Shown: positions 1 to 64,000 of the stretch, piece by piece | Layout of the letters: the number at the start of each line of letters is the position of its first letter | Numbering within the stretch: position 1 is the first letter of the stretch | Source of the DNA: OCS116 cluster bacterium AG-390-A19 | Lineage (GTDB): Bacteria; Pseudomonadota; Alphaproteobacteria; MED-G09 | DNA length: 64,000 nucleotides | Direction: 5' to 3' | NCBI GenBank assembly: GCA_003278145.1 | Contig: QCGV01000001.1 | Coordinates: 265,616-329,615 of the forward strand | Notes under the pieces: model-generated | Database searches by the model: none | Seen by the model: the letters and a program-made list of their open reading frames with translations, nothing else | What the model was told of the DNA's origin: nothing | Position numbers and translations under genes: made by a program

Positions 1-2
1 TT

Positions 3-1085
3 TTTGATTTTCATAACAAAAATAATGCAAAAATAGTTCCATTCGGCGGTTATTATCTTCCTATAAATTATCCTTCAGGAATTATTGCTGAGCATAATCA
101 TACTAGATTAAAAGCGAGCTTATTTGATGTTTCTCATATGGGGCAAATTGAGATAAATGGCCCTTTTGTTATGGAGGCCATGGAGAAAATTCTTCCAATA
201 TCATTTTCAAAGTTAGCACCTGGAAAGATTAAATATACTCAACTCTTAAACCATGAGGGAAAAATAATAGATGATTTAATGATTCATAAAACTAGGGATG
301 ATAATAGTGTTTGGCTTGTTGTAAATGCTGCTTGTAAACAAAAAGATATCAATCATCTTAGAGATAATTTAAATAAAAAATTTAACATTAACCTAAGAAA
401 TGATCTTTCCTTAATAGCCTTGCAAGGTCCTAAGTCAGAAAAAATATTAGTAGATTTAATTCCTGAAATTAAAGGGATGGAATTTATGTCTAGTAGTTGG
501 TTTAGATACAAAAATTATGAAATTTTAATATCAAGATGTGGTTACACTGGAGAGGATGGTTTTGAAATTTCGATCCCTAATAAGCACGTTGTTACATTTA
601 CTGAAAAACTTTTAAAAAATAACGATGTTAAATTAGCAGGGCTTGGAGCAAGAGACTCGCTTAGATTAGAGGCGGGTCTTTGTTTATATGGGCACGATAT
701 AGATATAGAAAAAAATCCTATCGAGGCTGGCCTAAAATGGTCGATATGTAAGGATAGAGTTGATAAACAAGATTTTATTGGCGGCCAAGCTATTGCAGGT
801 GAGTATAAAAAAGGACCTCAAAGAAATTTATTAGGTTTTCTTCCTAAAGGAAGGGCTCCTGCTAGAGAGGGTACTCTAATATACGATTCTAGTAATAAGT
901 TGATTGGTGAAGTAACAAGCGGAGGTTTTTCTCCTTCTTTAGGGGTACCAATATCTATGGGTTATATAATTTCTTCTTTTAATAATAAAAAAGAAGTTTT
1001 TTTAGATGTTCGTGGAAAAAAAATACCAGCAGATATTATAAAGCTCCCATTTGTTCCTCATAATTATTTTAAAAGGAAAAAGTGA
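3..1085 (+). CDS. gcvT: Glycine cleavage system T protein (aminomethyltransferase), 5' end cut by window
   Basis: T protein moves the methylene group from aminomethyl-lipoyl H protein onto tetrahydrofolate and releases ammonia. An ATG lies at 138, but the reading frame is open from base 3. The upstream residues (VPFGGYYLP, then SLFDVSHMGQ across the ATG) are the conserved N-terminal GcvT motif, so the real start is before the window. Later family motifs are SRCGYTGEDGFE, GLGARDSLRLEAGLCLYGHD and the C-terminal folate-binding barrel. The stop TGA is followed directly by the gcvH start, as expected in a gcvTHP operon. Any glycine riboswitch or promoter would lie outside the window. Confidence 0.96.
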   Translation, partial: FDFHNKNNAKIVPFGGYYLPINYPSGIIAEHNHTRLKASLFDVSHMGQIEINGPFVMEAMEKILPISFSKLAPGKIKYTQLLNHEGKIIDDLMIHKTRDDNSVWLVVNAACKQKDINHLRDNLNKKFNINLRNDLSLIALQGPKSEKILVDLIPEIKGMEFMSSSWFRYKNYEILISRCGYTGEDGFEISIPNKHVVTFTEKLLKNNDVKLAGLGARDSLRLEAGLCLYGHDIDIEKNPIEAGLKWSICKDRVDKQDFIGGQAIAGEYKKGPQRNLLGFLPKGRAPAREGTLIYDSSNKLIGEVTSGGFSPSLGVPISMGYIISSFNNKKEVFLDVRGKKIPADIIKLPFVPHNYFKRKK

Positions 1086-1457
1086 ATGACAGATATTTTT
1101 TATACCAAAGATCATGAATGGATAAAAGTTAATGGCGATGAGGGTGTTGTTGGGATTACATCTTATGCAAGTGAGCAATTAGGAGATATTGTTTTTGTTG
1201 AATTACCAGAAAAAGGAAACTCTTTTGATCAAGGAAAAGATGTTGCAGTAATTGAGTCTGTCAAAGCGGCAAGTGAAATCTATTCTCCTGCTTCTGGAGA
1301 AATTTTTGAAACTAATTCTTCATTGGAAGAAAAACCTGAAATTATTAATGAAGATCCTTTAGATAGTGGATGGCTCTATAAGATAATTATCAAAAACAAA
1401 GATGAGCTTAAAAATTTAATGAGTGAAGAAGAATACAAGAAATTAATTGGAGCATAA
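1086..1457 (+). CDS. gcvH: Glycine cleavage system H protein
   Basis: This is the lipoylated carrier that shuttles the aminomethyl intermediate between the P, T and L proteins. The 123-residue length is normal. The lipoyl attachment motif ESVKAASE places the modified lysine at residue 60. The start (FYTKDHEWI) and end (MSEEEYKKLIGA) are canonical. The ATG abuts the gcvT stop and the stop lies 4 bases before the gcvPA start, so the genes are co-transcribed and probably translationally coupled. Confidence 0.98.
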   Translation: MTDIFYTKDHEWIKVNGDEGVVGITSYASEQLGDIVFVELPEKGNSFDQGKDVAVIESVKAASEIYSPASGEIFETNSSLEEKPEIINEDPLDSGWLYKIIIKNKDELKNLMSEEEYKKLIGA

Positions 1458-1461
1458 ATCA

Positions 1462-2812
1462 ATGAGATATTTACCTTTAACAAATGATGACAGAAAGAAT
1501 ATGAAAAAGATCATTGGCATAAATGACATTAATGAAATGTTTACCAATGTTCCAAAAGAAGTTTCATTGGATCCCAAATTTAATTTACCAAACCATAAAA
1601 CTGAAATGGAAGTAGGAAAAATTTTATCTGAAATTGCTAATAAAAATATTAACTCCAACCAAGTACCATTTTTTTTAGGAGCAGGAGCTTATAAGCACCA
1701 TATTCCTGCTACTGTTGATCACATAATCCAGCGTTCTGAATTTTTAACATCATATACCCCTTATCAACCTGAGATCTCTCAAGGCACTCTTCAATATCTC
1801 TTTGAATTTCAAACCCAGGTCTCTCTTATTACAGGAATGGATGTCTCTAACGCATCTATGTATGACGGGTCTACCTCAACAGCTGAAGCAGTATCAATGG
1901 CAAAAAGAATTACTAAAAGAAATAAAGTAGTGCTATCTCCAACACTACACCCTCAATATGCAGAGGTAATCAATACATTAATTAGCTCCAATGAAGATGA
2001 GATTGACTATGAGTTTTCAGAAAATTTTGAAGTTGAAAAATTAATTTCTAAAATTGATGATAGTGTTTCCTGTATAGTTGTTCAAAATCCTGATTTCTTT
2101 GGTTCTTGTCATTCTCTAGAGCAATTAGCAGAGTATGCTCACTCTAAGGGTACTCTTTTAATTGTGGTTGTTAATGAAATTATATCGCTTGGGATGATGA
2201 AAAGCCCTGGAGAGATGGGTGCTGATATTGTGGCATGCGAGGGTCAATCTCTTGGAAATCCACTCAATTTTGGTGGTCCATACATTGGCTTAATGTCGAC
2301 CAAGGATAAATATGTTAGACAGCTTCCAGGACGAATAGTTGGCGAAACAATAGATATGAATGGAGAAAAAGGTTTTGTTTTAACTTTAGCTACAAGAGAA
2401 CAACATATTAGAAGAGAAAAAGCTACATCAAACATTTGTACTAATTCTGGTTTATGTAGCTTAGCTTTTACAATCCATTTAAGTCTATTAGGAGAAATGG
2501 GCTTTAAGAAGTTATCCAAATTAAACCACGAAGCAGCAATTAAACTTTATAATAAATTAAAAAATTTAGAAGGTTTTGAAGTTAAAAATAATTCTTTCTT
2601 TAATGAGTTTACAGTTAAGGTTCCTATTAATGCATCAGTTTTTGTTGAAAAAATGGCTGAAAAAAGGAATTTTAGCAGGAGTTCCAGTATCTAGACTGTC
2701 AAACCAAGAGGGTGATTTTTCAAATCTATTACTTGTTGCTTCCTCAGAAATTAATTCAGATTCTGATAGAGAAAATTTTATTAAATTAGCCAAGGAGGTT
2801 TGTTATGAATAA
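1462..2812 (+). CDS. gcvPA: Glycine dehydrogenase (decarboxylating) subunit 1, with a +1 frameshift as sequenced
   Basis: This is the N-terminal half of split-type P protein, which with GcvPB decarboxylates glycine using PLP. The natural start is ATG 1462 (MRYLPLTNDD). An upstream in-frame TTG at 1447 would overlap gcvH. The frame from the start stops at 2694, but the conserved C-terminus (GILAGVPVSRL to LAKEVCYE) continues in another frame to 2812. The break falls in the six-A run 2660-2665, where five As would restore one ORF of about 450 codons, the normal length. It is either a homopolymer error in the sequence, a real mutation or slippage. Everything on both sides of the break looks under selection, so I treat it as one gene. 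Confidence 0.9.
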
Positions 2813-4295
2813 AAACAAAGGACTTGATCATGATGAGCAACTTCTTTTTGAGGTTGGAGATATAAATAAAACAGGTGTTGATTTAGATGATATCGACAAT
2901 TTAGATCAAATGATTGGTGATAGTTTTTCTGAAAATGAGATAGGTTTGGCAGGCTTAAGTGAGCCAGAAACTATTAGGCATTATGTTAGGCTTTCAAGAA
3001 AAAATTATTCGATTGATGCAGGCTTGTATCCTCTAGGCTCATGTACAATGAAACATAACCCTAGGCTTAATGAAAAGATGGCTAGACTAGAGGGATTCTC
3101 TGATATTCATCCGTTGCAACCAATATCTACGTGTCAGGGCGCATTAGAATTAATTGATTTAATTTCATCATGGTTGAAAGAGCTTACAGGAATGGCTGCC
3201 GTAACTATGACGCCTAAAGCAGGTGCTCAAGGCGAATTGTGCGGGATGATGGCTATCAAGCAAGCATTATTAGATAGAAATGAACTAAATAGAAAAGTTG
3301 TCTTGGTACCTGATTCAGCGCATGGAACTAATCCTGCTACAGCTGCCTTTCTAGGGTTTGAAGTTAAGACGATAAAATCAAATGACAAGGGTCTTATAGA
3401 TTTTAGTGATTTTAAGGATAATATTGACGAGAATTTTGCAGGTGTAATGATTACCAATCCAAATACCTGTGGATTGTTCGAAACTGACATTGTTAAAATT
3501 TCAGAATTAACACATAAATCAGGTGGTTATTTATACTGTGATGGAGCAAATTTTAATGCTGTTGTTGGTAAATTAAAGCCAGGTGATCTTGGAATTGATG
3601 CAATGCATATTAACCTGCATAAAACTTTTTCAACACCTCATGGAGGAGGAGGACCAGGTTCTGGTCCTGTAGTTTTCTCTGATAGGTTAGAAAAATTTTG
3701 TCCAACTCCATTAGTTAAAAATATAAAAGGTGATTTTATTTTAGTAGAGGACTCAAGCGAAAAAGATCTTGCAAAGTCTTTTGGAAGATTGAATGTATTT
3801 CATGGCCAAATGGGAATGTTTGTAAGAGCAATGTCTTATATGTTAAGCCATGGCGCTGATGGTTTAAAACAAGTTTCTGAGGATGCTGTTTTAAATGCAA
3901 ATTACTTAAGAGCTTCTCTTAGTTCACATTTGACTCCCGCATTTGATGGATTTTGTATGCATGAAATACTGTTCAGTGATGATTTTCTCAAAGATACAGG
4001 AGTGGAAACACTAGACTTTGCAAAAGCTATGATTGATGAAGGTTATCATCCTATGACAATATATTTTCCATTGGTTATTCATGGAGCACTATTAGTTGAA
4101 CCAACCGAAACTGAATCCAAACAATCATTAGATCATTTTATTAATACATTGTGTGATTTGGTTGAAAGATTAAAAAAAGACTCTGATTCATTTAAGGCGG
4201 CGCCTGTATTTACACCAATAAGAAGATTGGACGAGACACAGGCTGCAAGAAAGCCAGTTTTAAGGTGGAAAGAAGAGCCGCTTATAGCAGTTTAG
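2805..4295 (+). CDS. gcvPB: Glycine dehydrogenase (decarboxylating) subunit 2
   Basis: This is the catalytic, PLP-binding half of split P protein and is 496 residues long. The PLP lysine is Lys273 in HINLHKTFSTPHGGGGPG, followed by the glycine-rich loop typical of GcvP. Other family motifs are YPLGSCTMKHNPRLNE and PDSAHGTNPATAAF. The start ATG overlaps the gcvPA stop by 8 bases (ATGAATAA) and is preceded by a strong Shine-Dalgarno sequence, AAGGAGG. Translation could therefore partly recover even if gcvPA is frameshifted. Confidence 0.97.
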   Translation: MNKNKGLDHDEQLLFEVGDINKTGVDLDDIDNLDQMIGDSFSENEIGLAGLSEPETIRHYVRLSRKNYSIDAGLYPLGSCTMKHNPRLNEKMARLEGFSDIHPLQPISTCQGALELIDLISSWLKELTGMAAVTMTPKAGAQGELCGMMAIKQALLDRNELNRKVVLVPDSAHGTNPATAAFLGFEVKTIKSNDKGLIDFSDFKDNIDENFAGVMITNPNTCGLFETDIVKISELTHKSGGYLYCDGANFNAVVGKLKPGDLGIDAMHINLHKTFSTPHGGGGPGSGPVVFSDRLEKFCPTPLVKNIKGDFILVEDSSEKDLAKSFGRLNVFHGQMGMFVRAMSYMLSHGADGLKQVSEDAVLNANYLRASLSSHLTPAFDGFCMHEILFSDDFLKDTGVETLDFAKAMIDEGYHPMTIYFPLVIHGALLVEPTETESKQSLDHFINTLCDLVERLKKDSDSFKAAPVFTPIRRLDETQAARKPVLRWKEEPLIAV

Positions 4296-4900
4296 TGCCA
4301 AATCTTTTAATTGAAGAAGATTTTGGTTGGCCATACAAATCTATTGCAGGTGTAGATGAAGCTGGAAGAGGTCCTTGGGCCGGTCCAGTTGTTTCAGCAG
4401 CTGTAGTTTTAAATAAAAAGAACATTCCTAGTGATCTAGATGATTCAAAAAAAGTTTCTGAGAAAAGAAGACAATCACTTTATTCGTCAATTTACGACTC
4501 TCATTTTGTAGGTGTGGGTATTTCAAGCATTGAGGAAATTGATAATTTAAATATTTTACAGGCGACATTTCTTTCTATGAAAAGGGCATTAAATAATTTA
4601 GATTGTTCGGTAGATGTTATTTTAGTTGATGGTAATTTAAATCCAGGCCTTGATCATCATACAGAATGTATAGTCAAGGGTGATAGTATTTCTCTTTCTA
4701 TAGCGGCAGCATCAATTATTGCAAAAGTTACTAGGGATAATTTAATGTCAAAAATAGATGAGGAATTTCCAAATTATAATTGGAAGAAGAATAAAGGTTA
4801 TGGAACTAAAGAGCATCGTAATGCTCTTGAAATTCACGGACCATGTAAATATCACAGAAAGTCATTTTCACCCATCAACAAGATGTTGGGGTTAAATTAG
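4295..4900 (+). CDS. rnhB: Ribonuclease HII
   Basis: RNase HII nicks the RNA strand of RNA-DNA hybrids and removes misincorporated ribonucleotides. The N-terminal signature GVDEAGRGPWAGPVV holds the first metal-binding Asp-Glu pair. VDGN and the conserved block SIAAASIIAKVTRD follow, and the end HRKSFSPI is typical. I prefer the GTG at 4295 (VPNLLIEED), which overlaps the gcvPB TAG by one base. A GTG at 4265 in the same frame would give 10 more non-conserved residues inside gcvPB. Length is about 201 residues, normal for the family. It is probably read from the gcv transcript. Confidence 0.95.
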   Translation: MPNLLIEEDFGWPYKSIAGVDEAGRGPWAGPVVSAAVVLNKKNIPSDLDDSKKVSEKRRQSLYSSIYDSHFVGVGISSIEEIDNLNILQATFLSMKRALNNLDCSVDVILVDGNLNPGLDHHTECIVKGDSISLSIAAASIIAKVTRDNLMSKIDEEFPNYNWKKNKGYGTKEHRNALEIHGPCKYHRKSFSPINKMLGLN

Positions 4901-4907
4901 TCTTCAA

Positions 4908-4963
4908 GACTCTATATTTTGTATGAAAAATAAATCTTTAAAAATTTATTGACGTTGTGACTC
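4908..4963 (+). promoter_or_regulatory. ccrM upstream region: two GANTC sites and a CtrA-like half-consensus site
   Basis: Between rnhB and ccrM there are GACTC at 4908-4912 and 4959-4963, both targets of the enzyme encoded next door. TTAA-N7-TTGAC at 4938-4953 differs by one base from the CtrA consensus TTAA-N7-TTAAC. In Caulobacter the ccrM promoter is CtrA-activated and its leader carries GANTC sites, which gives a precedent. Chance matches to short AT-rich motifs are frequent in this genome, so function is inferred. Confidence 0.45.
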
Positions 4964-4986
4964 CTCAGGATGAGGATGCTTTTGTA

Positions 4987-6111
4987 ATGTCAAAAAAATC
5001 TATTAACAAAAAAATTAAATTACCTTTAAATAGGATTATCAATGGAAATTGTATCGATATCATGATGTCTTTTCCATCTAATTCAATAGATGTTATATTT
5101 GCTGATCCTCCATACAACCTTCAGTTAAAAAATGAGTTATCAAGACCAGACTCATCAAAAGTTAATGGTGTAATAGAGGACTGGGATAGATTTAAAAGTT
5201 TTAAAGAATACGATCAATTTACAAAAGAATGGATGGCTGAGGCTCAGAGAATACTTAAACCTGAGGGAACAATATGGGTTATTGGTTCTTACCATAATAT
5301 TTTTCGAGTTGGTAATATTATGCAAAATCTTGGTTATTGGATACTTAATGATATTATTTGGCATAAATCTAACCCCATGCCTAATTTTAAGGGAACGCGA
5401 TTTACCAATGCTCATGAAACAATAATATGGGCATCAAAAAATCATGATAGTAAATATAATTTTAATTATCATGCTATGAAATCATTAAATGAAGGAACTC
5501 AAATGCGGTCAGATTGGCATCTTCCAATTTGCTCAGGTAATGAAAGATTAAAAGATATAGATGGAAATAAAATTCATTCAACACAAAAGCCTGAAGCACT
5601 TTTGTATAGAGTTTTACTATCCTCATCTAAAAAAGATGATATTGTCCTCGACCCTTTTTTTGGTACAGGAACAACTGGTGCAGTAGCAAAAAAATTAGGA
5701 AGAAATTTTATTGGTATTGAGAGAGAAGTTTCTTATATCAATGCTGCAAAAAAAAGAATTAGAGAAATTATTTCTACTGAAGATGAATTCTTATCAACAA
5801 CAGTTTCGAAGAAAGCTCAAAAGAGAGTTCCTTTTGGAAGCTTGGTTGAAAATGGCCTAATTAAACCAGGGTCAGTTTTAAGAGGTCCAAAAAATCTTAA
5901 ATCAAGAAAATTTATGGCGACTGTAAGGGCGGATGGCAGTCTTTTAATGAATGGTGATAGTGGATCAATTCATCAAATGAGTGCAAAAATACAAGGCAAG
6001 GAATCATCTAATGGCTGGACCTTTTGGCATGTTGAGAGAAAAGGTAAGTATGAGCTTATAGATAATTTACGTTCTGAGTTTTTGGAAGTTGATAAAATTA
6101 AAAATAATTAG
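4987..6111 (+). CDS. ccrM: CcrM-type adenine-N6 DNA methyltransferase (GANTC)
   Basis: This is an orphan beta-class DNA methyltransferase expected to methylate the adenine of GANTC and to act in cell-cycle control. The catalytic motif DPPYNL is at residues 40-45. The SAM-binding motif DPFFGTGTTG is near 222-231, the order that defines the beta class. The last 100 residues (GSLVENGLIKPGSVL to the end) form a RAMA domain, as in CcrM but not in most restriction-linked HinfI homologues. No restriction endonuclease gene is adjacent. I chose the ATG at 4987; a GTG at 4957 would add 10 residues unlike the family. It converges with ubiA, overlapping by 14 bases. Confidence 0.95.
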   Translation: MSKKSINKKIKLPLNRIINGNCIDIMMSFPSNSIDVIFADPPYNLQLKNELSRPDSSKVNGVIEDWDRFKSFKEYDQFTKEWMAEAQRILKPEGTIWVIGSYHNIFRVGNIMQNLGYWILNDIIWHKSNPMPNFKGTRFTNAHETIIWASKNHDSKYNFNYHAMKSLNEGTQMRSDWHLPICSGNERLKDIDGNKIHSTQKPEALLYRVLLSSSKKDDIVLDPFFGTGTTGAVAKKLGRNFIGIEREVSYINAAKKRIREIISTEDEFLSTTVSKKAQKRVPFGSLVENGLIKPGSVLRGPKNLKSRKFMATVRADGSLLMNGDSGSIHQMSAKIQGKESSNGWTFWHVERKGKYELIDNLRSEFLEVDKIKNN

Positions 6112-6994
6112 ATAACAAAAGCATAAATATAATTATTCCAAGAGAATTGTTGGATTTGAATATTTTTAAACAATTATCAGGGTTGTTAATATTTAGAAAA
6201 AATATTTGAGAAAAAAGATGTATAAAAATAAAAAAAAGAAATAAAGAATTTATATATAAATTTTTAATTACAATAATATTTATCGTTATAGCAATGGTGG
6301 TAATAAAAATTAAATAAAAAAAATAGAGTGCAAACTTTGTTTTGGAACCAAATAAAATAGCAGTAGATTTTAACCCTAAAAAATTATCATCAATTTTATC
6401 TTGATGGGCATAAATTGTGTCATACCCAATAGTCCAAAAAATGCATCCAATGTATAATATTATACAATGATATGATATCTCCCCTGTTGCAGCAGTCCAC
6501 CCCATTATAGCTCCCCAATTAAATGTTATTCCTAAGAAAAGTTGAGGCCACCAGGTAATTCTTTTCATCAATGGATATATAATTATTGGTATGATTGATA
6601 AAAGACCTACAATTATTGTTAGCTTATTAAACTGTATTAAAATTAATAAGCTTATCAAAAGTTGAAAAATTAAAAAAATTATTGCACTTGCTGGACTGAT
6701 TTTATTTGATGCAAGTGGTCTATCTTTAGTTCTTTTTACTTTAGCATCATATTTTCTGTCTAGCAGGTCATTCCAGGTGCATCCTGCACCTCTCATCAAT
6801 ATTGATCCTAAAATAAAATAAATGATATATTTAATTTCCATACTATAAGAAAATATTGTCAACCCATAAGTATACGACCATAAACAAGGCCACATTAGCA
6901 AAAAAAATCCTATAGGCTTATCTAGTCTTGCCAATTGATAAAAAGGCTTAATACTATTAGTCCAATAATTATTAATCTTTATGTGATCTAACAT
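6098..6994 (-). CDS. ubiA: 4-hydroxybenzoate polyprenyltransferase
   Basis: This integral membrane enzyme attaches the polyprenyl chain to 4-hydroxybenzoate in ubiquinone synthesis. It carries both Asp-rich motifs that bind Mg-diphosphate: NDLLDRKYDAKVKRTKDRP, and YDTIYAHQDKIDD in the second half. The remainder is a run of hydrophobic helices rich in Ile and Phe. I chose the ATG at 6994, which has AGGAA just upstream. An earlier in-frame ATG at 7021 lacks a ribosome site and adds 9 residues. The divergent rsmE starts 72 bases away, an arrangement common in alphaproteobacteria. Confidence 0.95.
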   Translation of the reverse strand: MLDHIKINNYWTNSIKPFYQLARLDKPIGFFLLMWPCLWSYTYGLTIFSYSMEIKYIIYFILGSILMRGAGCTWNDLLDRKYDAKVKRTKDRPLASNKISPASAIIFLIFQLLISLLILIQFNKLTIIVGLLSIIPIIIYPLMKRITWWPQLFLGITFNWGAIMGWTAATGEISYHCIILYIGCIFWTIGYDTIYAHQDKIDDNFLGLKSTAILFGSKTKFALYFFYLIFITTIAITINIIVIKNLYINSLFLFFIFIHLFSQIFFLNINNPDNCLKIFKSNNSLGIIIFMLLLSNYF

Positions 6995-7065
6995 GTTTTT
7001 CCTGTTTATATCTGTTAACATGCAAATTTTTTAAGAGGAATACATTTTATCGTATAAAAAATTTA

Positions 7066-7806
7066 ATGAGAAAAAATATTAGAATATATGTGGATCAAAA
7101 AATAGAGGAAGGCATTATTTTATTGAATAAAAAAACATCTCATTATTTAAAAAATGTTATGAGGCTAAGCGAAAGAGATAACATTAATATTTTTAATGAA
7201 ATTGATGGCGAATGGCTTGTTGAAATTAATTCTTTTAAAAAAATCGAAACTGAAGTCCTTATAAAAAAATTTTTAAAACCTTCATGCGAATTTTTTGACG
7301 TAAGTCTTTTATTTGCCCCTATTAAGCAAGCAAGGTTAGATTATTTTGCTCAAAAAACATGTGAAATGGGGGTAAAGACTCTATGGCCAATATATACTGA
7401 ATATACTCAATCAAAAAAATTTAACTCAAAACGATTTAAGGCCAATCTTATAGAGGCTGCAGAACAATGTGATTTTAATAATATTCCCGAGATAAGAGAG
7501 CCTGAAAACTTTAAAAATATTTTAACTAACTGGGATAATTTACTTGGTGATAATCAAGTAATTTTTTGCGATGAAAAATCAACCATAAATGCTTTTGATT
7601 TATTGCAAAACCATAAATATAAGGGAAAAAAGTGGAGTATTATTATTGGACCTGAAGGGGGTTTTAGCGAGAAAGAGAGAGAACTTATAAATAAAAAAAA
7701 TAATTCTTTAAATATATCTCTTGGTCCAAGAGTATTAAGGTCTGATACAGCTTTAGTTTCTGTATTATCAATTTTTCAATCAATAATTGGTGACTGGAAA
7801 AATTAG
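7066..7806 (+). CDS. rsmE: 16S rRNA (uracil1498-N3)-methyltransferase
   Basis: RsmE is a SPOUT-family methyltransferase that modifies U1498 of 16S rRNA in the decoding region. The C-terminal knot motifs are clear: IIIGPEGGFSEKE and LGPRVLRSDTA, which form the SAM pocket. The N-terminal PUA-like part begins with RIYVDQKI and KKTSHYLKNVMRL. The 246-residue length is normal. It lies upstream of gshA in the same direction with a 53-base gap. Confidence 0.95.
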   Translation: MRKNIRIYVDQKIEEGIILLNKKTSHYLKNVMRLSERDNINIFNEIDGEWLVEINSFKKIETEVLIKKFLKPSCEFFDVSLLFAPIKQARLDYFAQKTCEMGVKTLWPIYTEYTQSKKFNSKRFKANLIEAAEQCDFNNIPEIREPENFKNILTNWDNLLGDNQVIFCDEKSTINAFDLLQNHKYKGKKWSIIIGPEGGFSEKERELINKKNNSLNISLGPRVLRSDTALVSVLSIFQSIIGDWKN

Positions 7807-7859
7807 TAAGAATCTTTTTTTTAATGTATTAAATATCTGTTCAATACTGGAATGTTGAG

Positions 7860-9221
7860 ATGAATAAAAGTATGCAAATAATTGAATCAAAGGATGATTT
7901 AATTAAACCATTTATAGATGGGGAAAAAGATCCTAAAGATTTTAAAATAGGCACTGAACATGAAAAATTTGCCTTTTATTTTAGAAATAATAAACCAGTA
8001 CCTTTTGAAGGTAATAATGGAATTGAGGCCTTATTATTATCACTTAAAAAATTTGGTTGGGAGAGCATACTTGAGGATAAAAAAACTATTGGTCTAAAAA
8101 GAGCAAAAAACCTCGGGGGAGGAACTATTACTCTTGAACCAGCTGGTCAAATTGAATTATCTGGAGCTCCTTTAAAAAATATTCATGAAACTTATGAAGA
8201 ATTATTTGAGCATAAAAGACAAGTTGATGAGATTGGCAATGAATTGGGAATTGGATTTCTTGGGGCGGGTTTAACACCTGATTGGTCACTTGAGGAAATG
8301 CCTATAATGCCAAAAAATCGATATCAAATTATGAAAAATTATATGCCAAAAAAGGGTAATCTTGGTCACAATATGATGTTTAGATCTACCACAATTCAGG
8401 TTAATTTAGATTATTCAAGTGAAGCTGACATGGTTAAAAAGTTTAGAACTTCTATGGCTCTTCAACCAATAGCTACGGCTATTTTTTCAAATTCTCCATT
8501 TCTTGATGGCAATCTAAATGGTTTTAAATCATATCGTAGTGAGATTTGGACAGATACAGACCCGGATAGAACGGGTTTCCTGCCTTTTGTTTTTGAGGAT
8601 AGTATGGGTTATGAGCAATATATTGATTATGCATTAAAAGTTCCTATGTATTTTATATATAGGGATGGAAAATATATTGATGTTGCAGGTAAATCTTTTG
8701 AAACTTTTTTAGAAGGGAATCTTGATGAAATCAGAGAAAAACCTACATACCTGGATTGGGAAAATCACTTAACAACAATTTTTCCTGAAGTTAGGCTTAA
8801 AAGCTTCTTAGAAATGAGGGGTGCTGATGGAGGAACTTTCGAAAATGTCTGTTCTTTATCAGCATTTTGGGTTGGATTGCTATATGATGAAGTCTCCCTA
8901 AATACTGCTAGTGATTTAATAAAGGATTGGGGTTTAGATAAACTTTATTCTTTGAGATTCAATGCAGCTAAATATGGTCTAGAAGCAAAAATAGATGGAG
9001 TAGATCTCTTGAATTTATCAAGAAAAGTTTTTGAAATTTCAAGAGATGGTTTAAAAAGAAGAAATATATTAAATAGTGACTCAAAAAGTGAGGATATTTA
9101 TCTTAATCCAGTGAAAAGTTTTTTAGAAAATGGAAAAAGTCCAAGTGATGAACTAATTGAAAAGTTTTCAAATAATTGGGATAAAAAAGTTGTAAATATG
9201 TATAAAGAATATACATTTTAG
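7860..9221 (+). CDS. gshA: Glutamate-cysteine ligase, plant/alphaproteobacterial type
   Basis: This cytoplasmic enzyme catalyses the first step of glutathione synthesis, the ATP-dependent joining of glutamate and cysteine. At 453 residues it matches the GCS2 family found in plants and alphaproteobacteria rather than the E. coli enzyme. Recognisable blocks are KIGTEHEKFAF, GGGTITLEPAGQIELSGAPL, TTIQVNLDY and FLEMRGADGG. No gshB is in the window. The start ATG has only a weak purine-rich upstream stretch (GTTGAG). Confidence 0.94.
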   Translation: MNKSMQIIESKDDLIKPFIDGEKDPKDFKIGTEHEKFAFYFRNNKPVPFEGNNGIEALLLSLKKFGWESILEDKKTIGLKRAKNLGGGTITLEPAGQIELSGAPLKNIHETYEELFEHKRQVDEIGNELGIGFLGAGLTPDWSLEEMPIMPKNRYQIMKNYMPKKGNLGHNMMFRSTTIQVNLDYSSEADMVKKFRTSMALQPIATAIFSNSPFLDGNLNGFKSYRSEIWTDTDPDRTGFLPFVFEDSMGYEQYIDYALKVPMYFIYRDGKYIDVAGKSFETFLEGNLDEIREKPTYLDWENHLTTIFPEVRLKSFLEMRGADGGTFENVCSLSAFWVGLLYDEVSLNTASDLIKDWGLDKLYSLRFNAAKYGLEAKIDGVDLLNLSRKVFEISRDGLKRRNILNSDSKSEDIYLNPVKSFLENGKSPSDELIEKFSNNWDKKVVNMYKEYTF

Positions 9222-9264
9222 AAATAATCAATTATCAATAATTTAATACTTATGTGAGGAAAAA

Positions 9265-10380
9265 ATGAATTTTGATTTTTCTGAGGATCAGAAGCTTCTA
9301 AAAGAGCAAGTATCTCGTTTTTTAGCGGATAATTGTCCTATAGAAATTGTACGAGAGGTTTTAGAGGGTGATGACTTCTATTCTGAAAAAGTTTGGAAAG
9401 GCCTTATTGATTTGGGGTTAACAGGGACAACTATTCCAGAAGAATATGGAGGTCTTGGATTAAGTCCTTTAGAGCTATGTGTTATTGCAGAAGAGCTTGG
9501 CAGAGCATCGGCTCCAGTACCTTTTTCATCTTCTGTGTATCTAGCAACTGAGGCAATTAAATTATTTGGTACTAATGAACAAAAAGAAAATTACCTTCCA
9601 AAGCTTGCTTCAGGTGAAATAATTGCAACCTTTGCATTACCTGAGAGCGCTATGGAACCTAATCCTGACAATATTCAAAGTACTTTTTCCTCAGGAAAAT
9701 TAACTGGAATAAAAATGCCAGTTCCTGATGGAAGTTATGCAGATGTATGTGTAGTGGTTGTAAGAGATAAAACTTCAGATTCAATAAGAATGGCTATTGT
9801 TGATTTATCTGCAGAGGGGATTGAAAAAAAATCTCTATCCACTTTAGATCAAACAAGAGATCACGCTGAAATTATTTTTAATAATACCCCAAGTGAGATT
9901 ATGAATTCATCAGGTGATGGATGGAGCGATGTTCAACAAATACTTGATATTGCAGCAGTTTTAATCTCTTTTGAACAAATTGGTGGAGCTGAAGCCTCCC
10001 TTAATATGGCAAAAGAATATGCCTTAGATAGATTTGCTTTTGGAAGACAAATTGGCTCATATCAAGCTGTGAAGCATAAACTTGCTGATATGTATATAAA
10101 AATTGAATTAGCTAAATCTAATAGTTATTATGGCGCAATGATGTTGAACGATAATGGAGCAGATTTGAAAATTGCTGCTGCTGCTTCACGAGTAGCTGCA
10201 ACTGATGCATTTAATTTTGCTGCTCAAGAAAATATTCAAACTCATGGAGGTATTGGTTTTACCTGGGAAGCTGATACACAATTTTATTATAGAAGAAGTC
10301 AAGTTCTTGGTCTTTCTCTTGGAAGTATAGCTTCTTGGAAAAATAAATTAGTTACGCAATTAGAAGAAAAAAATAATTAA
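9265..10380 (+). CDS. Acyl-CoA dehydrogenase family protein, likely non-catalytic partner subunit
   Basis: This is a 371-residue flavoprotein fold of the acyl-CoA dehydrogenase family. The N-terminal helical domain begins NFDFSEDQKLLK, the loop EEYGGLGLSPLE is typical, and the C-terminal FAD-binding part has RFAFGRQIGSYQAVKHKLADM and THGGIGFTWEAD. The catalytic glutamate seems absent at both known sites. There is no YEGT-like motif near the C-terminus, and by my alignment the isovaleryl-CoA dehydrogenase position holds Ala. A second family member follows 15 bases downstream. Such pairs form alpha2beta2 enzymes in actinobacterial sterol breakdown. The substrate is unknown. Confidence 0.9.
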   Translation: MNFDFSEDQKLLKEQVSRFLADNCPIEIVREVLEGDDFYSEKVWKGLIDLGLTGTTIPEEYGGLGLSPLELCVIAEELGRASAPVPFSSSVYLATEAIKLFGTNEQKENYLPKLASGEIIATFALPESAMEPNPDNIQSTFSSGKLTGIKMPVPDGSYADVCVVVVRDKTSDSIRMAIVDLSAEGIEKKSLSTLDQTRDHAEIIFNNTPSEIMNSSGDGWSDVQQILDIAAVLISFEQIGGAEASLNMAKEYALDRFAFGRQIGSYQAVKHKLADMYIKIELAKSNSYYGAMMLNDNGADLKIAAAASRVAATDAFNFAAQENIQTHGGIGFTWEADTQFYYRRSQVLGLSLGSIASWKNKLVTQLEEKNN

Positions 10381-10395
10381 TTAAGGAGATAAAAA

Positions 10396-11622
10396 TTGGA
10401 TTTTAATGATACACCCGAAGAAAATGATTTTCGATTAGAGGTAAGAGATTGGCTTAAAAATAATGCACCCAAAGAGAAAAAAGCGGGAGGTTATGACTCA
10501 ATTGATGTTCAGGAAAGTGCTCTATCAAGAGCTAGAGATTGGCAAGCAAAAAAAGCTGAAGCTGGTTATGCTGCCATTACTTGGCCAAAAGAGTATGGTG
10601 GTCTAGGAGGATCCTCCATTCAATCAGTTATTTATTCTCAGGAAGAGTCTAAATATAATGTCCCAACAGGCTTCTTTGATATTGGCTTAGGTATGTGCAT
10701 TCCTACTATGATGGCTTGGGCAACTAAAGAGCAAAACGAAAGGTATGTTGAGCCTGCTCTTTATGGAAAAGAAATTTGGTGTCAATTATTCTCAGAGCCT
10801 TCAGCAGGCTCAGATGTTGCGGGTGTTAGAACAAAAGCTGAGAAAGATGGCGATGACTGGATTATAAATGGTCAAAAAGTATGGACCTCTGGTGCTCATT
10901 TTTGTGATTACGGGATTATCGTTGTAAGGACGGATCCAACAGTTCCAAAACATAAAGGTCTATCATTTTTCTTTTTAGATATGAAATCCCCAGGAATAGA
11001 AATTAAACCAATAAGACAGATTTCAGGTGGTTCTAATTTTAATGAAGTATTTTTTACTGACGTTAGAGTTCCTGACACACAACGCCTTGGAGAGGTTGGT
11101 GAGGGTTGGAAAGTTGCATTAACAACTTTAATGAATGAGAGATTGGCGATTGGTGTTCCAAAATCAGCTGATTATTCATCTCTAACTCATTTAGCAAAGG
11201 ATGTAATACTTAATAATAAACCTGCAATTAAAAATGACCATGTGAGAGCAAAAATTGCTGATTGGTATGTTCAATCTGAAGGTTTAAAATATACTAAAAT
11301 GAGATCATTAACTTCCTTGTCAAAAGGTGAAACTCCTGGTCCTGAAAGTTCAATTGGAAAAGTTGTGTCAGCTCCTAAAATGCAAGATTTAGCAAGTTTT
11401 GCTATGGACCTTCAAGGTGCAGCTGGAATTTTAAATGATCCAGATATGTCCCTAATGCATTCTATTTTTCAAAATCAATGGATGAGTGCTGCTGGCTATA
11501 GAATCGCTGGCGGAACAGATGAGATTTTAAGAAATATTGTTGCTGAAAGAGTTTTAGGTCTTCCTCAGGATATAAGAGTAGACAAAAATGTTCCTTTTAA
11601 TGAACTAGCAGATTCAAGATAA
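10396..11622 (+). CDS. Acyl-CoA dehydrogenase, likely catalytic subunit
   Basis: This is a 408-residue acyl-CoA dehydrogenase. It starts with TTG 9 bases after a strong AAGGAG ribosome site, and the next residues (DFNDTPEENDFRLEVRDWL) fit the family. Core motifs are FSEPSAGSDVAG, GQKVWTSGAH and the C-terminal AGGTDEILRNIVAERVLGLP. The medium-chain-type catalytic Glu is replaced by Gly (AGGT for YEGT), but Glu248 in TTLMNERLAIG sits where isovaleryl-CoA dehydrogenase and ChsE4-like enzymes carry their base. With the gene upstream it probably makes one heteromeric enzyme for branched or bulky acyl-CoAs. Confidence 0.92.
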   Translation: MDFNDTPEENDFRLEVRDWLKNNAPKEKKAGGYDSIDVQESALSRARDWQAKKAEAGYAAITWPKEYGGLGGSSIQSVIYSQEESKYNVPTGFFDIGLGMCIPTMMAWATKEQNERYVEPALYGKEIWCQLFSEPSAGSDVAGVRTKAEKDGDDWIINGQKVWTSGAHFCDYGIIVVRTDPTVPKHKGLSFFFLDMKSPGIEIKPIRQISGGSNFNEVFFTDVRVPDTQRLGEVGEGWKVALTTLMNERLAIGVPKSADYSSLTHLAKDVILNNKPAIKNDHVRAKIADWYVQSEGLKYTKMRSLTSLSKGETPGPESSIGKVVSAPKMQDLASFAMDLQGAAGILNDPDMSLMHSIFQNQWMSAAGYRIAGGTDEILRNIVAERVLGLPQDIRVDKNVPFNELADSR

Positions 11623-12687
11623 ATTTACATTAATTTTGTTCTGAGTTTGTTGGTTCAAGTCTTTAATAGATAATAAAACGTTTTTATTACTATTAATTTC
11701 AAGTGTTCCGTAATTTTCCATTAAGTATGTCGGCCCAATTCTATTTGGGCCTGCTTCTTCTTTAGCTTTAAATATTTTTCCTGCTGCTAGATTTAAAGAG
11801 CTGGAGGTTAGCTCAAATAATTCATTACCATTTTCTGTTTTATCCTTATAAATACCCGCTCGGTGTCTATCACCAGATAAAATAATAAGTTTTTTTATAT
11901 TATTTTCATCAACTAAATCATAGAGACGTTTTTTTTCTAAAGGAAGGTTTCCCCATTTCTCAAATCCATGTCCCTCAGCTAACACTTGAATGCTTGATAT
12001 TAAAATTTTTATATCTGCTTTTTCCTTTATAACTTTTTTAAGCCAACTCCATTGTTCATTTCCAAGGTATGTTTTTTTTGAGTCATAATCGGCAATATAT
12101 TTTTCTTTTTTAGGTACCCATTTTTTATCTGTTGGCTTAAGGGCAGATCTAAAATATCTTGTATCAAGGAAAATAAATTGAACTACACCAATTTCAGTAT
12201 CTCTTTTTTCACTAAAGTATAAACCTTCACGATTTCTTCTTTTATCATCGACTGGTATATTCCAGAATTTTAAGAACAATTCTTTTGCTTCTTTTTTATT
12301 TTTAAATTCTTCCCCACCATCATTTTTTCCGTAATCATGATCATCCCATATTGAAAAAATTTCATTAGTTTCTCTAAGTTTTTCGAAGGGTATTTTCATT
12401 TTTTGTTTTCTATAAGCTTTTTTTAATAATTTTAAGTCATTACTATTTTTATCGTCACCATAAACATTGTCTCCCATGAAAATAAAAACATCTGATTTTT
12501 CTTTTAAAATACTTTTCCAGATAGGTTGTTTTTTTTCTTGTGTTAGGCATGATCCACAGGAGATCTTATAAATACTTTTTAAAGACGCATCTAATTTATT
12601 AAAAAAAGGTAGAAACGATAAAAGAGTAATACCACTTCCATAAACAAACATTCTACGACTTATTTTTTTTAAGCTACTTTCAAACAT
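11614..12687 (-). CDS. PhoD-like phosphatase/phosphodiesterase with Tat signal
   Basis: This is a metal-dependent phosphoesterase of the PhoD-like superfamily, expected outside the cytoplasm. The N-terminus has a twin-arginine motif (SRRMFVYGSG) followed by a hydrophobic stretch, so export is probably by the Tat route. Metal-site motifs in order are FMGDNVYGDD, WDDHDYGKNDGG, FLDTRYFRS and LSGDRHRAGIY. The 357-residue length suits this family. The preceding reverse-strand gene is a TonB-dependent receptor, and a strong terminator separates the two. The substrate is not determined; phosphomonoesters, phosphodiesters or phospholipids are all possible. It overlaps the acyl-CoA dehydrogenase 3' end by 9 bases. 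Confidence 0.88.
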   Translation of the reverse strand: MFESSLKKISRRMFVYGSGITLLSFLPFFNKLDASLKSIYKISCGSCLTQEKKQPIWKSILKEKSDVFIFMGDNVYGDDKNSNDLKLLKKAYRKQKMKIPFEKLRETNEIFSIWDDHDYGKNDGGEEFKNKKEAKELFLKFWNIPVDDKRRNREGLYFSEKRDTEIGVVQFIFLDTRYFRSALKPTDKKWVPKKEKYIADYDSKKTYLGNEQWSWLKKVIKEKADIKILISSIQVLAEGHGFEKWGNLPLEKKRLYDLVDENNIKKLIILSGDRHRAGIYKDKTENGNELFELTSSSLNLAAGKIFKAKEEAGPNRIGPTYLMENYGTLEINSNKNVLLSIKDLNQQTQNKINVNLS

Positions 12688-12700
12688 AATTATATTATAT

Positions 12701-12731
12701 AAAAAAAGGGCGCCAGTAGATAGCGCCCTTA
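12701..12731 (-). terminator. Rho-independent terminator after the TonB-dependent receptor gene
   Basis: Read on the reverse strand, AAGGGCGC, an 8-9 base loop and GCGCCCTT are followed by seven Ts. The stem is GC-rich, unlike the surrounding AT-rich sequence. It lies between the receptor stop codon and the PhoD-like gene, so the phosphatase needs readthrough or its own promoter. Confidence 0.92.
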
Positions 12732-12749
12732 TTCTTATTATCTACAAAT

Positions 12750-15700
12750 TTAGAATTGATACTTAAGACCAAGTTTAATTTGATAAACTGACTTTCCAAT
12801 GTTTTGAGTTGGCTGACCATCAACTTTAAATGTTTTATATACATATCGACCTTGATCATCAACATCAGCTTCAACAATACCTCTGGAATTAGTTGTGGAG
12901 CCGCTATAATTTTCAAAACCACCCCAATCAGAATTTAAAAGATTTAGAACATTCTCTATATCAATGAAGAAAATAGCCTTTCCAGGAACTCCTCCCGAAG
13001 GTATCTCTTGAGCAATTCTTAAATCAAAGGTTCCCGCCCAAGGACTATTAAAACTATTTCTAGGTACTGCAGAACCCCTGTAGGCTGATAAACCAGAATC
13101 TTGAAGAAATTGTTCAAAAGCTGCTACATCAAATCCATCAGAGTAAATTACATTTGGATCATCAATAGATGGAACATATAGTAATTCAATGTTCTCTCCA
13201 TCTGTTCTATATCCACTTAAATCTCCTCTAAATGTATAACTAAAAGGATTTCCTGATTGTCTAAATCCATTTAATCCGATTCTAGTTTCTAAATTACCGA
13301 AAATATTTCCTTTCCATGTAAGTGCATAATCGAAGGAATGTTCGATTTCATAATGAGAAGGACTGTTAACAGGGGTAAGGTGATCAAATATTGGCATTCT
13401 TACAGCACTTGAAAAAATAATAGAACTTGTCATCATATGTGCCATTTCTCTATCTGTATGGGCATAACCAAGATATAGATCTAACCCATTATCAAAAGAT
13501 TTCTCCATAGATATACCAAAAATGCTTGTTTCTGGTTGGATATTTTTAAAAGTTGTTAAATATCCTACATAACTACAACCACCATATAATGGTCTTCTAT
13601 CAGCTAAGGCATTTCCTTTTGGATCGCAACCACCAATATACGCGCCAACAGGATCTTCTTCTTCCATGTAAATATAGTTAGCTCTAATTGTAATACCTGA
13701 GTCTAAATCTGCAACAACACCTAAACTCATTTTAGTTATTGATGGAATACCGAAATCCTTATCCATCATAGCAGTATATCCACCTGTATCGCCTATTTGA
13801 TTTTGAACAAGCGCAAGGGCAGCCTCACCAGGATAGCTTGCAGGAGATCCCGGAGTAGGTAAGTTATTACTCTTAGCTCTAAGTTTATTTCCTGGAAGAC
13901 CTAATCCTGTATCAATGTATGGTCCACCAAACCAAACAGGAGGAAGGTTACCGCTAAATTCACCGTAACCAAAAGTAACTAAAATATTATCTTTTGCTTG
14001 CCAGTCTAGAGAGAAACGAGGCATTAGAATGTCTTCACCATCAAGATTTACGTCATTTCTAGGTGCCGGTATAAATTCATCTCCAGTCCAATTATACCAA
14101 AAAGAATTGTATTCAGGTGTAGTATCTTGGTTAATTTCTTCATAACGAAAACCAATTCTTGCAGTTAAATCAGATGTAATACTCCAAGTATCTTGTAGAT
14201 AAATTATTGTATAATCCATGTTAAAACGACCTGCAGCATCTCTTGGATTATTTGTATCAGCATTTCTATAATCTAGTTCCTTCAGATTTCCTGCAATAAA
14301 ATCCTCAAGAGAGTTATAATCATACTCCCCTAAACTATTTCTTGAAAACATATTGAACATATCATTTTCAATAGATTTGTACCCCAATGTAATTGCATGA
14401 TTACCTACGTCATAATATCCAGCTACTTCAAATTGTTTTCTGTTAGTTTGTATCTCATTTGCATGTCTATATTGATCAGGACCAAAAAATACAGTACCTC
14501 CGGAGGCAACCTTAACGCCAACTTCACCGATTGTTGTTGAGCCAACAGGTGTATTTGGATTCATTACATCAGTATCAGAGTACATTATTTTAGTTGAAAA
14601 GTTATCTGACCAATCTGAATTTAGTTCAAGCTTTATAGTTTCATATTCCTTATTAATTTTATACCAACTACTAGAAAGTGGGAGACCAAAAGATCTATTC
14701 CAATAAGCACTTTCAGTAAATCCATCTACATGTATATACTCAAGTATTAAGGCTTGATTATCTGTAAGGTTTGCATCAAAACGTAAAAATGTTTTTTCGT
14801 CTTCCTCTTCAAGACCTTTATTGTATGATCCTGCATCATATCCGATAACATCTTTTGCAGCCATTATAACTGCATCAGCTTCCTCTTTGCTGACTAAACC
14901 TGATTGAAATGCCTGCATTTGAATTGGATCAGAAGCCTCATATTTTTCATATCCAAAAGAGAAGAAAAGTTTATCTTCTATAATTGGTCCTTGAAGAGCG
15001 ACTGAAAATAATTCTGTATCTGGATCAGCGTTATCTGCTTTTTTACCAAAAGGCTCATTACCACTTGTTTGGGAAGACTCAATCGTTAATGATCCGTGAA
15101 ATTCATTCGTACCTGCTTTTGTTGTAAGAACGATATTACCGCTCGATGCTTCTCCAAGTTCAGCATCAAAATTAGCAATTTTAACTGAGACTTGATCAAT
15201 TACATCCATTGATAATGGCATTCTGTTTGTTGGATATGCGTTTGAACTTAATCCATAAGAGTCATTTGCGCTCACACCATCAATTATAAAGCCTATTAGT
15301 CTAGGCATTCCACCAGCAAAAGAAAGCTGATCATTGTTATTCACAGTTACAAAAGGATCAAGTTTAGCAATATCCTTTATGTCACGATCTATTGAAGGTA
15401 ATGTTGATATATCTTCAGCGTCAAAGGTTGAACCAGGACCAACTCCTAAACCCTTAAAGTCTAAAGCTTGAGCTGTAACAACAATTTCTTCTACTCCAGA
15501 TGAACCAAGTGTAAATGATAAATTTGCTTCACTACCTAATCTAGTAAAAATATTATTTTTTATTGAAGTTTGTCCAGATTTAGTAACTGTTATTTTGAAT
15601 GGGCCACCTAATCTCAAGCCTCTTGAAAAGAATGCACCTGAATTACCTGTAGATGTGGATGACTTACTTCCTGATGGAGAATGAATAATTTGAACAGATG

Positions 15701-15854
15701 CCCCAGAAACAGGATTCCCCGATTCATCAATAACAGAACCTCTAATAACACCTGTGGTTTGTTCAGCAAATAGGTCAGAAATATTTATAGATGAGATAAA
15801 GATAGCAAAAATAGCAAAAGCTAGGATCTTCATTAGTTTATTTGTGTAAATCAT
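12750..15854 (-). CDS. Oar-like TonB-dependent outer membrane receptor
   Basis: This is a 1034-residue outer membrane receptor. A signal peptide (hydrophobic FAIFAIFISSINISDLFA) ends near residue 30. A carboxypeptidase-regulatory-like beta-sandwich follows (GVIRGSVIDESGNPVSGASV, about 35-110). Next comes a TonB-box-like EEIVVTA, a plug domain (IDGVSANDSYG, GEASSGNIVLTTKAGTNEFHG) and a long beta-barrel ending in KYQF with terminal Phe. This layout matches Oar/CirA-like receptors of Myxococcus and Bacteroidota and suggests uptake or binding of a large ligand. No TonB/ExbBD genes are in the window. An earlier Met at residue 8 is an equally possible start. Confidence 0.92.
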   Translation of the reverse strand: MIYTNKLMKILAFAIFAIFISSINISDLFAEQTTGVIRGSVIDESGNPVSGASVQIIHSPSGSKSSTSTGNSGAFFSRGLRLGGPFKITVTKSGQTSIKNNIFTRLGSEANLSFTLGSSGVEEIVVTAQALDFKGLGVGPGSTFDAEDISTLPSIDRDIKDIAKLDPFVTVNNNDQLSFAGGMPRLIGFIIDGVSANDSYGLSSNAYPTNRMPLSMDVIDQVSVKIANFDAELGEASSGNIVLTTKAGTNEFHGSLTIESSQTSGNEPFGKKADNADPDTELFSVALQGPIIEDKLFFSFGYEKYEASDPIQMQAFQSGLVSKEEADAVIMAAKDVIGYDAGSYNKGLEEEDEKTFLRFDANLTDNQALILEYIHVDGFTESAYWNRSFGLPLSSSWYKINKEYETIKLELNSDWSDNFSTKIMYSDTDVMNPNTPVGSTTIGEVGVKVASGGTVFFGPDQYRHANEIQTNRKQFEVAGYYDVGNHAITLGYKSIENDMFNMFSRNSLGEYDYNSLEDFIAGNLKELDYRNADTNNPRDAAGRFNMDYTIIYLQDTWSITSDLTARIGFRYEEINQDTTPEYNSFWYNWTGDEFIPAPRNDVNLDGEDILMPRFSLDWQAKDNILVTFGYGEFSGNLPPVWFGGPYIDTGLGLPGNKLRAKSNNLPTPGSPASYPGEAALALVQNQIGDTGGYTAMMDKDFGIPSITKMSLGVVADLDSGITIRANYIYMEEEDPVGAYIGGCDPKGNALADRRPLYGGCSYVGYLTTFKNIQPETSIFGISMEKSFDNGLDLYLGYAHTDREMAHMMTSSIIFSSAVRMPIFDHLTPVNSPSHYEIEHSFDYALTWKGNIFGNLETRIGLNGFRQSGNPFSYTFRGDLSGYRTDGENIELLYVPSIDDPNVIYSDGFDVAAFEQFLQDSGLSAYRGSAVPRNSFNSPWAGTFDLRIAQEIPSGGVPGKAIFFIDIENVLNLLNSDWGGFENYSGSTTNSRGIVEADVDDQGRYVYKTFKVDGQPTQNIGKSVYQIKLGLKYQF

Positions 15855-16080
15855 TTAAAGCCTCATGGAGTAGCGGTAATTTAAAATTAAATTTTATTAT
15901 TCAATCATTTCAAATATATTAAATTTATATTAATTTTATATTACAATAAAACTATTATACTTAATTAATACTATAAATTATTGTTATTAACCAAAGAAAT
16001 ACAGTATAGAGACTTTAATTTTCAAATTTTTTGAATTATGAGCTATTTATTATTAATTAGGGATTAGGGAAGCTTTAAAA

Positions 16081-17076
16081 ATGTCGCATAATTTCTGCAT
16101 TGCACCAATGATTGATGTCACGAATCGACATTGTCGTTTCTTTTTTCGGAAGTTTAGTAAGTATGCTCGACTTTATACTGAGATGGTTGTTGCTGATTCA
16201 ATAATTTTTGGAAATAAAGACTTTTTATTGGGGTTTGATGAAGTTGAACATCCCGTAGCTCTTCAAATTGCTGGATCAGATCCTAAAACTTTATCTCAAG
16301 CTGCAGTAATTGGAGAACAATATGGTTATGACGAAATTAACTTAAATATTGGTTGTCCTTCAAAGAGAGTTCAAGCAGGAAATTTTGGAGCTTGTTTAAT
16401 GGCCGATCCTAAATTGGTTTCAGAATGTGTTGAAAGCATAAAAGAAAAGGTAAAAATACCAGTAACTATCAAATGTAGAATTGCTATTGACGATTATAAT
16501 CCAGATGAAATGCTAACAGAATTTGTAGAAACGACAAAAAAAACAGGTGTTTCTACTTTCATTATTCACGCAAGAAAAGCTATGCTCGATGGATTAGATC
16601 CTAAACAAAATAGAGAAATTCCTCCTTTAGATTATGATATTGTTAGAATGATAAAAAGAAAATGGCCTGAATTAAATATAATTTTAAATGGCGGTATATT
16701 AAGTCCCTATGAAGGAAAAAAAGAAATATCGAAATCTAAAGGAATTGAACTTGATGGCGTTATGCTGGGGCGAGCTGTTCAAGAAAATCCTTATTGCCTC
16801 ACCGATGTAGATAAAATTTTCTTTAATGATAATAGCAAAATACCATCAAGAATTCAGATTGCTGAAGAAATGATTTCTTATTTAGAAATTTGTGTGAAAA
16901 AAAATGTTCCCATCAATATAGTAACTCAAAATATGTTTGGATTATTTCATGGCTGCAGGGGAGCAAAACTTTGGAGAAGTTATTTAAGTCATGAGGCTCC
17001 GAGAAGGAGAGATGATCCAAATGTTTTAAAGGAAGCATTAAATCAAATTATTTCTTTTCAAAATCAGGCTGCTTAA
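16081..17076 (+). CDS. dusA: tRNA-dihydrouridine synthase A
   Basis: DusA is an FMN-dependent enzyme that reduces uridines in the tRNA D-loop. The N-terminus has APMIDVTNRHCRFFFR and LYTEMVVADSI. The catalytic cysteine lies in NIGCPSKRVQAGNFGACLM. HARKAMLDGLDPKQNREIPP is characteristic of the DusA subgroup. The C-terminal helical part ends GCRGAKLWRSYLS, and the 331-residue length is normal. The stop codon overlaps the next start by one base. The 226-base region upstream, shared with the divergent receptor gene, is very AT-rich, and I could not assign a confident promoter there. Confidence 0.96.
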   Translation: MSHNFCIAPMIDVTNRHCRFFFRKFSKYARLYTEMVVADSIIFGNKDFLLGFDEVEHPVALQIAGSDPKTLSQAAVIGEQYGYDEINLNIGCPSKRVQAGNFGACLMADPKLVSECVESIKEKVKIPVTIKCRIAIDDYNPDEMLTEFVETTKKTGVSTFIIHARKAMLDGLDPKQNREIPPLDYDIVRMIKRKWPELNIILNGGILSPYEGKKEISKSKGIELDGVMLGRAVQENPYCLTDVDKIFFNDNSKIPSRIQIAEEMISYLEICVKKNVPINIVTQNMFGLFHGCRGAKLWRSYLSHEAPRRRDDPNVLKEALNQIISFQNQAA

Positions 17077-17897
17077 TGAGTAATGATATTCTATCATTAA
17101 TTCCTTTTGCATTAGTGATTTCATTATCGGGTTTTGTTTCTGGTTTTATAGCTGGCTTATTAGGCGTTGGTGGAGGAATAATAATTGTACCTGTGCTTTA
17201 CCATTTTTTATCTTTAGTTGGTGTTCCGCAAGACGTTGTGATGCATATTTCTGTGGCAACATCACTTGCTGTTATAATTCCTACTGGTTGGCGTTCATAC
17301 AAATCTCACCAAGAAAATGATAATATTGATTATACTGTTTTAAAATCTTGGCTTTTACCTACAATTTTTGGTTCAATTATTGGGGCAATAATAGCCGGGT
17401 TAATTTCCGGTTTTTGGTTAACTTTTATTTTTGCTTTTATAGCTTTTTTTGTTTCAATCAATTTATTTATAAACAAGGAAGAATTTAAGATAGGTAATAA
17501 TATTCCAAAAGGTTTTTTTGGAAGCTTTCTTCCTTTATCAGTTGGCACGCTATCCTCTATGTTAGGAATTGGAGGTGGCACATTTAATGTTAGTTTAATG
17601 ACAATGTTTGGCAAGACAATTCATAAAGCAGTTGGAACTGCGTCTGGTCTAGGTTTTTATCTGGCAATTCCAGGTACTATTTTTTTCATAATAACAGGAT
17701 GGAATATTGAAAACTTACCACTTGGATCATTAGGTTATGTAAATATAATAGGGTTACTTTTAATTGCGCCAATTTCTTCATATGCAGCGCCAATAGGTGC
17801 AAAATCAGCAAGTAAATTAGATAATAAAGTTTTAACTAATATTTTTGCTATTTTTTTGTTGATTACTTCAGCTAGAATGTTCTTAGAAATTTTTTAA
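17076..17897 (+). CDS. TauE/SafE family membrane permease
   Basis: This is a 273-residue inner membrane protein with about eight hydrophobic segments and the two family repeats, GLLGVGGGIIIVPVL near the start and SSMLGIGGGTFNV in the middle. TauE/SafE (DUF81) proteins export small anions such as sulfite or organosulfur compounds, but substrates vary and none can be assigned here. It is coupled to dusA (TAATG overlap) and converges with the phosphomannomutase gene, overlapping by 4 bases. Confidence 0.9.
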   Translation: MSNDILSLIPFALVISLSGFVSGFIAGLLGVGGGIIIVPVLYHFLSLVGVPQDVVMHISVATSLAVIIPTGWRSYKSHQENDNIDYTVLKSWLLPTIFGSIIGAIIAGLISGFWLTFIFAFIAFFVSINLFINKEEFKIGNNIPKGFFGSFLPLSVGTLSSMLGIGGGTFNVSLMTMFGKTIHKAVGTASGLGFYLAIPGTIFFIITGWNIENLPLGSLGYVNIIGLLLIAPISSYAAPIGAKSASKLDNKVLTNIFAIFLLITSARMFLEIF

Positions 17898-19378
17898 ATT
17901 GATTGGTCATAAGGACCAACTTCTTTAAATTGTTTCAAGAGGTTATCAATGAAATAAAAAATTTCCTTCATTACATCATAGGAAGTGGTGCTCTCGCATA
18001 CTATAACAAGGTTTGGTTTATTTGATGATGCCCTAATTAATCCCCAGCTCCCATCTTCAAGAGTAAACCTTATTCCATTAATTGTTAGGATAGATGAAAT
18101 TTCTAGATCTGCAATTTTAATTTTATTCTTATACCCATCATCTATCATATCTATGACTTTCTCTATTACTTCATATTTTACATTATCTGGACATTCTGGA
18201 GACATTGTTGGTGAATTAAATGTATGGGGAAGATTTTTAATTAAATCTGAAATACTACTTCCTGGATTTTCATCTAAAAGCTTGCAAACTTCAACAGCAG
18301 ACAAACATGCATCATCATAACCTCTTCCGATGGGTTTGTTAAAAAAGTAATGACCTGATCTTTCAAAACCGGCTAAAGCTGATATTTCTGATGTTTTTTG
18401 TTTAATATAACTATGACCTGTTTTCCAATAATGAACACTAGCATCATTAGATTTTAAAATTTTATCTGAACCAAATAATCCAGTTGATTTTACATCAACA
18501 ACAAATTTTGAAGATTTATATTTTTCTGAAAAATTTCTTGCGAGTAGTAGACCCATAATATCTGAAAAAATTTCATTACCATTATCATCAACATAACCGC
18601 ATCTATCTCCATCTCCATCAAAAGCAAAACCAATATCAGCATTATTTCTGATAACTTCTTGGCTTAAATGTTTAAGCATTTTTAAATCTTCAGGATTAGG
18701 ATTGTAGTTAGGAAAACTATAATCAAGATCACAGTGAATTTTAATTACCTCAATACCAATTTTTTCTAAAATTTCAGGAGAAAAAATACTTGATGTTCCA
18801 TTTCCGCAAGCAACTACTGCTTTTAACTTACGTTTAATATTATTTTTATTAGTAATATCATTAATGTACTTAGCATTCATTCCTTCAATAAATTTATACT
18901 CACCATGATTTTTTTTAGGATTTAAATCATTAAGACATATTTCTTTAAGTTTATTCATTAAATCTGGGCCAAATGTTAAAGGTCGATTGACTCCCATTTT
19001 AAAACCGGTCCATCCGTTTTCGTTATGGCTTGCTGTAACCATGGCAACAGATTTACAATTTAAGTCATATTGAGCAAAATAAGCACCGGGTGATATAGTT
19101 AAACCAATATCAAAAACAGTTATTCCGTATGATAATAATCCAGAGATAAGAGCATTTTTAACTTCTTCAGAATAGGATCTATAATCATGACCTATAACTA
19201 TTTCTTTTTTGATATTTTCTTCGATCATTAATTGGCCAAGACCATAACCAATTTTTTTTATACCACTCAAATTAATTTGTTTTGGATAAATCCATCGAGC
19301 ATCATATTCTCTAAAACCTAATTCATTAATAATTGGTTTGTCGTCATAATGGTTAATATTAAAAGAATTATTATTCAT
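17894..19378 (-). CDS. Phosphomannomutase/phosphoglucomutase
   Basis: This enzyme of the alpha-D-phosphohexomutase family interconverts hexose 1- and 6-phosphates for surface polysaccharide and nucleotide-sugar supply. The phosphoserine is Ser117 in VTASHNENGWTGFKMG. The metal loop is AFDGDGDRCGYVDD, and the sugar-binding loop is GFERSGHYFFNKPIGRGYDD. The C-terminal phosphate-binding part has ILTINGIRFTLEDG and RASSNKP. At 494 residues it resembles the bifunctional AlgC/ManB type. Specificity cannot be fixed from sequence alone. Confidence 0.92.
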   Translation of the reverse strand: MNNNSFNINHYDDKPIINELGFREYDARWIYPKQINLSGIKKIGYGLGQLMIEENIKKEIVIGHDYRSYSEEVKNALISGLLSYGITVFDIGLTISPGAYFAQYDLNCKSVAMVTASHNENGWTGFKMGVNRPLTFGPDLMNKLKEICLNDLNPKKNHGEYKFIEGMNAKYINDITNKNNIKRKLKAVVACGNGTSSIFSPEILEKIGIEVIKIHCDLDYSFPNYNPNPEDLKMLKHLSQEVIRNNADIGFAFDGDGDRCGYVDDNGNEIFSDIMGLLLARNFSEKYKSSKFVVDVKSTGLFGSDKILKSNDASVHYWKTGHSYIKQKTSEISALAGFERSGHYFFNKPIGRGYDDACLSAVEVCKLLDENPGSSISDLIKNLPHTFNSPTMSPECPDNVKYEVIEKVIDMIDDGYKNKIKIADLEISSILTINGIRFTLEDGSWGLIRASSNKPNLVIVCESTTSYDVMKEIFYFIDNLLKQFKEVGPYDQSI

Positions 19379-19394
19379 AAAAAAATTTTATCAA

Positions 19395-20303
19395 TTATTT
19401 TTCAATTGTCTCCATCGCTTTTTCAAAAACCTTACCGGTTTGCTCTCCACCCATATTATATGCTTTTGCATCATCAAAATTAGAAATTTTTTCCCAATTA
19501 TTAACAATATCTTCAGCGGTGGCATTAAGTCCAAGGCTTAATCCATCAGATTCCATAATTTTTGAAACAGAATAGACACCAGCCCCAGCGCACAAAATAA
19601 CTCCATTAGGAGCTTCATCCGAAACCAAATAAATTGCTGCAGGTGTAACACTTTCAGGTGTTAATAAATTTTCAGCTTCTGGTGGCATCAAATTAGCCGT
19701 CATTCTTGTATAGGCCACTGGAGTTAGTGCATTAACATGAACATTATATTTTTGACCCTCAAGTTTAAGCGTATTCATAAAACCAACTAGGCCTAATTTA
19801 GCAGCTCCATAATTAGTTTGTCCGAAATTTCCATATAAACCTGATGATGAGGAGGTTACTATTATTCTTCCATAGTTTTGCTCTTTCATTATTTCCCAAA
19901 CAGCTTTTGTTGGTTTAACACTTCCAAGTAGATGAACATTTAAAACTTTTTCAAAATCATTAATTTCCATTTTAGAAAATGACTTATCAATTAATATTCC
20001 TGCATTATTTATTAGTATATCAATTTTTCCATACTCATTAATTGTTTGATCAATCATTAGTTTTACACCTTTGTCGTCTGTAACAGATGAACCATTTGAT
20101 ATAGCCTGACCACCAGAGCTAATGATTTCTTTTACAACTTTCTCTGCTGCTTCAGATGATCCTCCAGAACCATCAACAGATCCTCCAAGATCATTCACAA
20201 CAACTTTAGCGCCTCTTTTTGACAATTCGAGAGCATGAGATCTGCCTAATCCACCACCTGCTCCCGTAACGATTGCAACTTTATCTTTAAAATCAATTGT
20301 CAT
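19395..20303 (-). CDS. SDR oxidoreductase resembling the dehydrogenase domain of peroxisomal multifunctional enzyme type 2
   Basis: This is a 302-residue short-chain dehydrogenase. The NAD site is TGAGGGLG (13-20), followed by VVNDLGGSVDGSGGSSEAA. That block is characteristic of the HSD17B4/Fox2 subgroup acting on 3-hydroxyacyl-CoAs. NNAG is at 99-102, and the catalytic residues are Ser near 152, Tyr165 and Lys169 (NYGAAKLG). The eukaryotic hydratase and SCP2 domains are absent. A GGAGAAC ribosome site precedes the ATG. A role in acyl-CoA or sterol-like beta-oxidation fits the dehydrogenase pair at 9-11.6 kb but is inferred. Confidence 0.9.
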   Translation of the reverse strand: MTIDFKDKVAIVTGAGGGLGRSHALELSKRGAKVVVNDLGGSVDGSGGSSEAAEKVVKEIISSGGQAISNGSSVTDDKGVKLMIDQTINEYGKIDILINNAGILIDKSFSKMEINDFEKVLNVHLLGSVKPTKAVWEIMKEQNYGRIIVTSSSSGLYGNFGQTNYGAAKLGLVGFMNTLKLEGQKYNVHVNALTPVAYTRMTANLMPPEAENLLTPESVTPAAIYLVSDEAPNGVILCAGAGVYSVSKIMESDGLSLGLNATAEDIVNNWEKISNFDDAKAYNMGGEQTGKVFEKAMETIEK

Positions 20304-20403
20304 TTTTGTTCTCCATAGTATTTTTTATAAATTAATGGTTAAATTAACTAATACAGATAGAATGTCATCAAATATTTTAATTGTTTTAAAAGAGGTATAA
20401 AAA

Positions 20404-21012
20404 ATGATTTTTTATGATGGTGGTGCGGCACCAAATGCAAGAAGGGTTAGAGTATTTCTTTCTGAGAAGAATATAGATATTCCGATTAAATCTATAGATA
20501 TTATGAAAGGTGACCATAAAAAAGATGACTACAAGAAAATAAGCCCTTTATCACAAGTGCCTGCTCTTGAACTTGATGATGGAACTTTTATTACTGAGTC
20601 TATAGCGATATGCAGATATATTGAGGCATTAAACCCTGAGCCAAACTTATTCGGAGTAAGTCCTATAGAAATTGCCCAAATTGAAATGTGGCAAAGACGC
20701 TTAGAGTTATTATTGATGGTACCAATTTCATCTGTCTTTAGACACGGACATCCAGCAATGGCACATCTAGAAAAACAAGTACCAGAGTGGTCGGACGCAA
20801 ATAAGCCAAGGGTTTTAAATTTTTTTAAATGGTTAGATAATCAATTAGAAGGTAAACATTTTATTTGTTTAGATAGATATACAGTTGCTGATACAACTGC
20901 TTTTACATGTTTTGAGTTTGCTAAATGGCCAAAAATTTTTATTCCTGATGAGCTTCAAAATTTAAAAGACTATGAAAAGAGGTTATCTGAAAGACCCAGC
21001 TCAAAAGCTTAA
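20404..21012 (+). CDS. Glutathione S-transferase family protein
   Basis: This is a 202-residue cytosolic GST. The thioredoxin-like N-terminal domain starts FYDGGAAPNARRVRVFLSEK and contains SQVPALELDDGTFITESIAI, the glutathione-binding Pro and Glu-Ser pair. The helical C-terminal domain includes FICLDRYTVADTTAF. An AGAGG ribosome site precedes the ATG. The exact reaction is unknown. The organism can make the first glutathione precursor with gshA in this window. It is divergent from the SDR gene. Confidence 0.92.
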   Translation: MIFYDGGAAPNARRVRVFLSEKNIDIPIKSIDIMKGDHKKDDYKKISPLSQVPALELDDGTFITESIAICRYIEALNPEPNLFGVSPIEIAQIEMWQRRLELLLMVPISSVFRHGHPAMAHLEKQVPEWSDANKPRVLNFFKWLDNQLEGKHFICLDRYTVADTTAFTCFEFAKWPKIFIPDELQNLKDYEKRLSERPSSKA

Positions 21013-21024
21013 AATTTATAATTA

Positions 21025-21051
21025 TTGACCAAAACTTGTTTTTTTTATAAT
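21025..21051 (+). promoter_or_regulatory. Probable sigma-70 promoter of rnpB
   Basis: TTGACC (21025-21030) and a perfect TATAAT (21046-21051) are separated by 15 bases, slightly shorter than the optimum. The RNase P RNA would begin about 9 bases after the -10 box, as expected for a strong stable-RNA promoter. Confidence 0.7.
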
Positions 21052-21060
21052 ACAAAATTG

Positions 21061-21407
21061 TCAGATGGTTGGATGATCGCTTTTTAAAGAGGAAAGTCCG
21101 GGCTCCATGAGAGACAGTGCCGGGTAATACCCGGCGAGGGTGACCTTAGGGAAAGTGCCACAGAAAAAATACCGCCTTAGGGTAAGGGTGAAAAGGTGCG
21201 GTAAGAGCGCACCGCTTATATGGTAACATATTTGGCAGGGCAAACCCCACTGGGAGCAAGACCAAATAGGAATAACGTTGGCTTAGCCAGAGAATTTCTC
21301 ATTCTAGTTGTTCGGGTAGGTTGCTAGAAATATGCGGTAACGTATATTCAAGATGAATGATCATCGCTTTTTTAAAGTACAGAACCCGGCTTATAAATCA
21401 TCTGACA
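21061..21407 (+). ncRNA. rnpB: RNase P RNA, bacterial class A
   Basis: This is the catalytic RNA that matures tRNA 5' ends. Conserved core blocks are visible: GAGGAAAGTCCGGGCTCC near the 5' end, GCCGGGTAATACCCGGCGAGGGTGACC, AGGGAAAGTGCCACAGAAA, GGTAAGGGTGAAAAGGTG, and the 3' core ACAGAACCCGGCTTAT. The terminal P1 stem is formed by TCAGATG at the 5' end and CATCTGA at the 3' end, which sets the boundaries within a few bases. It occupies most of the 565-base gap between the GST gene and mraZ. Confidence 0.97.
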
Positions 21408-21460
21408 TTCATTTTCAGCTTATAAAAAAATCTTTTAGAACTTTTAAAAATAAGTAAAAT

Positions 21461-21516
21461 TTAATTTTTTTTTAATTTAATCCCATTGACTCCCATAATA
21501 TCCCATGATAATCCAT
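21461..21516 (+). promoter_or_regulatory. mraZ/dcw promoter with phased MraZ boxes
   Basis: TCCCAT occurs at 21481, 21491 and 21501, and a variant ATCCAT at 21511: four boxes with an exact 10-base period and 4-base spacers. On the reverse strand these read TGGGA every 10 bases, which matches the known MraZ operator (TGGGN repeats with 5-base spacers). TTGACT (21486) and GATAAT (21507) overlap the boxes, so bound MraZ would block polymerase and repress its own operon. GACTC (GANTC) lies at 21488-21492, and TTAA-N7-TTAA lies at 21461-21475. Confidence 0.75.
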
Positions 21517-21577
21517 ATTTAAGTCTTTAATTTATAAGATTAGGTTATTCTTTTGCTTAAAAAAACTGGAGGGTTTT

Positions 21578-22057
21578 TTGAAAATTTTTTTATCAAGCGC
21601 AGTTAATAAAATTGATGCTAAAGGTAGGATTTCAATTCCCGCTTCTTTTCGAAATGTTCTAGAATTTCAAGGATATTCAGGTGTTTATTTATTTCCTTCT
21701 TTTACTTCCAATGCAATTGATGGAGGAGGTTTAGAGCTAATAAATCAAATTTCAGAAAGTGTTGAGAGAATGCAGTTATTTGCTGAAGAAACAGACGCTT
21801 TATCAACAGCGCTTTTTGCTGATACTTATAATCTTTCATACGATCAAGATGGAAGAATATCTCTTCCAGAGAGTTTAATAGAGCATGCAAACTTAAAAGA
21901 TAAAGCTATCTTTGTTGGTCAAGGTAGAAAGTTTCAAGTTTGGAATCCTTATCATTTTGAAGAATTTAAGGAAAAAGTAAGGGCTAAAGCTCTTGAGCAT
22001 AGAAACCTCATAGGACCTGTTGAAAATAATAGAATGAAAGCTGAGGAAATAGATTGA
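21578..22057 (+). CDS. mraZ: Transcriptional regulator MraZ
   Basis: MraZ is a DNA-binding protein of two AbrB/SpoVT-like repeats that represses the division and cell wall operon it heads. It starts at TTG 21578 behind a good GGAGG site. The first repeat reads SAVNKIDAKGRISIPASF, and the second reads YNLSYDQDGRISLPESL, each with the conserved DxxGRI-P core. The 159-residue length is normal. Its stop overlaps the rsmH start (TGATG). Four matching operator boxes lie about 70-100 bases upstream. Confidence 0.97.
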   Translation: MKIFLSSAVNKIDAKGRISIPASFRNVLEFQGYSGVYLFPSFTSNAIDGGGLELINQISESVERMQLFAEETDALSTALFADTYNLSYDQDGRISLPESLIEHANLKDKAIFVGQGRKFQVWNPYHFEEFKEKVRAKALEHRNLIGPVENNRMKAEEID

Positions 22058-23034
22058 TGGATAATAATGTTCCTGCTCATAAATCTGTTATGATGAATGA
22101 AGTTTTAGAAATATTAAATCCAAAATCAAATGAAACCTATATTGATTGCACTTTAGGTGCAGGAGGACATACTAGAGCAATTCTTGAAAGTGCCAAATGT
22201 CATGTAATTGGAATAGATAGAGACCCAACAGTCTTTTCGCTGAATGAAGATCTCTACAAGCATTATGGCGATAGATTAACTCTTATTAAAGGAAGGTTTG
22301 GAGAATTAAAAAATCATATTTTTAATATTGGTATAAAAAAAGTTGATGCAATTTTTATAGATTTGGGGGTTTCATCAATGCAGCTTGATACTCCTGAGAG
22401 AGGATTTTCTTTTCGCTTTGATGCTCCACTAGATATGAGAATGGACGACAGTAAGACAACCGTATTTGATATAGTGAATAAATACAAAGAGGAAGATTTA
22501 GCAAAAATTATTTATTTATTTGGAGAAGAAAGAAAATCAAGAAGGATTGCTAAGAATATAATAGAGTATAGAAAGAATAAAAAAATTGAAACTACATTTG
22601 AGTTGTCAAATATCATCAAAAATTCAATTGGAGGAAAATATAAAAAAATTCATCCATCTACAAAAACTTTCCAAGGTTTAAGAATTTACTTAAATGATGA
22701 ATTAAAAGAATTATATCAAGCCCTGATATCATCTGAAAGTATTCTGAATGAAGGTGGAAGATTGATAGTAATATCATTCCATTCTTTAGAGGATAGAATT
22801 GTTAAAAATTTTATAAAATATAACTCGATTTCAGAAAAGAAATATAAATTAGAAAAAACAGAATTACCTTTTTATTATAAGAAAAAAAGAGTCACAAAAC
22901 CCTCGGAAATCGAGATTAATGAAAACCCAAGATCTCGATCAGCTCACTTACGATATGCATACAGAACATCTGCAAAGGCAGTGTTAGAAAATAATTTACA
23001 TAATTTTATAAGATATGGAGGGGTAAGTGTTTAA
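22057..23034 (+). CDS. rsmH: 16S rRNA (cytosine1402-N4)-methyltransferase
   Basis: RsmH (MraW) methylates C1402 in the ribosomal P site. The N-terminus HKSVMMNEVLEIL and the SAM motif DCTLGAGGHT are canonical. DLGVSSMQLDTPERGFSF and FHSLEDRIVKNF complete the family signature, and the end has NPRSRSAHLRYA. I place the start at ATG 22057, overlapping the mraZ stop by one base. An in-frame TTG one codon earlier is less likely. Confidence 0.97.
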   Translation: MDNNVPAHKSVMMNEVLEILNPKSNETYIDCTLGAGGHTRAILESAKCHVIGIDRDPTVFSLNEDLYKHYGDRLTLIKGRFGELKNHIFNIGIKKVDAIFIDLGVSSMQLDTPERGFSFRFDAPLDMRMDDSKTTVFDIVNKYKEEDLAKIIYLFGEERKSRRIAKNIIEYRKNKKIETTFELSNIIKNSIGGKYKKIHPSTKTFQGLRIYLNDELKELYQALISSESILNEGGRLIVISFHSLEDRIVKNFIKYNSISEKKYKLEKTELPFYYKKKRVTKPSEIEINENPRSRSAHLRYAYRTSAKAVLENNLHNFIRYGGVSV

Positions 23035-23314
23035 GTTATTTGTTTATAGCCTCTTTTTTACCTTTATTTCATTAATAGTTTTTAACCAGATAATTAGTCA
23101 TGAAATTAAGGATAAAGTTAGAGAGCTTAACAATATTAATTATTCATTAAAGAAGGCGAAAAATGAAGAAATTCTTCTCAAAACAGATTGGATTGTAAGA
23201 ACAAGTCCAGAGAGGCTTCAGGCAATGTCTGAGAAATACTACCCTCAGCTCAGGCTATCACCTTCAAAAGGCGAAAACATTGAATTTATTAATCGAGAAA
23301 TAGAAAAAAACTAA
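23027..23314 (+). CDS. ftsL: Cell division protein FtsL
   Basis: This is a small bitopic divisome protein that bridges FtsQ/FtsB and FtsWI. It starts at GTG 23027, overlapping rsmH by 8 bases. One transmembrane helix spans residues 3-20 (LFVYSLFFTFISLIVFN). A short coiled-coil-like region follows (KDKVRELNNINYSLKKAKNE), then the alphaproteobacterial tail TDWIVRTSPERLQAMSEKYY. Length is 95 residues. Similarity in this family is low; position between rsmH and ftsI is the strongest evidence. Confidence 0.9.
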   Translation: MFKLFVYSLFFTFISLIVFNQIISHEIKDKVRELNNINYSLKKAKNEEILLKTDWIVRTSPERLQAMSEKYYPQLRLSPSKGENIEFINREIEKN

Positions 23315-25081
23315 ATGGGTGATTTAAAAAAAAATAATTATAATAATGCTAAAGTTACCGCAGGTAATGATTTAAGTTTTTTATTTGATGATGACAATAA
23401 AAACTCAAGTACTAATCAAAATGATCTTAATAAAATATCCGTGAGCATGGAAAGAGTTCATTTAGCAAAGTTTTTATTTATCTTTATCTTTGCAGTTTTC
23501 ATTATTAGAAGTACATCATTAGCAATATTTCCAGGTGAAATATTAAGTAAGCCAAATAAAATTATTTCAAATTCTATAAAAAATCCCTTACCAGAAATTT
23601 ATGATAGAAATGATAAATTATTAGCAACAACCATAGAGACAAAAAGAGCTTCGATAAGAAATCCAGTTAATCCAGAGGAAACTGCTAGAATGATAAAGGC
23701 GGTTATTCCTAATCTTGATAAAGATATACTTTTAAATAAGCTTGAAAATAAAAAATATGTGGAGATTGCAGATAATATTAATGATATTCAGTATTATGAT
23801 ATCTTAAACTCTGGTGTAGCTGAGGTAGAGTTTCATTCTGTTTGGCGAAGAATTTATATTAATAAACAACTAGCGTCTCATATCATAGGATATTCAGGAA
23901 GAGATTTAATTGGCCTTTCTGGAATAGAAAAAACAATACCAAAATCAAAGATACTTCATGAAGATATCAAGCTTAGTATTGATATAGCTGTTCAATTTCA
24001 TCTAGAAGATCAAATTGCAAAAGGAATGGATCTATATAATGCTGAAAGTGGATTTGGTATAGTATTAAACGCTAATAATGGACAAATAATTGCTTCAGCT
24101 TCACTACCAACATTTGATCCAAATGTGATTAGTAAAAATTATACAGATAGTACAGTAAAAAAATCTACATTTAATCAAGTTTTACAGGGTAGTTACGAGC
24201 TTGGTTCTGTTATGAAAATAATGACTTTAGCAATGGGGCTTGAAAGTTCGAAAATAGATCTCAGCGACAAATTTAATGATAATATCTGTATAAAAATAGC
24301 AGCAAATAGGTGTTTAAATAATTATAGAAATCAGAGTTCAGAGAATTTAATTAACTCTGTTGATTGTCTAGTTAGGTCCTCCAATCGTTGTATGGCACAA
24401 ATAGCGATGAGGGTCGGAAAAGAAAATCAGAAATCTTTTTTACAAAAAGTCGGACTTTTAGATGAATATTTACTTGAAGTTCATGAAACAGGGTCACCTA
24501 TTTTACCCGAAAGATGGACTAATAATTCAATGATAACTATTTCGTTTGGTCAAGGCTTGAGTGTTGTACCTCTCTCTTTTTCCTCCTCAGTAGCTACGAT
24601 GGTCAACGGTGGCTATAGAATTCAACCTTCATTAAATTATTATAATAATCCAATTAAAGAGAATAGAGTAATATCTGAAATCACAAGTAAGAAATTAGTC
24701 TATGCTATGCGCCAAGTCGTAAAGCATGGGTCTGGAAAAAAAGCTGATGTAGAGGGTTATGCAGTTATTGGGAAAACGGGAACGGCTGATATTCCCTGTA
24801 ATGGATCTTATGAAGGATGTGGTAATAGGACATCATTTGTAGGTGCTTTTCCAGGTTGGGATCCAAAGTATGTAATTTTAATTAGTTACGAAAAACCCAA
24901 GGAAAATCATGCAAGAGGCATTATGGGTGGAAGCTCATATCACAATGCTGGACCTACAGCTGGTGAGGTTATTCGATTAATAGCTCCAATTTTAAATGTT
25001 GAGCATAATCCTGGTAAAGAGGTAAAATATCCAATTCAGGGTAGTCTAAATAATGTATTAATTGAGGAAGATTCATTATGA
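23315..25081 (+). CDS. ftsI: Peptidoglycan D,D-transpeptidase FtsI (PBP3)
   Basis: This is the septal class B penicillin-binding protein that cross-links peptidoglycan at division. Following a cytoplasmic Asn/Asp-rich tail of about 45 residues there is one membrane anchor (LFIFIFAVFIIRSTSLAIF). The catalytic serine motif is Ser298-Val-Met-Lys301, the second motif is SSN (VRSSNRC), and the third is Lys487-Thr-Gly. The family block YEKPKENHARGIMGGSSYHNAGP is nearly complete. It starts directly after the ftsL stop and overlaps murE by 4 bases. Confidence 0.96.
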   Translation: MGDLKKNNYNNAKVTAGNDLSFLFDDDNKNSSTNQNDLNKISVSMERVHLAKFLFIFIFAVFIIRSTSLAIFPGEILSKPNKIISNSIKNPLPEIYDRNDKLLATTIETKRASIRNPVNPEETARMIKAVIPNLDKDILLNKLENKKYVEIADNINDIQYYDILNSGVAEVEFHSVWRRIYINKQLASHIIGYSGRDLIGLSGIEKTIPKSKILHEDIKLSIDIAVQFHLEDQIAKGMDLYNAESGFGIVLNANNGQIIASASLPTFDPNVISKNYTDSTVKKSTFNQVLQGSYELGSVMKIMTLAMGLESSKIDLSDKFNDNICIKIAANRCLNNYRNQSSENLINSVDCLVRSSNRCMAQIAMRVGKENQKSFLQKVGLLDEYLLEVHETGSPILPERWTNNSMITISFGQGLSVVPLSFSSSVATMVNGGYRIQPSLNYYNNPIKENRVISEITSKKLVYAMRQVVKHGSGKKADVEGYAVIGKTGTADIPCNGSYEGCGNRTSFVGAFPGWDPKYVILISYEKPKENHARGIMGGSSYHNAGPTAGEVIRLIAPILNVEHNPGKEVKYPIQGSLNNVLIEEDSL

Positions 25082-26508
25082 TTCCTCTTAAGTTGATAGA
25101 TGATAAGGCTAATGCTGATATAAATTTATCAGGTGTTCAAACCAATAGCAAAATGATTCAAAATGGTAACCTTTTTGTTGCTATAAATGGTAATAATCAC
25201 AATGGTGAAGATTATATTGATGAGGCTGTTGGCAAAGGAGCGGTAGCAATATTAACTTCAAATAAAGAAATTGAGAAAGAAAATATCCCAATTATTTTTC
25301 ACCAAAATCCAAGACAAAAACTATCTGAATTATCTAAATTATTTTTTCCAAGCTCCCCAAATATAATTTGTGCGGTTACTGGAACAAATGGTAAAACATC
25401 AACTGTAGATTTTTTATATCAAATATGGAAATTACTTGGTTACAATTCTGCGACAATTGGAACGTTAGGTGTTAGATCTAGAAAATTTAATATTGAAACG
25501 GATACTACAACTCCTTGCCCAATCAGACTTCACCAAATATTAGATAAACTCTCACAATTAAAAGTATCGAATCTAGCTTTAGAGGTTTCTAGTCATGGTA
25601 TTGACCAGCATCGCATAACTTCAGTTGATTTGGAATCTGCTTGCTTTACTAACTTGAGCTTAGATCATTTAGATTATCACAAGTCTTTAAACGAATATTC
25701 CAATACTAAATTTAAACTTTTTAACGATATTCTTCCTTCAGATAAAACTTCAGTTATTTGTGTTGATAATGATGAGGGTTTAAAATTTTTTAATAAATTA
25801 AACAAAAATAATAAAGAAGTTTTTGATGTAGGTGTTAATGCTGAAAAATTGAAAATTCTTTCCTCGGAAAGTATACCTTCAGGTCATAAGGTAGAAATAA
25901 AGTACAATAATGAATTTTTTTCACTTAATTTTAACCTATATGCTTATTTTCAAGTATTAAATGTACTTTGTGCTGCAGGTTTAGCAATCACATCTGGAGC
26001 TGATTATAAAGAAGTTTTTTCAGTAATAGAAAATATTAAACCTGTTTGTGGAAGAATGAATATTTTGGAAACAGAAAATAATTCAAAAGTAATAATTGAT
26101 TATGCTCATACTCCTGATGCTCTATTAAAAGTATTAAAATATGCAAATTCTTTTTCAGGAAAAGTTATTTTAGCATTTGGTTGTGGTGGTGATAGAGATT
26201 TTTCAAAAAGAAAAATGATGGGAGAAATTGCAGAGAAATACTCTGATAAAGTTATTATAACTAATGATAACCCTAGGGATGAAGATCCTAAAAATATAGC
26301 AAAAATGATAAGCCATGGGTGTCCTAGCGCTCAAATAATTTTTGATAGAAAAAAAGCTATTGAGTATGGTTTATCCAAGTTAAATTCAGGGGATATTTTT
26401 ATTATTGCCGGAAAAGGACATGAAAATTATCAATTAGAAAAAGGTGAAAAGTCTTTTTTTAATGATTTAGATATTGTTAAAAATTTTCTGGAGAATGTTA
26501 ATGAGTAA
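25078..26508 (+). CDS. murE: UDP-MurNAc-L-alanyl-D-glutamate:meso-diaminopimelate ligase
   Basis: MurE adds the third peptide residue to the cell wall precursor in the cytoplasm. The ATP loop is VTGTNGKTSTVDF. ITNDNPRDEDP carries the DNPR motif that selects meso-diaminopimelate, so the wall is Gram-negative type. Length is 476 residues. The start overlaps ftsI by 4 bases, and the stop overlaps murF by 8 bases. Confidence 0.97.
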   Translation: MIPLKLIDDKANADINLSGVQTNSKMIQNGNLFVAINGNNHNGEDYIDEAVGKGAVAILTSNKEIEKENIPIIFHQNPRQKLSELSKLFFPSSPNIICAVTGTNGKTSTVDFLYQIWKLLGYNSATIGTLGVRSRKFNIETDTTTPCPIRLHQILDKLSQLKVSNLALEVSSHGIDQHRITSVDLESACFTNLSLDHLDYHKSLNEYSNTKFKLFNDILPSDKTSVICVDNDEGLKFFNKLNKNNKEVFDVGVNAEKLKILSSESIPSGHKVEIKYNNEFFSLNFNLYAYFQVLNVLCAAGLAITSGADYKEVFSVIENIKPVCGRMNILETENNSKVIIDYAHTPDALLKVLKYANSFSGKVILAFGCGGDRDFSKRKMMGEIAEKYSDKVIITNDNPRDEDPKNIAKMISHGCPSAQIIFDRKKAIEYGLSKLNSGDIFIIAGKGHENYQLEKGEKSFFNDLDIVKNFLENVNE

Positions 26509-27904
26509 AGTTCTCTGGAAAGGAAAAGATGTTCTTAGAATTATAAAAGGTCACGGCCCCTCAGATTGGAATGCTTATGGTATTTCTATAGATACTAGGA
26601 CGCTTAGAAAGGGAGATATTTTTTTTGCTTTAGCAGGACCTAATTATGATGGTCATCAATTTATAAATGAGGCTATTAAAAAAGGAGCTTGTGTAGTAAT
26701 TTCTAATGCTCCAGTGCTTAACTATGAAAAAAAAGTTATTGTTGTAAATGATGTTTTAAAAGCTTTAATAGCCCTTGGAAAATCTTCAAGAAACAGAAAT
26801 AAAGGAAAAATTATTGCTGTTACAGGAAGTTCTGGTAAGACAACTGTCAAAGAAATGCTTGCATTATCTTTAAGTAATATTGGTAAAATCCATTATTCAC
26901 AATCATCATATAATAATAAAATAGGGGTTTCATTATCACTGGCGAGAATGCCCTCAGATACAGATTTTTCTATTTTTGAAGTAGGTATGAATAATTATGG
27001 GGAAATTTCTTATCTTAGTAAAATGATAAAGCCAGACATTGGATTGATTAATAATGCTGGAAGTGCCCATATAAAATATTTCAAATCTAAAAAAGAAATT
27101 GAGAAAGAAAAACTTGAAATAATTCATGGATTAAATTCAGGTGGTTCTTTGGTGTTAAATGAAGATATATCAATTAATAAGTCGATAAAAAATTTTAGTA
27201 AAAAAAATAATATTGAGTTAATTAAATTTGGACAAAAAGATAAGAGTAATAATTTTTTAATTAACTATAGATATTTTCCAGACGGTTCGTTAATTGAAGC
27301 TAATTTTGATACTATCTCATTATCTTTTAAAATGTTTGCTCCTGGATTGCATATGGCTTTAAATGCAATAGCAGTTTTATCTGTATGCAACATTTTGGAT
27401 TTACCTCTGGGTTCCATAATTAAAAAATTAACAAATTTTAATCCAATTGAGGGAAGAGGTTTGGCTTATGATTTATCCTTTCAAAATAAAAAAATTAAAA
27501 TCATTGATGAAAGTTTTAATGCAAATCCTGAATCTATGATCTCATCAATTAATTTACTAAATGATATGGATTTTTTTGAGAATAAGAGAAAAATCTTAAT
27601 TCTTGGAGATATGCTTGAACTTGGAAAATTTTCTAAAGAATCTCATATAAAAATTGCAAGATTTATTAATAAAACGAATATTAATCTTGTTTTTTGTTCT
27701 GGGAAAAGAATGAAATATTTGTGGGATAATTTATCAAAAAGTAAAAAAGGAGCTTTTGTAGAAAATCCTGAAGAATTAATCAAACCATTGACCGAAAAAA
27801 TTATAAATAAAGATATTTTATTAGTAAAAGGTTCCTCTAATAGTAAAATTAAAATAATCCTTAGTTATTTAAATAATGAAAATTTAATTAGGGAGATTGC
27901 TTAA
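26501..27904 (+). CDS. murF: UDP-MurNAc-tripeptide:D-alanyl-D-alanine ligase
   Basis: MurF completes the cytoplasmic pentapeptide precursor by adding D-Ala-D-Ala, which is supplied by the ddl product in the same cluster. The ATP loop is AVTGSSGKTTVKEML, followed by YNNKIGVSLSLARMP. The C-terminal domain has DESFNANPESMISSINLL and LGDMLELGKFS. I use the ATG at 26501 (MSKVLWKG), which overlaps the murE stop. An in-frame ATG at 26474 would add nine residues lying wholly within murE. Confidence 0.97.
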   Translation: MSKVLWKGKDVLRIIKGHGPSDWNAYGISIDTRTLRKGDIFFALAGPNYDGHQFINEAIKKGACVVISNAPVLNYEKKVIVVNDVLKALIALGKSSRNRNKGKIIAVTGSSGKTTVKEMLALSLSNIGKIHYSQSSYNNKIGVSLSLARMPSDTDFSIFEVGMNNYGEISYLSKMIKPDIGLINNAGSAHIKYFKSKKEIEKEKLEIIHGLNSGGSLVLNEDISINKSIKNFSKKNNIELIKFGQKDKSNNFLINYRYFPDGSLIEANFDTISLSFKMFAPGLHMALNAIAVLSVCNILDLPLGSIIKKLTNFNPIEGRGLAYDLSFQNKKIKIIDESFNANPESMISSINLLNDMDFFENKRKILILGDMLELGKFSKESHIKIARFINKTNINLVFCSGKRMKYLWDNLSKSKKGAFVENPEELIKPLTEKIINKDILLVKGSSNSKIKIILSYLNNENLIREIA

Positions 27905-28992
27905 TGATTTTATATCTTCTTGAAAATTTTTTTTCGAGTTACAACAGTTTAAACATTTTTAACTATCTAACTGTACGATCTGCATTCGCAGTATTAACCT
28001 CATTATTTATATGTTTATTTTTTGGTCCAAAATTTATTCTTTATATGGAGAAGAAACAAAAAAAAGGTCAACCTATAAGAAAAGATGGACCTCCATCGCA
28101 TTTATTAACTAAAGTTGGAACACCAACTATGGGCGGACTTTTAATAATTTTTTCTTTGATATCTAGTTCATTTATTTGGTCTGATTTAAGTAATGCATTT
28201 ATTTGGATCGTTTTGTATTCAACCTTGGGGTTTGGTGCTTTAGGTTTTGCAGATGATTATATAAAAATTAAGAAATCATCATCAGAAGGAATAAATTGGA
28301 AAATTAAATTTATAGTACAAATATTATTGTCGCTATCTATAGTTATTTTAATTTTAAAAAATTTTCCTGATGGAAATAATTATTCAATTTTTATACCACT
28401 TTTTAAAACTCCATTTTTTGTTCCAGGTTGGTTTTTTATTCTTTTTTCACTATGTGTACTTGTTGGCACAACCAATGCTGTAAATTTAACAGATGGTTTA
28501 GATGGCTTAGCAATTATACCAGTTATGATAACTGCGTCATCAATGGGTATAATTGCATATTTAGTAGGCAACTATATCTTTTCAAATTATCTGTATATTC
28601 AATTTATTCCAAATGTAGGCGAAATAGTTGTCATTTGCGCAGCATTATTCGGTTCTGGTTTAGGATTTTTATGGTTTAATGCACCTCCAGCAATGATTTT
28701 TATGGGAGATACTGGTTCATTATCTCTCGGCGGTTTGATTGCATCTATTGCCATATCTGTAAAACATGAGATTGTTTTATTTATAATTGGTGGCCTATTT
28801 GTTCTTGAGGCCTCCTCTGTGATTATTCAAGTTACTTCATATAAATTAATAGGCAAAAGAGTATTTATGATGGCCCCTCTTCATCATCATTTTGAACAAA
28901 AAGGCTGGTCTGAGTCTACAATAGTAATAAGGTTTTGGATTATTTCACTTATTTTGGCAATTATTGGTCTCGCGACCTTAAAATTGAGGTAG
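27904..28992 (+). CDS. mraY: Phospho-N-acetylmuramoyl-pentapeptide transferase
   Basis: MraY is a polytopic membrane enzyme that transfers phospho-MurNAc-pentapeptide to undecaprenyl phosphate, making lipid I. About ten hydrophobic helices are visible. Signature blocks are KVGTPTMGGLLII, FADDYIKI with the catalytic Asp pair, NAVNLTDGLDGLAI and MAPLHHHFEQKGWSE. The 362-residue length is normal. Its ATG overlaps the murF TAA by one base. Confidence 0.98.
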   Translation: MILYLLENFFSSYNSLNIFNYLTVRSAFAVLTSLFICLFFGPKFILYMEKKQKKGQPIRKDGPPSHLLTKVGTPTMGGLLIIFSLISSSFIWSDLSNAFIWIVLYSTLGFGALGFADDYIKIKKSSSEGINWKIKFIVQILLSLSIVILILKNFPDGNNYSIFIPLFKTPFFVPGWFFILFSLCVLVGTTNAVNLTDGLDGLAIIPVMITASSMGIIAYLVGNYIFSNYLYIQFIPNVGEIVVICAALFGSGLGFLWFNAPPAMIFMGDTGSLSLGGLIASIAISVKHEIVLFIIGGLFVLEASSVIIQVTSYKLIGKRVFMMAPLHHHFEQKGWSESTIVIRFWIISLILAIIGLATLKLR

Positions 28993-28993
28993 T

Positions 28994-30289
28994 ATGTTAA
29001 ATTTAAATCAATTTAAATCTCAAAATATTGGAATATATGGCTTAGGTATTACCGGCTCTTCTATTGCAGAGACACTAAAATTTAATGGTGCTAACGTTTA
29101 TATTTGGGATGATAATCCTGAAATAAGAAGAAAATTTATAAAAAAGAATTTCATTTTAATGGAAATTGAGGAGTGGCCTTGGTCGGATTTATATTCATTT
29201 TTTCCTTCACCAGGAATTGATTTAAAAAAGAAGAAAAAATTAAAAAACCTAATTAAAAAAGATACTAAAATTTTAAGTGATATTTCCCTTTTTGAGATTG
29301 CTCGAGGAATAGAGTTTCCTAGAGGAACTTTAATAGCAATTACCGGAACAAACGGTAAGACATCTGCTGCATCAATTATATATGAAGTTCTAAAAAAAGA
29401 GGGTTTTGATGTTAGATTAGCCGGTAATATTGGTTATCCTATTCTAAAACTAAAAAAAGGTCATAAAAAAACCATTTACGTCATTGAAATTTCTTCCTTT
29501 CAGCTTGAAATTAAAAGTTATTTAAAGCCTGAAATAGCTGTATTATTAAATATATCCGAAGATCATCTTGATAGACATACCTCTATGGCAGAATACAGGG
29601 ATATTAAATCAAATATTTTTAAAAACCAAAACGAAGATGACTATTCGGTCATATCTACTGATGATAAATATTCTAAATATATTGCTGATAAAAAATTGAA
29701 ATCTAAAAAAGTTCTTTTTGCAAGAAGCGACTTATCTTTCAATAAAAATTTACCTCATAATTTTGAGGCTATTGAAAAAGTTTTGTCTATTCTGAAACTA
29801 GATGAGAGTATTATAAGAAAAAGAATTAGTGAGTTTAAAGGCTTAAAACATAGGATGGAATTAATTTACGATGATGGCCTAATAAAATTTATTAATGACT
29901 CTAAGGCTACAAATGTTTCAGCAACAAATTTAGCAATTAAATCTCTAAAAGATATTTTTTGGATAGGTGGCGGCTATTCAAAAAATAGTGATCTTTCAAA
30001 GATAAATCTATCTTCTAAAGAAATTAAAGGAATTTTTTTAATAGGTTCATCTGCGAGCGAAATAAAAAAATTATCTCCAAAAGAAAAGATGCCATCGATT
30101 TATCAAAACTTATTCGAAGCAACAAAAGCAGCATTTAAAGCAGCAAAAAAAAATGGAAAAGGTTCAATACTTTTATCACCCGGATGTAGCTCTCATGACC
30201 AATTTAAAAATTTTGAAGATAGAGGAAATGTATTTGTTAAGGCTATTACCTCTTTATTAGATGAGGAAAAAAATGCTGAGAATTTCTAG
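28994..30289 (+). CDS. murD: UDP-MurNAc-L-alanine:D-glutamate ligase
   Basis: MurD adds D-glutamate to UDP-MurNAc-L-alanine. The N-terminal nucleotide-binding fold starts IGIYGLGITGSSIAE. The ATP loop is AITGTNGKTSAASII. IEISSFQLE and NISEDHLDRH are typical of MurD, as is LLSPGCSSHDQF near the end. The 431-residue length is normal. Its 3' end overlaps ftsW by 17 bases. Confidence 0.96.
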   Translation: MLNLNQFKSQNIGIYGLGITGSSIAETLKFNGANVYIWDDNPEIRRKFIKKNFILMEIEEWPWSDLYSFFPSPGIDLKKKKKLKNLIKKDTKILSDISLFEIARGIEFPRGTLIAITGTNGKTSAASIIYEVLKKEGFDVRLAGNIGYPILKLKKGHKKTIYVIEISSFQLEIKSYLKPEIAVLLNISEDHLDRHTSMAEYRDIKSNIFKNQNEDDYSVISTDDKYSKYIADKKLKSKKVLFARSDLSFNKNLPHNFEAIEKVLSILKLDESIIRKRISEFKGLKHRMELIYDDGLIKFINDSKATNVSATNLAIKSLKDIFWIGGGYSKNSDLSKINLSSKEIKGIFLIGSSASEIKKLSPKEKMPSIYQNLFEATKAAFKAAKKNGKGSILLSPGCSSHDQFKNFEDRGNVFVKAITSLLDEEKNAENF

Positions 30290-31448
30290 AACAAATATGA
30301 GCGCACTTGGTGCTTGGTGGTATACTGTTGATAGGTGGATGTTATTTTCAATAATTTTTTTGGGATTTATAGGATTATTTTTCTCTCTAGCTATTAGTCC
30401 AGCTGAAGCAATTAGCATCAAAACTAATACTTATTTTTTTCTTACAAGGCATTTTATCTACTTCTCCATATCCTTATTTCTTTTGATATCAATTTCAATT
30501 TTACCATCTAATTTGATAAGAAAACTATCCTTAGTAATTTTCATCTTCAGTTTTATTGGAATATTCTTAACATTATTTATTGGAGTAAATAGCGGTGGTG
30601 CTTCAAGGTGGTTATCAGCCTTTGGCTTTACAATTCAACCCTCAGAATTTCTAAAGCCATCACTAATTGTTATTGTTTCATGGTTTTTTGCAAGATCAAG
30701 ACTAGAGGGTGACAGTAATCTTCAGGTTGTACCTTTAATAATTACTTTGGTAATAATATCTCTTTTATTGCTTCAACCAGATGTTGGTCAATCAATTTTG
30801 ATAATTTTGACAATTATGGGCTTATTGTTTTTCAATGGGCTGTCTTGGAGGATAATTAGTGCCCTAATTTCTATATCTATTTTAGGTTTTACTTTATTAT
30901 ATTTAAATTTTTCACACGTAGCCTTGCGAATAAATAATTGGCTGGCTGGTTGGTTTTTTCCGGACTCTCTAGATAACAGACCTACACAAATTTCTGCAGC
31001 AATAGATGCATTCGAGAATGGAGGATTGTTTGGTCAAGGAATAGGTGAAGGTTGGATGAAGTATAATCTTCCAGATGCTTATACTGATTTTATTTTTGCA
31101 GCTGTTGCTGAGGAGGGTGGGTTACTTTTAATTATAATAATTATTTTAATTTATGGATTTCTAATCATAAGAGGTTTTTCTAGAATTACACTTATTTCGG
31201 ATTATTCTAATCAATTATCAGCATCAGGTTTATTATTAATATTTGGACTTCAAACATTATTTCATATGGCTGTAAATTTAAGTTTAGCCCCTGCCAAAGG
31301 AATGACTCTTCCCTTCATTTCATATGGTGGATCATCAATTCTTTCATTAGGAATTTGTATGGGCATGTTTTTATCTTTAACGAAAAAAGATGATCCCAGA
31401 GTAAAAAAAGTAACAAAAGAATACAGCTTGTCTGGGGTAAATTTTTAA
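30273..31448 (+). CDS. ftsW: Septal peptidoglycan glycosyltransferase FtsW
   Basis: FtsW is a SEDS-family polymerase that works with FtsI at the septum. About ten transmembrane helices are evident. Family motifs are GGASRWLSAFGFTIQPSEFLK, LLQPDVGQSILI, NGGLFGQGIGEGWMKYNLPDAYTDFIFA with the conserved Asp, and LPFISYGGSS. I favour the ATG at 30273 because GAGGA lies just upstream within murD. An in-frame ATG at 30261 is the alternative. Confidence 0.96.
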   Translation: MLRISRTNMSALGAWWYTVDRWMLFSIIFLGFIGLFFSLAISPAEAISIKTNTYFFLTRHFIYFSISLFLLISISILPSNLIRKLSLVIFIFSFIGIFLTLFIGVNSGGASRWLSAFGFTIQPSEFLKPSLIVIVSWFFARSRLEGDSNLQVVPLIITLVIISLLLLQPDVGQSILIILTIMGLLFFNGLSWRIISALISISILGFTLLYLNFSHVALRINNWLAGWFFPDSLDNRPTQISAAIDAFENGGLFGQGIGEGWMKYNLPDAYTDFIFAAVAEEGGLLLIIIIILIYGFLIIRGFSRITLISDYSNQLSASGLLLIFGLQTLFHMAVNLSLAPAKGMTLPFISYGGSSILSLGICMGMFLSLTKKDDPRVKKVTKEYSLSGVNF

Positions 31449-31449
31449 G

Positions 31450-32559
31450 ATGGTAAAATCTAAAAATAGAATTATTTTAGCTGCAGGAGGTACTGGTGGT
31501 CATTTATATGGTGCGTTAAGTCTCTCGGAAGAATTAAAAATGAATGGTTACGAAGTTTTTTTATTTACAGATAAAAGGATTGAGAACTTAATAAAAGGTT
31601 TTGATTTAAATAATATAAGAGTTGTTCCATCTGGAACTTTTACAAATACAAGGTGGCCTAAATGGCCTATCATTTTTTTAAAAATATTAAGTGGTATAGC
31701 TCTATCTCTAATTTACAGTCTAAGAATTAGTCCTAAATTGATTATTGGATTTGGAGGTTATCCTACAATTCCAATTATTTTCGCAGGAAAATTTTTAAAT
31801 ACTAAAATAGTGATTCATGAACAAAATAGAGTTATTGGAAGAGCAAATAAGTTAATGTTAAATTTTTGCGATAAAATAACAACTGGTCATTTAAAAGTAA
31901 AAGGTATTAAAGAAAAATATAATGATAAAATACTCTATACAGGCAACCCTATTAGACCAGAAATTTTTAAGTATATAAAAGATTATAAATCATATGATAA
32001 GGATGGATTTTTTAATTTATTGATTTTTGGCGGAAGCCAGGGAGCATCATTTTTTTCAAAAATTATACCTCATAGTATAAATAAATTAGATGATAAAAAG
32101 AAATCTTTATTAAGAGTTTTTCATCAGGTTAGAGAAAATGAACTTGAAAAAGTAAAAAAATATTATAAATCAATTAATGTTAAATCAGAGGTTAAAATTT
32201 TTTTTTATAATTTACCTCAATTACTTAATAACTCTCATCTATTAATTTCAAGATCAGGAGCCTCAACTGTTGCTGAGGTTACAGCTACAAAAACTCCAGC
32301 AATATTTATTCCTTTGCCACATTCTATTGACGATGATCAGAAATTAAATACTTCTGAATTAGAAAATATTGGTCAAGTAATAGTTAAAAATCAAAAAAAT
32401 TTAGACTCATATAAATTACATAAAGTTTTGAATGAATTTATGGAAAAGCCTCAAATGCTAAAATCTATGGCAAAAGCCAACAAGGAAATAGTAATTAATA
32501 ATTCCTCAAAAAAGATTAGTTCAATAATTGATGACCTTTTATTAAATAAGGATTTTTGA
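31450..32559 (+). CDS. murG: UDP-GlcNAc:lipid I N-acetylglucosaminyltransferase
   Basis: MurG is a peripheral membrane GT-B enzyme that converts lipid I to lipid II. The N-terminal glycine loop is AAGGTGGHLYGALSL. Membrane-side and acceptor motifs are GFGGYPTIP and IHEQNRVIGRANK. The C-terminal donor site has FGGSQGASFFS and SRSGASTVAEVTA. The 369-residue length is normal. It starts one base after the ftsW stop. Confidence 0.97.
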   Translation: MVKSKNRIILAAGGTGGHLYGALSLSEELKMNGYEVFLFTDKRIENLIKGFDLNNIRVVPSGTFTNTRWPKWPIIFLKILSGIALSLIYSLRISPKLIIGFGGYPTIPIIFAGKFLNTKIVIHEQNRVIGRANKLMLNFCDKITTGHLKVKGIKEKYNDKILYTGNPIRPEIFKYIKDYKSYDKDGFFNLLIFGGSQGASFFSKIIPHSINKLDDKKKSLLRVFHQVRENELEKVKKYYKSINVKSEVKIFFYNLPQLLNNSHLLISRSGASTVAEVTATKTPAIFIPLPHSIDDDQKLNTSELENIGQVIVKNQKNLDSYKLHKVLNEFMEKPQMLKSMAKANKEIVINNSSKKISSIIDDLLLNKDF

Positions 32560-32560
32560 G

Positions 32561-33961
32561 TTGAAAAAAATTAAAAATATTTATTTTATTGGTATCGGCG
32601 GTATCGGAATGAGCGGTATTGCTGAGATTATGAAAAATCTTGGTTATAAAGTAACTGGCTCAGATCAACAAAAAAATTCAAATGTTTTAAGACTAAAAAA
32701 ATTAGGTATTAAAATATTTATTGGTCATAATTCAAGCAATGTAGAGAATGCGTCTTTGGTTGTCTTTTCTTCTGCTATTTCGAAAAATAACCCTGAAATC
32801 AAAAGAGCAATAAAACTTAATATTCCAGTTATAAGTCGTTCAGAAATGCTTAAAGAATTAATGAGGGTAAAAAGTACAATTACTGTTGCTGGTAGTCATG
32901 GCAAGACAACAACAGTTTCCCTAATTGCAGAAATTTTAGACAAAGCAAAATTAGACCCTACAGTAATTAATGGTGGTATTATAAATTCGTATGGGTCAAA
33001 TACAAAATTAGGTAAAAGTGACCTTATGTTAGTTGAAACTGACGAGTCAGATGGAAGTTTTTCTTTACTACCATCTTTTGGTGGTGTCATTACTTCTATT
33101 GATAATGAGCACATAGACTTTTATGGAAGTAAAGAAAAATTAATTGATTCATTTCATTCTTACATTAGGAATATTTCACCATTTGGTTTTTTAGCAGTAT
33201 CTGAAAAAGATAGGAATATTCAGGCAATATTAAAAAATTATAAATCTTTAAATATTTATAAATATGGTTTTAGTAATAATTCGGATATTCAAGCTAAGAT
33301 TGTCAAGAAAAATAAAGATGGAATTATTTTTGATGTTGAGATTAAAAATTTAAATAAAAAAAATTCATTTATTAGAAACATAAATTTTCCTCTAATAGGT
33401 AATCATAATGTAGAAAATGCATTAGCGGCTATATCGGTTTGCATTAATTTTAAAATAAATAAAAGTATTATTAAGAATTCATTAGAGACATTTCATGGAG
33501 TCAAAAGAAGGCTTACAAAGATATATGATAACGATGAGGTCATTTTCTTTGATGATTATGCTCATCATCCTACAGAAATAAGAGAAACTCTTAGCGCCTT
33601 AAAGAGTAAAAGCGGTAGATTAATTTCTGTTATTCAGCCGCATAGATATTCTAGGCTGAATGAGAATTACGGTAATTTTATAAAATCATTAAGAGATGCT
33701 GATATATCAATAATATTACCAGTATTCAGCGCAGGAGAAATAAAAATAAGGGATATAAATTCATTAAATTTGACAAGAGATATAAATAGAAAAAAATATA
33801 CAAAAGCTTACTATGCAAGCAATTTCTTAAAAGCTAAAAATAAATTAAATCATATATTAAAACCAAAAGATACTGTTGTCTTCATGGGGGCAGGATCAAT
33901 ATCTTCTTGGTGCAATGATTATGCAAAGCAATTCAAACTTAAGGACTTGAATGTTAAATAA
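32561..33961 (+). CDS. murC: UDP-MurNAc:L-alanine ligase
   Basis: MurC adds the first peptide residue to UDP-MurNAc. It starts with TTG at 32561, one base after the murG stop, and the protein begins KKIKNIYFIGIGGIGMSGIAE, the exact family N-terminus. The ATP loop is TVAGSHGKTTTVSLI. DDYAHHPTEIRETL and IQPHRYSRL are the C-terminal signatures. Length is 466 residues. The 3' end overlaps murB by 11 bases. Confidence 0.97.
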   Translation: MKKIKNIYFIGIGGIGMSGIAEIMKNLGYKVTGSDQQKNSNVLRLKKLGIKIFIGHNSSNVENASLVVFSSAISKNNPEIKRAIKLNIPVISRSEMLKELMRVKSTITVAGSHGKTTTVSLIAEILDKAKLDPTVINGGIINSYGSNTKLGKSDLMLVETDESDGSFSLLPSFGGVITSIDNEHIDFYGSKEKLIDSFHSYIRNISPFGFLAVSEKDRNIQAILKNYKSLNIYKYGFSNNSDIQAKIVKKNKDGIIFDVEIKNLNKKNSFIRNINFPLIGNHNVENALAAISVCINFKINKSIIKNSLETFHGVKRRLTKIYDNDEVIFFDDYAHHPTEIRETLSALKSKSGRLISVIQPHRYSRLNENYGNFIKSLRDADISIILPVFSAGEIKIRDINSLNLTRDINRKKYTKAYYASNFLKAKNKLNHILKPKDTVVFMGAGSISSWCNDYAKQFKLKDLNVK

Positions 33962-34874
33962 CATAGATACTATTTTAAAAACACCTTCAGTTGCCAAGGA
34001 GCTTAATGGTAAATTTTTTTATAATAAATCAATTAAAAATTTATCATGGCTTAAAGCTGGAGGAATTTTGGAGTATTTGTACATACCAAAAAATGAAAAC
34101 GATTTATCTATTCTTCTTCAAGAATTAATTCCTGGATTAGAATTAAATGTATTTGGAAAACTTTCAAATATACTAATTCGAGACGGTGGTTTGTCAGGTT
34201 TATCTATTTTAATCCCTCCAGAATTTAAGAAAATAACTTATCAAAAACAAAATATTTTAAATGTTGGTTCTGGTATTTTAGATAAGGAAGTAGCAAAAAA
34301 ATGTATTGATCTTCAAATAGGCGGATTGGAGTTTTTATCAGGCATACCTGGAACAATTGGTGGAGGAATTATTATGAATGCAGGTTGTTATGGTTCTGAA
34401 TTTAAAGATATTCTTCTAGATATAAATTTTTTGGATAAAAAAGGAAAAAAAATTAAATTAAAAGCTGCAGAAATAGATTTTAAATATAGGGCCTCAAATA
34501 TCTCTAAAGATTTAATAATAACCTCAGCAAATTTAAAAGGTTTCAAAAAAGATAGCGAAGAAATTAAAAGAAAAATTAATAAAATTACCAAAAAAAGAAT
34601 ATCATCTCAGCCTCAAGGATATCCGACAGGAGGAAGTACTTTTAAAAATGATAAGAAATATAAAGCATGGCAGTTAATTAATAAATTAGGATTAAAGGAG
34701 TTGCGATGTGGTGATGCAGTTATTTCTGATCAACATAATAACTTTATGATAAATATAGGAAAAGCAAAAGCCTCAGATTTTGAAAATTTGGGTGAAATGA
34801 TCATAGAAAAAGTTCTAAATGAATTTGGTATTAGGCTTGAGTGGGAAATTCAAATCCTTGGTCAAAATGGTTAA
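33951..34874 (+). CDS. murB: UDP-N-acetylenolpyruvoylglucosamine reductase
   Basis: MurB is an FAD enzyme that reduces enolpyruvyl-UDP-GlcNAc to UDP-MurNAc. FAD-binding blocks are NVFGKLSNILIRDGG and FLSGIPGTIGGGIIMNAGCYG. The catalytic region has QPQGYPTGGSTFKN, and the end carries the conserved acidic residue in RLEWEIQILG. At 307 residues it is a type I enzyme of the usual length. Overlap with ddl is 8 bases. Confidence 0.96.
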   Translation: MLNNIDTILKTPSVAKELNGKFFYNKSIKNLSWLKAGGILEYLYIPKNENDLSILLQELIPGLELNVFGKLSNILIRDGGLSGLSILIPPEFKKITYQKQNILNVGSGILDKEVAKKCIDLQIGGLEFLSGIPGTIGGGIIMNAGCYGSEFKDILLDINFLDKKGKKIKLKAAEIDFKYRASNISKDLIITSANLKGFKKDSEEIKRKINKITKKRISSQPQGYPTGGSTFKNDKKYKAWQLINKLGLKELRCGDAVISDQHNNFMINIGKAKASDFENLGEMIIEKVLNEFGIRLEWEIQILGQNG

Positions 34875-35796
34875 AATTGATAAAAATACTAAAATTGTTG
34901 TACTTTTAGGAGGAAACTCTTCAGAGAGAGAAATAAGTATTTCTTCAGGAGAGAATGTTATAAAATCTCTGATTTCAAAAGGTTTAAATATAATACCTTT
35001 TGATTGTAAGGGTGATTACATAAATAAATTAATTAAAATTCAGCCGGACGTTTGTTTTAATGCTCTTCACGGATCAGGTGGTGAAGATGGGTTAGTGCAA
35101 TCTTTATTAGAAAAAAATAATATTCCATATACACATTCAGGTATTGCTTCATCTAAGTTATGTATGAACAAAGCTTCATCGAAAAAGATATTTGTAAAAA
35201 ATAATATTAATACTCCAGAATATGAAATTTTAAAAATTGATAATATTTATGATTTAAAAAGAACAATACCCTTTGTAATAAAGCCAATTCAAGAGGGTTC
35301 TAGTAATGGAGTTTATGTAATTTTTAATGAATCAGATAGAAATAGACTATTAGAAATTCAGAAATCTTGGATATACGGGGAAGAAGTTTTGGTTGAGGAC
35401 TATATTGAAGGAGTAGAATTATCCTGTGCTGTTTTTGATAACGAACCTACCGAAGTCGTAGAGATCAAAACAAAAAATACCTTTTACGACTATAATGCAA
35501 AATATGAATCTGGGGGATCTGATCATATAATTCCTGCAAATATCCCAAATAAAATATATAACTTAGTCAAGAAGACGGCATATGACTGTCACAATCTATT
35601 TGGCTGCAGAGGTATTTCTAGAACTGATTTTAGGTGGAGTGGTGGAAATAATAAAGAATCTCTTTTTGTTTTAGAAATAAATACTCAGCCAGGGATGACA
35701 TCTACTTCCCTTGTTCCTGAATTATTAGAAAATAAAGGGATCTCGTATAATGACCTAATACTCTATTTATTGGAGGATGCGTCTTGCAGAAGATAA
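34867..35796 (+). CDS. ddl: D-alanine-D-alanine ligase
   Basis: This ATP-grasp enzyme makes the dipeptide used by MurF. Key blocks are VLLGGNSSEREISISSG, CFNALHGSGGEDGLVQ, FVIKPIQEGSSNGV and LEINTQPGMTSTSLVPE, with the Mg-binding acidic and Asn residues. I use ATG 34867 (MVKIDKNTK), which overlaps the murB stop. An in-frame ATG at 34819 would lie well inside murB and adds 16 unrelated residues. Length is 309 residues. Confidence 0.96.
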   Translation: MVKIDKNTKIVVLLGGNSSEREISISSGENVIKSLISKGLNIIPFDCKGDYINKLIKIQPDVCFNALHGSGGEDGLVQSLLEKNNIPYTHSGIASSKLCMNKASSKKIFVKNNINTPEYEILKIDNIYDLKRTIPFVIKPIQEGSSNGVYVIFNESDRNRLLEIQKSWIYGEEVLVEDYIEGVELSCAVFDNEPTEVVEIKTKNTFYDYNAKYESGGSDHIIPANIPNKIYNLVKKTAYDCHNLFGCRGISRTDFRWSGGNNKESLFVLEINTQPGMTSTSLVPELLENKGISYNDLILYLLEDASCRR

Positions 35797-36512
35797 AAAA
35801 ATATAAATATCTATTAATTTTGTTATCATTTGTAGTTTCTTTAATTTTTATTAATTTTTTTAATGATGGTAAAATAAGAAGAGATATAACTTCAGAGTTT
35901 ATTGAATTATTTTCTATAAGTAATATTGAAATTATTGGCAGAGACCGTTCATCAAAAAATACTCTATCTAGACTTTTAAAACCCTATGAAAATCAGTCAT
36001 TAGTGACATTAAATCTTAAAAATATTCAACATGAAATAGAAAAAATAACATGGGTAAAAGATGTCACTGTTAGAAGGGTTTACCCTCAAACTCTAAGTAT
36101 AAGTATTGAGGAGTATTTTCCTTCAGCAGTTTGGAGAAGAGGTTCTGAACAATATATTTTAGATGAATATGGATATAGAATTGAGAAAATTAAATCTAAT
36201 GAATTCCAGAATTATTTTCAAATTAAGGGAATGGGCGCTGATAAAAAATTAAAAAATCTTTTGGACAAGCTAATTAATTATCCTGATATTTTTAATCAAA
36301 TTGATCATGCTAATTTTGTTAGTAGAAGAAGATGGGATCTTCATTATAAGAATGGGGTAAGAATACTGTTACCAGAAAATAATATCTCTGAGTCCCTTTC
36401 ATTATTAGATACATATATAAAGGAAACTAAGTTAATTGAAAAAGGTCATAAAAAGATTGATTTGAGAGTTGAAGGTAAAATAACCACTGATAGGATTAGT
36501 GGAAATGGCTAA
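35784..36512 (+). CDS. ftsQ: Cell division protein FtsQ
   Basis: FtsQ is a bitopic divisome protein that recruits FtsL/FtsB. It starts with TTG at 35784 inside the ddl end. One membrane helix (YLLILLSFVVSLIFINFF) is followed by a POTRA domain (ISNIEIIGRDRSSKNTLSRLL to ITWVKDVTVRRVYPQTLSISIEE). The periplasmic beta domain ends with HKKIDLRVEGKITTDR. Length is 242 residues, on the short side for alphaproteobacteria. Confidence 0.93.
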   Translation: MQKIKKYKYLLILLSFVVSLIFINFFNDGKIRRDITSEFIELFSISNIEIIGRDRSSKNTLSRLLKPYENQSLVTLNLKNIQHEIEKITWVKDVTVRRVYPQTLSISIEEYFPSAVWRRGSEQYILDEYGYRIEKIKSNEFQNYFQIKGMGADKKLKNLLDKLINYPDIFNQIDHANFVSRRRWDLHYKNGVRILLPENNISESLSLLDTYIKETKLIEKGHKKIDLRVEGKITTDRISGNG

Positions 36513-37794
36513 AAAAAATAATAATCAACAAGATTTTTTTATTAATAATAAATCAACCTATCAATCTGAAAAAGTTATTACATCAATTGATATAGGCTCT
36601 GATAAGGTGATTTGCTTTATTGGTAAAATTGATAATATTTTAGATAGAAAAAAAATTAGGTTAATCGGATGTGGTTATTCACAATCAAAAGGAATTAAAA
36701 ACGGAGGTATTACAAATATTAACGATCTTGAAGAATCCATTAGGAAGGCTGTAGATCTTGCTGAAAATCAAGCAAATTATGAAGTTGAGAATGTTTCTGT
36801 AAATGTCTCAGGAAATTATATTAGAACAGAGAGAGTTTTTGGGGAATTTTCTATTGGTAATCAGATTATAAATCAAAACCACATTAAAGAAGTAATAGAA
36901 ATTGCAAAGCGAAAATTTAATAAAGAAAATAAAAAAATCCTTCATGTCATCCCTTCAAATTATATTGTCGATAACATAAAAAATATTGTCAATCCGTCAG
37001 GTATGAGTGCATCAAAATTAGGCGTTAAATTACTTTTTATTTATGCAAACCCTAACCATATAAGTAATTTAGAAAATATTATTAATAGTTGTTTTTTAAA
37101 TGTAACTAACTTTACTGCAAAACCATATACATCTGCTTTATCTGCGCTTACTGATGAAGAAAAAAATCAAGGATCTGTATGTATTGATATTGGAGCGGGA
37201 ACTACTTCAATTTCAGTTTTTATTGATGGTTCAATAGTTTATGCAAAATCTCTTAATTTAGGTGGATGGTATATTACAAACGATATATCAAAAGAGTTAA
37301 ATACACCATTTGATCAAGCTGAGGCTCTAAAAACTCTATACGGAAGTGCTCTTAGGGGGGCAAATGATGGAGAAGAGATCTTTCAAATACCATTAATAGG
37401 TGGAAATGATGAAAATAGACTTTCGTTCTCCAGATCAAAGCTGATTTCAATTATTAAGCCAAGATTTTGGGAAATACTTATGCATTCAAAAAAATGTATC
37501 GAGCAATCTGGTTACAAAGATATATCAAATAAGAATACCATAATAACTGGCGGTACAATGGAGTTACCAGGCAGTATTGAGTTTGCTGAGAGAATTTTAG
37601 AAACGCGAGTAAGAATTGGGTTACCGTCTGGGATAAATAATTTAGTTGAAGATATATCAGGCCCAGCATTCACATCGTGCACTGGTATGCTTTTACATTC
37701 AATATTAATGCAAGAAAATGAAATTAAAAACAAAACAAAAAATCATAATTTTGCTATTAAATTTATCGAGAAAATAATGGGTTCTGGTTTTTAA
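36505..37794 (+). CDS. ftsA: Cell division protein FtsA
   Basis: FtsA is an actin-like ATPase that anchors FtsZ to the membrane. Actin-fold blocks are SIDIGSDKVICFIG, CIDIGAGTTSISVFIDG (phosphate 2 loop) and NTIITGGTMELPG. The C-terminal residues (FAIKFIEKIMGSGF) look like the amphipathic membrane-targeting helix. I use the ATG at 36505, which overlaps the ftsQ stop; a GTG two codons earlier is possible. Length is 429 residues. Confidence 0.96.
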   Translation: MAKKNNNQQDFFINNKSTYQSEKVITSIDIGSDKVICFIGKIDNILDRKKIRLIGCGYSQSKGIKNGGITNINDLEESIRKAVDLAENQANYEVENVSVNVSGNYIRTERVFGEFSIGNQIINQNHIKEVIEIAKRKFNKENKKILHVIPSNYIVDNIKNIVNPSGMSASKLGVKLLFIYANPNHISNLENIINSCFLNVTNFTAKPYTSALSALTDEEKNQGSVCIDIGAGTTSISVFIDGSIVYAKSLNLGGWYITNDISKELNTPFDQAEALKTLYGSALRGANDGEEIFQIPLIGGNDENRLSFSRSKLISIIKPRFWEILMHSKKCIEQSGYKDISNKNTIITGGTMELPGSIEFAERILETRVRIGLPSGINNLVEDISGPAFTSCTGMLLHSILMQENEIKNKTKNHNFAIKFIEKIMGSGF

Positions 37795-37802
37795 TCAATA
37801 AC

Positions 37803-37827
37803 TTAAGCTTGTTTTAATGTTAGAATC
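37803..37827 (+). promoter_or_regulatory. ftsZ upstream region: full CtrA-type site plus GANTC
   Basis: In the 70-base ftsA-ftsZ gap, TTAAGCTTGTTTTAA (37803-37817) is an exact TTAA-N7-TTAA. GAATC at 37823-37827 is a CcrM site six bases further on. In Caulobacter, CtrA represses ftsZ and GANTC methylation stimulates it, so both elements have a direct precedent. No clear -35/-10 pair is obvious. Confidence 0.5.
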
Positions 37828-37864
37828 AGTAGAAATTTACATTGTAATGTTTTGAGGTCTTAAA

Positions 37865-39223
37865 ATGACTACTTATGATGATGAAAATTTTGTATCAAAT
37901 AGCAGTATTTCTTTAGAAACACCTGAAATTGAAAAATTACGACCAAGACTTGCTTTAATTGGTGTTGGTGGAGGTGGCGGTAATGCTCTTAAAACAATGG
38001 TTGAACAAGGCCTGGATGGAGTAGAATTATTTGCAGCAAATACCGATGTTCAAGATCTTGAAAATCTAAAAGGAGTTACACCTATTTCTATTGGTTCTCA
38101 TTCAACTGAAGGTCTTGGTGCAGGAGCTGATCCAAAAGTTGGTAAAAAAGCAGCAGAAGAATCCCAAGAAGAAATCAGGAGGTATTTAGAAGGTACTCAT
38201 ATGTTGTTTATTACAGCATGCCTTGGCGGTGGAACCGGTACAGGTGCTGCTCCCGTTATAGCTCAGTTAGCAAAAGATATGGGTATTCTAACAGTTGCAA
38301 TAGTTACAACCCCATGGAGTTTTGAAGGTAAAAAAAGAATGTTGTCTGCTAAAAATGGAATTGATGAGTTATGTTCAATTCTTGATACCGTGATAGTAAT
38401 ACCTAATCAAAATATCTTCAGAATTATTAATGAAAAAACTCCGATGAAAGAATGCGAGGACCTTGTAAATAAGACACTTTACGATGGTGTGTCGGCAATA
38501 AGCGCACTTATAATGAAAAATGGCTCAATTAATATTGATTTTGCTGACGTAAAAACAATTATGCAACATAAAGGTAAAGCTGTATTTGGAGTAGGGATCT
38601 CCTCAGGCGAAGATAGAGCTATTCTCTCTGCAGAAGATGCGATTTCAAATCCTATGTTAGATGATTTGTCATTAAAGGGAACAAAAGGCCTATTGGTATC
38701 CTTAACAGCTGGTGCAGACATTAACCCTTTTGAAATACAAGGTGCTCTATCAGTCATTCAAAAAGACGTTGGGGAGGAGTGCGAAGTTATTTTTGGTATC
38801 TTCCAGGATGAAGAAATGGGGGATAATTTTAAAACCGCAGTTATTGCGACTGGTATGGATCAAACAGTTGAAGAAAAAGTTGTAGATATTAATTCTGAAA
38901 ATGACTCATCTGAAAGTAATTTTGTTGATGTTATTGATGATAATGAACTAGAAAATGTTGAGCTAGAAGTTATAAAAACTTCTCCTGAAGAGCCTCACAA
39001 TATTGACCCAGATGATTATAATGATTTTGATGATGATTTTTCAGAGTCACTATCTGAAGAGAATATTTCTAACTTACCTGAGCCTGAGGATTGGGAGAAA
39101 GATGACGGAGTTCCTTTATTTAATAGCGACAGATTTGATTCCACGGAAGATGATATTGAGTCAGATTCTCAATTAGAGATTCCAGCATTACAAAGATTTT
39201 TTGGTAAAATTAAGGGCCAATAA
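37865..39223 (+). CDS. ftsZ: Cell division GTPase FtsZ
   Basis: FtsZ is the tubulin-like GTPase that forms the Z ring. The N-terminal loop is IGVGGGGGNALKTM, and the GTP signature GGGTGTG lies at residues 121-127. NIDFADVKTIMQHKG is the T7-loop region. After residue 330 comes an unusually acidic linker of about 100 residues rich in Asp and Glu. The protein closes with the conserved partner-binding peptide LEIPALQRFF, as in Caulobacter-type FtsZ. It has its own upstream region with regulatory motifs, unlike the other tightly overlapped dcw genes. Confidence 0.98.
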   Translation: MTTYDDENFVSNSSISLETPEIEKLRPRLALIGVGGGGGNALKTMVEQGLDGVELFAANTDVQDLENLKGVTPISIGSHSTEGLGAGADPKVGKKAAEESQEEIRRYLEGTHMLFITACLGGGTGTGAAPVIAQLAKDMGILTVAIVTTPWSFEGKKRMLSAKNGIDELCSILDTVIVIPNQNIFRIINEKTPMKECEDLVNKTLYDGVSAISALIMKNGSINIDFADVKTIMQHKGKAVFGVGISSGEDRAILSAEDAISNPMLDDLSLKGTKGLLVSLTAGADINPFEIQGALSVIQKDVGEECEVIFGIFQDEEMGDNFKTAVIATGMDQTVEEKVVDINSENDSSESNFVDVIDDNELENVELEVIKTSPEEPHNIDPDDYNDFDDDFSESLSEENISNLPEPEDWEKDDGVPLFNSDRFDSTEDDIESDSQLEIPALQRFFGKIKGQ

Positions 39224-39353
39224 ATTATAATCTACTTGAGTTACATTAAGTCACAATCATTTATTAGTTTTCTAAAGCTTTAAATGTTATCTCTTTACCA
39301 ATAAATATAAATAATTTTTAGTGTCTAAAAATAAACTAATTAAAGATAATTTT

Positions 39354-40316
39354 ATGAATAATTTTGTTTCACCATCAATAGCTTCAGGAAGTTTTCCCTG
39401 GCAAACAACTATTTCAAAACCAAAAAGTTTTAGCGGCATTGGTCTTCACTCAGGAAATTTAATTAATGTTAAATTAAAGCCTAATAAAGAAAATAGTGGC
39501 ATTATTTTTGTAAGAACAGATATAGATAAAAAAACAAAGGATTGTTCAATTAAAGCAACATACAAAAACGTATCCGATACAAGTTTATGCACAACAATAG
39601 AGAATGAATATGGTGTTAAAGTATCAACTATTGAACATTTAATGGCTGCTTTTAACGGAATAGGTATTGATAATATAATTGTTGAATTAAATGGCCCTGA
39701 AGTACCCATTATGGATGGCAGTTCATTACCCTTTATAGAAATTATTGAGGGTTGTGGAATAAAGTCACTTAAAGCAAAAAGAAAAATCTTAAAAATTCTA
39801 AAAAAAATTGAAGTAATGGTTGATGATAAATATTGCTCTTTTACTCCCAGTAAGAACCAAAAATTTTCTGTTGAAATTGATTTTGATGCCGAAGTTGTTG
39901 GCAAACAAAGTGCATCAACATCACTTGATAATTATAATTTTAAAAGCTTTGCCTCAAATGCAAGGACTTTTGGATTTATGAAAGATGTTGAGTATATGCG
40001 TTCGCAAGGTTTAGGCCTTGGTGGAAGTATCGATAACTGTATAATTGTTGATAACAATGAAGTAATTAACCCTGAAGGTTTGAGACATGAAAATGAATTT
40101 TCAAGGCATAAGTTATTGGATGCAATTGGAGATGTATATACCAGCGGTTTTCGAATTGAAGGAAGTTATAAAGGATTAAAGTGCGGTCATTATATAAATA
40201 ATCTTTTATTACATGAGTTATTCAAGTCGAGTGAAAATTACGATATTATCGAGTATCCTGACACATTATTTAAAGGAATAAATGTAGTCGTTGAATCTAA
40301 TTACCTTGCTAGTTAA
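39354..40316 (+). CDS. lpxC: UDP-3-O-acyl-N-acetylglucosamine deacetylase
   Basis: LpxC is a zinc enzyme catalysing the committed step of lipid A synthesis, so the cell makes lipopolysaccharide. Zinc and catalytic motifs are STIEHLMAAFNGIGIDN and HKLLDAIGDVYTSG, and VPIMDGSSLPF is characteristic. The family start (QTTISKPKSFSGIGLHSG) is preserved. I use ATG 39354; a GTG at 39321 in frame would add 11 residues and neither has a clear ribosome site. It lies 130 bases after ftsZ, the usual alphaproteobacterial order. Confidence 0.95.
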   Translation: MNNFVSPSIASGSFPWQTTISKPKSFSGIGLHSGNLINVKLKPNKENSGIIFVRTDIDKKTKDCSIKATYKNVSDTSLCTTIENEYGVKVSTIEHLMAAFNGIGIDNIIVELNGPEVPIMDGSSLPFIEIIEGCGIKSLKAKRKILKILKKIEVMVDDKYCSFTPSKNQKFSVEIDFDAEVVGKQSASTSLDNYNFKSFASNARTFGFMKDVEYMRSQGLGLGGSIDNCIIVDNNEVINPEGLRHENEFSRHKLLDAIGDVYTSGFRIEGSYKGLKCGHYINNLLLHELFKSSENYDIIEYPDTLFKGINVVVESNYLAS

Positions 40317-40385
40317 TTTTATAAAGACATTTTAATTATACATGTTTATACTAATAATTTATTTTAATTCTTACGTTGAAATCAA

Positions 40386-45064
<4,679 letters not shown>

Positions 45065-45108
45065 AATATAATTATTATAATTGGTTAAATGAATTAATGT
45101 ATAGACTT

Positions 45109-47340
45109 TTAATTCAAAGACTCTACAAAATTTTCCATTACTTTCCTGGTACCACTCTCACCGAAATCAATTGTTAATTTTTTTCCGTCTACACTTTCAA
45201 CTTTTCCTTGACCAAATTTTTTATGTATTACGATTGATCCTTTTGAGTACTTCGCATTTGAGTTTTTAATTATTTTTGGTTGATTATTTTCCAAATTTTT
45301 AATGCTTGATTCTATTTTTGCTCTTTCCCAACCAGGTGTACTATAATCTGATTGATCGAAAGTATCTTCTTCAATGTCGGTAAAACTTTTTTGATTACCT
45401 GAAAAGTGTGATAAATTAATTTCTAAATTATCTTCCGGCATTTCATTAATAAATCTTGAGGGTATGCTAGAAAGCCATTGATTATGCATTTTTCTATTTG
45501 CGGCATAAAAGATTGATGATTTAATTTTTGCCCTAGTTATTCCAACATATGCAAGCCTTCTTTCCTCCTCAAGAGACTCTATACCTCCTTCATCAAGAGA
45601 TCTTTGGTTAGGAAATACGCCTTCTTCCCACCCAGGGAGATAAACATAATCAAACTCAAGTCCTTTAGCGGCATGTAATGTCATAAGGCTTACTTTGTTA
45701 CCATCAGGATTTTTATCTATTTCCATGACAAGCGCTATATGCTCTAGGTAAGCATTTAAGCTCTCAAAGGGCTCAATAGATCTAAATAATTCTTTTATAT
45801 TCTCTAACCTTCCCGCTGCCGTAATTGAATCATCGTTTCTTAACATTTCTAAATATCCAGAATCTTCAAGAATTATTTCAGCTAGCTCATAATGACTTCT
45901 TTCATTTAATAGGCTGTGCCATCGATCTGTTAATTCAACAAAGTTTTTTAGAGAAATTTTTGTTTTTGGTTTTATTTCTGATGTTTTTATAAGGTCTTTG
46001 ATGGCCTCAATGGTCGAAATATTATTATTTTTAGAATAATCCTTAATTTTTTTTATCGTTGTTTCGCCAATTCCTCTTCTAGGTGTATTTAGAATTCTCT
46101 CAAGTGCTAAGCTGTCATTTGGCTGAATTGCAATTCTAAAATAGGCATTTGCATCTCTTATTTCTTTTCTCTCATAAAATCTTGGACCCCCAATTACCTT
46201 GTAAGGTAAACCAACTGATATAAATCTATCTTCAAATTCCCTCATTTGAAAACTTGCCCTTACTAATATTGCGATTTCGTCAAGGTTTTTATTATTTAGA
46301 GAATACCTTTCTATTTCATCAGTAATTATTCTTGCTTCTTCTTCACCGTCCCAAGTGGAGGTTATAGATACTTTTTCTCCCTCAGAGGAAGAGGTCCATA
46401 AAGTTTTTCCGAATCTTGATTCGTTTGACTCAATTAATCTCGAGGCAGCTGCTAAAATATTTCCTGTTGATCTATAATTTTGCTCTAATCTAATAACTTT
46501 TGCGTTTGGAAAGTCTTTTTCAAACCTTAAAATATTACTTACTTCTGCTCCTCTCCAAGAATAAATGGATTGGTCATCATCACCGACACAGCAAATATTC
46601 ATCCATTTATTTGATAGTAATTTTAAAAGAGAATACTGAGATGAATTAGTGTCTTGATATTCATCAACTAGCATAAATTTAAAACGATTTTGATATTGTT
46701 CTAAAATATCCTGATTTTCATTAAAAAGTCTTATACATTCAAGAATTAGATCTCCAAAATCTGCAGCATTAAAAAACTTTAATTGATCTTGATACTTTCT
46801 ATATAAAATTGCACCTTTGCCATTTGCAAAATAATCTCCATCATCTCGTGAAATATTTCCGGGAAGAATTCCCTTATTTTTCCATTTATCAATTAGGTTT
46901 AAAAGCCCCTTTGGTGACCACTTTTTATCATCGATATTCTCATCTCTAATTAATTGTTTAAGGAGTCTTGTCTGGTCATCAGTATCAAGAATTATAAAAT
47001 CATTTTTTAATCCAATTTTTTCTGGATATGTTCTTAATATTTGAGCGCCAATAGAATGAAAAGTTCCTAACCATTTTAGACCTGATGCTTTATCACCTAT
47101 TTGATCACTAACCCTTGACCTCATTTCATTTGCAGCTTTATTGGTAAAAGTTACTGAGAGGATTTCTCCAGGTAACGCAATATTCTCAATTAATAATCTT
47201 GATAGTCTTGTGGTCAAAACACCAGTTTTACCTGTACCAGCACCGGCTAAAACCAATAATGGTCCTTTATCATGAAGAACAGCCTCTTTTTGAACTTCAT
47301 TTAATCTCTTAAAGTTATCAAGGGTTTTGAAGTTTGTCAT
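45109..47340 (-). CDS. uvrD: DNA helicase II (UvrD/PcrA type)
   Basis: This is a superfamily 1A 3'-5' helicase for nucleotide excision and mismatch repair. The Walker A motif is LAGAGTGKTGVLTTRL, the Walker B motif is MLVDEYQDTNSSQ, and CVGDDDQSIYSWRGA, RLEQNYRS, VSLMTLHAAKGLEFD and YVGITRAK give the other helicase motifs. The final segment KGSIVIHKKFGQGKVESV is the C-terminal tudor-like domain that binds RNA polymerase in UvrD/PcrA. The 743-residue length is normal. Confidence 0.96.
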   Translation of the reverse strand: MTNFKTLDNFKRLNEVQKEAVLHDKGPLLVLAGAGTGKTGVLTTRLSRLLIENIALPGEILSVTFTNKAANEMRSRVSDQIGDKASGLKWLGTFHSIGAQILRTYPEKIGLKNDFIILDTDDQTRLLKQLIRDENIDDKKWSPKGLLNLIDKWKNKGILPGNISRDDGDYFANGKGAILYRKYQDQLKFFNAADFGDLILECIRLFNENQDILEQYQNRFKFMLVDEYQDTNSSQYSLLKLLSNKWMNICCVGDDDQSIYSWRGAEVSNILRFEKDFPNAKVIRLEQNYRSTGNILAAASRLIESNESRFGKTLWTSSSEGEKVSITSTWDGEEEARIITDEIERYSLNNKNLDEIAILVRASFQMREFEDRFISVGLPYKVIGGPRFYERKEIRDANAYFRIAIQPNDSLALERILNTPRRGIGETTIKKIKDYSKNNNISTIEAIKDLIKTSEIKPKTKISLKNFVELTDRWHSLLNERSHYELAEIILEDSGYLEMLRNDDSITAAGRLENIKELFRSIEPFESLNAYLEHIALVMEIDKNPDGNKVSLMTLHAAKGLEFDYVYLPGWEEGVFPNQRSLDEGGIESLEEERRLAYVGITRAKIKSSIFYAANRKMHNQWLSSIPSRFINEMPEDNLEINLSHFSGNQKSFTDIEEDTFDQSDYSTPGWERAKIESSIKNLENNQPKIIKNSNAKYSKGSIVIHKKFGQGKVESVDGKKLTIDFGESGTRKVMENFVESLN

Positions 47341-47422
47341 TTAATACTATCTTGAGGTAACATTTGGTGCATAATTTAAAATGATTATTTATAAAACATT
47401 ATAAGCATACAATGATTCATTT

Positions 47423-47635
47423 TTAATTAAGCTTCATAAATTTTTTTAGAATAAAAACCCTTATTGCAGAAGCCAAACTACCATTTCTCTCTTTTTTATC
47501 AATTTTTTCAATTAATTTATCAATACCAATATTTTTATTTTCAGAGATAATCTCTAAAGCTTTCCAAAATTCTTTCTCTAGGGCGATACTGGTCTTATGA
47601 CCAGATAATATTAGTGACTTTTTAATTTGATTCAT
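47423..47635 (-). CDS. Ribbon-helix-helix (RHH_4) domain protein
   Basis: This is a 70-residue protein that matches the RHH_4 family, short putative DNA-binding proteins common in alphaproteobacteria. The pattern GHKTSIALEKEFWKALE followed by IDKLIEKIDKKERNGSLASAIRVFIL is characteristic: a beta strand that would contact DNA, then two helices. It starts 4 bases after the fumC stop and is probably translated from the same message. Its target is unknown. Confidence 0.85.
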   Translation of the reverse strand: MNQIKKSLILSGHKTSIALEKEFWKALEIISENKNIGIDKLIEKIDKKERNGSLASAIRVFILKKFMKLN

Positions 47636-47639
47636 AATT

Positions 47640-49031
47640 TTATGAGGGGGAAATCATTTTTTCTGGTTTAACAATTTTAAAATATTCCTCTTCAGTCACA
47701 AAACCCTGCTTAATTGCTTCCTCTTTTAATGTTGTACCATTCTTATGAGCTGATTTTGCAATAATTGATGCATTATCATATCCAATAACTGGTGCAAGAG
47801 ATGTAACAAGCATTAGAGAGCTATTTAATAATTCTTTTATCCTGGTTTTATTTGGCTTGATTCCCGCTATACAATTCTTCATAAAACTCTCTGATCCATC
47901 TGAAAGTAATTTTATTGATTGTAAAATATTATATGCAATTAAAGGTTTAAAAACATTAAGCTCGAAATGGCCTTGACTACCAGCGGTACTTATTGTTGTG
48001 TGATTTCCAATAATTTGTAAACAAAGCATTGTCATTGCTTCACATTGAGTTGGATTGACTTTTCCAGGCATAATAGATGACCCTGGTTCATTTTCAGGTA
48101 ATTGTAATTCACCTAAACCAGATCTAGGACCAGAACCAAGCAATCTTATATCATTGGCAATTTTAAATAATGAAGCGGCTATAGTATTTAAACTACCAGA
48201 AACCTCAACAAGTGTATCATGTGTTGCTAGGGCTTCAAATTTATTTTCAGAGGTTTTAAAAGGCAATTTAGTAATTTTTTTACATTCTGAGGCAAATTTT
48301 TTATCAAAGCCTTTTTTTGAATTTAAACCAGTCCCAACAGCAGTTCCCCCTTGCGCTAGAACATAAAGCTCTTCAGATGACTTTTGTATTCTTTTAATCC
48401 CATTATCAATTTGTGCTTTATATCCTGAAAATTCTTGTCCTAGGGTTACTGGAGTGGCATCTTGAAGATGGGTTCGCCCTATTTTGATAATTTTTTTAAA
48501 TTCATTTTCTTTTTTCCCTATTGAAGCAGACAGTTTTTTAAGAGAGGGAATAAGTTCTTTATTAATCTCTATTGCCGCTGCTATATGCATTGCAGTAGGA
48601 AATGTATCATTTGAAGATTGAGACATATTACAATGATCATTCGGGTGAACTGGTTCTTTTGATCCAAGTTTACCTCCAAGAATTTCAATAGCTCTGTTTG
48701 ATATAACTTCATTTGCATTCATATTAGATTGAGTTCCTGAACCAGTTTGCCAGACAACTAAAGGAAAGTGATTGTCAAATTTACCATTAACAACTTCTTT
48801 TGATGCTTTAATTATCGCATTAGCAATTTTTGGTTTAAGAGCACCCATATTTTTATTCACTGTGGCGGCAGATAATTTTACTATTCCTAGAGCTCTAATA
48901 AGAGGAATAGGCATTTTTTCTCCACCGATTTTAAAATTTTTAAGAGACCTTTGGGTTTGAGCACCCCAGTATTTATCGCTTTCTACTTTAATTTGACCAA
49001 AAGCATCTGATTCTTGTCTTTCTTTCTTCAC
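47640..49031 (-). CDS. fumC: Fumarate hydratase class II
   Basis: FumC is the iron-independent fumarase of the TCA cycle. The superfamily signature [15 protein letters not shown] is present, as are [40 protein letters not shown] and [18 protein letters not shown]. Length is 463 residues. The start is GTG at 49031, preceded by TTGGAG on the reverse strand. It lies directly downstream of the tmRNA gene. Confidence 0.97.
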
Positions 49032-49068
49032 AGTAAATCTCCAAGTTTATTTGTTTAGAATTAAACAA

Positions 49069-49355
49069 GGAGCTTCTGTTGCCAGGTGCCCCTCAAACCC
49101 CGCCTAATTATGCAAATAATTAGGAGTTAAGTTGAGTAACTCACACATTAAGCTGCGAGAGAATACTCTGCATAGTCGCTTTTTGCTTCTATAAAATAGC
49201 CCGATAACGGCGGAACAATGCCGAGTGAAAAGAAGATTTTTACGCTCTCGTCGATCCTATTTCACCCCCATAATTATGGTGGAGGTGCCGGGTACCGCCC
49301 CCGGGTCCGAACAGTTTATTACATCAACCGTTTATCACTATATCTGGTAAACCAG
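49069..49355 (-). ncRNA. ssrA: Two-piece (circularly permuted) tmRNA, alphaproteobacterial type
   Basis: This RNA rescues stalled ribosomes. On the reverse strand the acceptor piece comes first. It ends TTCGGACCCGGG, an unusual T-loop, then CACCTCCACCA with encoded CCA at 49277. Only 7 bases later (49270-49276 are removed) the coding piece starts at 49269 with GGGGGTGAAATAGGATCGACG. GGGGGTG pairs with CACCTCC to form the acceptor stem. The coding piece contains the tag frame and ends near 49070 after CACCTGGCAACAGAAGC, a conserved alphaproteobacterial motif. Outer ends are approximate. Confidence 0.95.
49148..49186 (-). CDS. tmRNA proteolysis tag reading frame
   Basis: The frame reads GCA AAA AGC GAC TAT GCA GAG TAT TCT CTC GCA GCT TAA, giving AKSDYAEYSLAA. 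The resume codon GCA follows TAGAA, which aligns with the TAGTC before the E. coli resume codon. Charged alanine adds one N-terminal Ala. The LAA ending is the expected ClpXP degron. Confidence 0.88.
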   Translation of the reverse strand, partial: AKSDYAEYSLAA

Positions 49356-49362
49356 CATTTCT

Positions 49363-49391
49363 TTTATACAATCGATTAAATAAAATTTGAA
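49363..49391 (-). promoter_or_regulatory. Probable tmRNA promoter
   Basis: On the reverse strand TTCAAA (49386-49391) and TATAAA (49363-49368) are separated by exactly 17 bases, upstream of the acceptor piece. The -35 box matches the consensus in four of six positions. It lies in the gap shared with the divergent thyA gene. Confidence 0.5.
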
Positions 49392-49437
49392 GAGACAAAA
49401 AAGTAGTTTAGAATTAATATTAGTTTAGGAGTTTTCT

Positions 49438-50232
49438 TTGAGACAATATCATAAATTATTAAAACACGTTTTAGAAAATGGTACCGATAAAAATGATAGA
49501 ACAGGTACTGGTACTCGATCAGTATTTGGTTATCAAATGCGATTTGATTTATCAAAAGGCTTTCCATTATTAACAACAAAAAAAATTCATTTAAAATCAA
49601 TTATTTATGAGCTTTTGTGGTTTTTAAAAGGCGAAACTAATATATCTTATTTGAAGGAAAATGGCGTCAGTATTTGGGATGAGTGGGCTGACGAAAGTGG
49701 TGAATTGGGGCCTGTTTATGGTCATCAATGGAGATCATGGCCAGGTCGAAATGGAGAGACAATAGATCAAATATCTGGCTTAATTAACCAAATTAAAACT
49801 AATCCTGATTCGAGAAGACTTATTGTTACCGCATGGAATCCGTCAGATGTTGAAAAAATGGCTCTTCCTCCATGTCATTGTTTATTTCAATTTTATGTTT
49901 CAAATGGAAAAATTTCTTGTCAACTTTATCAAAGATCAGCCGATATTTTTCTTGGTGTTCCTTTTAATATTGCATCATACGCTCTTTTGACAATGATGAT
50001 TGCAAAAATTTTAAAATTAGAACTTGGAGAATTTGTTCACACATTTGGTGATGCTCATTTATACTCTAATCATTTTGATCAAGCGAAAGAACAATTAGGA
50101 AGGGACTTTAAAGAATTACCTAAAATGAAAATTATTTCTAATCCTAAGAGTATTTTTGATTTTGAGTTTGAAGATTTTATTTTAGAGGACTATCTATTTC
50201 ACCCTCATATTCCTGCACCAGTTGCGGTATAA
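49438..50232 (+). CDS. thyA: Thymidylate synthase
   Basis: ThyA makes dTMP from dUMP with methylene-tetrahydrofolate, which the glycine cleavage system in this window helps supply. It starts with TTG at 49438 after TTAGGAG. The family start ([15 protein letters not shown]), the catalytic Cys in [12 protein letters not shown], and [20 protein letters not shown] are all present. At 264 residues the length matches E. coli ThyA. It is followed by folA 3 bases later, the classical pair. Confidence 0.98.
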
Positions 50233-50234
50233 TA

Positions 50235-50741
50235 ATGTTTAATTTTAGTTTAATTGTTGCAGTAGCCGAAAATGGAGTTATTGGTAATAATGGATCTATG
50301 CCATGGGATTTACCATCTGACTTATCTAATTTTAAAAAATTAACAATGAATAAACCAATGATAATGGGAAGAAAAACATGGGACTCTATTGGTCGCCCAT
50401 TACCTGGAAGAGATAATATTGTTGTTACAAAGCAAACAACACTAAAAAAAGATGGTGTTATTTTTTGTACAACTATTGAAGACTCAATTTTAAGAGCTAA
50501 GGAATACGCAAAAGATAGAAATACAAATGAAATAATGATTATAGGTGGAGAATATCTTTTTAAATATTTTTTAAAAATTGCTTCAAAAATTTATTATACC
50601 GAAGTTTATTCATCCCCTGAAGGTGACGTTTTTTTTCCATCTTTTGATAGAAATCTTTATAATGAGGTTTTTAAGGGTAAAACTACAAAAGAAGATTGGG
50701 ATAGTTGCTCTCACCGTTTAATAGTTTATGAAAAAAAATAA
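50235..50741 (+). CDS. folA: Dihydrofolate reductase
   Basis: This enzyme regenerates tetrahydrofolate from the dihydrofolate made by ThyA, using NADPH. The N-terminus reads VAVAENGVIGNNGSMPWDLPSD with the Met20-loop Trp and catalytic Asp. MGRKTWDSIGRPLPGRDNIVV and IMIIGGEYLFK are the cofactor-binding blocks. Length is 168 residues. Its stop lies only 4 bases from the convergent mrp stop. Confidence 0.97.
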   Translation: MFNFSLIVAVAENGVIGNNGSMPWDLPSDLSNFKKLTMNKPMIMGRKTWDSIGRPLPGRDNIVVTKQTTLKKDGVIFCTTIEDSILRAKEYAKDRNTNEIMIIGGEYLFKYFLKIASKIYYTEVYSSPEGDVFFPSFDRNLYNEVFKGKTTKEDWDSCSHRLIVYEKK

Positions 50742-50745
50742 ATTT

Positions 50746-51795
50746 TTAAATTATTTTTTCTATTTTTTCTGCTGCTTTTAAAAATATATCTTTAGTGATT
50801 CCGTCAGGTTTTTCAAAAATATATGGATTTCCCTTATCTGAACTTTCGCGAATTTCTTTGTCTAAAGGTATTTCTTCAATAAAGAATATTTTTTCTTTTT
50901 CTGACATATTTTTGGCACCATCTGTTCCGAAAATATCCTCTTTCTTTCCATCTTCTAAAAGGAGATAAGACATATTTTCTATAACGCCAATGATTGGAAT
51001 ATCTACCTTTCTGAACATTCCTATAGCTTTAACTGCATCATTCAAAGCAACCGGTTGTGGTGTTGAAACTATAACTGCTCCATCAAGAGGTAAATGTTGT
51101 GATACCGTTATTTGAGCATCACCTGTGCCAGGTGGCATATCAATTATTAATAAATCTAACTCACCCCAATCAGTTTCTGTTGCCATTTGTTTTATGGCTG
51201 AATGAACCATTGGTCCTCTCCATACCACAGGTTGTTCTTCATTTAACAAAAATCCAATCGACATTACCTTCATAGAATTAAATTCAAAAGGAATAATTTT
51301 TTTATCGCTATTAACCTCAGGTTTTCCTTTTAAACCAAGCATATGTGGAACTGACGGTCCATGAATATCTGCATCAAGAATACCGACATTTTTACCCATT
51401 AAAGAGAATGCAGAGGCTAAATTAATTGAAATTGTAGATTTTCCTACCCCACCTTTACCACTTGCAATTGCTATGATTTTTTTAACATTATTAATTTTTT
51501 GAATTGTTTGTTTTTTATCTTCTTTTGTACTGGAGGTACTTTTTTTAACAGGTTCATTTGTTAAAACAGTTGTAACGCTTATAACGCCTTCAATATTTTG
51601 AAGTTCTTTTTTTAATAATTTTCCAACAACCTCTATTTCCTCAATATTATCTTTATTTGCAAAGAGAGAAATTTGAATATGACCATCTTTATAGCTAATA
51701 CCTTCAATTATTTCTTCTTCAATAAGATTTTTTTTATTCGGAAGTAAGATTTTTGATAGCTTTTCTTCTATTATTTTTTTTATATTTTCAGTCAT
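50746..51795 (-). CDS. mrp: Mrp/ApbC-type P-loop ATPase, Fe-S cluster carrier family
   Basis: This is a cytoplasmic ATPase of the Mrp/NBP35 family implicated in Fe-S cluster handling. An N-terminal MIP18-like (DUF59) domain (about 1-85) precedes the deviant Walker A motif ASGKGGVGKSTISINLA and DADIHGPSVPHML. The later block VIENMSYLLLEDGKKEDIFG has no Cys, whereas E. coli-type members carry a CxxC there. Loss of the pair seems usual in alphaproteobacterial Mrp, by recollection. Length is 349 residues. It is divergent from hflK. Confidence 0.93.
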   Translation of the reverse strand: MTENIKKIIEEKLSKILLPNKKNLIEEEIIEGISYKDGHIQISLFANKDNIEEIEVVGKLLKKELQNIEGVISVTTVLTNEPVKKSTSSTKEDKKQTIQKINNVKKIIAIASGKGGVGKSTISINLASAFSLMGKNVGILDADIHGPSVPHMLGLKGKPEVNSDKKIIPFEFNSMKVMSIGFLLNEEQPVVWRGPMVHSAIKQMATETDWGELDLLIIDMPPGTGDAQITVSQHLPLDGAVIVSTPQPVALNDAVKAIGMFRKVDIPIIGVIENMSYLLLEDGKKEDIFGTDGAKNMSEKEKIFFIEEIPLDKEIRESSDKGNPYIFEKPDGITKDIFLKAAEKIEKII

Positions 51796-51831
51796 CTATA
51801 TAATTAAATTTCGTTAATGTTGTTGAATTTG

Positions 51832-51878
51832 ATTTACTCCATAGCTCAAGATGTCATATAAGGACATATTGAGTAAAT
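51832..51878. promoter_or_regulatory. Inverted repeat in the mrp-hflK divergent intergenic region
   Basis: CTCAAGATGTC (51845-51855) and GACATATTGAG (51863-51873) are complementary in 10 of 11 positions around a 7-base centre. A second arm pair, ATTTACTC (51832-51839) and GAGTAAAT (51871-51878), is perfect and shares the GAG with the first. It ends 13 bases before the hflK start codon. It could be an operator or an mRNA hairpin; I recognise no matching factor. Confidence 0.5.
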
Positions 51879-51891
51879 AGAAAGTTTAAAA

Positions 51892-52989
51892 ATGAAACAA
51901 AAAATAATTAATGAAAGCAATAATGGTTGGAATGGTAATAATCAAAATCCATGGGGCCAGAATAATAATCGGCAGGATTTTGAAAATCCTTTTAATGGTC
52001 TTCAAAAAATTATTTCTAGATTTTTACCTGGAGGCGGTAAAGGTTGGAAAGGCTTGTTTGCATTATTATTAATTTTATTTGGTTTATGGTCTTTAAGTGG
52101 AATTTATAGAGTTAATGCCGATGAGCAGGGCGTTGTTCTGAGGTTTGGTAAATTCACAAGTCAGACAGGTCCCGGTTTACATTATCATCTTCCTTTTCCG
52201 ATTGAGACTGCAATTACACCGAAGGTAACAACTGTTAATAGAATTGATATAGGCATGAGAGGACCCTCTGGATCTGGTTTCTCAAATCCATCTAGATCTC
52301 TTAGAGATGTTCCTGAAGAAAGCTTAATGCTGACTGGTGACGAAAATATAGTTGATATTGATTTTTCAGTTTTTTGGGTCATTAAAGAAGCGAGTTCGTT
52401 TTTATTTAAAATTCAGTATCCTGAAAGAACCATAAAAGCTGTTTCTGAGAGTGCAATGAGAGAAGTTGTTGGTAATTCTGATATTCAGCCAATTTTAACT
52501 GGGGCACGTCAAAAAACTGAAAATGATGTTAGAGCTCTCATGCAATCAACATTAGATTCTTATGGTTCAGGAATTGAAATCAGAGAAGTTAAAATGCAAA
52601 AAGTTGACCCACCTTCTGCTGTTATTGACGCTTTTAGAGATGTTCAAGCTGCTAGAGCTGACCAAGAGAGAGCCAGAAATGAAGCAAATGCTTATGCTAA
52701 TAAAATTGTTCCTGAGGCACAAGGTGAAGCCTCAAAAATTCTTAGAGAATCAGAAGCCTATCAATCACAAACTGTTGCTGAAGCTGAAGGTCAGGCAACA
52801 AGATTTGTATCAATTTACTCTGAATATATTCAAGCTAAAGATGTTACAAGACAGAGGATGTTCTTAGAGACTATGGAGAAGGTTTTTGGGAGCATGAATA
52901 AAATTATAGTTGATAGTGACTCAGTTGGAGGTCAAGGTGTCGTTCCTTACCTTCCCTTGAATGAAATAAATAAGAAAGGCCAAAGATAA
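51892..52989 (+). CDS. hflK: HflK, membrane protease modulator (SPFH family)
   Basis: HflK forms with HflC the large periplasmic cage that regulates FtsH. A Gly/Asn/Gln-rich cytoplasmic tail (GNNQNPWGQNNNRQ) precedes one transmembrane helix (FALLLILFGLWSLSGIYRV). The SPFH domain starts NADEQGVVLRFGKF and includes ENIVDIDFSVFWVI. A long charged helix (DQERARNEANAYANKIVPEA) follows. Length is 365 residues. Its stop overlaps the hflC start by one base. Confidence 0.96.
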   Translation: MKQKIINESNNGWNGNNQNPWGQNNNRQDFENPFNGLQKIISRFLPGGGKGWKGLFALLLILFGLWSLSGIYRVNADEQGVVLRFGKFTSQTGPGLHYHLPFPIETAITPKVTTVNRIDIGMRGPSGSGFSNPSRSLRDVPEESLMLTGDENIVDIDFSVFWVIKEASSFLFKIQYPERTIKAVSESAMREVVGNSDIQPILTGARQKTENDVRALMQSTLDSYGSGIEIREVKMQKVDPPSAVIDAFRDVQAARADQERARNEANAYANKIVPEAQGEASKILRESEAYQSQTVAEAEGQATRFVSIYSEYIQAKDVTRQRMFLETMEKVFGSMNKIIVDSDSVGGQGVVPYLPLNEINKKGQR

Positions 52990-53969
52990 TGAGTGTCAAA
53001 CAAACCATTTCAGTAGTTTTTCTTGGAATTTTTGTATTGTTAATTTTTAATACATTTTTCTCGGTTCATGAAACTCGTCAAGCAATCGTTCTTCAATTTG
53101 GAAGACCTGTTGGCGCACCAATTACTGAGCCAGGGTTAAAAATTAAAATGCCATTTATTCAACAAGTTCAATATTTAGATAAAAGAATTTTAGCTTTAGA
53201 TTCTCCTGCAGAAGAGGTAATAGCTGCAGATCAAAAAAGATTGGTTGTAGACTCTTTTACAAGATGGAGGATTTCAGATCCATTGCAATTTTATATCAGC
53301 GTAAGGGATGAAAGAATAGCTCGTTCAAGGCTTCAGGCTATTGTGTCTTCAAGTTTAAGATCTATCTTAGGTGCAGAGGAATTTGTCACTGTTGTAAGAG
53401 ATAATAGAGATGATCTTATGAAGAAAATTACTGAGAGAGCAAATGAACAGGCTCTTAATTTAGGTATTAATATCGTAGATGTTAAAATAAAAAGAGCTGA
53501 TTTACCAGATGCAAATAGCCAGGCAATTTACAGAAGAATGCAAACTGAAAGACAACAGGAGGCGGCAGAGTTTAGAGGTAAAGGGCAAGAGATATCAAGA
53601 GGTATTAGGGCTGAAGCTGAAAAAACAGTTACTGTTTTATTATCAGAAGCAACCCGCGATGCAGAAATTAATAGAGGTATTGGGGATGCATGCAGAAATA
53701 GGATATTTGCATCAGCTTATGGGCTTGATAAGGACTTTTTTGCATTTTATAGATCAATGATGTCGTATGAAAATTCATTAGATGATGAAACTACAATTGT
53801 TTTATCACCTGATAGTGAGTTTTTTAAGTTTTTGAATAATCCAAACTCGTCTTCAATAGTAACGAATTCAACTGATAAGTTAAGCGATGAAAGTAAAAAA
53901 TTAATTAACTTAATCAATAATAATAGTAGGCTCAGGGACGCTTTATGCCCTGACTTAGCCTCAGAATAA
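52989..53969 (+). CDS. hflC: HflC, membrane protease modulator (SPFH family)
   Basis: HflC is the partner of HflK. It has an N-terminal membrane anchor (VVFLGIFVLLIFNTFF), the SPFH domain (ETRQAIVLQFGRPVGAPITEPGLKIK), and the coiled-coil-forming helix GKGQEISRGIRAEAEKTVTVLLSEA. The family end motif YGLDKDFFAFYRSMMSYE is clear. Length is 326 residues. The degP gene follows 12 bases later, an arrangement common in alphaproteobacteria that groups membrane and periplasmic quality control. Confidence 0.96.
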   Translation: MSVKQTISVVFLGIFVLLIFNTFFSVHETRQAIVLQFGRPVGAPITEPGLKIKMPFIQQVQYLDKRILALDSPAEEVIAADQKRLVVDSFTRWRISDPLQFYISVRDERIARSRLQAIVSSSLRSILGAEEFVTVVRDNRDDLMKKITERANEQALNLGINIVDVKIKRADLPDANSQAIYRRMQTERQQEAAEFRGKGQEISRGIRAEAEKTVTVLLSEATRDAEINRGIGDACRNRIFASAYGLDKDFFAFYRSMMSYENSLDDETTIVLSPDSEFFKFLNNPNSSSIVTNSTDKLSDESKKLINLINNNSRLRDALCPDLASE

Positions 53970-53981
53970 TAGCTCTAACAA

Positions 53982-55451
53982 ATGATGAAATTAACTTTAA
54001 AAAATTTAATAATATCTTTTATTGCTGTAATTTTTTTAAATACATCAGTAAATTCATCTTTACCTGACTTTACAACCCTTGCAGAAGAATATTCATCTTC
54101 TGTGGTAAATGTATCAGTAGAAAGAAAGCAAAAAGAAAGAGAAAATCAATCAAGTCAAATGCGTCAGAATCCTCCTGGTTCTCCCTTTGACTTTTTTAAT
54201 GATGAAAGGTTTAGAGATTTTTTTAGAAATCAACCTCAAAAAAGAATGCCACAAAAAACAGCTGGTTCAGGTTTTATTATTTCTGAGGATGGATATATTG
54301 TTACCAATAATCATGTTGTTGAAGAAGCTGAGACAATAAAAATAACTTTAAGCAACGATGAAGTTTATGATGCTGAGATTATAGGTTTAGATCCGCGTAT
54401 GGACCTTGCATTATTAAAAATTGATCCTGAGAAAGATCTTCCTTTTGTTAGTTTTGGTGATAGTGAAAATTCCAAGGTTGGTGAGTGGGTTGTTGCTATA
54501 GGAAACCCTTTTGGTCTAGGAGGAACAGTAACTGCAGGAATTATCTCTGCTTTAGGTAGGAATATTGGATCAGGTCCTTATGATCACTTTATTCAAACTG
54601 ATGCACCAATAAATAAAGGAAACTCAGGCGGTCCTCTTTTTAATATGGATGGAGAAGTTATTGGTGTAAATACAATGATTTATTCTCAGACCGGAGGATC
54701 CGTTGGTATAGGTTTTTCAATACCTTCTGATCTAGTCAAGCCAGTTATTGATCAACTTAAAGAATACGGTGAAACGCGAAGAGGGTGGCTAGGGGTAATG
54801 ATACAAAATGTTACTGAAGAGTTAGCTAAGGATATGGATCTTGATGAGGCAAAAGGTGCATTAGTTCAGCAAGTAGTTAAAGATGGTCCTGCTGATAAAG
54901 CTGGCATAGAAGAAGGTGATGTAATCATTGGTTATAATAAAGAAGATATTAATGATATGAGAGATCTCACCACTAAAGTAGCTAATACTGATATTGGAAA
55001 AAAAGTGAAAATACAACTTATTCGCTTTGGTAAAGAAGTAGAACTCAAAGTTAAAATAGGTAGGCTTGAAGGCAATGAGGATAAAGTAAATGAAGACCCC
55101 TCTGGTGATATTGATACAATATTGGGACTTGGACTCGGCGATCTCACTGAGAATTTTCGAAGAGATAATCAAATTCCACAATCTATAAAAGGAGTTGCAG
55201 TAATTACTGTTGATGAGGACTCTGAGGCATTTTCTAAAAAAATTACAAGTGGAAGTGTGATAATAAGTTTAACTCATCAAAGAATATCTGGAAATATTAC
55301 TCTTCAATCAACTGTAAAGGCGCAAAGTTCTGAACAAGTTTATAATCTTTTAACTGAACGTCAAAAAGAAGGCGATGAAAGAATTCTTTTAAGGGTCTGG
55401 AGACCTGAATTAAGATTAGTTTCTCTGGTTGCTCTGTCTTTTAATCAATAA
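53982..55451 (+). CDS. degP: Periplasmic serine protease DegP/HtrA family
   Basis: This is a periplasmic chaperone-protease. The signal peptide (NLIISFIAVIFLNTSVNS) is followed by a linker and a trypsin-like domain with catalytic His in VTNNHVVEEAE, Asp in DPRMDLALLKID and Ser in NKGNSGGPLFN. Two PDZ domains follow, the first with RGWLGVMIQNV and ADKAGIEEGDVI. Length is 489 residues, typical of DegP/Do proteins. Whether it is DegP-like or DegQ-like cannot be told. Confidence 0.95.
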   Translation: MMKLTLKNLIISFIAVIFLNTSVNSSLPDFTTLAEEYSSSVVNVSVERKQKERENQSSQMRQNPPGSPFDFFNDERFRDFFRNQPQKRMPQKTAGSGFIISEDGYIVTNNHVVEEAETIKITLSNDEVYDAEIIGLDPRMDLALLKIDPEKDLPFVSFGDSENSKVGEWVVAIGNPFGLGGTVTAGIISALGRNIGSGPYDHFIQTDAPINKGNSGGPLFNMDGEVIGVNTMIYSQTGGSVGIGFSIPSDLVKPVIDQLKEYGETRRGWLGVMIQNVTEELAKDMDLDEAKGALVQQVVKDGPADKAGIEEGDVIIGYNKEDINDMRDLTTKVANTDIGKKVKIQLIRFGKEVELKVKIGRLEGNEDKVNEDPSGDIDTILGLGLGDLTENFRRDNQIPQSIKGVAVITVDEDSEAFSKKITSGSVIISLTHQRISGNITLQSTVKAQSSEQVYNLLTERQKEGDERILLRVWRPELRLVSLVALSFNQ

Positions 55452-55458
55452 TAGATAA

Positions 55459-56700
55459 TTAATTTATAAGATGAGACAATAATCCATCAAGTAATTTTGG
55501 TTCAAACCATGTTGATTTCGGTGGCATAACCTTATTAGAGTCTGCAACATTTATAAGAGCTTCAAAAGGTGTAGGAAAAAGAGCAAAAGCAATATCAAAG
55601 CTGTTATGGTTAACTCTATTTTCAAGTTCTTTAAGGCCTCTCGCACCTCCAACAAAATCTATTCTTGGATCAGTTCTTTCATCTTTAATACCAAGTAAGG
55701 GTTCAATAATTAAATCATGCAATATAGACACATCAAGTGATTTTACAGGATCAATTAAATCTATATTTTCTTTTTTAGCCATTAACTCATACCAGTTATT
55801 ATCTAAGTACATACCAAAGGTATTTTTGTTTAAAGGTTTAAATTCTTTTTTATGTTTTTTTATTAAGAAATTTTTTTCTATATTAGATAGTAAGGCATCA
55901 ATTGAATGTCCGTTTAATCCTTTTATAATTCTATTATAGTCTAAAATAGTCATTTCTGAATGGGGAAAGGCAACAGCGAGAAAAAAATTATAGTTTTCAT
56001 TACCAGTATGATTAGGATTCTTCTTTGAGAATTCTTTTTTTACTCTTGCTGCTGCAGCTGACCTATGATGCCCGTCTGCAATAAAAAGAGAGTCCATAGA
56101 ATTAATTTGGCTAAGTATTTTTTCAATTTGTTTTTTGTCTTCTACAATCCAAATCTTATGATTTGATTTATCATGAGCAAAAACATTATATGTTGGATTT
56201 TCACTTTTCACTTCGTGCAAAAACTTAGAAATTTTATTATTATTTCTATAGGCTAAAAGAACAGGACCAGTTTGAGCATTTAATTTTTTAATATTTTTTA
56301 CCCTGTCATCCTCTTTCTCTGGTTTGGTATATTCATGTTTTTTTATAATGTTTTTTTCATAAGCTTCTACAGAAGCGATGCAACCAATCCCAGTCTGGGA
56401 TATCCCATTTAATATTATTTCATAAATATATAAACACTCTTTATCATCCTGAATTAAAACTTTATTTTTAATTAAGTTTTTTAAGTTTTCTTTACCTTTC
56501 TTATAAACACTAGGATTGTTATATTTAATTTCTGGATCTAGATCTATTTCAGGTTTTGAAACATGAAGAAAACTAAATGGTTTTTTTTTCGCCATTTCTC
56601 TTGCTTCTGATGAACTTAACACATCGTATGGAGGAGCTATTACGTCATTTTCTTTACCTTTATTTGGTCTCAAGGCCTTAAATGATTTTATTAGTTTCAT
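55459..56700 (-). CDS. DUF1015 family protein
   Basis: This is a 413-residue soluble protein of the widespread DUF1015 family. Conserved blocks are APPYDVLSSSEAREMAKKKP and FLHVSKPEIDL near the start, YEFTKPEKEDDR-like text (HEYTKPEKEDDRVKNI), SLFIADGHHRSAAAARV in the middle, and DFVGGARGLKELENRV near the end. The DGHHR motif is the family hallmark. I do not assign a function. It is convergent with degP and divergent from miaA. Confidence 0.88.
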   Translation of the reverse strand: MKLIKSFKALRPNKGKENDVIAPPYDVLSSSEAREMAKKKPFSFLHVSKPEIDLDPEIKYNNPSVYKKGKENLKNLIKNKVLIQDDKECLYIYEIILNGISQTGIGCIASVEAYEKNIIKKHEYTKPEKEDDRVKNIKKLNAQTGPVLLAYRNNNKISKFLHEVKSENPTYNVFAHDKSNHKIWIVEDKKQIEKILSQINSMDSLFIADGHHRSAAAARVKKEFSKKNPNHTGNENYNFFLAVAFPHSEMTILDYNRIIKGLNGHSIDALLSNIEKNFLIKKHKKEFKPLNKNTFGMYLDNNWYELMAKKENIDLIDPVKSLDVSILHDLIIEPLLGIKDERTDPRIDFVGGARGLKELENRVNHNSFDIAFALFPTPFEALINVADSNKVMPPKSTWFEPKLLDGLLSHLIN

Positions 56701-56813
56701 GAATATACCGTTTAAGAAAATTAATTATTTTTAATTAACATATATATCTAATAATGTTTGAAAATAATTAAAATTATTTATTAACTAGGGATAAAATTAA
56801 AAAGATTATTAAA

Positions 56814-57725
56814 ATGATTGATAAAATAATTTTACTATCTGGTCCAACAGCTACAGGAAAGTCTTCCTTAGCTCTAAAAATTGCAGAAAGTATTGATGCT
56901 GAAATTATAAATGCTGATTCAATTCAGCTTTATAAAGATCTTTCTATTTTAACAGCTAGACCAAATACTAAAAAAGAAAAAGTTAAACATCATTGTTATG
57001 GCTTTTTAGATGGAGATATTAGTTGGTCGGTTGGAAAATGGATTAATGAAATTAACAAAATCATAAAAGAAGTTATTAAAAGAAAAAAGATTCCCTTGCT
57101 TGTTGGTGGAACAGGTTTTTATTTTAAAGCAATTACTGATGGATTATCTCCTATTCCAGATATTAATAAATCAATAAGGCTAGAAATAGAGGGTGAGTTA
57201 GAAAAAAACGGTCTTAAGAAATTATATGAGAGATTAACTGAAATTGATCCTATTGCGTCAGAAAAAATCAACCCAAATGATAAGCAGAGAGTTATGAGGG
57301 CTTTAGAGGTATATTTGGGAACTAATAAAAGGATTTCAGATTATTGGCTTATGAATAGAGAGAAAATAATCAATCATGACTCAATAAATTTTAAAATAGA
57401 TGCAAATAGGGAATGGATTTATAAAAATTGTGACTCAAGAGTTGATAACATGTTTGAAAATGGTGTTATTGAAGAAGTAGAGTGTTTGTTAAATAAGAAT
57501 TACTCAATAGATTCACCAATTATGAAAGCAATAGGGGTAAATGAAATTAAATCATTTTTAAATAATGATATTACTATTGATAGAGCTTCAGAGTTGATAA
57601 AGTTTAAAACTCATCATTATGCAAAAAGACAAATAACCTGGATGAATCATCAGATGATTTCGTGGAATAGCATAAATACGCAATATTCAAATAAAATTAT
57701 TAACGAAATTATAAAAAAATTATAA
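56814..57725 (+). CDS. miaA: tRNA dimethylallyltransferase
   Basis: MiaA adds the dimethylallyl group to A37 of tRNAs that read UNN codons, including Leu UUR codons. The P-loop is LLSGPTATGKSSLAL, with NADSIQLYKDLSILTARP and LLVGGTGFYFKAI following. The C-terminal part has FKTHHYAKRQITWMNH. The 303-residue length is normal. It sits 80 bases before ilvB. The 113-base gap upstream, shared with the DUF1015 gene, contains an AT-only inverted repeat and no promoter I can call firmly. Confidence 0.95.
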   Translation: MIDKIILLSGPTATGKSSLALKIAESIDAEIINADSIQLYKDLSILTARPNTKKEKVKHHCYGFLDGDISWSVGKWINEINKIIKEVIKRKKIPLLVGGTGFYFKAITDGLSPIPDINKSIRLEIEGELEKNGLKKLYERLTEIDPIASEKINPNDKQRVMRALEVYLGTNKRISDYWLMNREKIINHDSINFKIDANREWIYKNCDSRVDNMFENGVIEEVECLLNKNYSIDSPIMKAIGVNEIKSFLNNDITIDRASELIKFKTHHYAKRQITWMNHQMISWNSINTQYSNKIINEIIKKL

Positions 57726-57732
57726 AATAATA

Positions 57733-57760
57733 TTGACCTTTATTGTTATATTTATTAATT
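57733..57760 (+). promoter_or_regulatory. Possible promoter of the ilvBHC genes
   Basis: TTGACC (57733-57738) is followed, 16 bases on, by TTAATT (57755-57760) in the 80-base miaA-ilvB gap. No leader ORF rich in Ile, Val or Leu codons is visible here, unlike the leuA upstream region. Confidence 0.35.
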
Positions 57761-57805
57761 TCCTGCAAGATTAGTAGGTTAAAAAGTAATTTAAGGAATT
57801 TATAA

Positions 57806-59551
57806 ATGACTAAAATGACTGGTGCAGAGGTAATAATAAAAGCTTTGAATGAGCAGGGCGTGGATCATATTTTTGGGTATCCTGGCGGTGCTGTATTACC
57901 TCTTTATGATGAGCTATTTAAAAGTAATAAAGCTCCTGCTCATGTTTTAGTTCGGCATGAACAAGGAGCTGTTCATGCAGCAGAGGGATACGCTCGTTCG
58001 TCAGGAAAACCTGGTGTAGTTCTAGTTACCTCTGGGCCAGGGGCAACAAATGCGGTTACGGGTCTTACTGATGCTTTAATGGACTCTATTCCGTTGGTTT
58101 GTATATCTGGTCAGGTTCCAAGTCATTTAATCGGAACAGATGCTTTTCAAGAGTGTGATACAGTAGGAATAACAAGACCATGTACTAAACATAACTGGTT
58201 AGTAAAGAGGCCAGAGGATTTAGCAAAAACTATTCACCTTGCTTTTTTAGTAGCTACAACTGGAAGACCTGGACCTGTACTTATTGATATTCCAAAGGAT
58301 GTTCAATTTGCTGATGCAGAGTATTGTTCAATGTCTGAAGTTGAGCATTCAAGTTATAAACCAAAAATAAAGCCGGAAATTTCAGAAATTGAACAGGCTA
58401 TAGAATTAATGTCAAAAGCTAAGAAACCTGTTTTTTATACAGGTGGTGGAGTTATTAATTCTGGGCCTGAGGCTAGTTACCTTTTAAGAGAGTTAGTAGC
58501 CTTAACTGGGTTTCCTGTTACATCGACATTAATGGGTTTAGGCGCCTATCCTGCTAATGGTGATCAGTGGCTTGGAATGCTCGGCATGCATGGAACTTAT
58601 GAAGCAAACATGACTATGCATGATAGTGATTTAATTATTAATATAGGTGCTAGGTTTGATGATAGGGTTACTGGACGATTAGATGCTTTTTCACCAAATT
58701 CAAAAAAAATTCATGTTGATATTGATCCCTCTTCTATCAATAAGACTATTGAAGTTGATATTTCAGTGATTGGTGATTGTGCTCATGTGATTGAAAATAT
58801 GCTTATTTTATGGAGATCAAAGGGTTACAAAACTGATACCTCAAAGTGGTGGGATCAAATTAATAAATGGAGAGATATTAAATCTTTAAATTATGTTAAA
58901 TCTGAAAAAACGATTAAACCTCAATATGCTATTGAGAGGTTGTATGAACTAACAAAAGATAAGGACACCTTTATAAGTACAGAAGTGGGTCAACATCAAA
59001 TGTGGGCTGCTCAACATTATCATTTTAATGAGCCAAATAGGTGGATGACTTCAGGAGGATTGGGCACAATGGGATATGGACTTCCTGCTGCAATAGGTAC
59101 TCAAGTTGCTTTTCCAAAATCAACTGTTATTGATATTGCCGGTGAAGCGTCAATTTTAATGAATATGCAAGAATTATCAACAGCTGTTCAGCACAAATTA
59201 CCTGTTAAAATATTTATTTTGAATAATCAATATATGGGTATGGTTAGGCAATGGCAAGAATTGCTTCATGGCGGCAGATATTCTCACTCTTATACAGACT
59301 CTTTACCTGATTTTGTAAAATTAGCTGAAGCTTATGGCGCTCATGGTATTCGAGCTCAAAACCCTAAAGAGCTTGATGATAAGATTAAAGAAATGCTTGA
59401 TACTGATTTACCGGTAATTTTTGACTGTGTTGTTGATAAAGATGAAAATTGTTATCCAATGATTCCTTCTGGTGCTGGGCACAATGAGATGCTTTTGAAT
59501 GATGAGGGCATATCAATAGAGGTTGGTGATGAAGGAAAGGTTTTGATATGA
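57806..59551 (+). CDS. ilvB: Acetolactate synthase large subunit
   Basis: This TPP enzyme catalyses the first common step of valine, leucine and isoleucine synthesis. The activating Glu is in LVRHEQGAVHAAEGYARSSG. The TPP region reads VIDIAGEASILMNMQEL, where GEA replaces the usual GDG, and is followed by FILNNQYMGMVRQWQELLHGGRYSHSY. The FAD region and 581-residue length are normal. An AAGGA ribosome site precedes the ATG. It overlaps ilvH by 4 bases. Confidence 0.97.
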   Translation: MTKMTGAEVIIKALNEQGVDHIFGYPGGAVLPLYDELFKSNKAPAHVLVRHEQGAVHAAEGYARSSGKPGVVLVTSGPGATNAVTGLTDALMDSIPLVCISGQVPSHLIGTDAFQECDTVGITRPCTKHNWLVKRPEDLAKTIHLAFLVATTGRPGPVLIDIPKDVQFADAEYCSMSEVEHSSYKPKIKPEISEIEQAIELMSKAKKPVFYTGGGVINSGPEASYLLRELVALTGFPVTSTLMGLGAYPANGDQWLGMLGMHGTYEANMTMHDSDLIINIGARFDDRVTGRLDAFSPNSKKIHVDIDPSSINKTIEVDISVIGDCAHVIENMLILWRSKGYKTDTSKWWDQINKWRDIKSLNYVKSEKTIKPQYAIERLYELTKDKDTFISTEVGQHQMWAAQHYHFNEPNRWMTSGGLGTMGYGLPAAIGTQVAFPKSTVIDIAGEASILMNMQELSTAVQHKLPVKIFILNNQYMGMVRQWQELLHGGRYSHSYTDSLPDFVKLAEAYGAHGIRAQNPKELDDKIKEMLDTDLPVIFDCVVDKDENCYPMIPSGAGHNEMLLNDEGISIEVGDEGKVLI

Positions 59552-60063
59552 TTACAATCAAAGAAGATATTCAAGAAACTCATACTTTTTCCTTGCTTGT
59601 GGATAATGAAGCTGGGGTATTGGCAAGAGTAATAGGCCTTTTTTCTGGAAGGGGATATAACATTGAAAGCCTTACTGTTGCTGAAGTGGATAAAGACTCC
59701 CATACTTCTAGAATTACAATTGTTTCAAAAGGAAGTCCAAAAACAATTGATCAGATAAAACGTCATTTAGAAAGACTTGTTCCAGTTCATAAAGTAACAG
59801 ATCTTACTGTTGAAGGACCTTCAGTAGAGAGAGAAATGGCGTTAATAAAAGTATTATACACTAATGAGAATAAAGAAGAAATTCTTAGGTTAGTAGAAAT
59901 TTACAGAGCAAAAATTGTTGATACAACTGATAGATCATTTGTTTTTGAATTGACAGGTGCAATGGATAAAATTAATTCATTTATTGACCTTTTGCGTCCT
60001 TTAGGGTTGAACGATATATCAAGAACTGGTTTAGCCGCAATTGCTCGTGGTTCAAAAAATTAA
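59548..60063 (+). CDS. ilvH: Acetolactate synthase small (regulatory) subunit
   Basis: This is the regulatory subunit that stimulates IlvB and confers valine feedback inhibition. The N-terminal ACT domain reads HTFSLLVDNEAGVLARVIGLFSGRGYNIESL, with the Gly and Asn positions that bind valine. RQIEV-like text is replaced by KRHLERLVPVHKVTDL. The C-terminal domain contains REMALIKVLY. Length is 171 residues. Translational coupling to ilvB (ATGA overlap) fits fixed subunit stoichiometry. Confidence 0.96.
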   Translation: MITIKEDIQETHTFSLLVDNEAGVLARVIGLFSGRGYNIESLTVAEVDKDSHTSRITIVSKGSPKTIDQIKRHLERLVPVHKVTDLTVEGPSVEREMALIKVLYTNENKEEILRLVEIYRAKIVDTTDRSFVFELTGAMDKINSFIDLLRPLGLNDISRTGLAAIARGSKN

Positions 60064-60086
60064 AATTCATTATACGGAGATTATAA

Positions 60087-61109
<1,023 letters not shown>

Positions 61110-61152
61110 TTTTTACTTGATCCAATCAAAAATTTAAGGCATTAGCTTATCT

Positions 61153-61260
61153 ATGAATATAGATAGTCAGCATAATTTGTTTTTAAATAGCAACACAAGC
61201 TTGCTTGAGACTGTCTTATTGTCTTTAGTTCTTTTATCTCTTCTGCTTATTAGCCTCTAG
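61153..61260 (+). CDS. Leucine-rich leader peptide upstream of leuA
   Basis: This 35-codon frame starts at ATG 61153 and ends at TAG 61260. It contains 13 leucines, 11 of them within the last 19 residues (LLETVLLSLVLLSLLLISL). Leu codons are mixed (TTG, TTA, CTT, CTG, CTC). Such clustering directly before leuA is the hallmark of ribosome-mediated attenuation, known for leu genes in several proteobacteria. The ribosome site is weak (AAGG 13 bases upstream), which is the main doubt. An in-frame TTG at 61177 is an alternative start. Confidence 0.72.
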   Translation: MNIDSQHNLFLNSNTSLLETVLLSLVLLSLLLISL

Positions 61261-61324
61261 GACTAATCTTTTGGCGAGATGTCTTAGGGGATAATTTTAA
61301 AAAGCCAAAAATAAATTTTTTTGG
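61254..61324 (+). promoter_or_regulatory. leuA leader alternative RNA structures (attenuator)
   Basis: Hairpin 1: CCTCTAGGAC (61254-61263) pairs fully, with wobbles, with GTCTTAGGGG (61281-61290), extended by ATCT/AGAT and closing loop TTTGGCG. Its left arm overlaps the leader stop codon. Hairpin 2: CCAAAAA (61305-61311) pairs with TTTTTGG (61318-61324), which covers the leuA ribosome site TTGGAG. A competing pairing joins TTTTGGC (61269-61275) to GCCAAAA (61304-61310). Hairpin 1 has no strong T-run after it, so control may be translational rather than by termination. Confidence 0.55.
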
Positions 61325-61332
61325 AGATAAAA

Positions 61333-62868
61333 ATGAACAAAACAAATAATTATATTAAAATTTTTGATACAACCCTTAGGGATGGAGAGCAGTCTCCTGG
61401 GGCTTCAATGTCGTTGAGTGAAAAAATTCAAATAGCCGAAATTTTTGATACAATGGGTATTGATATTATTGAGGCAGGTTTTCCGATTGCTTCTGAGGGT
61501 GACTTTGAGTCTGTATCAGAAGTTTCTAAAGTTGTTAAAAACGTTCAAGTTTGCGGTTTAGCTAGAGCTGGGGATAAAGATGTTGATAGAGCAGGAGCAG
61601 CGGTAAAACACGCAGTTAACCCTCGTATTCATACATTTATAGCAACAAGTCCAATACATATGAAATATAAATTACAAATGGATGAGGACCAGGTTATTGA
61701 TGCCATTCATCGATCAGTTTCAAGGGCTAGAAATTTAGTTGAGGATGTTCAGTGGTCTGCTGAAGATGCAACTAGAACTGATAGAGGTTTTCTTTATAAA
61801 TGTGTCGAGACCGCTATTTCATCAGGAGCTTCAACTATAAATATTCCCGATACTGTTGGCTACACAACTCCTGAGGAGTATTTTGAAATTATTGACTCAT
61901 TGATTAACAACGTACCCTCAGCTGATAAGGTTACATTTTCAACTCATTGTCATAATGACCTTGGTTTAGCAGTTGCTAATTCTTTATCTGGTGTAAGGGC
62001 TGGTGCAAGACAAATTGAATGTACTATGAATGGAATTGGAGAACGTGCAGGTAATGCTGCTCTTGAAGAATTGGTTATGTCAATGAAAGTAAGAAAAGAC
62101 ATATTAAATTATGAATCTAAAGTAGATACTACTCTTTTTACAAGGGCTTCTAGGTTAGTTTCATCAGTAACGTCATTTCCAGTTCAATATAACAAAGCTA
62201 TTGTTGGAAAGAATGCTTTTGCCCATGAATCTGGTATTCATCAGGATGGTATGCTTAAAAATAATGAAACATATGAGATTATGACTCCTGAGAGTATTGG
62301 ATTAAGTGAATCAACTCTTGTTATGGGTAAACATTCTGGTCGCCATGCTTTTAAAGAAAAAGCTTTTGAACTCGGATATGAGCTTGCTGATAATCAATTA
62401 AATGATGCATTTTATAGATTTAAAGATTTAGCAGATAAAAAGAAGGAAATATTTGATGATGATATCATAGCAATTATTGATGATGAGTTTTCTACGAGTT
62501 TAGATCATATAAAATTAATTTCACTAAAAATTGAAGCTGGTACCTTTGGACCTCAAATTGCAGATTTATCGCTTGAAATAGATAATAAAGAGATATCAAG
62601 CGTATCAGAAGGGTCTGGTCCAGTTGATGCCATATTTAATGCAATTAAAAATCTTTTTCCTCATAATGCTGACCTTCAGCTATATCAAGTTCATGCAGTA
62701 ACTCAGGGCACTGATGCCCAGGCAGAAGTGAGCGTTCGTTTGCATGAGGATGGTAAAACAGTTGTAGGTAGAGGTGCTGATACAGATACTCTAGTAGCTT
62801 CTGCAAGGGCTTATATTGCTGCTTTAAATAGGTTAATTATAAAGAGAGAAAAAAATAATCCTAATTAA
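61333..62868 (+). CDS. leuA: 2-isopropylmalate synthase
   Basis: LeuA condenses acetyl-CoA with 2-ketoisovalerate, the first committed step to leucine. The TIM-barrel start is IFDTTLRDGEQSPGASM. STHCHNDLGLAVANSL holds the HxH metal ligands, and NGIGERAGNAALEELVM follows. FAHESGIHQDGMLKN and the C-terminal leucine-binding regulatory domain (from about residue 390) are present. I place the start at ATG 61333 behind TTGGAG; an in-frame TTG at 61321 is part of that ribosome site. Length is 511 residues. Confidence 0.96.
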   Translation: MNKTNNYIKIFDTTLRDGEQSPGASMSLSEKIQIAEIFDTMGIDIIEAGFPIASEGDFESVSEVSKVVKNVQVCGLARAGDKDVDRAGAAVKHAVNPRIHTFIATSPIHMKYKLQMDEDQVIDAIHRSVSRARNLVEDVQWSAEDATRTDRGFLYKCVETAISSGASTINIPDTVGYTTPEEYFEIIDSLINNVPSADKVTFSTHCHNDLGLAVANSLSGVRAGARQIECTMNGIGERAGNAALEELVMSMKVRKDILNYESKVDTTLFTRASRLVSSVTSFPVQYNKAIVGKNAFAHESGIHQDGMLKNNETYEIMTPESIGLSESTLVMGKHSGRHAFKEKAFELGYELADNQLNDAFYRFKDLADKKKEIFDDDIIAIIDDEFSTSLDHIKLISLKIEAGTFGPQIADLSLEIDNKEISSVSEGSGPVDAIFNAIKNLFPHNADLQLYQVHAVTQGTDAQAEVSVRLHEDGKTVVGRGADTDTLVASARAYIAALNRLIIKREKNNPN

Positions 62869-62891
62869 ATAAATTATGGATAGACAATTTT

Positions 62892-63710
62892 ATGCATCCT
62901 ATTGATGAAATTATGGAAGAAAGGTGCCCAAATCTTATGAAAAATAAGATTTTGTGGTCATTTATTAAGCCATCTATCTTTAAGGTTTTTAAATATTATG
63001 ACGCAAAAAGAATTGTTGATGATATTTCTGAAAAGTCAGGATTTGAGTGTTTTACATACTTAACTAATTTTCTTCAATCAGATCATTTTGTTAAAGACAT
63101 CAATAATGTTCCTAAAAGTGGGCCAATAATACTAGCTGGTAATCATCCAACTGGTTTAACTGATGGTATTGTAATGTTTGATGTATTAAAGGATCATAGA
63201 CCTGACTATACTCTTTACGCGAATTCAGATATGATTAAAATTGCCAAAGGGTTTCAGGATATAATTATTCCAGTTGATTGGAATGAAAAGAATAAATCAT
63301 CTGAAAAAAGCCGTATGATTTTGAAATCAACAAAGGATGCCCTTCTAGGAAATAAAGCTTTGCTAGTTTTTCCTTCTTCACGTCTCTCTAAAAGAAAAGG
63401 TGCATACTTATATGAAAGACCTTGGTTAACAACCATAATAAAACTCTCTAAGAAATATAATGCACCAATTGTTCCATTTCACATGACTGGATCAAATTCC
63501 CTTTTATTTTATTTTTTAGAAATAGTTAATACAGAATTAAAAGATGTAAGCCTATTTAGAGAGCTATTTAATAAAAAAAATTTTAACTATAAAATAAAAT
63601 TTGGGAAAAAAATCCATCCATCATCTTTGGCTGATAATGTTGAGAAGGAAATAGCAAATATTCAAAATTATGTAGAGTATTCACTTGGAAAACCGCCATC
63701 AATCTTATAA
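62892..63710 (+). CDS. Lysophospholipid acyltransferase (PlsC-like) family protein
   Basis: This is a 272-residue protein of the glycerolipid acyltransferase superfamily. The catalytic motif is GNHPTGLTDG with His85 and Asp91. Five residues lie between them rather than the usual four, as in the HPxxLxD subgroup. A second conserved block is LLVFPSSRLSKRKG in place of FPEGTRS, and VPFHMTGSNS follows. No strong transmembrane helix is evident. Acceptor and donor are unknown. It is placed 23 bases after leuA and is probably co-transcribed. Confidence 0.8.
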   Translation: MHPIDEIMEERCPNLMKNKILWSFIKPSIFKVFKYYDAKRIVDDISEKSGFECFTYLTNFLQSDHFVKDINNVPKSGPIILAGNHPTGLTDGIVMFDVLKDHRPDYTLYANSDMIKIAKGFQDIIIPVDWNEKNKSSEKSRMILKSTKDALLGNKALLVFPSSRLSKRKGAYLYERPWLTTIIKLSKKYNAPIVPFHMTGSNSLLFYFLEIVNTELKDVSLFRELFNKKNFNYKIKFGKKIHPSSLADNVEKEIANIQNYVEYSLGKPPSIL

Positions 63711-63714
63711 AAAA

Positions 63715-63999
63715 TTAAGAATTTTTACTGTAAAGCCTTCGATATAATTTATCTTCGAGATTTAAGCCCACTCCAGATTGTAACTGATCCATAGCATCAC
63801 CAAGATCACTTACCTCAGATGTAAAATTATAATCCAAAATATATTCACTTCTAGACATCAACCAATCCTGGTTAGTTTTCTTGAAGCTATTATGATATCT
63901 CCCACCAAAGAAATTTAAATTTTTACCATCATGAGTTGATGTTGCTATTCCATAGCACTCAACCTCAGCATTTTCTCCATCTATTTCAATGGCTACATT
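63715..63999 (-). CDS. SnoaL/NTF2-like protein, 3' part only
   Basis: A reverse-strand frame is open from the window edge to TAA at 63715, giving 94 residues of a C-terminus. It contains AIEIDGENAEVECYGIATS, FFGGRYHNSFKKTNQDWLM and SEYILDYN. This alternation of strands, with GRY-H and W then a final strand, matches SnoaL_4-like proteins of the NTF2 superfamily, which include dehydratases and isomerases acting on ring or steroid substrates. The N-terminal half, with any catalytic residues, is outside the window, so no reaction can be named. Confidence 0.7.
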   Translation of the reverse strand, partial: NVAIEIDGENAEVECYGIATSTHDGKNLNFFGGRYHNSFKKTNQDWLMSRSEYILDYNFTSEVSDLGDAMDQLQSGVGLNLEDKLYRRLYSKNS

Positions 64000-64000
64000 T

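Follow-up and report, generated by a model that had tools for sequence, protein, structure and literature searches.

A putative MraZ operator lies reversed on the mraZ/dcw core promoter in Alphaproteobacteria

MraZ is among the most widely conserved bacterial regulators and heads the group of division and cell-wall genes. The protein is expected to form large rings, and its DXXXR motifs are important. The MraZ operator of Escherichia coli and the autorepression of the dcw cluster were reportedly described by Eraso et al. in 2014. As at the locus reported here, E. coli has direct TGGG-core repeats of 10-bp period upstream of mraZ; its phased boxes, however, lie on the gene strand from 37 bases past TTGAC onward, beyond the -10, whereas the boxes described below are on the other strand and cover the -35 to the -10. 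The PmraBc promoter of Burkholderia cenocepacia carries four 7-base repeats with 3-base spacers, on a fragment that MraZ binds in gel shift; these repeats share the 10-bp period of the present locus but lie downstream of the -10, overlapping the start site (PMC7761207). Mollicute MraZ sites, given as AAAGTG[T/G] in work cited in PMC8475190, are also direct repeats at a single locus at mraZ, but have a different core sequence. MraZ-mediated repression has been reported in both E. coli and Mycoplasma (PMC8475190). In the open-licence PMC literature we found no description of MraZ boxes in Alphaproteobacteria.

The window, by which we mean the whole stretch of DNA analyzed, comprises 64,000 nt of OCS116 cluster bacterium AG-390-A19 (GCA_003278145.1, contig QCGV01000001.1, positions 265,616 to 329,615 of the forward strand). 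Among named relatives, OCS116-cluster and PS1-clade genomes are the closest, with MraZ 88-90% identical. The protein encoded in the window was assigned to the MraZ family based on PF02381 matches in two stretches and an NF001477 score above the cut-off of 162, and its sequence contains the DXXXR motifs DAKGR and DQDGR. The mraZ start codon is TTG in all eight loci of the window's genus (L003-L010) and ATG in two sister genera; the TTG start may possibly damp translation. Downstream lies what we take to be rsmH, at the head of the remaining dcw cluster, which extends to at least 34874; these gene names are assumed from familiarity with the families and from gene order. The RNase P RNA gene rnpB is directly upstream of mraZ, an arrangement shared by 14 of the 20 scanned loci (counting that of the window; 8 of the 14 are from the window's family), and no terminator-like hairpin was reported between the two genes on the + strand. 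About 15 kb upstream of mraZ, the same window encodes the methyltransferase CcrM, whose NCBIfam score is below that model's cut-off of 830. GcrA is encoded elsewhere in the same genome. Coordinates are collected in Table 1.

Table 1. Features of the mraZ promoter region and its surroundings, numbered from the first base of the window.
Feature	Position	Strand	Remarks
rnpB, RNase P RNA class A	21061-21409	+	Rfam RF00010, 317.6 bits
MraZ box 1	21481-21486	(-)	TCCCAT on +, ATGGGA on -
MraZ box 2	21491-21496	(-)	TCCCAT on +
MraZ box 3	21501-21506	(-)	TCCCAT on +
MraZ box 4, degenerate	21511-21516	(-)	ATCCAT; coincides with -10 hexamer
Predicted -35, TTGACT	21486-21491	+	straddles boxes 1 and 2; TTGAC register in class promoters
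GACTC (GANTC, CcrM target)	21488-21492		overlaps -35 TTGACT and box 2
Predicted extended -10, TG-A-TAATCC	21506-21514	+	TG 21506-21507, -10 21509-21514; 17-bp spacer from -35
Predicted transcription start	~21521	+	placed about 7 bases past -10
Ribosome-binding site, GGAGGG	21568-21573	+	sequence reading
mraZ	21578-22057	+	TTG start, 159 aa; PF02381 69.8 bits; NF001477 163.6 bits
rsmH (mraW)	22057-23034	+	head of following dcw cluster; open reading frame list, name presumed
ccrM, GANTC adenine methyltransferase	4957-6111	+	N6_N4_Mtase + RAMA; NCBIfam CcrM E 7.6e-177, 587 bits

A reading made from the letters alone (hereafter the sequence-only reading) had proposed four phased MraZ boxes that overlap the -35 and -10 candidates of the dcw promoter. 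Both parts of this proposal are supported. The boxes have a period of exactly 10 bases, with the qualification that the fourth is degenerate, and the predicted promoter elements fall beneath them. Thus, the window contains what we required of an MraZ operator, at least three direct TGGG-core repeats of 10-bp period adjoining mraZ. A single copy of the three-box array is present in the 64-kb window and none in 100 dinucleotide shuffles, and a varied hexamer repeated three times at any constant period from 7 to 14 arose in 8 of 20000 trials on the 168-bp intergenic region randomized by a Markov model; together, these tests exclude chance as the source of the array. Allowing up to one mismatch, the threefold CCCAT array has no second place in the whole genome besides mraZ. 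The genome scan returned four matches, two of them overlapping at mraZ (0 and 1 mismatch) and two elsewhere (2 mismatches), and its reversed-pattern control returned one.

This promoter was not among the reports of a generic sigma-70 promoter scan, so comparative evidence was used instead. The -10 hexamer TAATCC matches TATAAT poorly, and the G, T and A of an extended TGNTA motif are kept in all 15 promoters available from the window's family. Across the class, TTGAC sits in one of two adjacent registers relative to the boxes in 71 of the 76 promoters that have an exact TTGAC (register 0 in 51, a one-base shift in 20); 15 of the 91 class upstream regions with arrays have no exact TTGAC. Alignment of the 51 register-0 promoters on TTGAC gives TTGACNCCCATNNNNTCCCATGNTATCCCAT, in which the G, T and A of the TGNTA motif never vary (51/51), although these columns were outside the selection criteria. 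Judged by its sequence, TTGACNCCCATNNNNTCCCATGNTATCCCAT comprises a -35 and an extended -10 separated by a 17-bp spacer. Under the rule that transcription starts about 35 nt past TTGAC, four of five Hyphomicrobiales loci examined (L226, L227, L229, and L230) have predicted starts 171, 174, 177, and 177 nt upstream of mraZ, and all four combine a box-on-promoter array with a long predicted leader; the fifth, L228, had no match to the promoter pattern. Published mraZ leaders measure 170 nt in Sinorhizobium meliloti (Weber et al., PMC5089854), 268 nt in R. sphaeroides and at most 70 nt in Caulobacter (PMC5089854). The resemblance of the predicted Hyphomicrobiales starts to the S. meliloti value is an agreement between relatives only. 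A CtrA-like TTAAN7TTAA motif at 21461-21475, within a T-run, was rejected as a candidate: the motif is no commoner than chance predicts (14 vs. 13.7 expected) and is not kept in relatives, whereas a CtrA-controlled promoter was taken to need a motif both above chance and conserved.

The array is conserved well beyond the window. An MraZ match was obtained from 15 of 18 genomes in the window's family, and all 15 retain the array, so that the loss of phasing in close relatives that the sequence-only reading had named as evidence against an operator is not seen. The stretch CCATTGACTCCCATNNNATCCCATGNTA is kept in these 15 promoters, variation being confined to the linkers and to boxes 1 and 4, and the flanks and leader diverge while the core is near-invariant. 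At least three boxes at 5/6 matches are present in 91 of 111 non-redundant class upstream regions, a non-random sample of 35 loci from a listing of MraZ matches (33 used) with the best Pfam scorers as the rest, from which eight loci (MraZ start missed by the motif), five duplicates and match G052 (of 51) had been left out before counting. The pattern TTGACNCCCAWN5CCCAW was found in 79 of 289 class genomes and its reversed control in none (0/289). Most of its matches (72/83) lie just upstream of mraZ on the mraZ strand, with 11 of 83 elsewhere. Pfam detected MraZ in 245 genomes, of which 78 carry the pattern, vs. one of the 44 in which it did not; in G029, which belongs to these 44, MraZ is matched weakly, and thus the absence of a Pfam match does not prove the absence of MraZ. 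A longer pattern that includes TGNTA, searched with up to one mismatch, was found in 136 of 385 genomes (control 0/385).

Scored with degenerate pentamers, at least three phased boxes lie opposite to the gene strand in 90 of the 111 class upstream regions and in all 15 from the window's family, and 21 of the 111 have no three phased boxes; none have them on the gene strand (0/111 for the class, 0/126 for class and family together). Among 30 loci from other Pseudomonadota, which were drawn from matches to E. coli MraZ, the same pentamers gave phased boxes on the gene strand in 14, mostly past the -10, and on the opposite strand in none. Pentamers were used because scoring with the hexamer ATGGGA/TCCCAT proved too strict for other classes, where forward was better in 11 of the 30 loci and reverse in 8, with 11 ties. 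The position also differs, the last box starting a median of 26 bases after TTGAC in the class (74 promoters) vs. 58 in the other loci (12 promoters), counting those that have TTGAC nearby. These strand counts make the reverse orientation the class rule, and the comparison of sequences indicates that an MraZ operator flipped and moved onto the core promoter is the rule in Alphaproteobacteria. The sequence-only reading was right that the boxes are reverse complements relative to the gene. Its match to gammaproteobacterial operators holds in part: core and period are those of E. coli, but strand and position are not, and in place of an E. coli-type operator on the gene strand past the -10, the window has one on the reverse strand across the -35 and -10.

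Very probably, these boxes form an autoregulatory mraZ/dcw operator of an alphaproteobacterial form, through which MraZ occludes the promoter and so represses its own operon. The ATGGGA repeats, phased at 10 bp, would be contacted by an oligomeric MraZ ring along a single helix face, over a stretch of roughly -40 to -5. The predicted -35 is where box 1 joins box 2; the 17-bp spacer is taken up by boxes 2 and 3, and the extended -10 coincides with box 4, such that bound MraZ and sigma-70 RNA polymerase would exclude each other from promoter DNA. As the boxes are superimposed on the -35, spacer and -10, joint occupancy by MraZ and polymerase would be impossible, and we propose autorepression by occlusion on this ground. 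The conserved box columns at the -35 and -10 could reflect constraint on the promoter and not an operator, but the CCCA repeats in the spacer are no promoter elements. It is improbable that MraZ binds the boxes without occluding the promoter, bending or wrapping it so that expression is fine-tuned or even activated. Such a role would fit the large rings that MraZ is expected to form (PMC7761207), the many chains in related PDB entries (1n0e, 9sx6, 9qlg, and 9qlr) and the placement of all boxes on one helix face; against it, the boxes sit directly on the -35 and -10, and the known effect of MraZ on dcw is repressive (PMC8475190). We consider it highly improbable that the repeats have nothing to do with MraZ and are instead a conserved quirk of the promoter or the site of another regulator. 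CtrA motifs upstream of mraZ are reported for S. meliloti (PMC3616915); yet core and period equal those of known MraZ boxes, and the pattern is almost confined to MraZ-bearing genomes and to the region upstream of mraZ.

The array might in addition be a methylation switch, in which CcrM methylates GACTC, the methylated site is bound by GcrA, which brings in RNA polymerase, and MraZ and methylation modulate or exclude one another; on balance, we regard this as unlikely. The sequence-only reading had placed a GANTC site between boxes 1 and 2. The site does contain the last three linker bases, but it also takes in the first two bases of box 2, across the -35. With CcrM in the window, GcrA in the genome and GANTC in the promoter, the locus has the components that we required of a CcrM/GcrA promoter, which makes methylation at the dcw promoter plausible. 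A switch is also favored by the presence of GANTC in all 15 family promoters and by its depletion in the window (131 seen vs. 209 expected), a depletion also found in other CcrM-bearing genomes (PMC3973325). On the other hand, TTGAN yields a GANTC whenever TC comes next, which means that a box beginning with T creates one by itself when it adjoins the -35, and box 3, which has no GANTC, is equally kept (15/15). In promoters with the longer pattern, GANTC is present in 15 of 103 from CcrM-bearing genomes vs. 11 of 33 from genomes without CcrM, in a tally of 136 for which mraZ adjacency was checked in part, at least two genomes (G131 and G138) have no Pfam MraZ match, G033 (RAMA match below cut-off) was counted as CcrM-bearing, and incomplete genomes may be false negatives. 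When the window's family is left out, the counts are 10 of 98 vs. 11 of 33 (Fisher p 0.004), and by family, the window's included, 8 of 56 vs. 9 of 25 (p 0.04); these p values ignore phylogeny, and AT content is a possible confounder. The tally supersedes a set of 60 promoters in which, among the 56 outside the family, GANTC was present in 3 of 43 with CcrM and 7 of 13 without. By local GC in that set, the corresponding counts were 0/3 vs. 6/8 below 50% and 3/40 vs. 1/5 above 50%. GcrA presence was not associated with GANTC in an early set (without G101 and including the MraZ-less G100). GANTC is thus rarer where CcrM is encoded, whereas a conserved methylation switch would lead one to expect the reverse, and the special role suggested for the site is not borne out. 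On these counts, the window's family is among the minority of CcrM-bearing lineages that keep GANTC here.

The sequence-only reading had also known of no description of an interplay of this sort. We found none described for MraZ; MucR, however, is reported to occlude GANTC from CcrM, and the same is proposed for autoregulators in general (PMC5172544), a precedent that lends the switch some support and shows that this kind of interplay is not unheard of. The main texts of four CcrM/GcrA papers, PMC5172544 and PMC3973325 among them, do not name mraZ (0 occurrences each). CcrM/GcrA promoters of Caulobacter and Brevundimonas resemble the present one in having a promoter GANTC and in that both proteins are encoded (PMC3667746, PMC3973325, PMC7987155), but here GANTC is a by-product of box register and is not conserved in the class. 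An interplay of MraZ and methylation in the PS1 clade is possible and, on present evidence, unlikely. There, GANTC frozen in the -35 and box 2 might conceivably set up a three-way competition, with late-cycle CcrM methylation tuning GcrA-RNA polymerase against MraZ, an outcome we doubt. If true, the cell-wall and division genes would be timed by methylation acting on an operator from which GANTC is absent in most other CcrM-bearing alphaproteobacteria.

The operator proposed here is ordinary in its purpose, and its class-wide architecture is one for which we found no description. The MraZ operators that we found described are those of E. coli, Burkholderia and Mollicutes; to these would be added a whole class with a reversed, promoter-borne operator. 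With the consensus TTGACNCCCATNNNNTCCCATGNTATCCCAT, the dcw promoter can be located in alphaproteobacterial genomes that lack annotation, and the mode of repression, occlusion or a block in the leader region, becomes directly testable.
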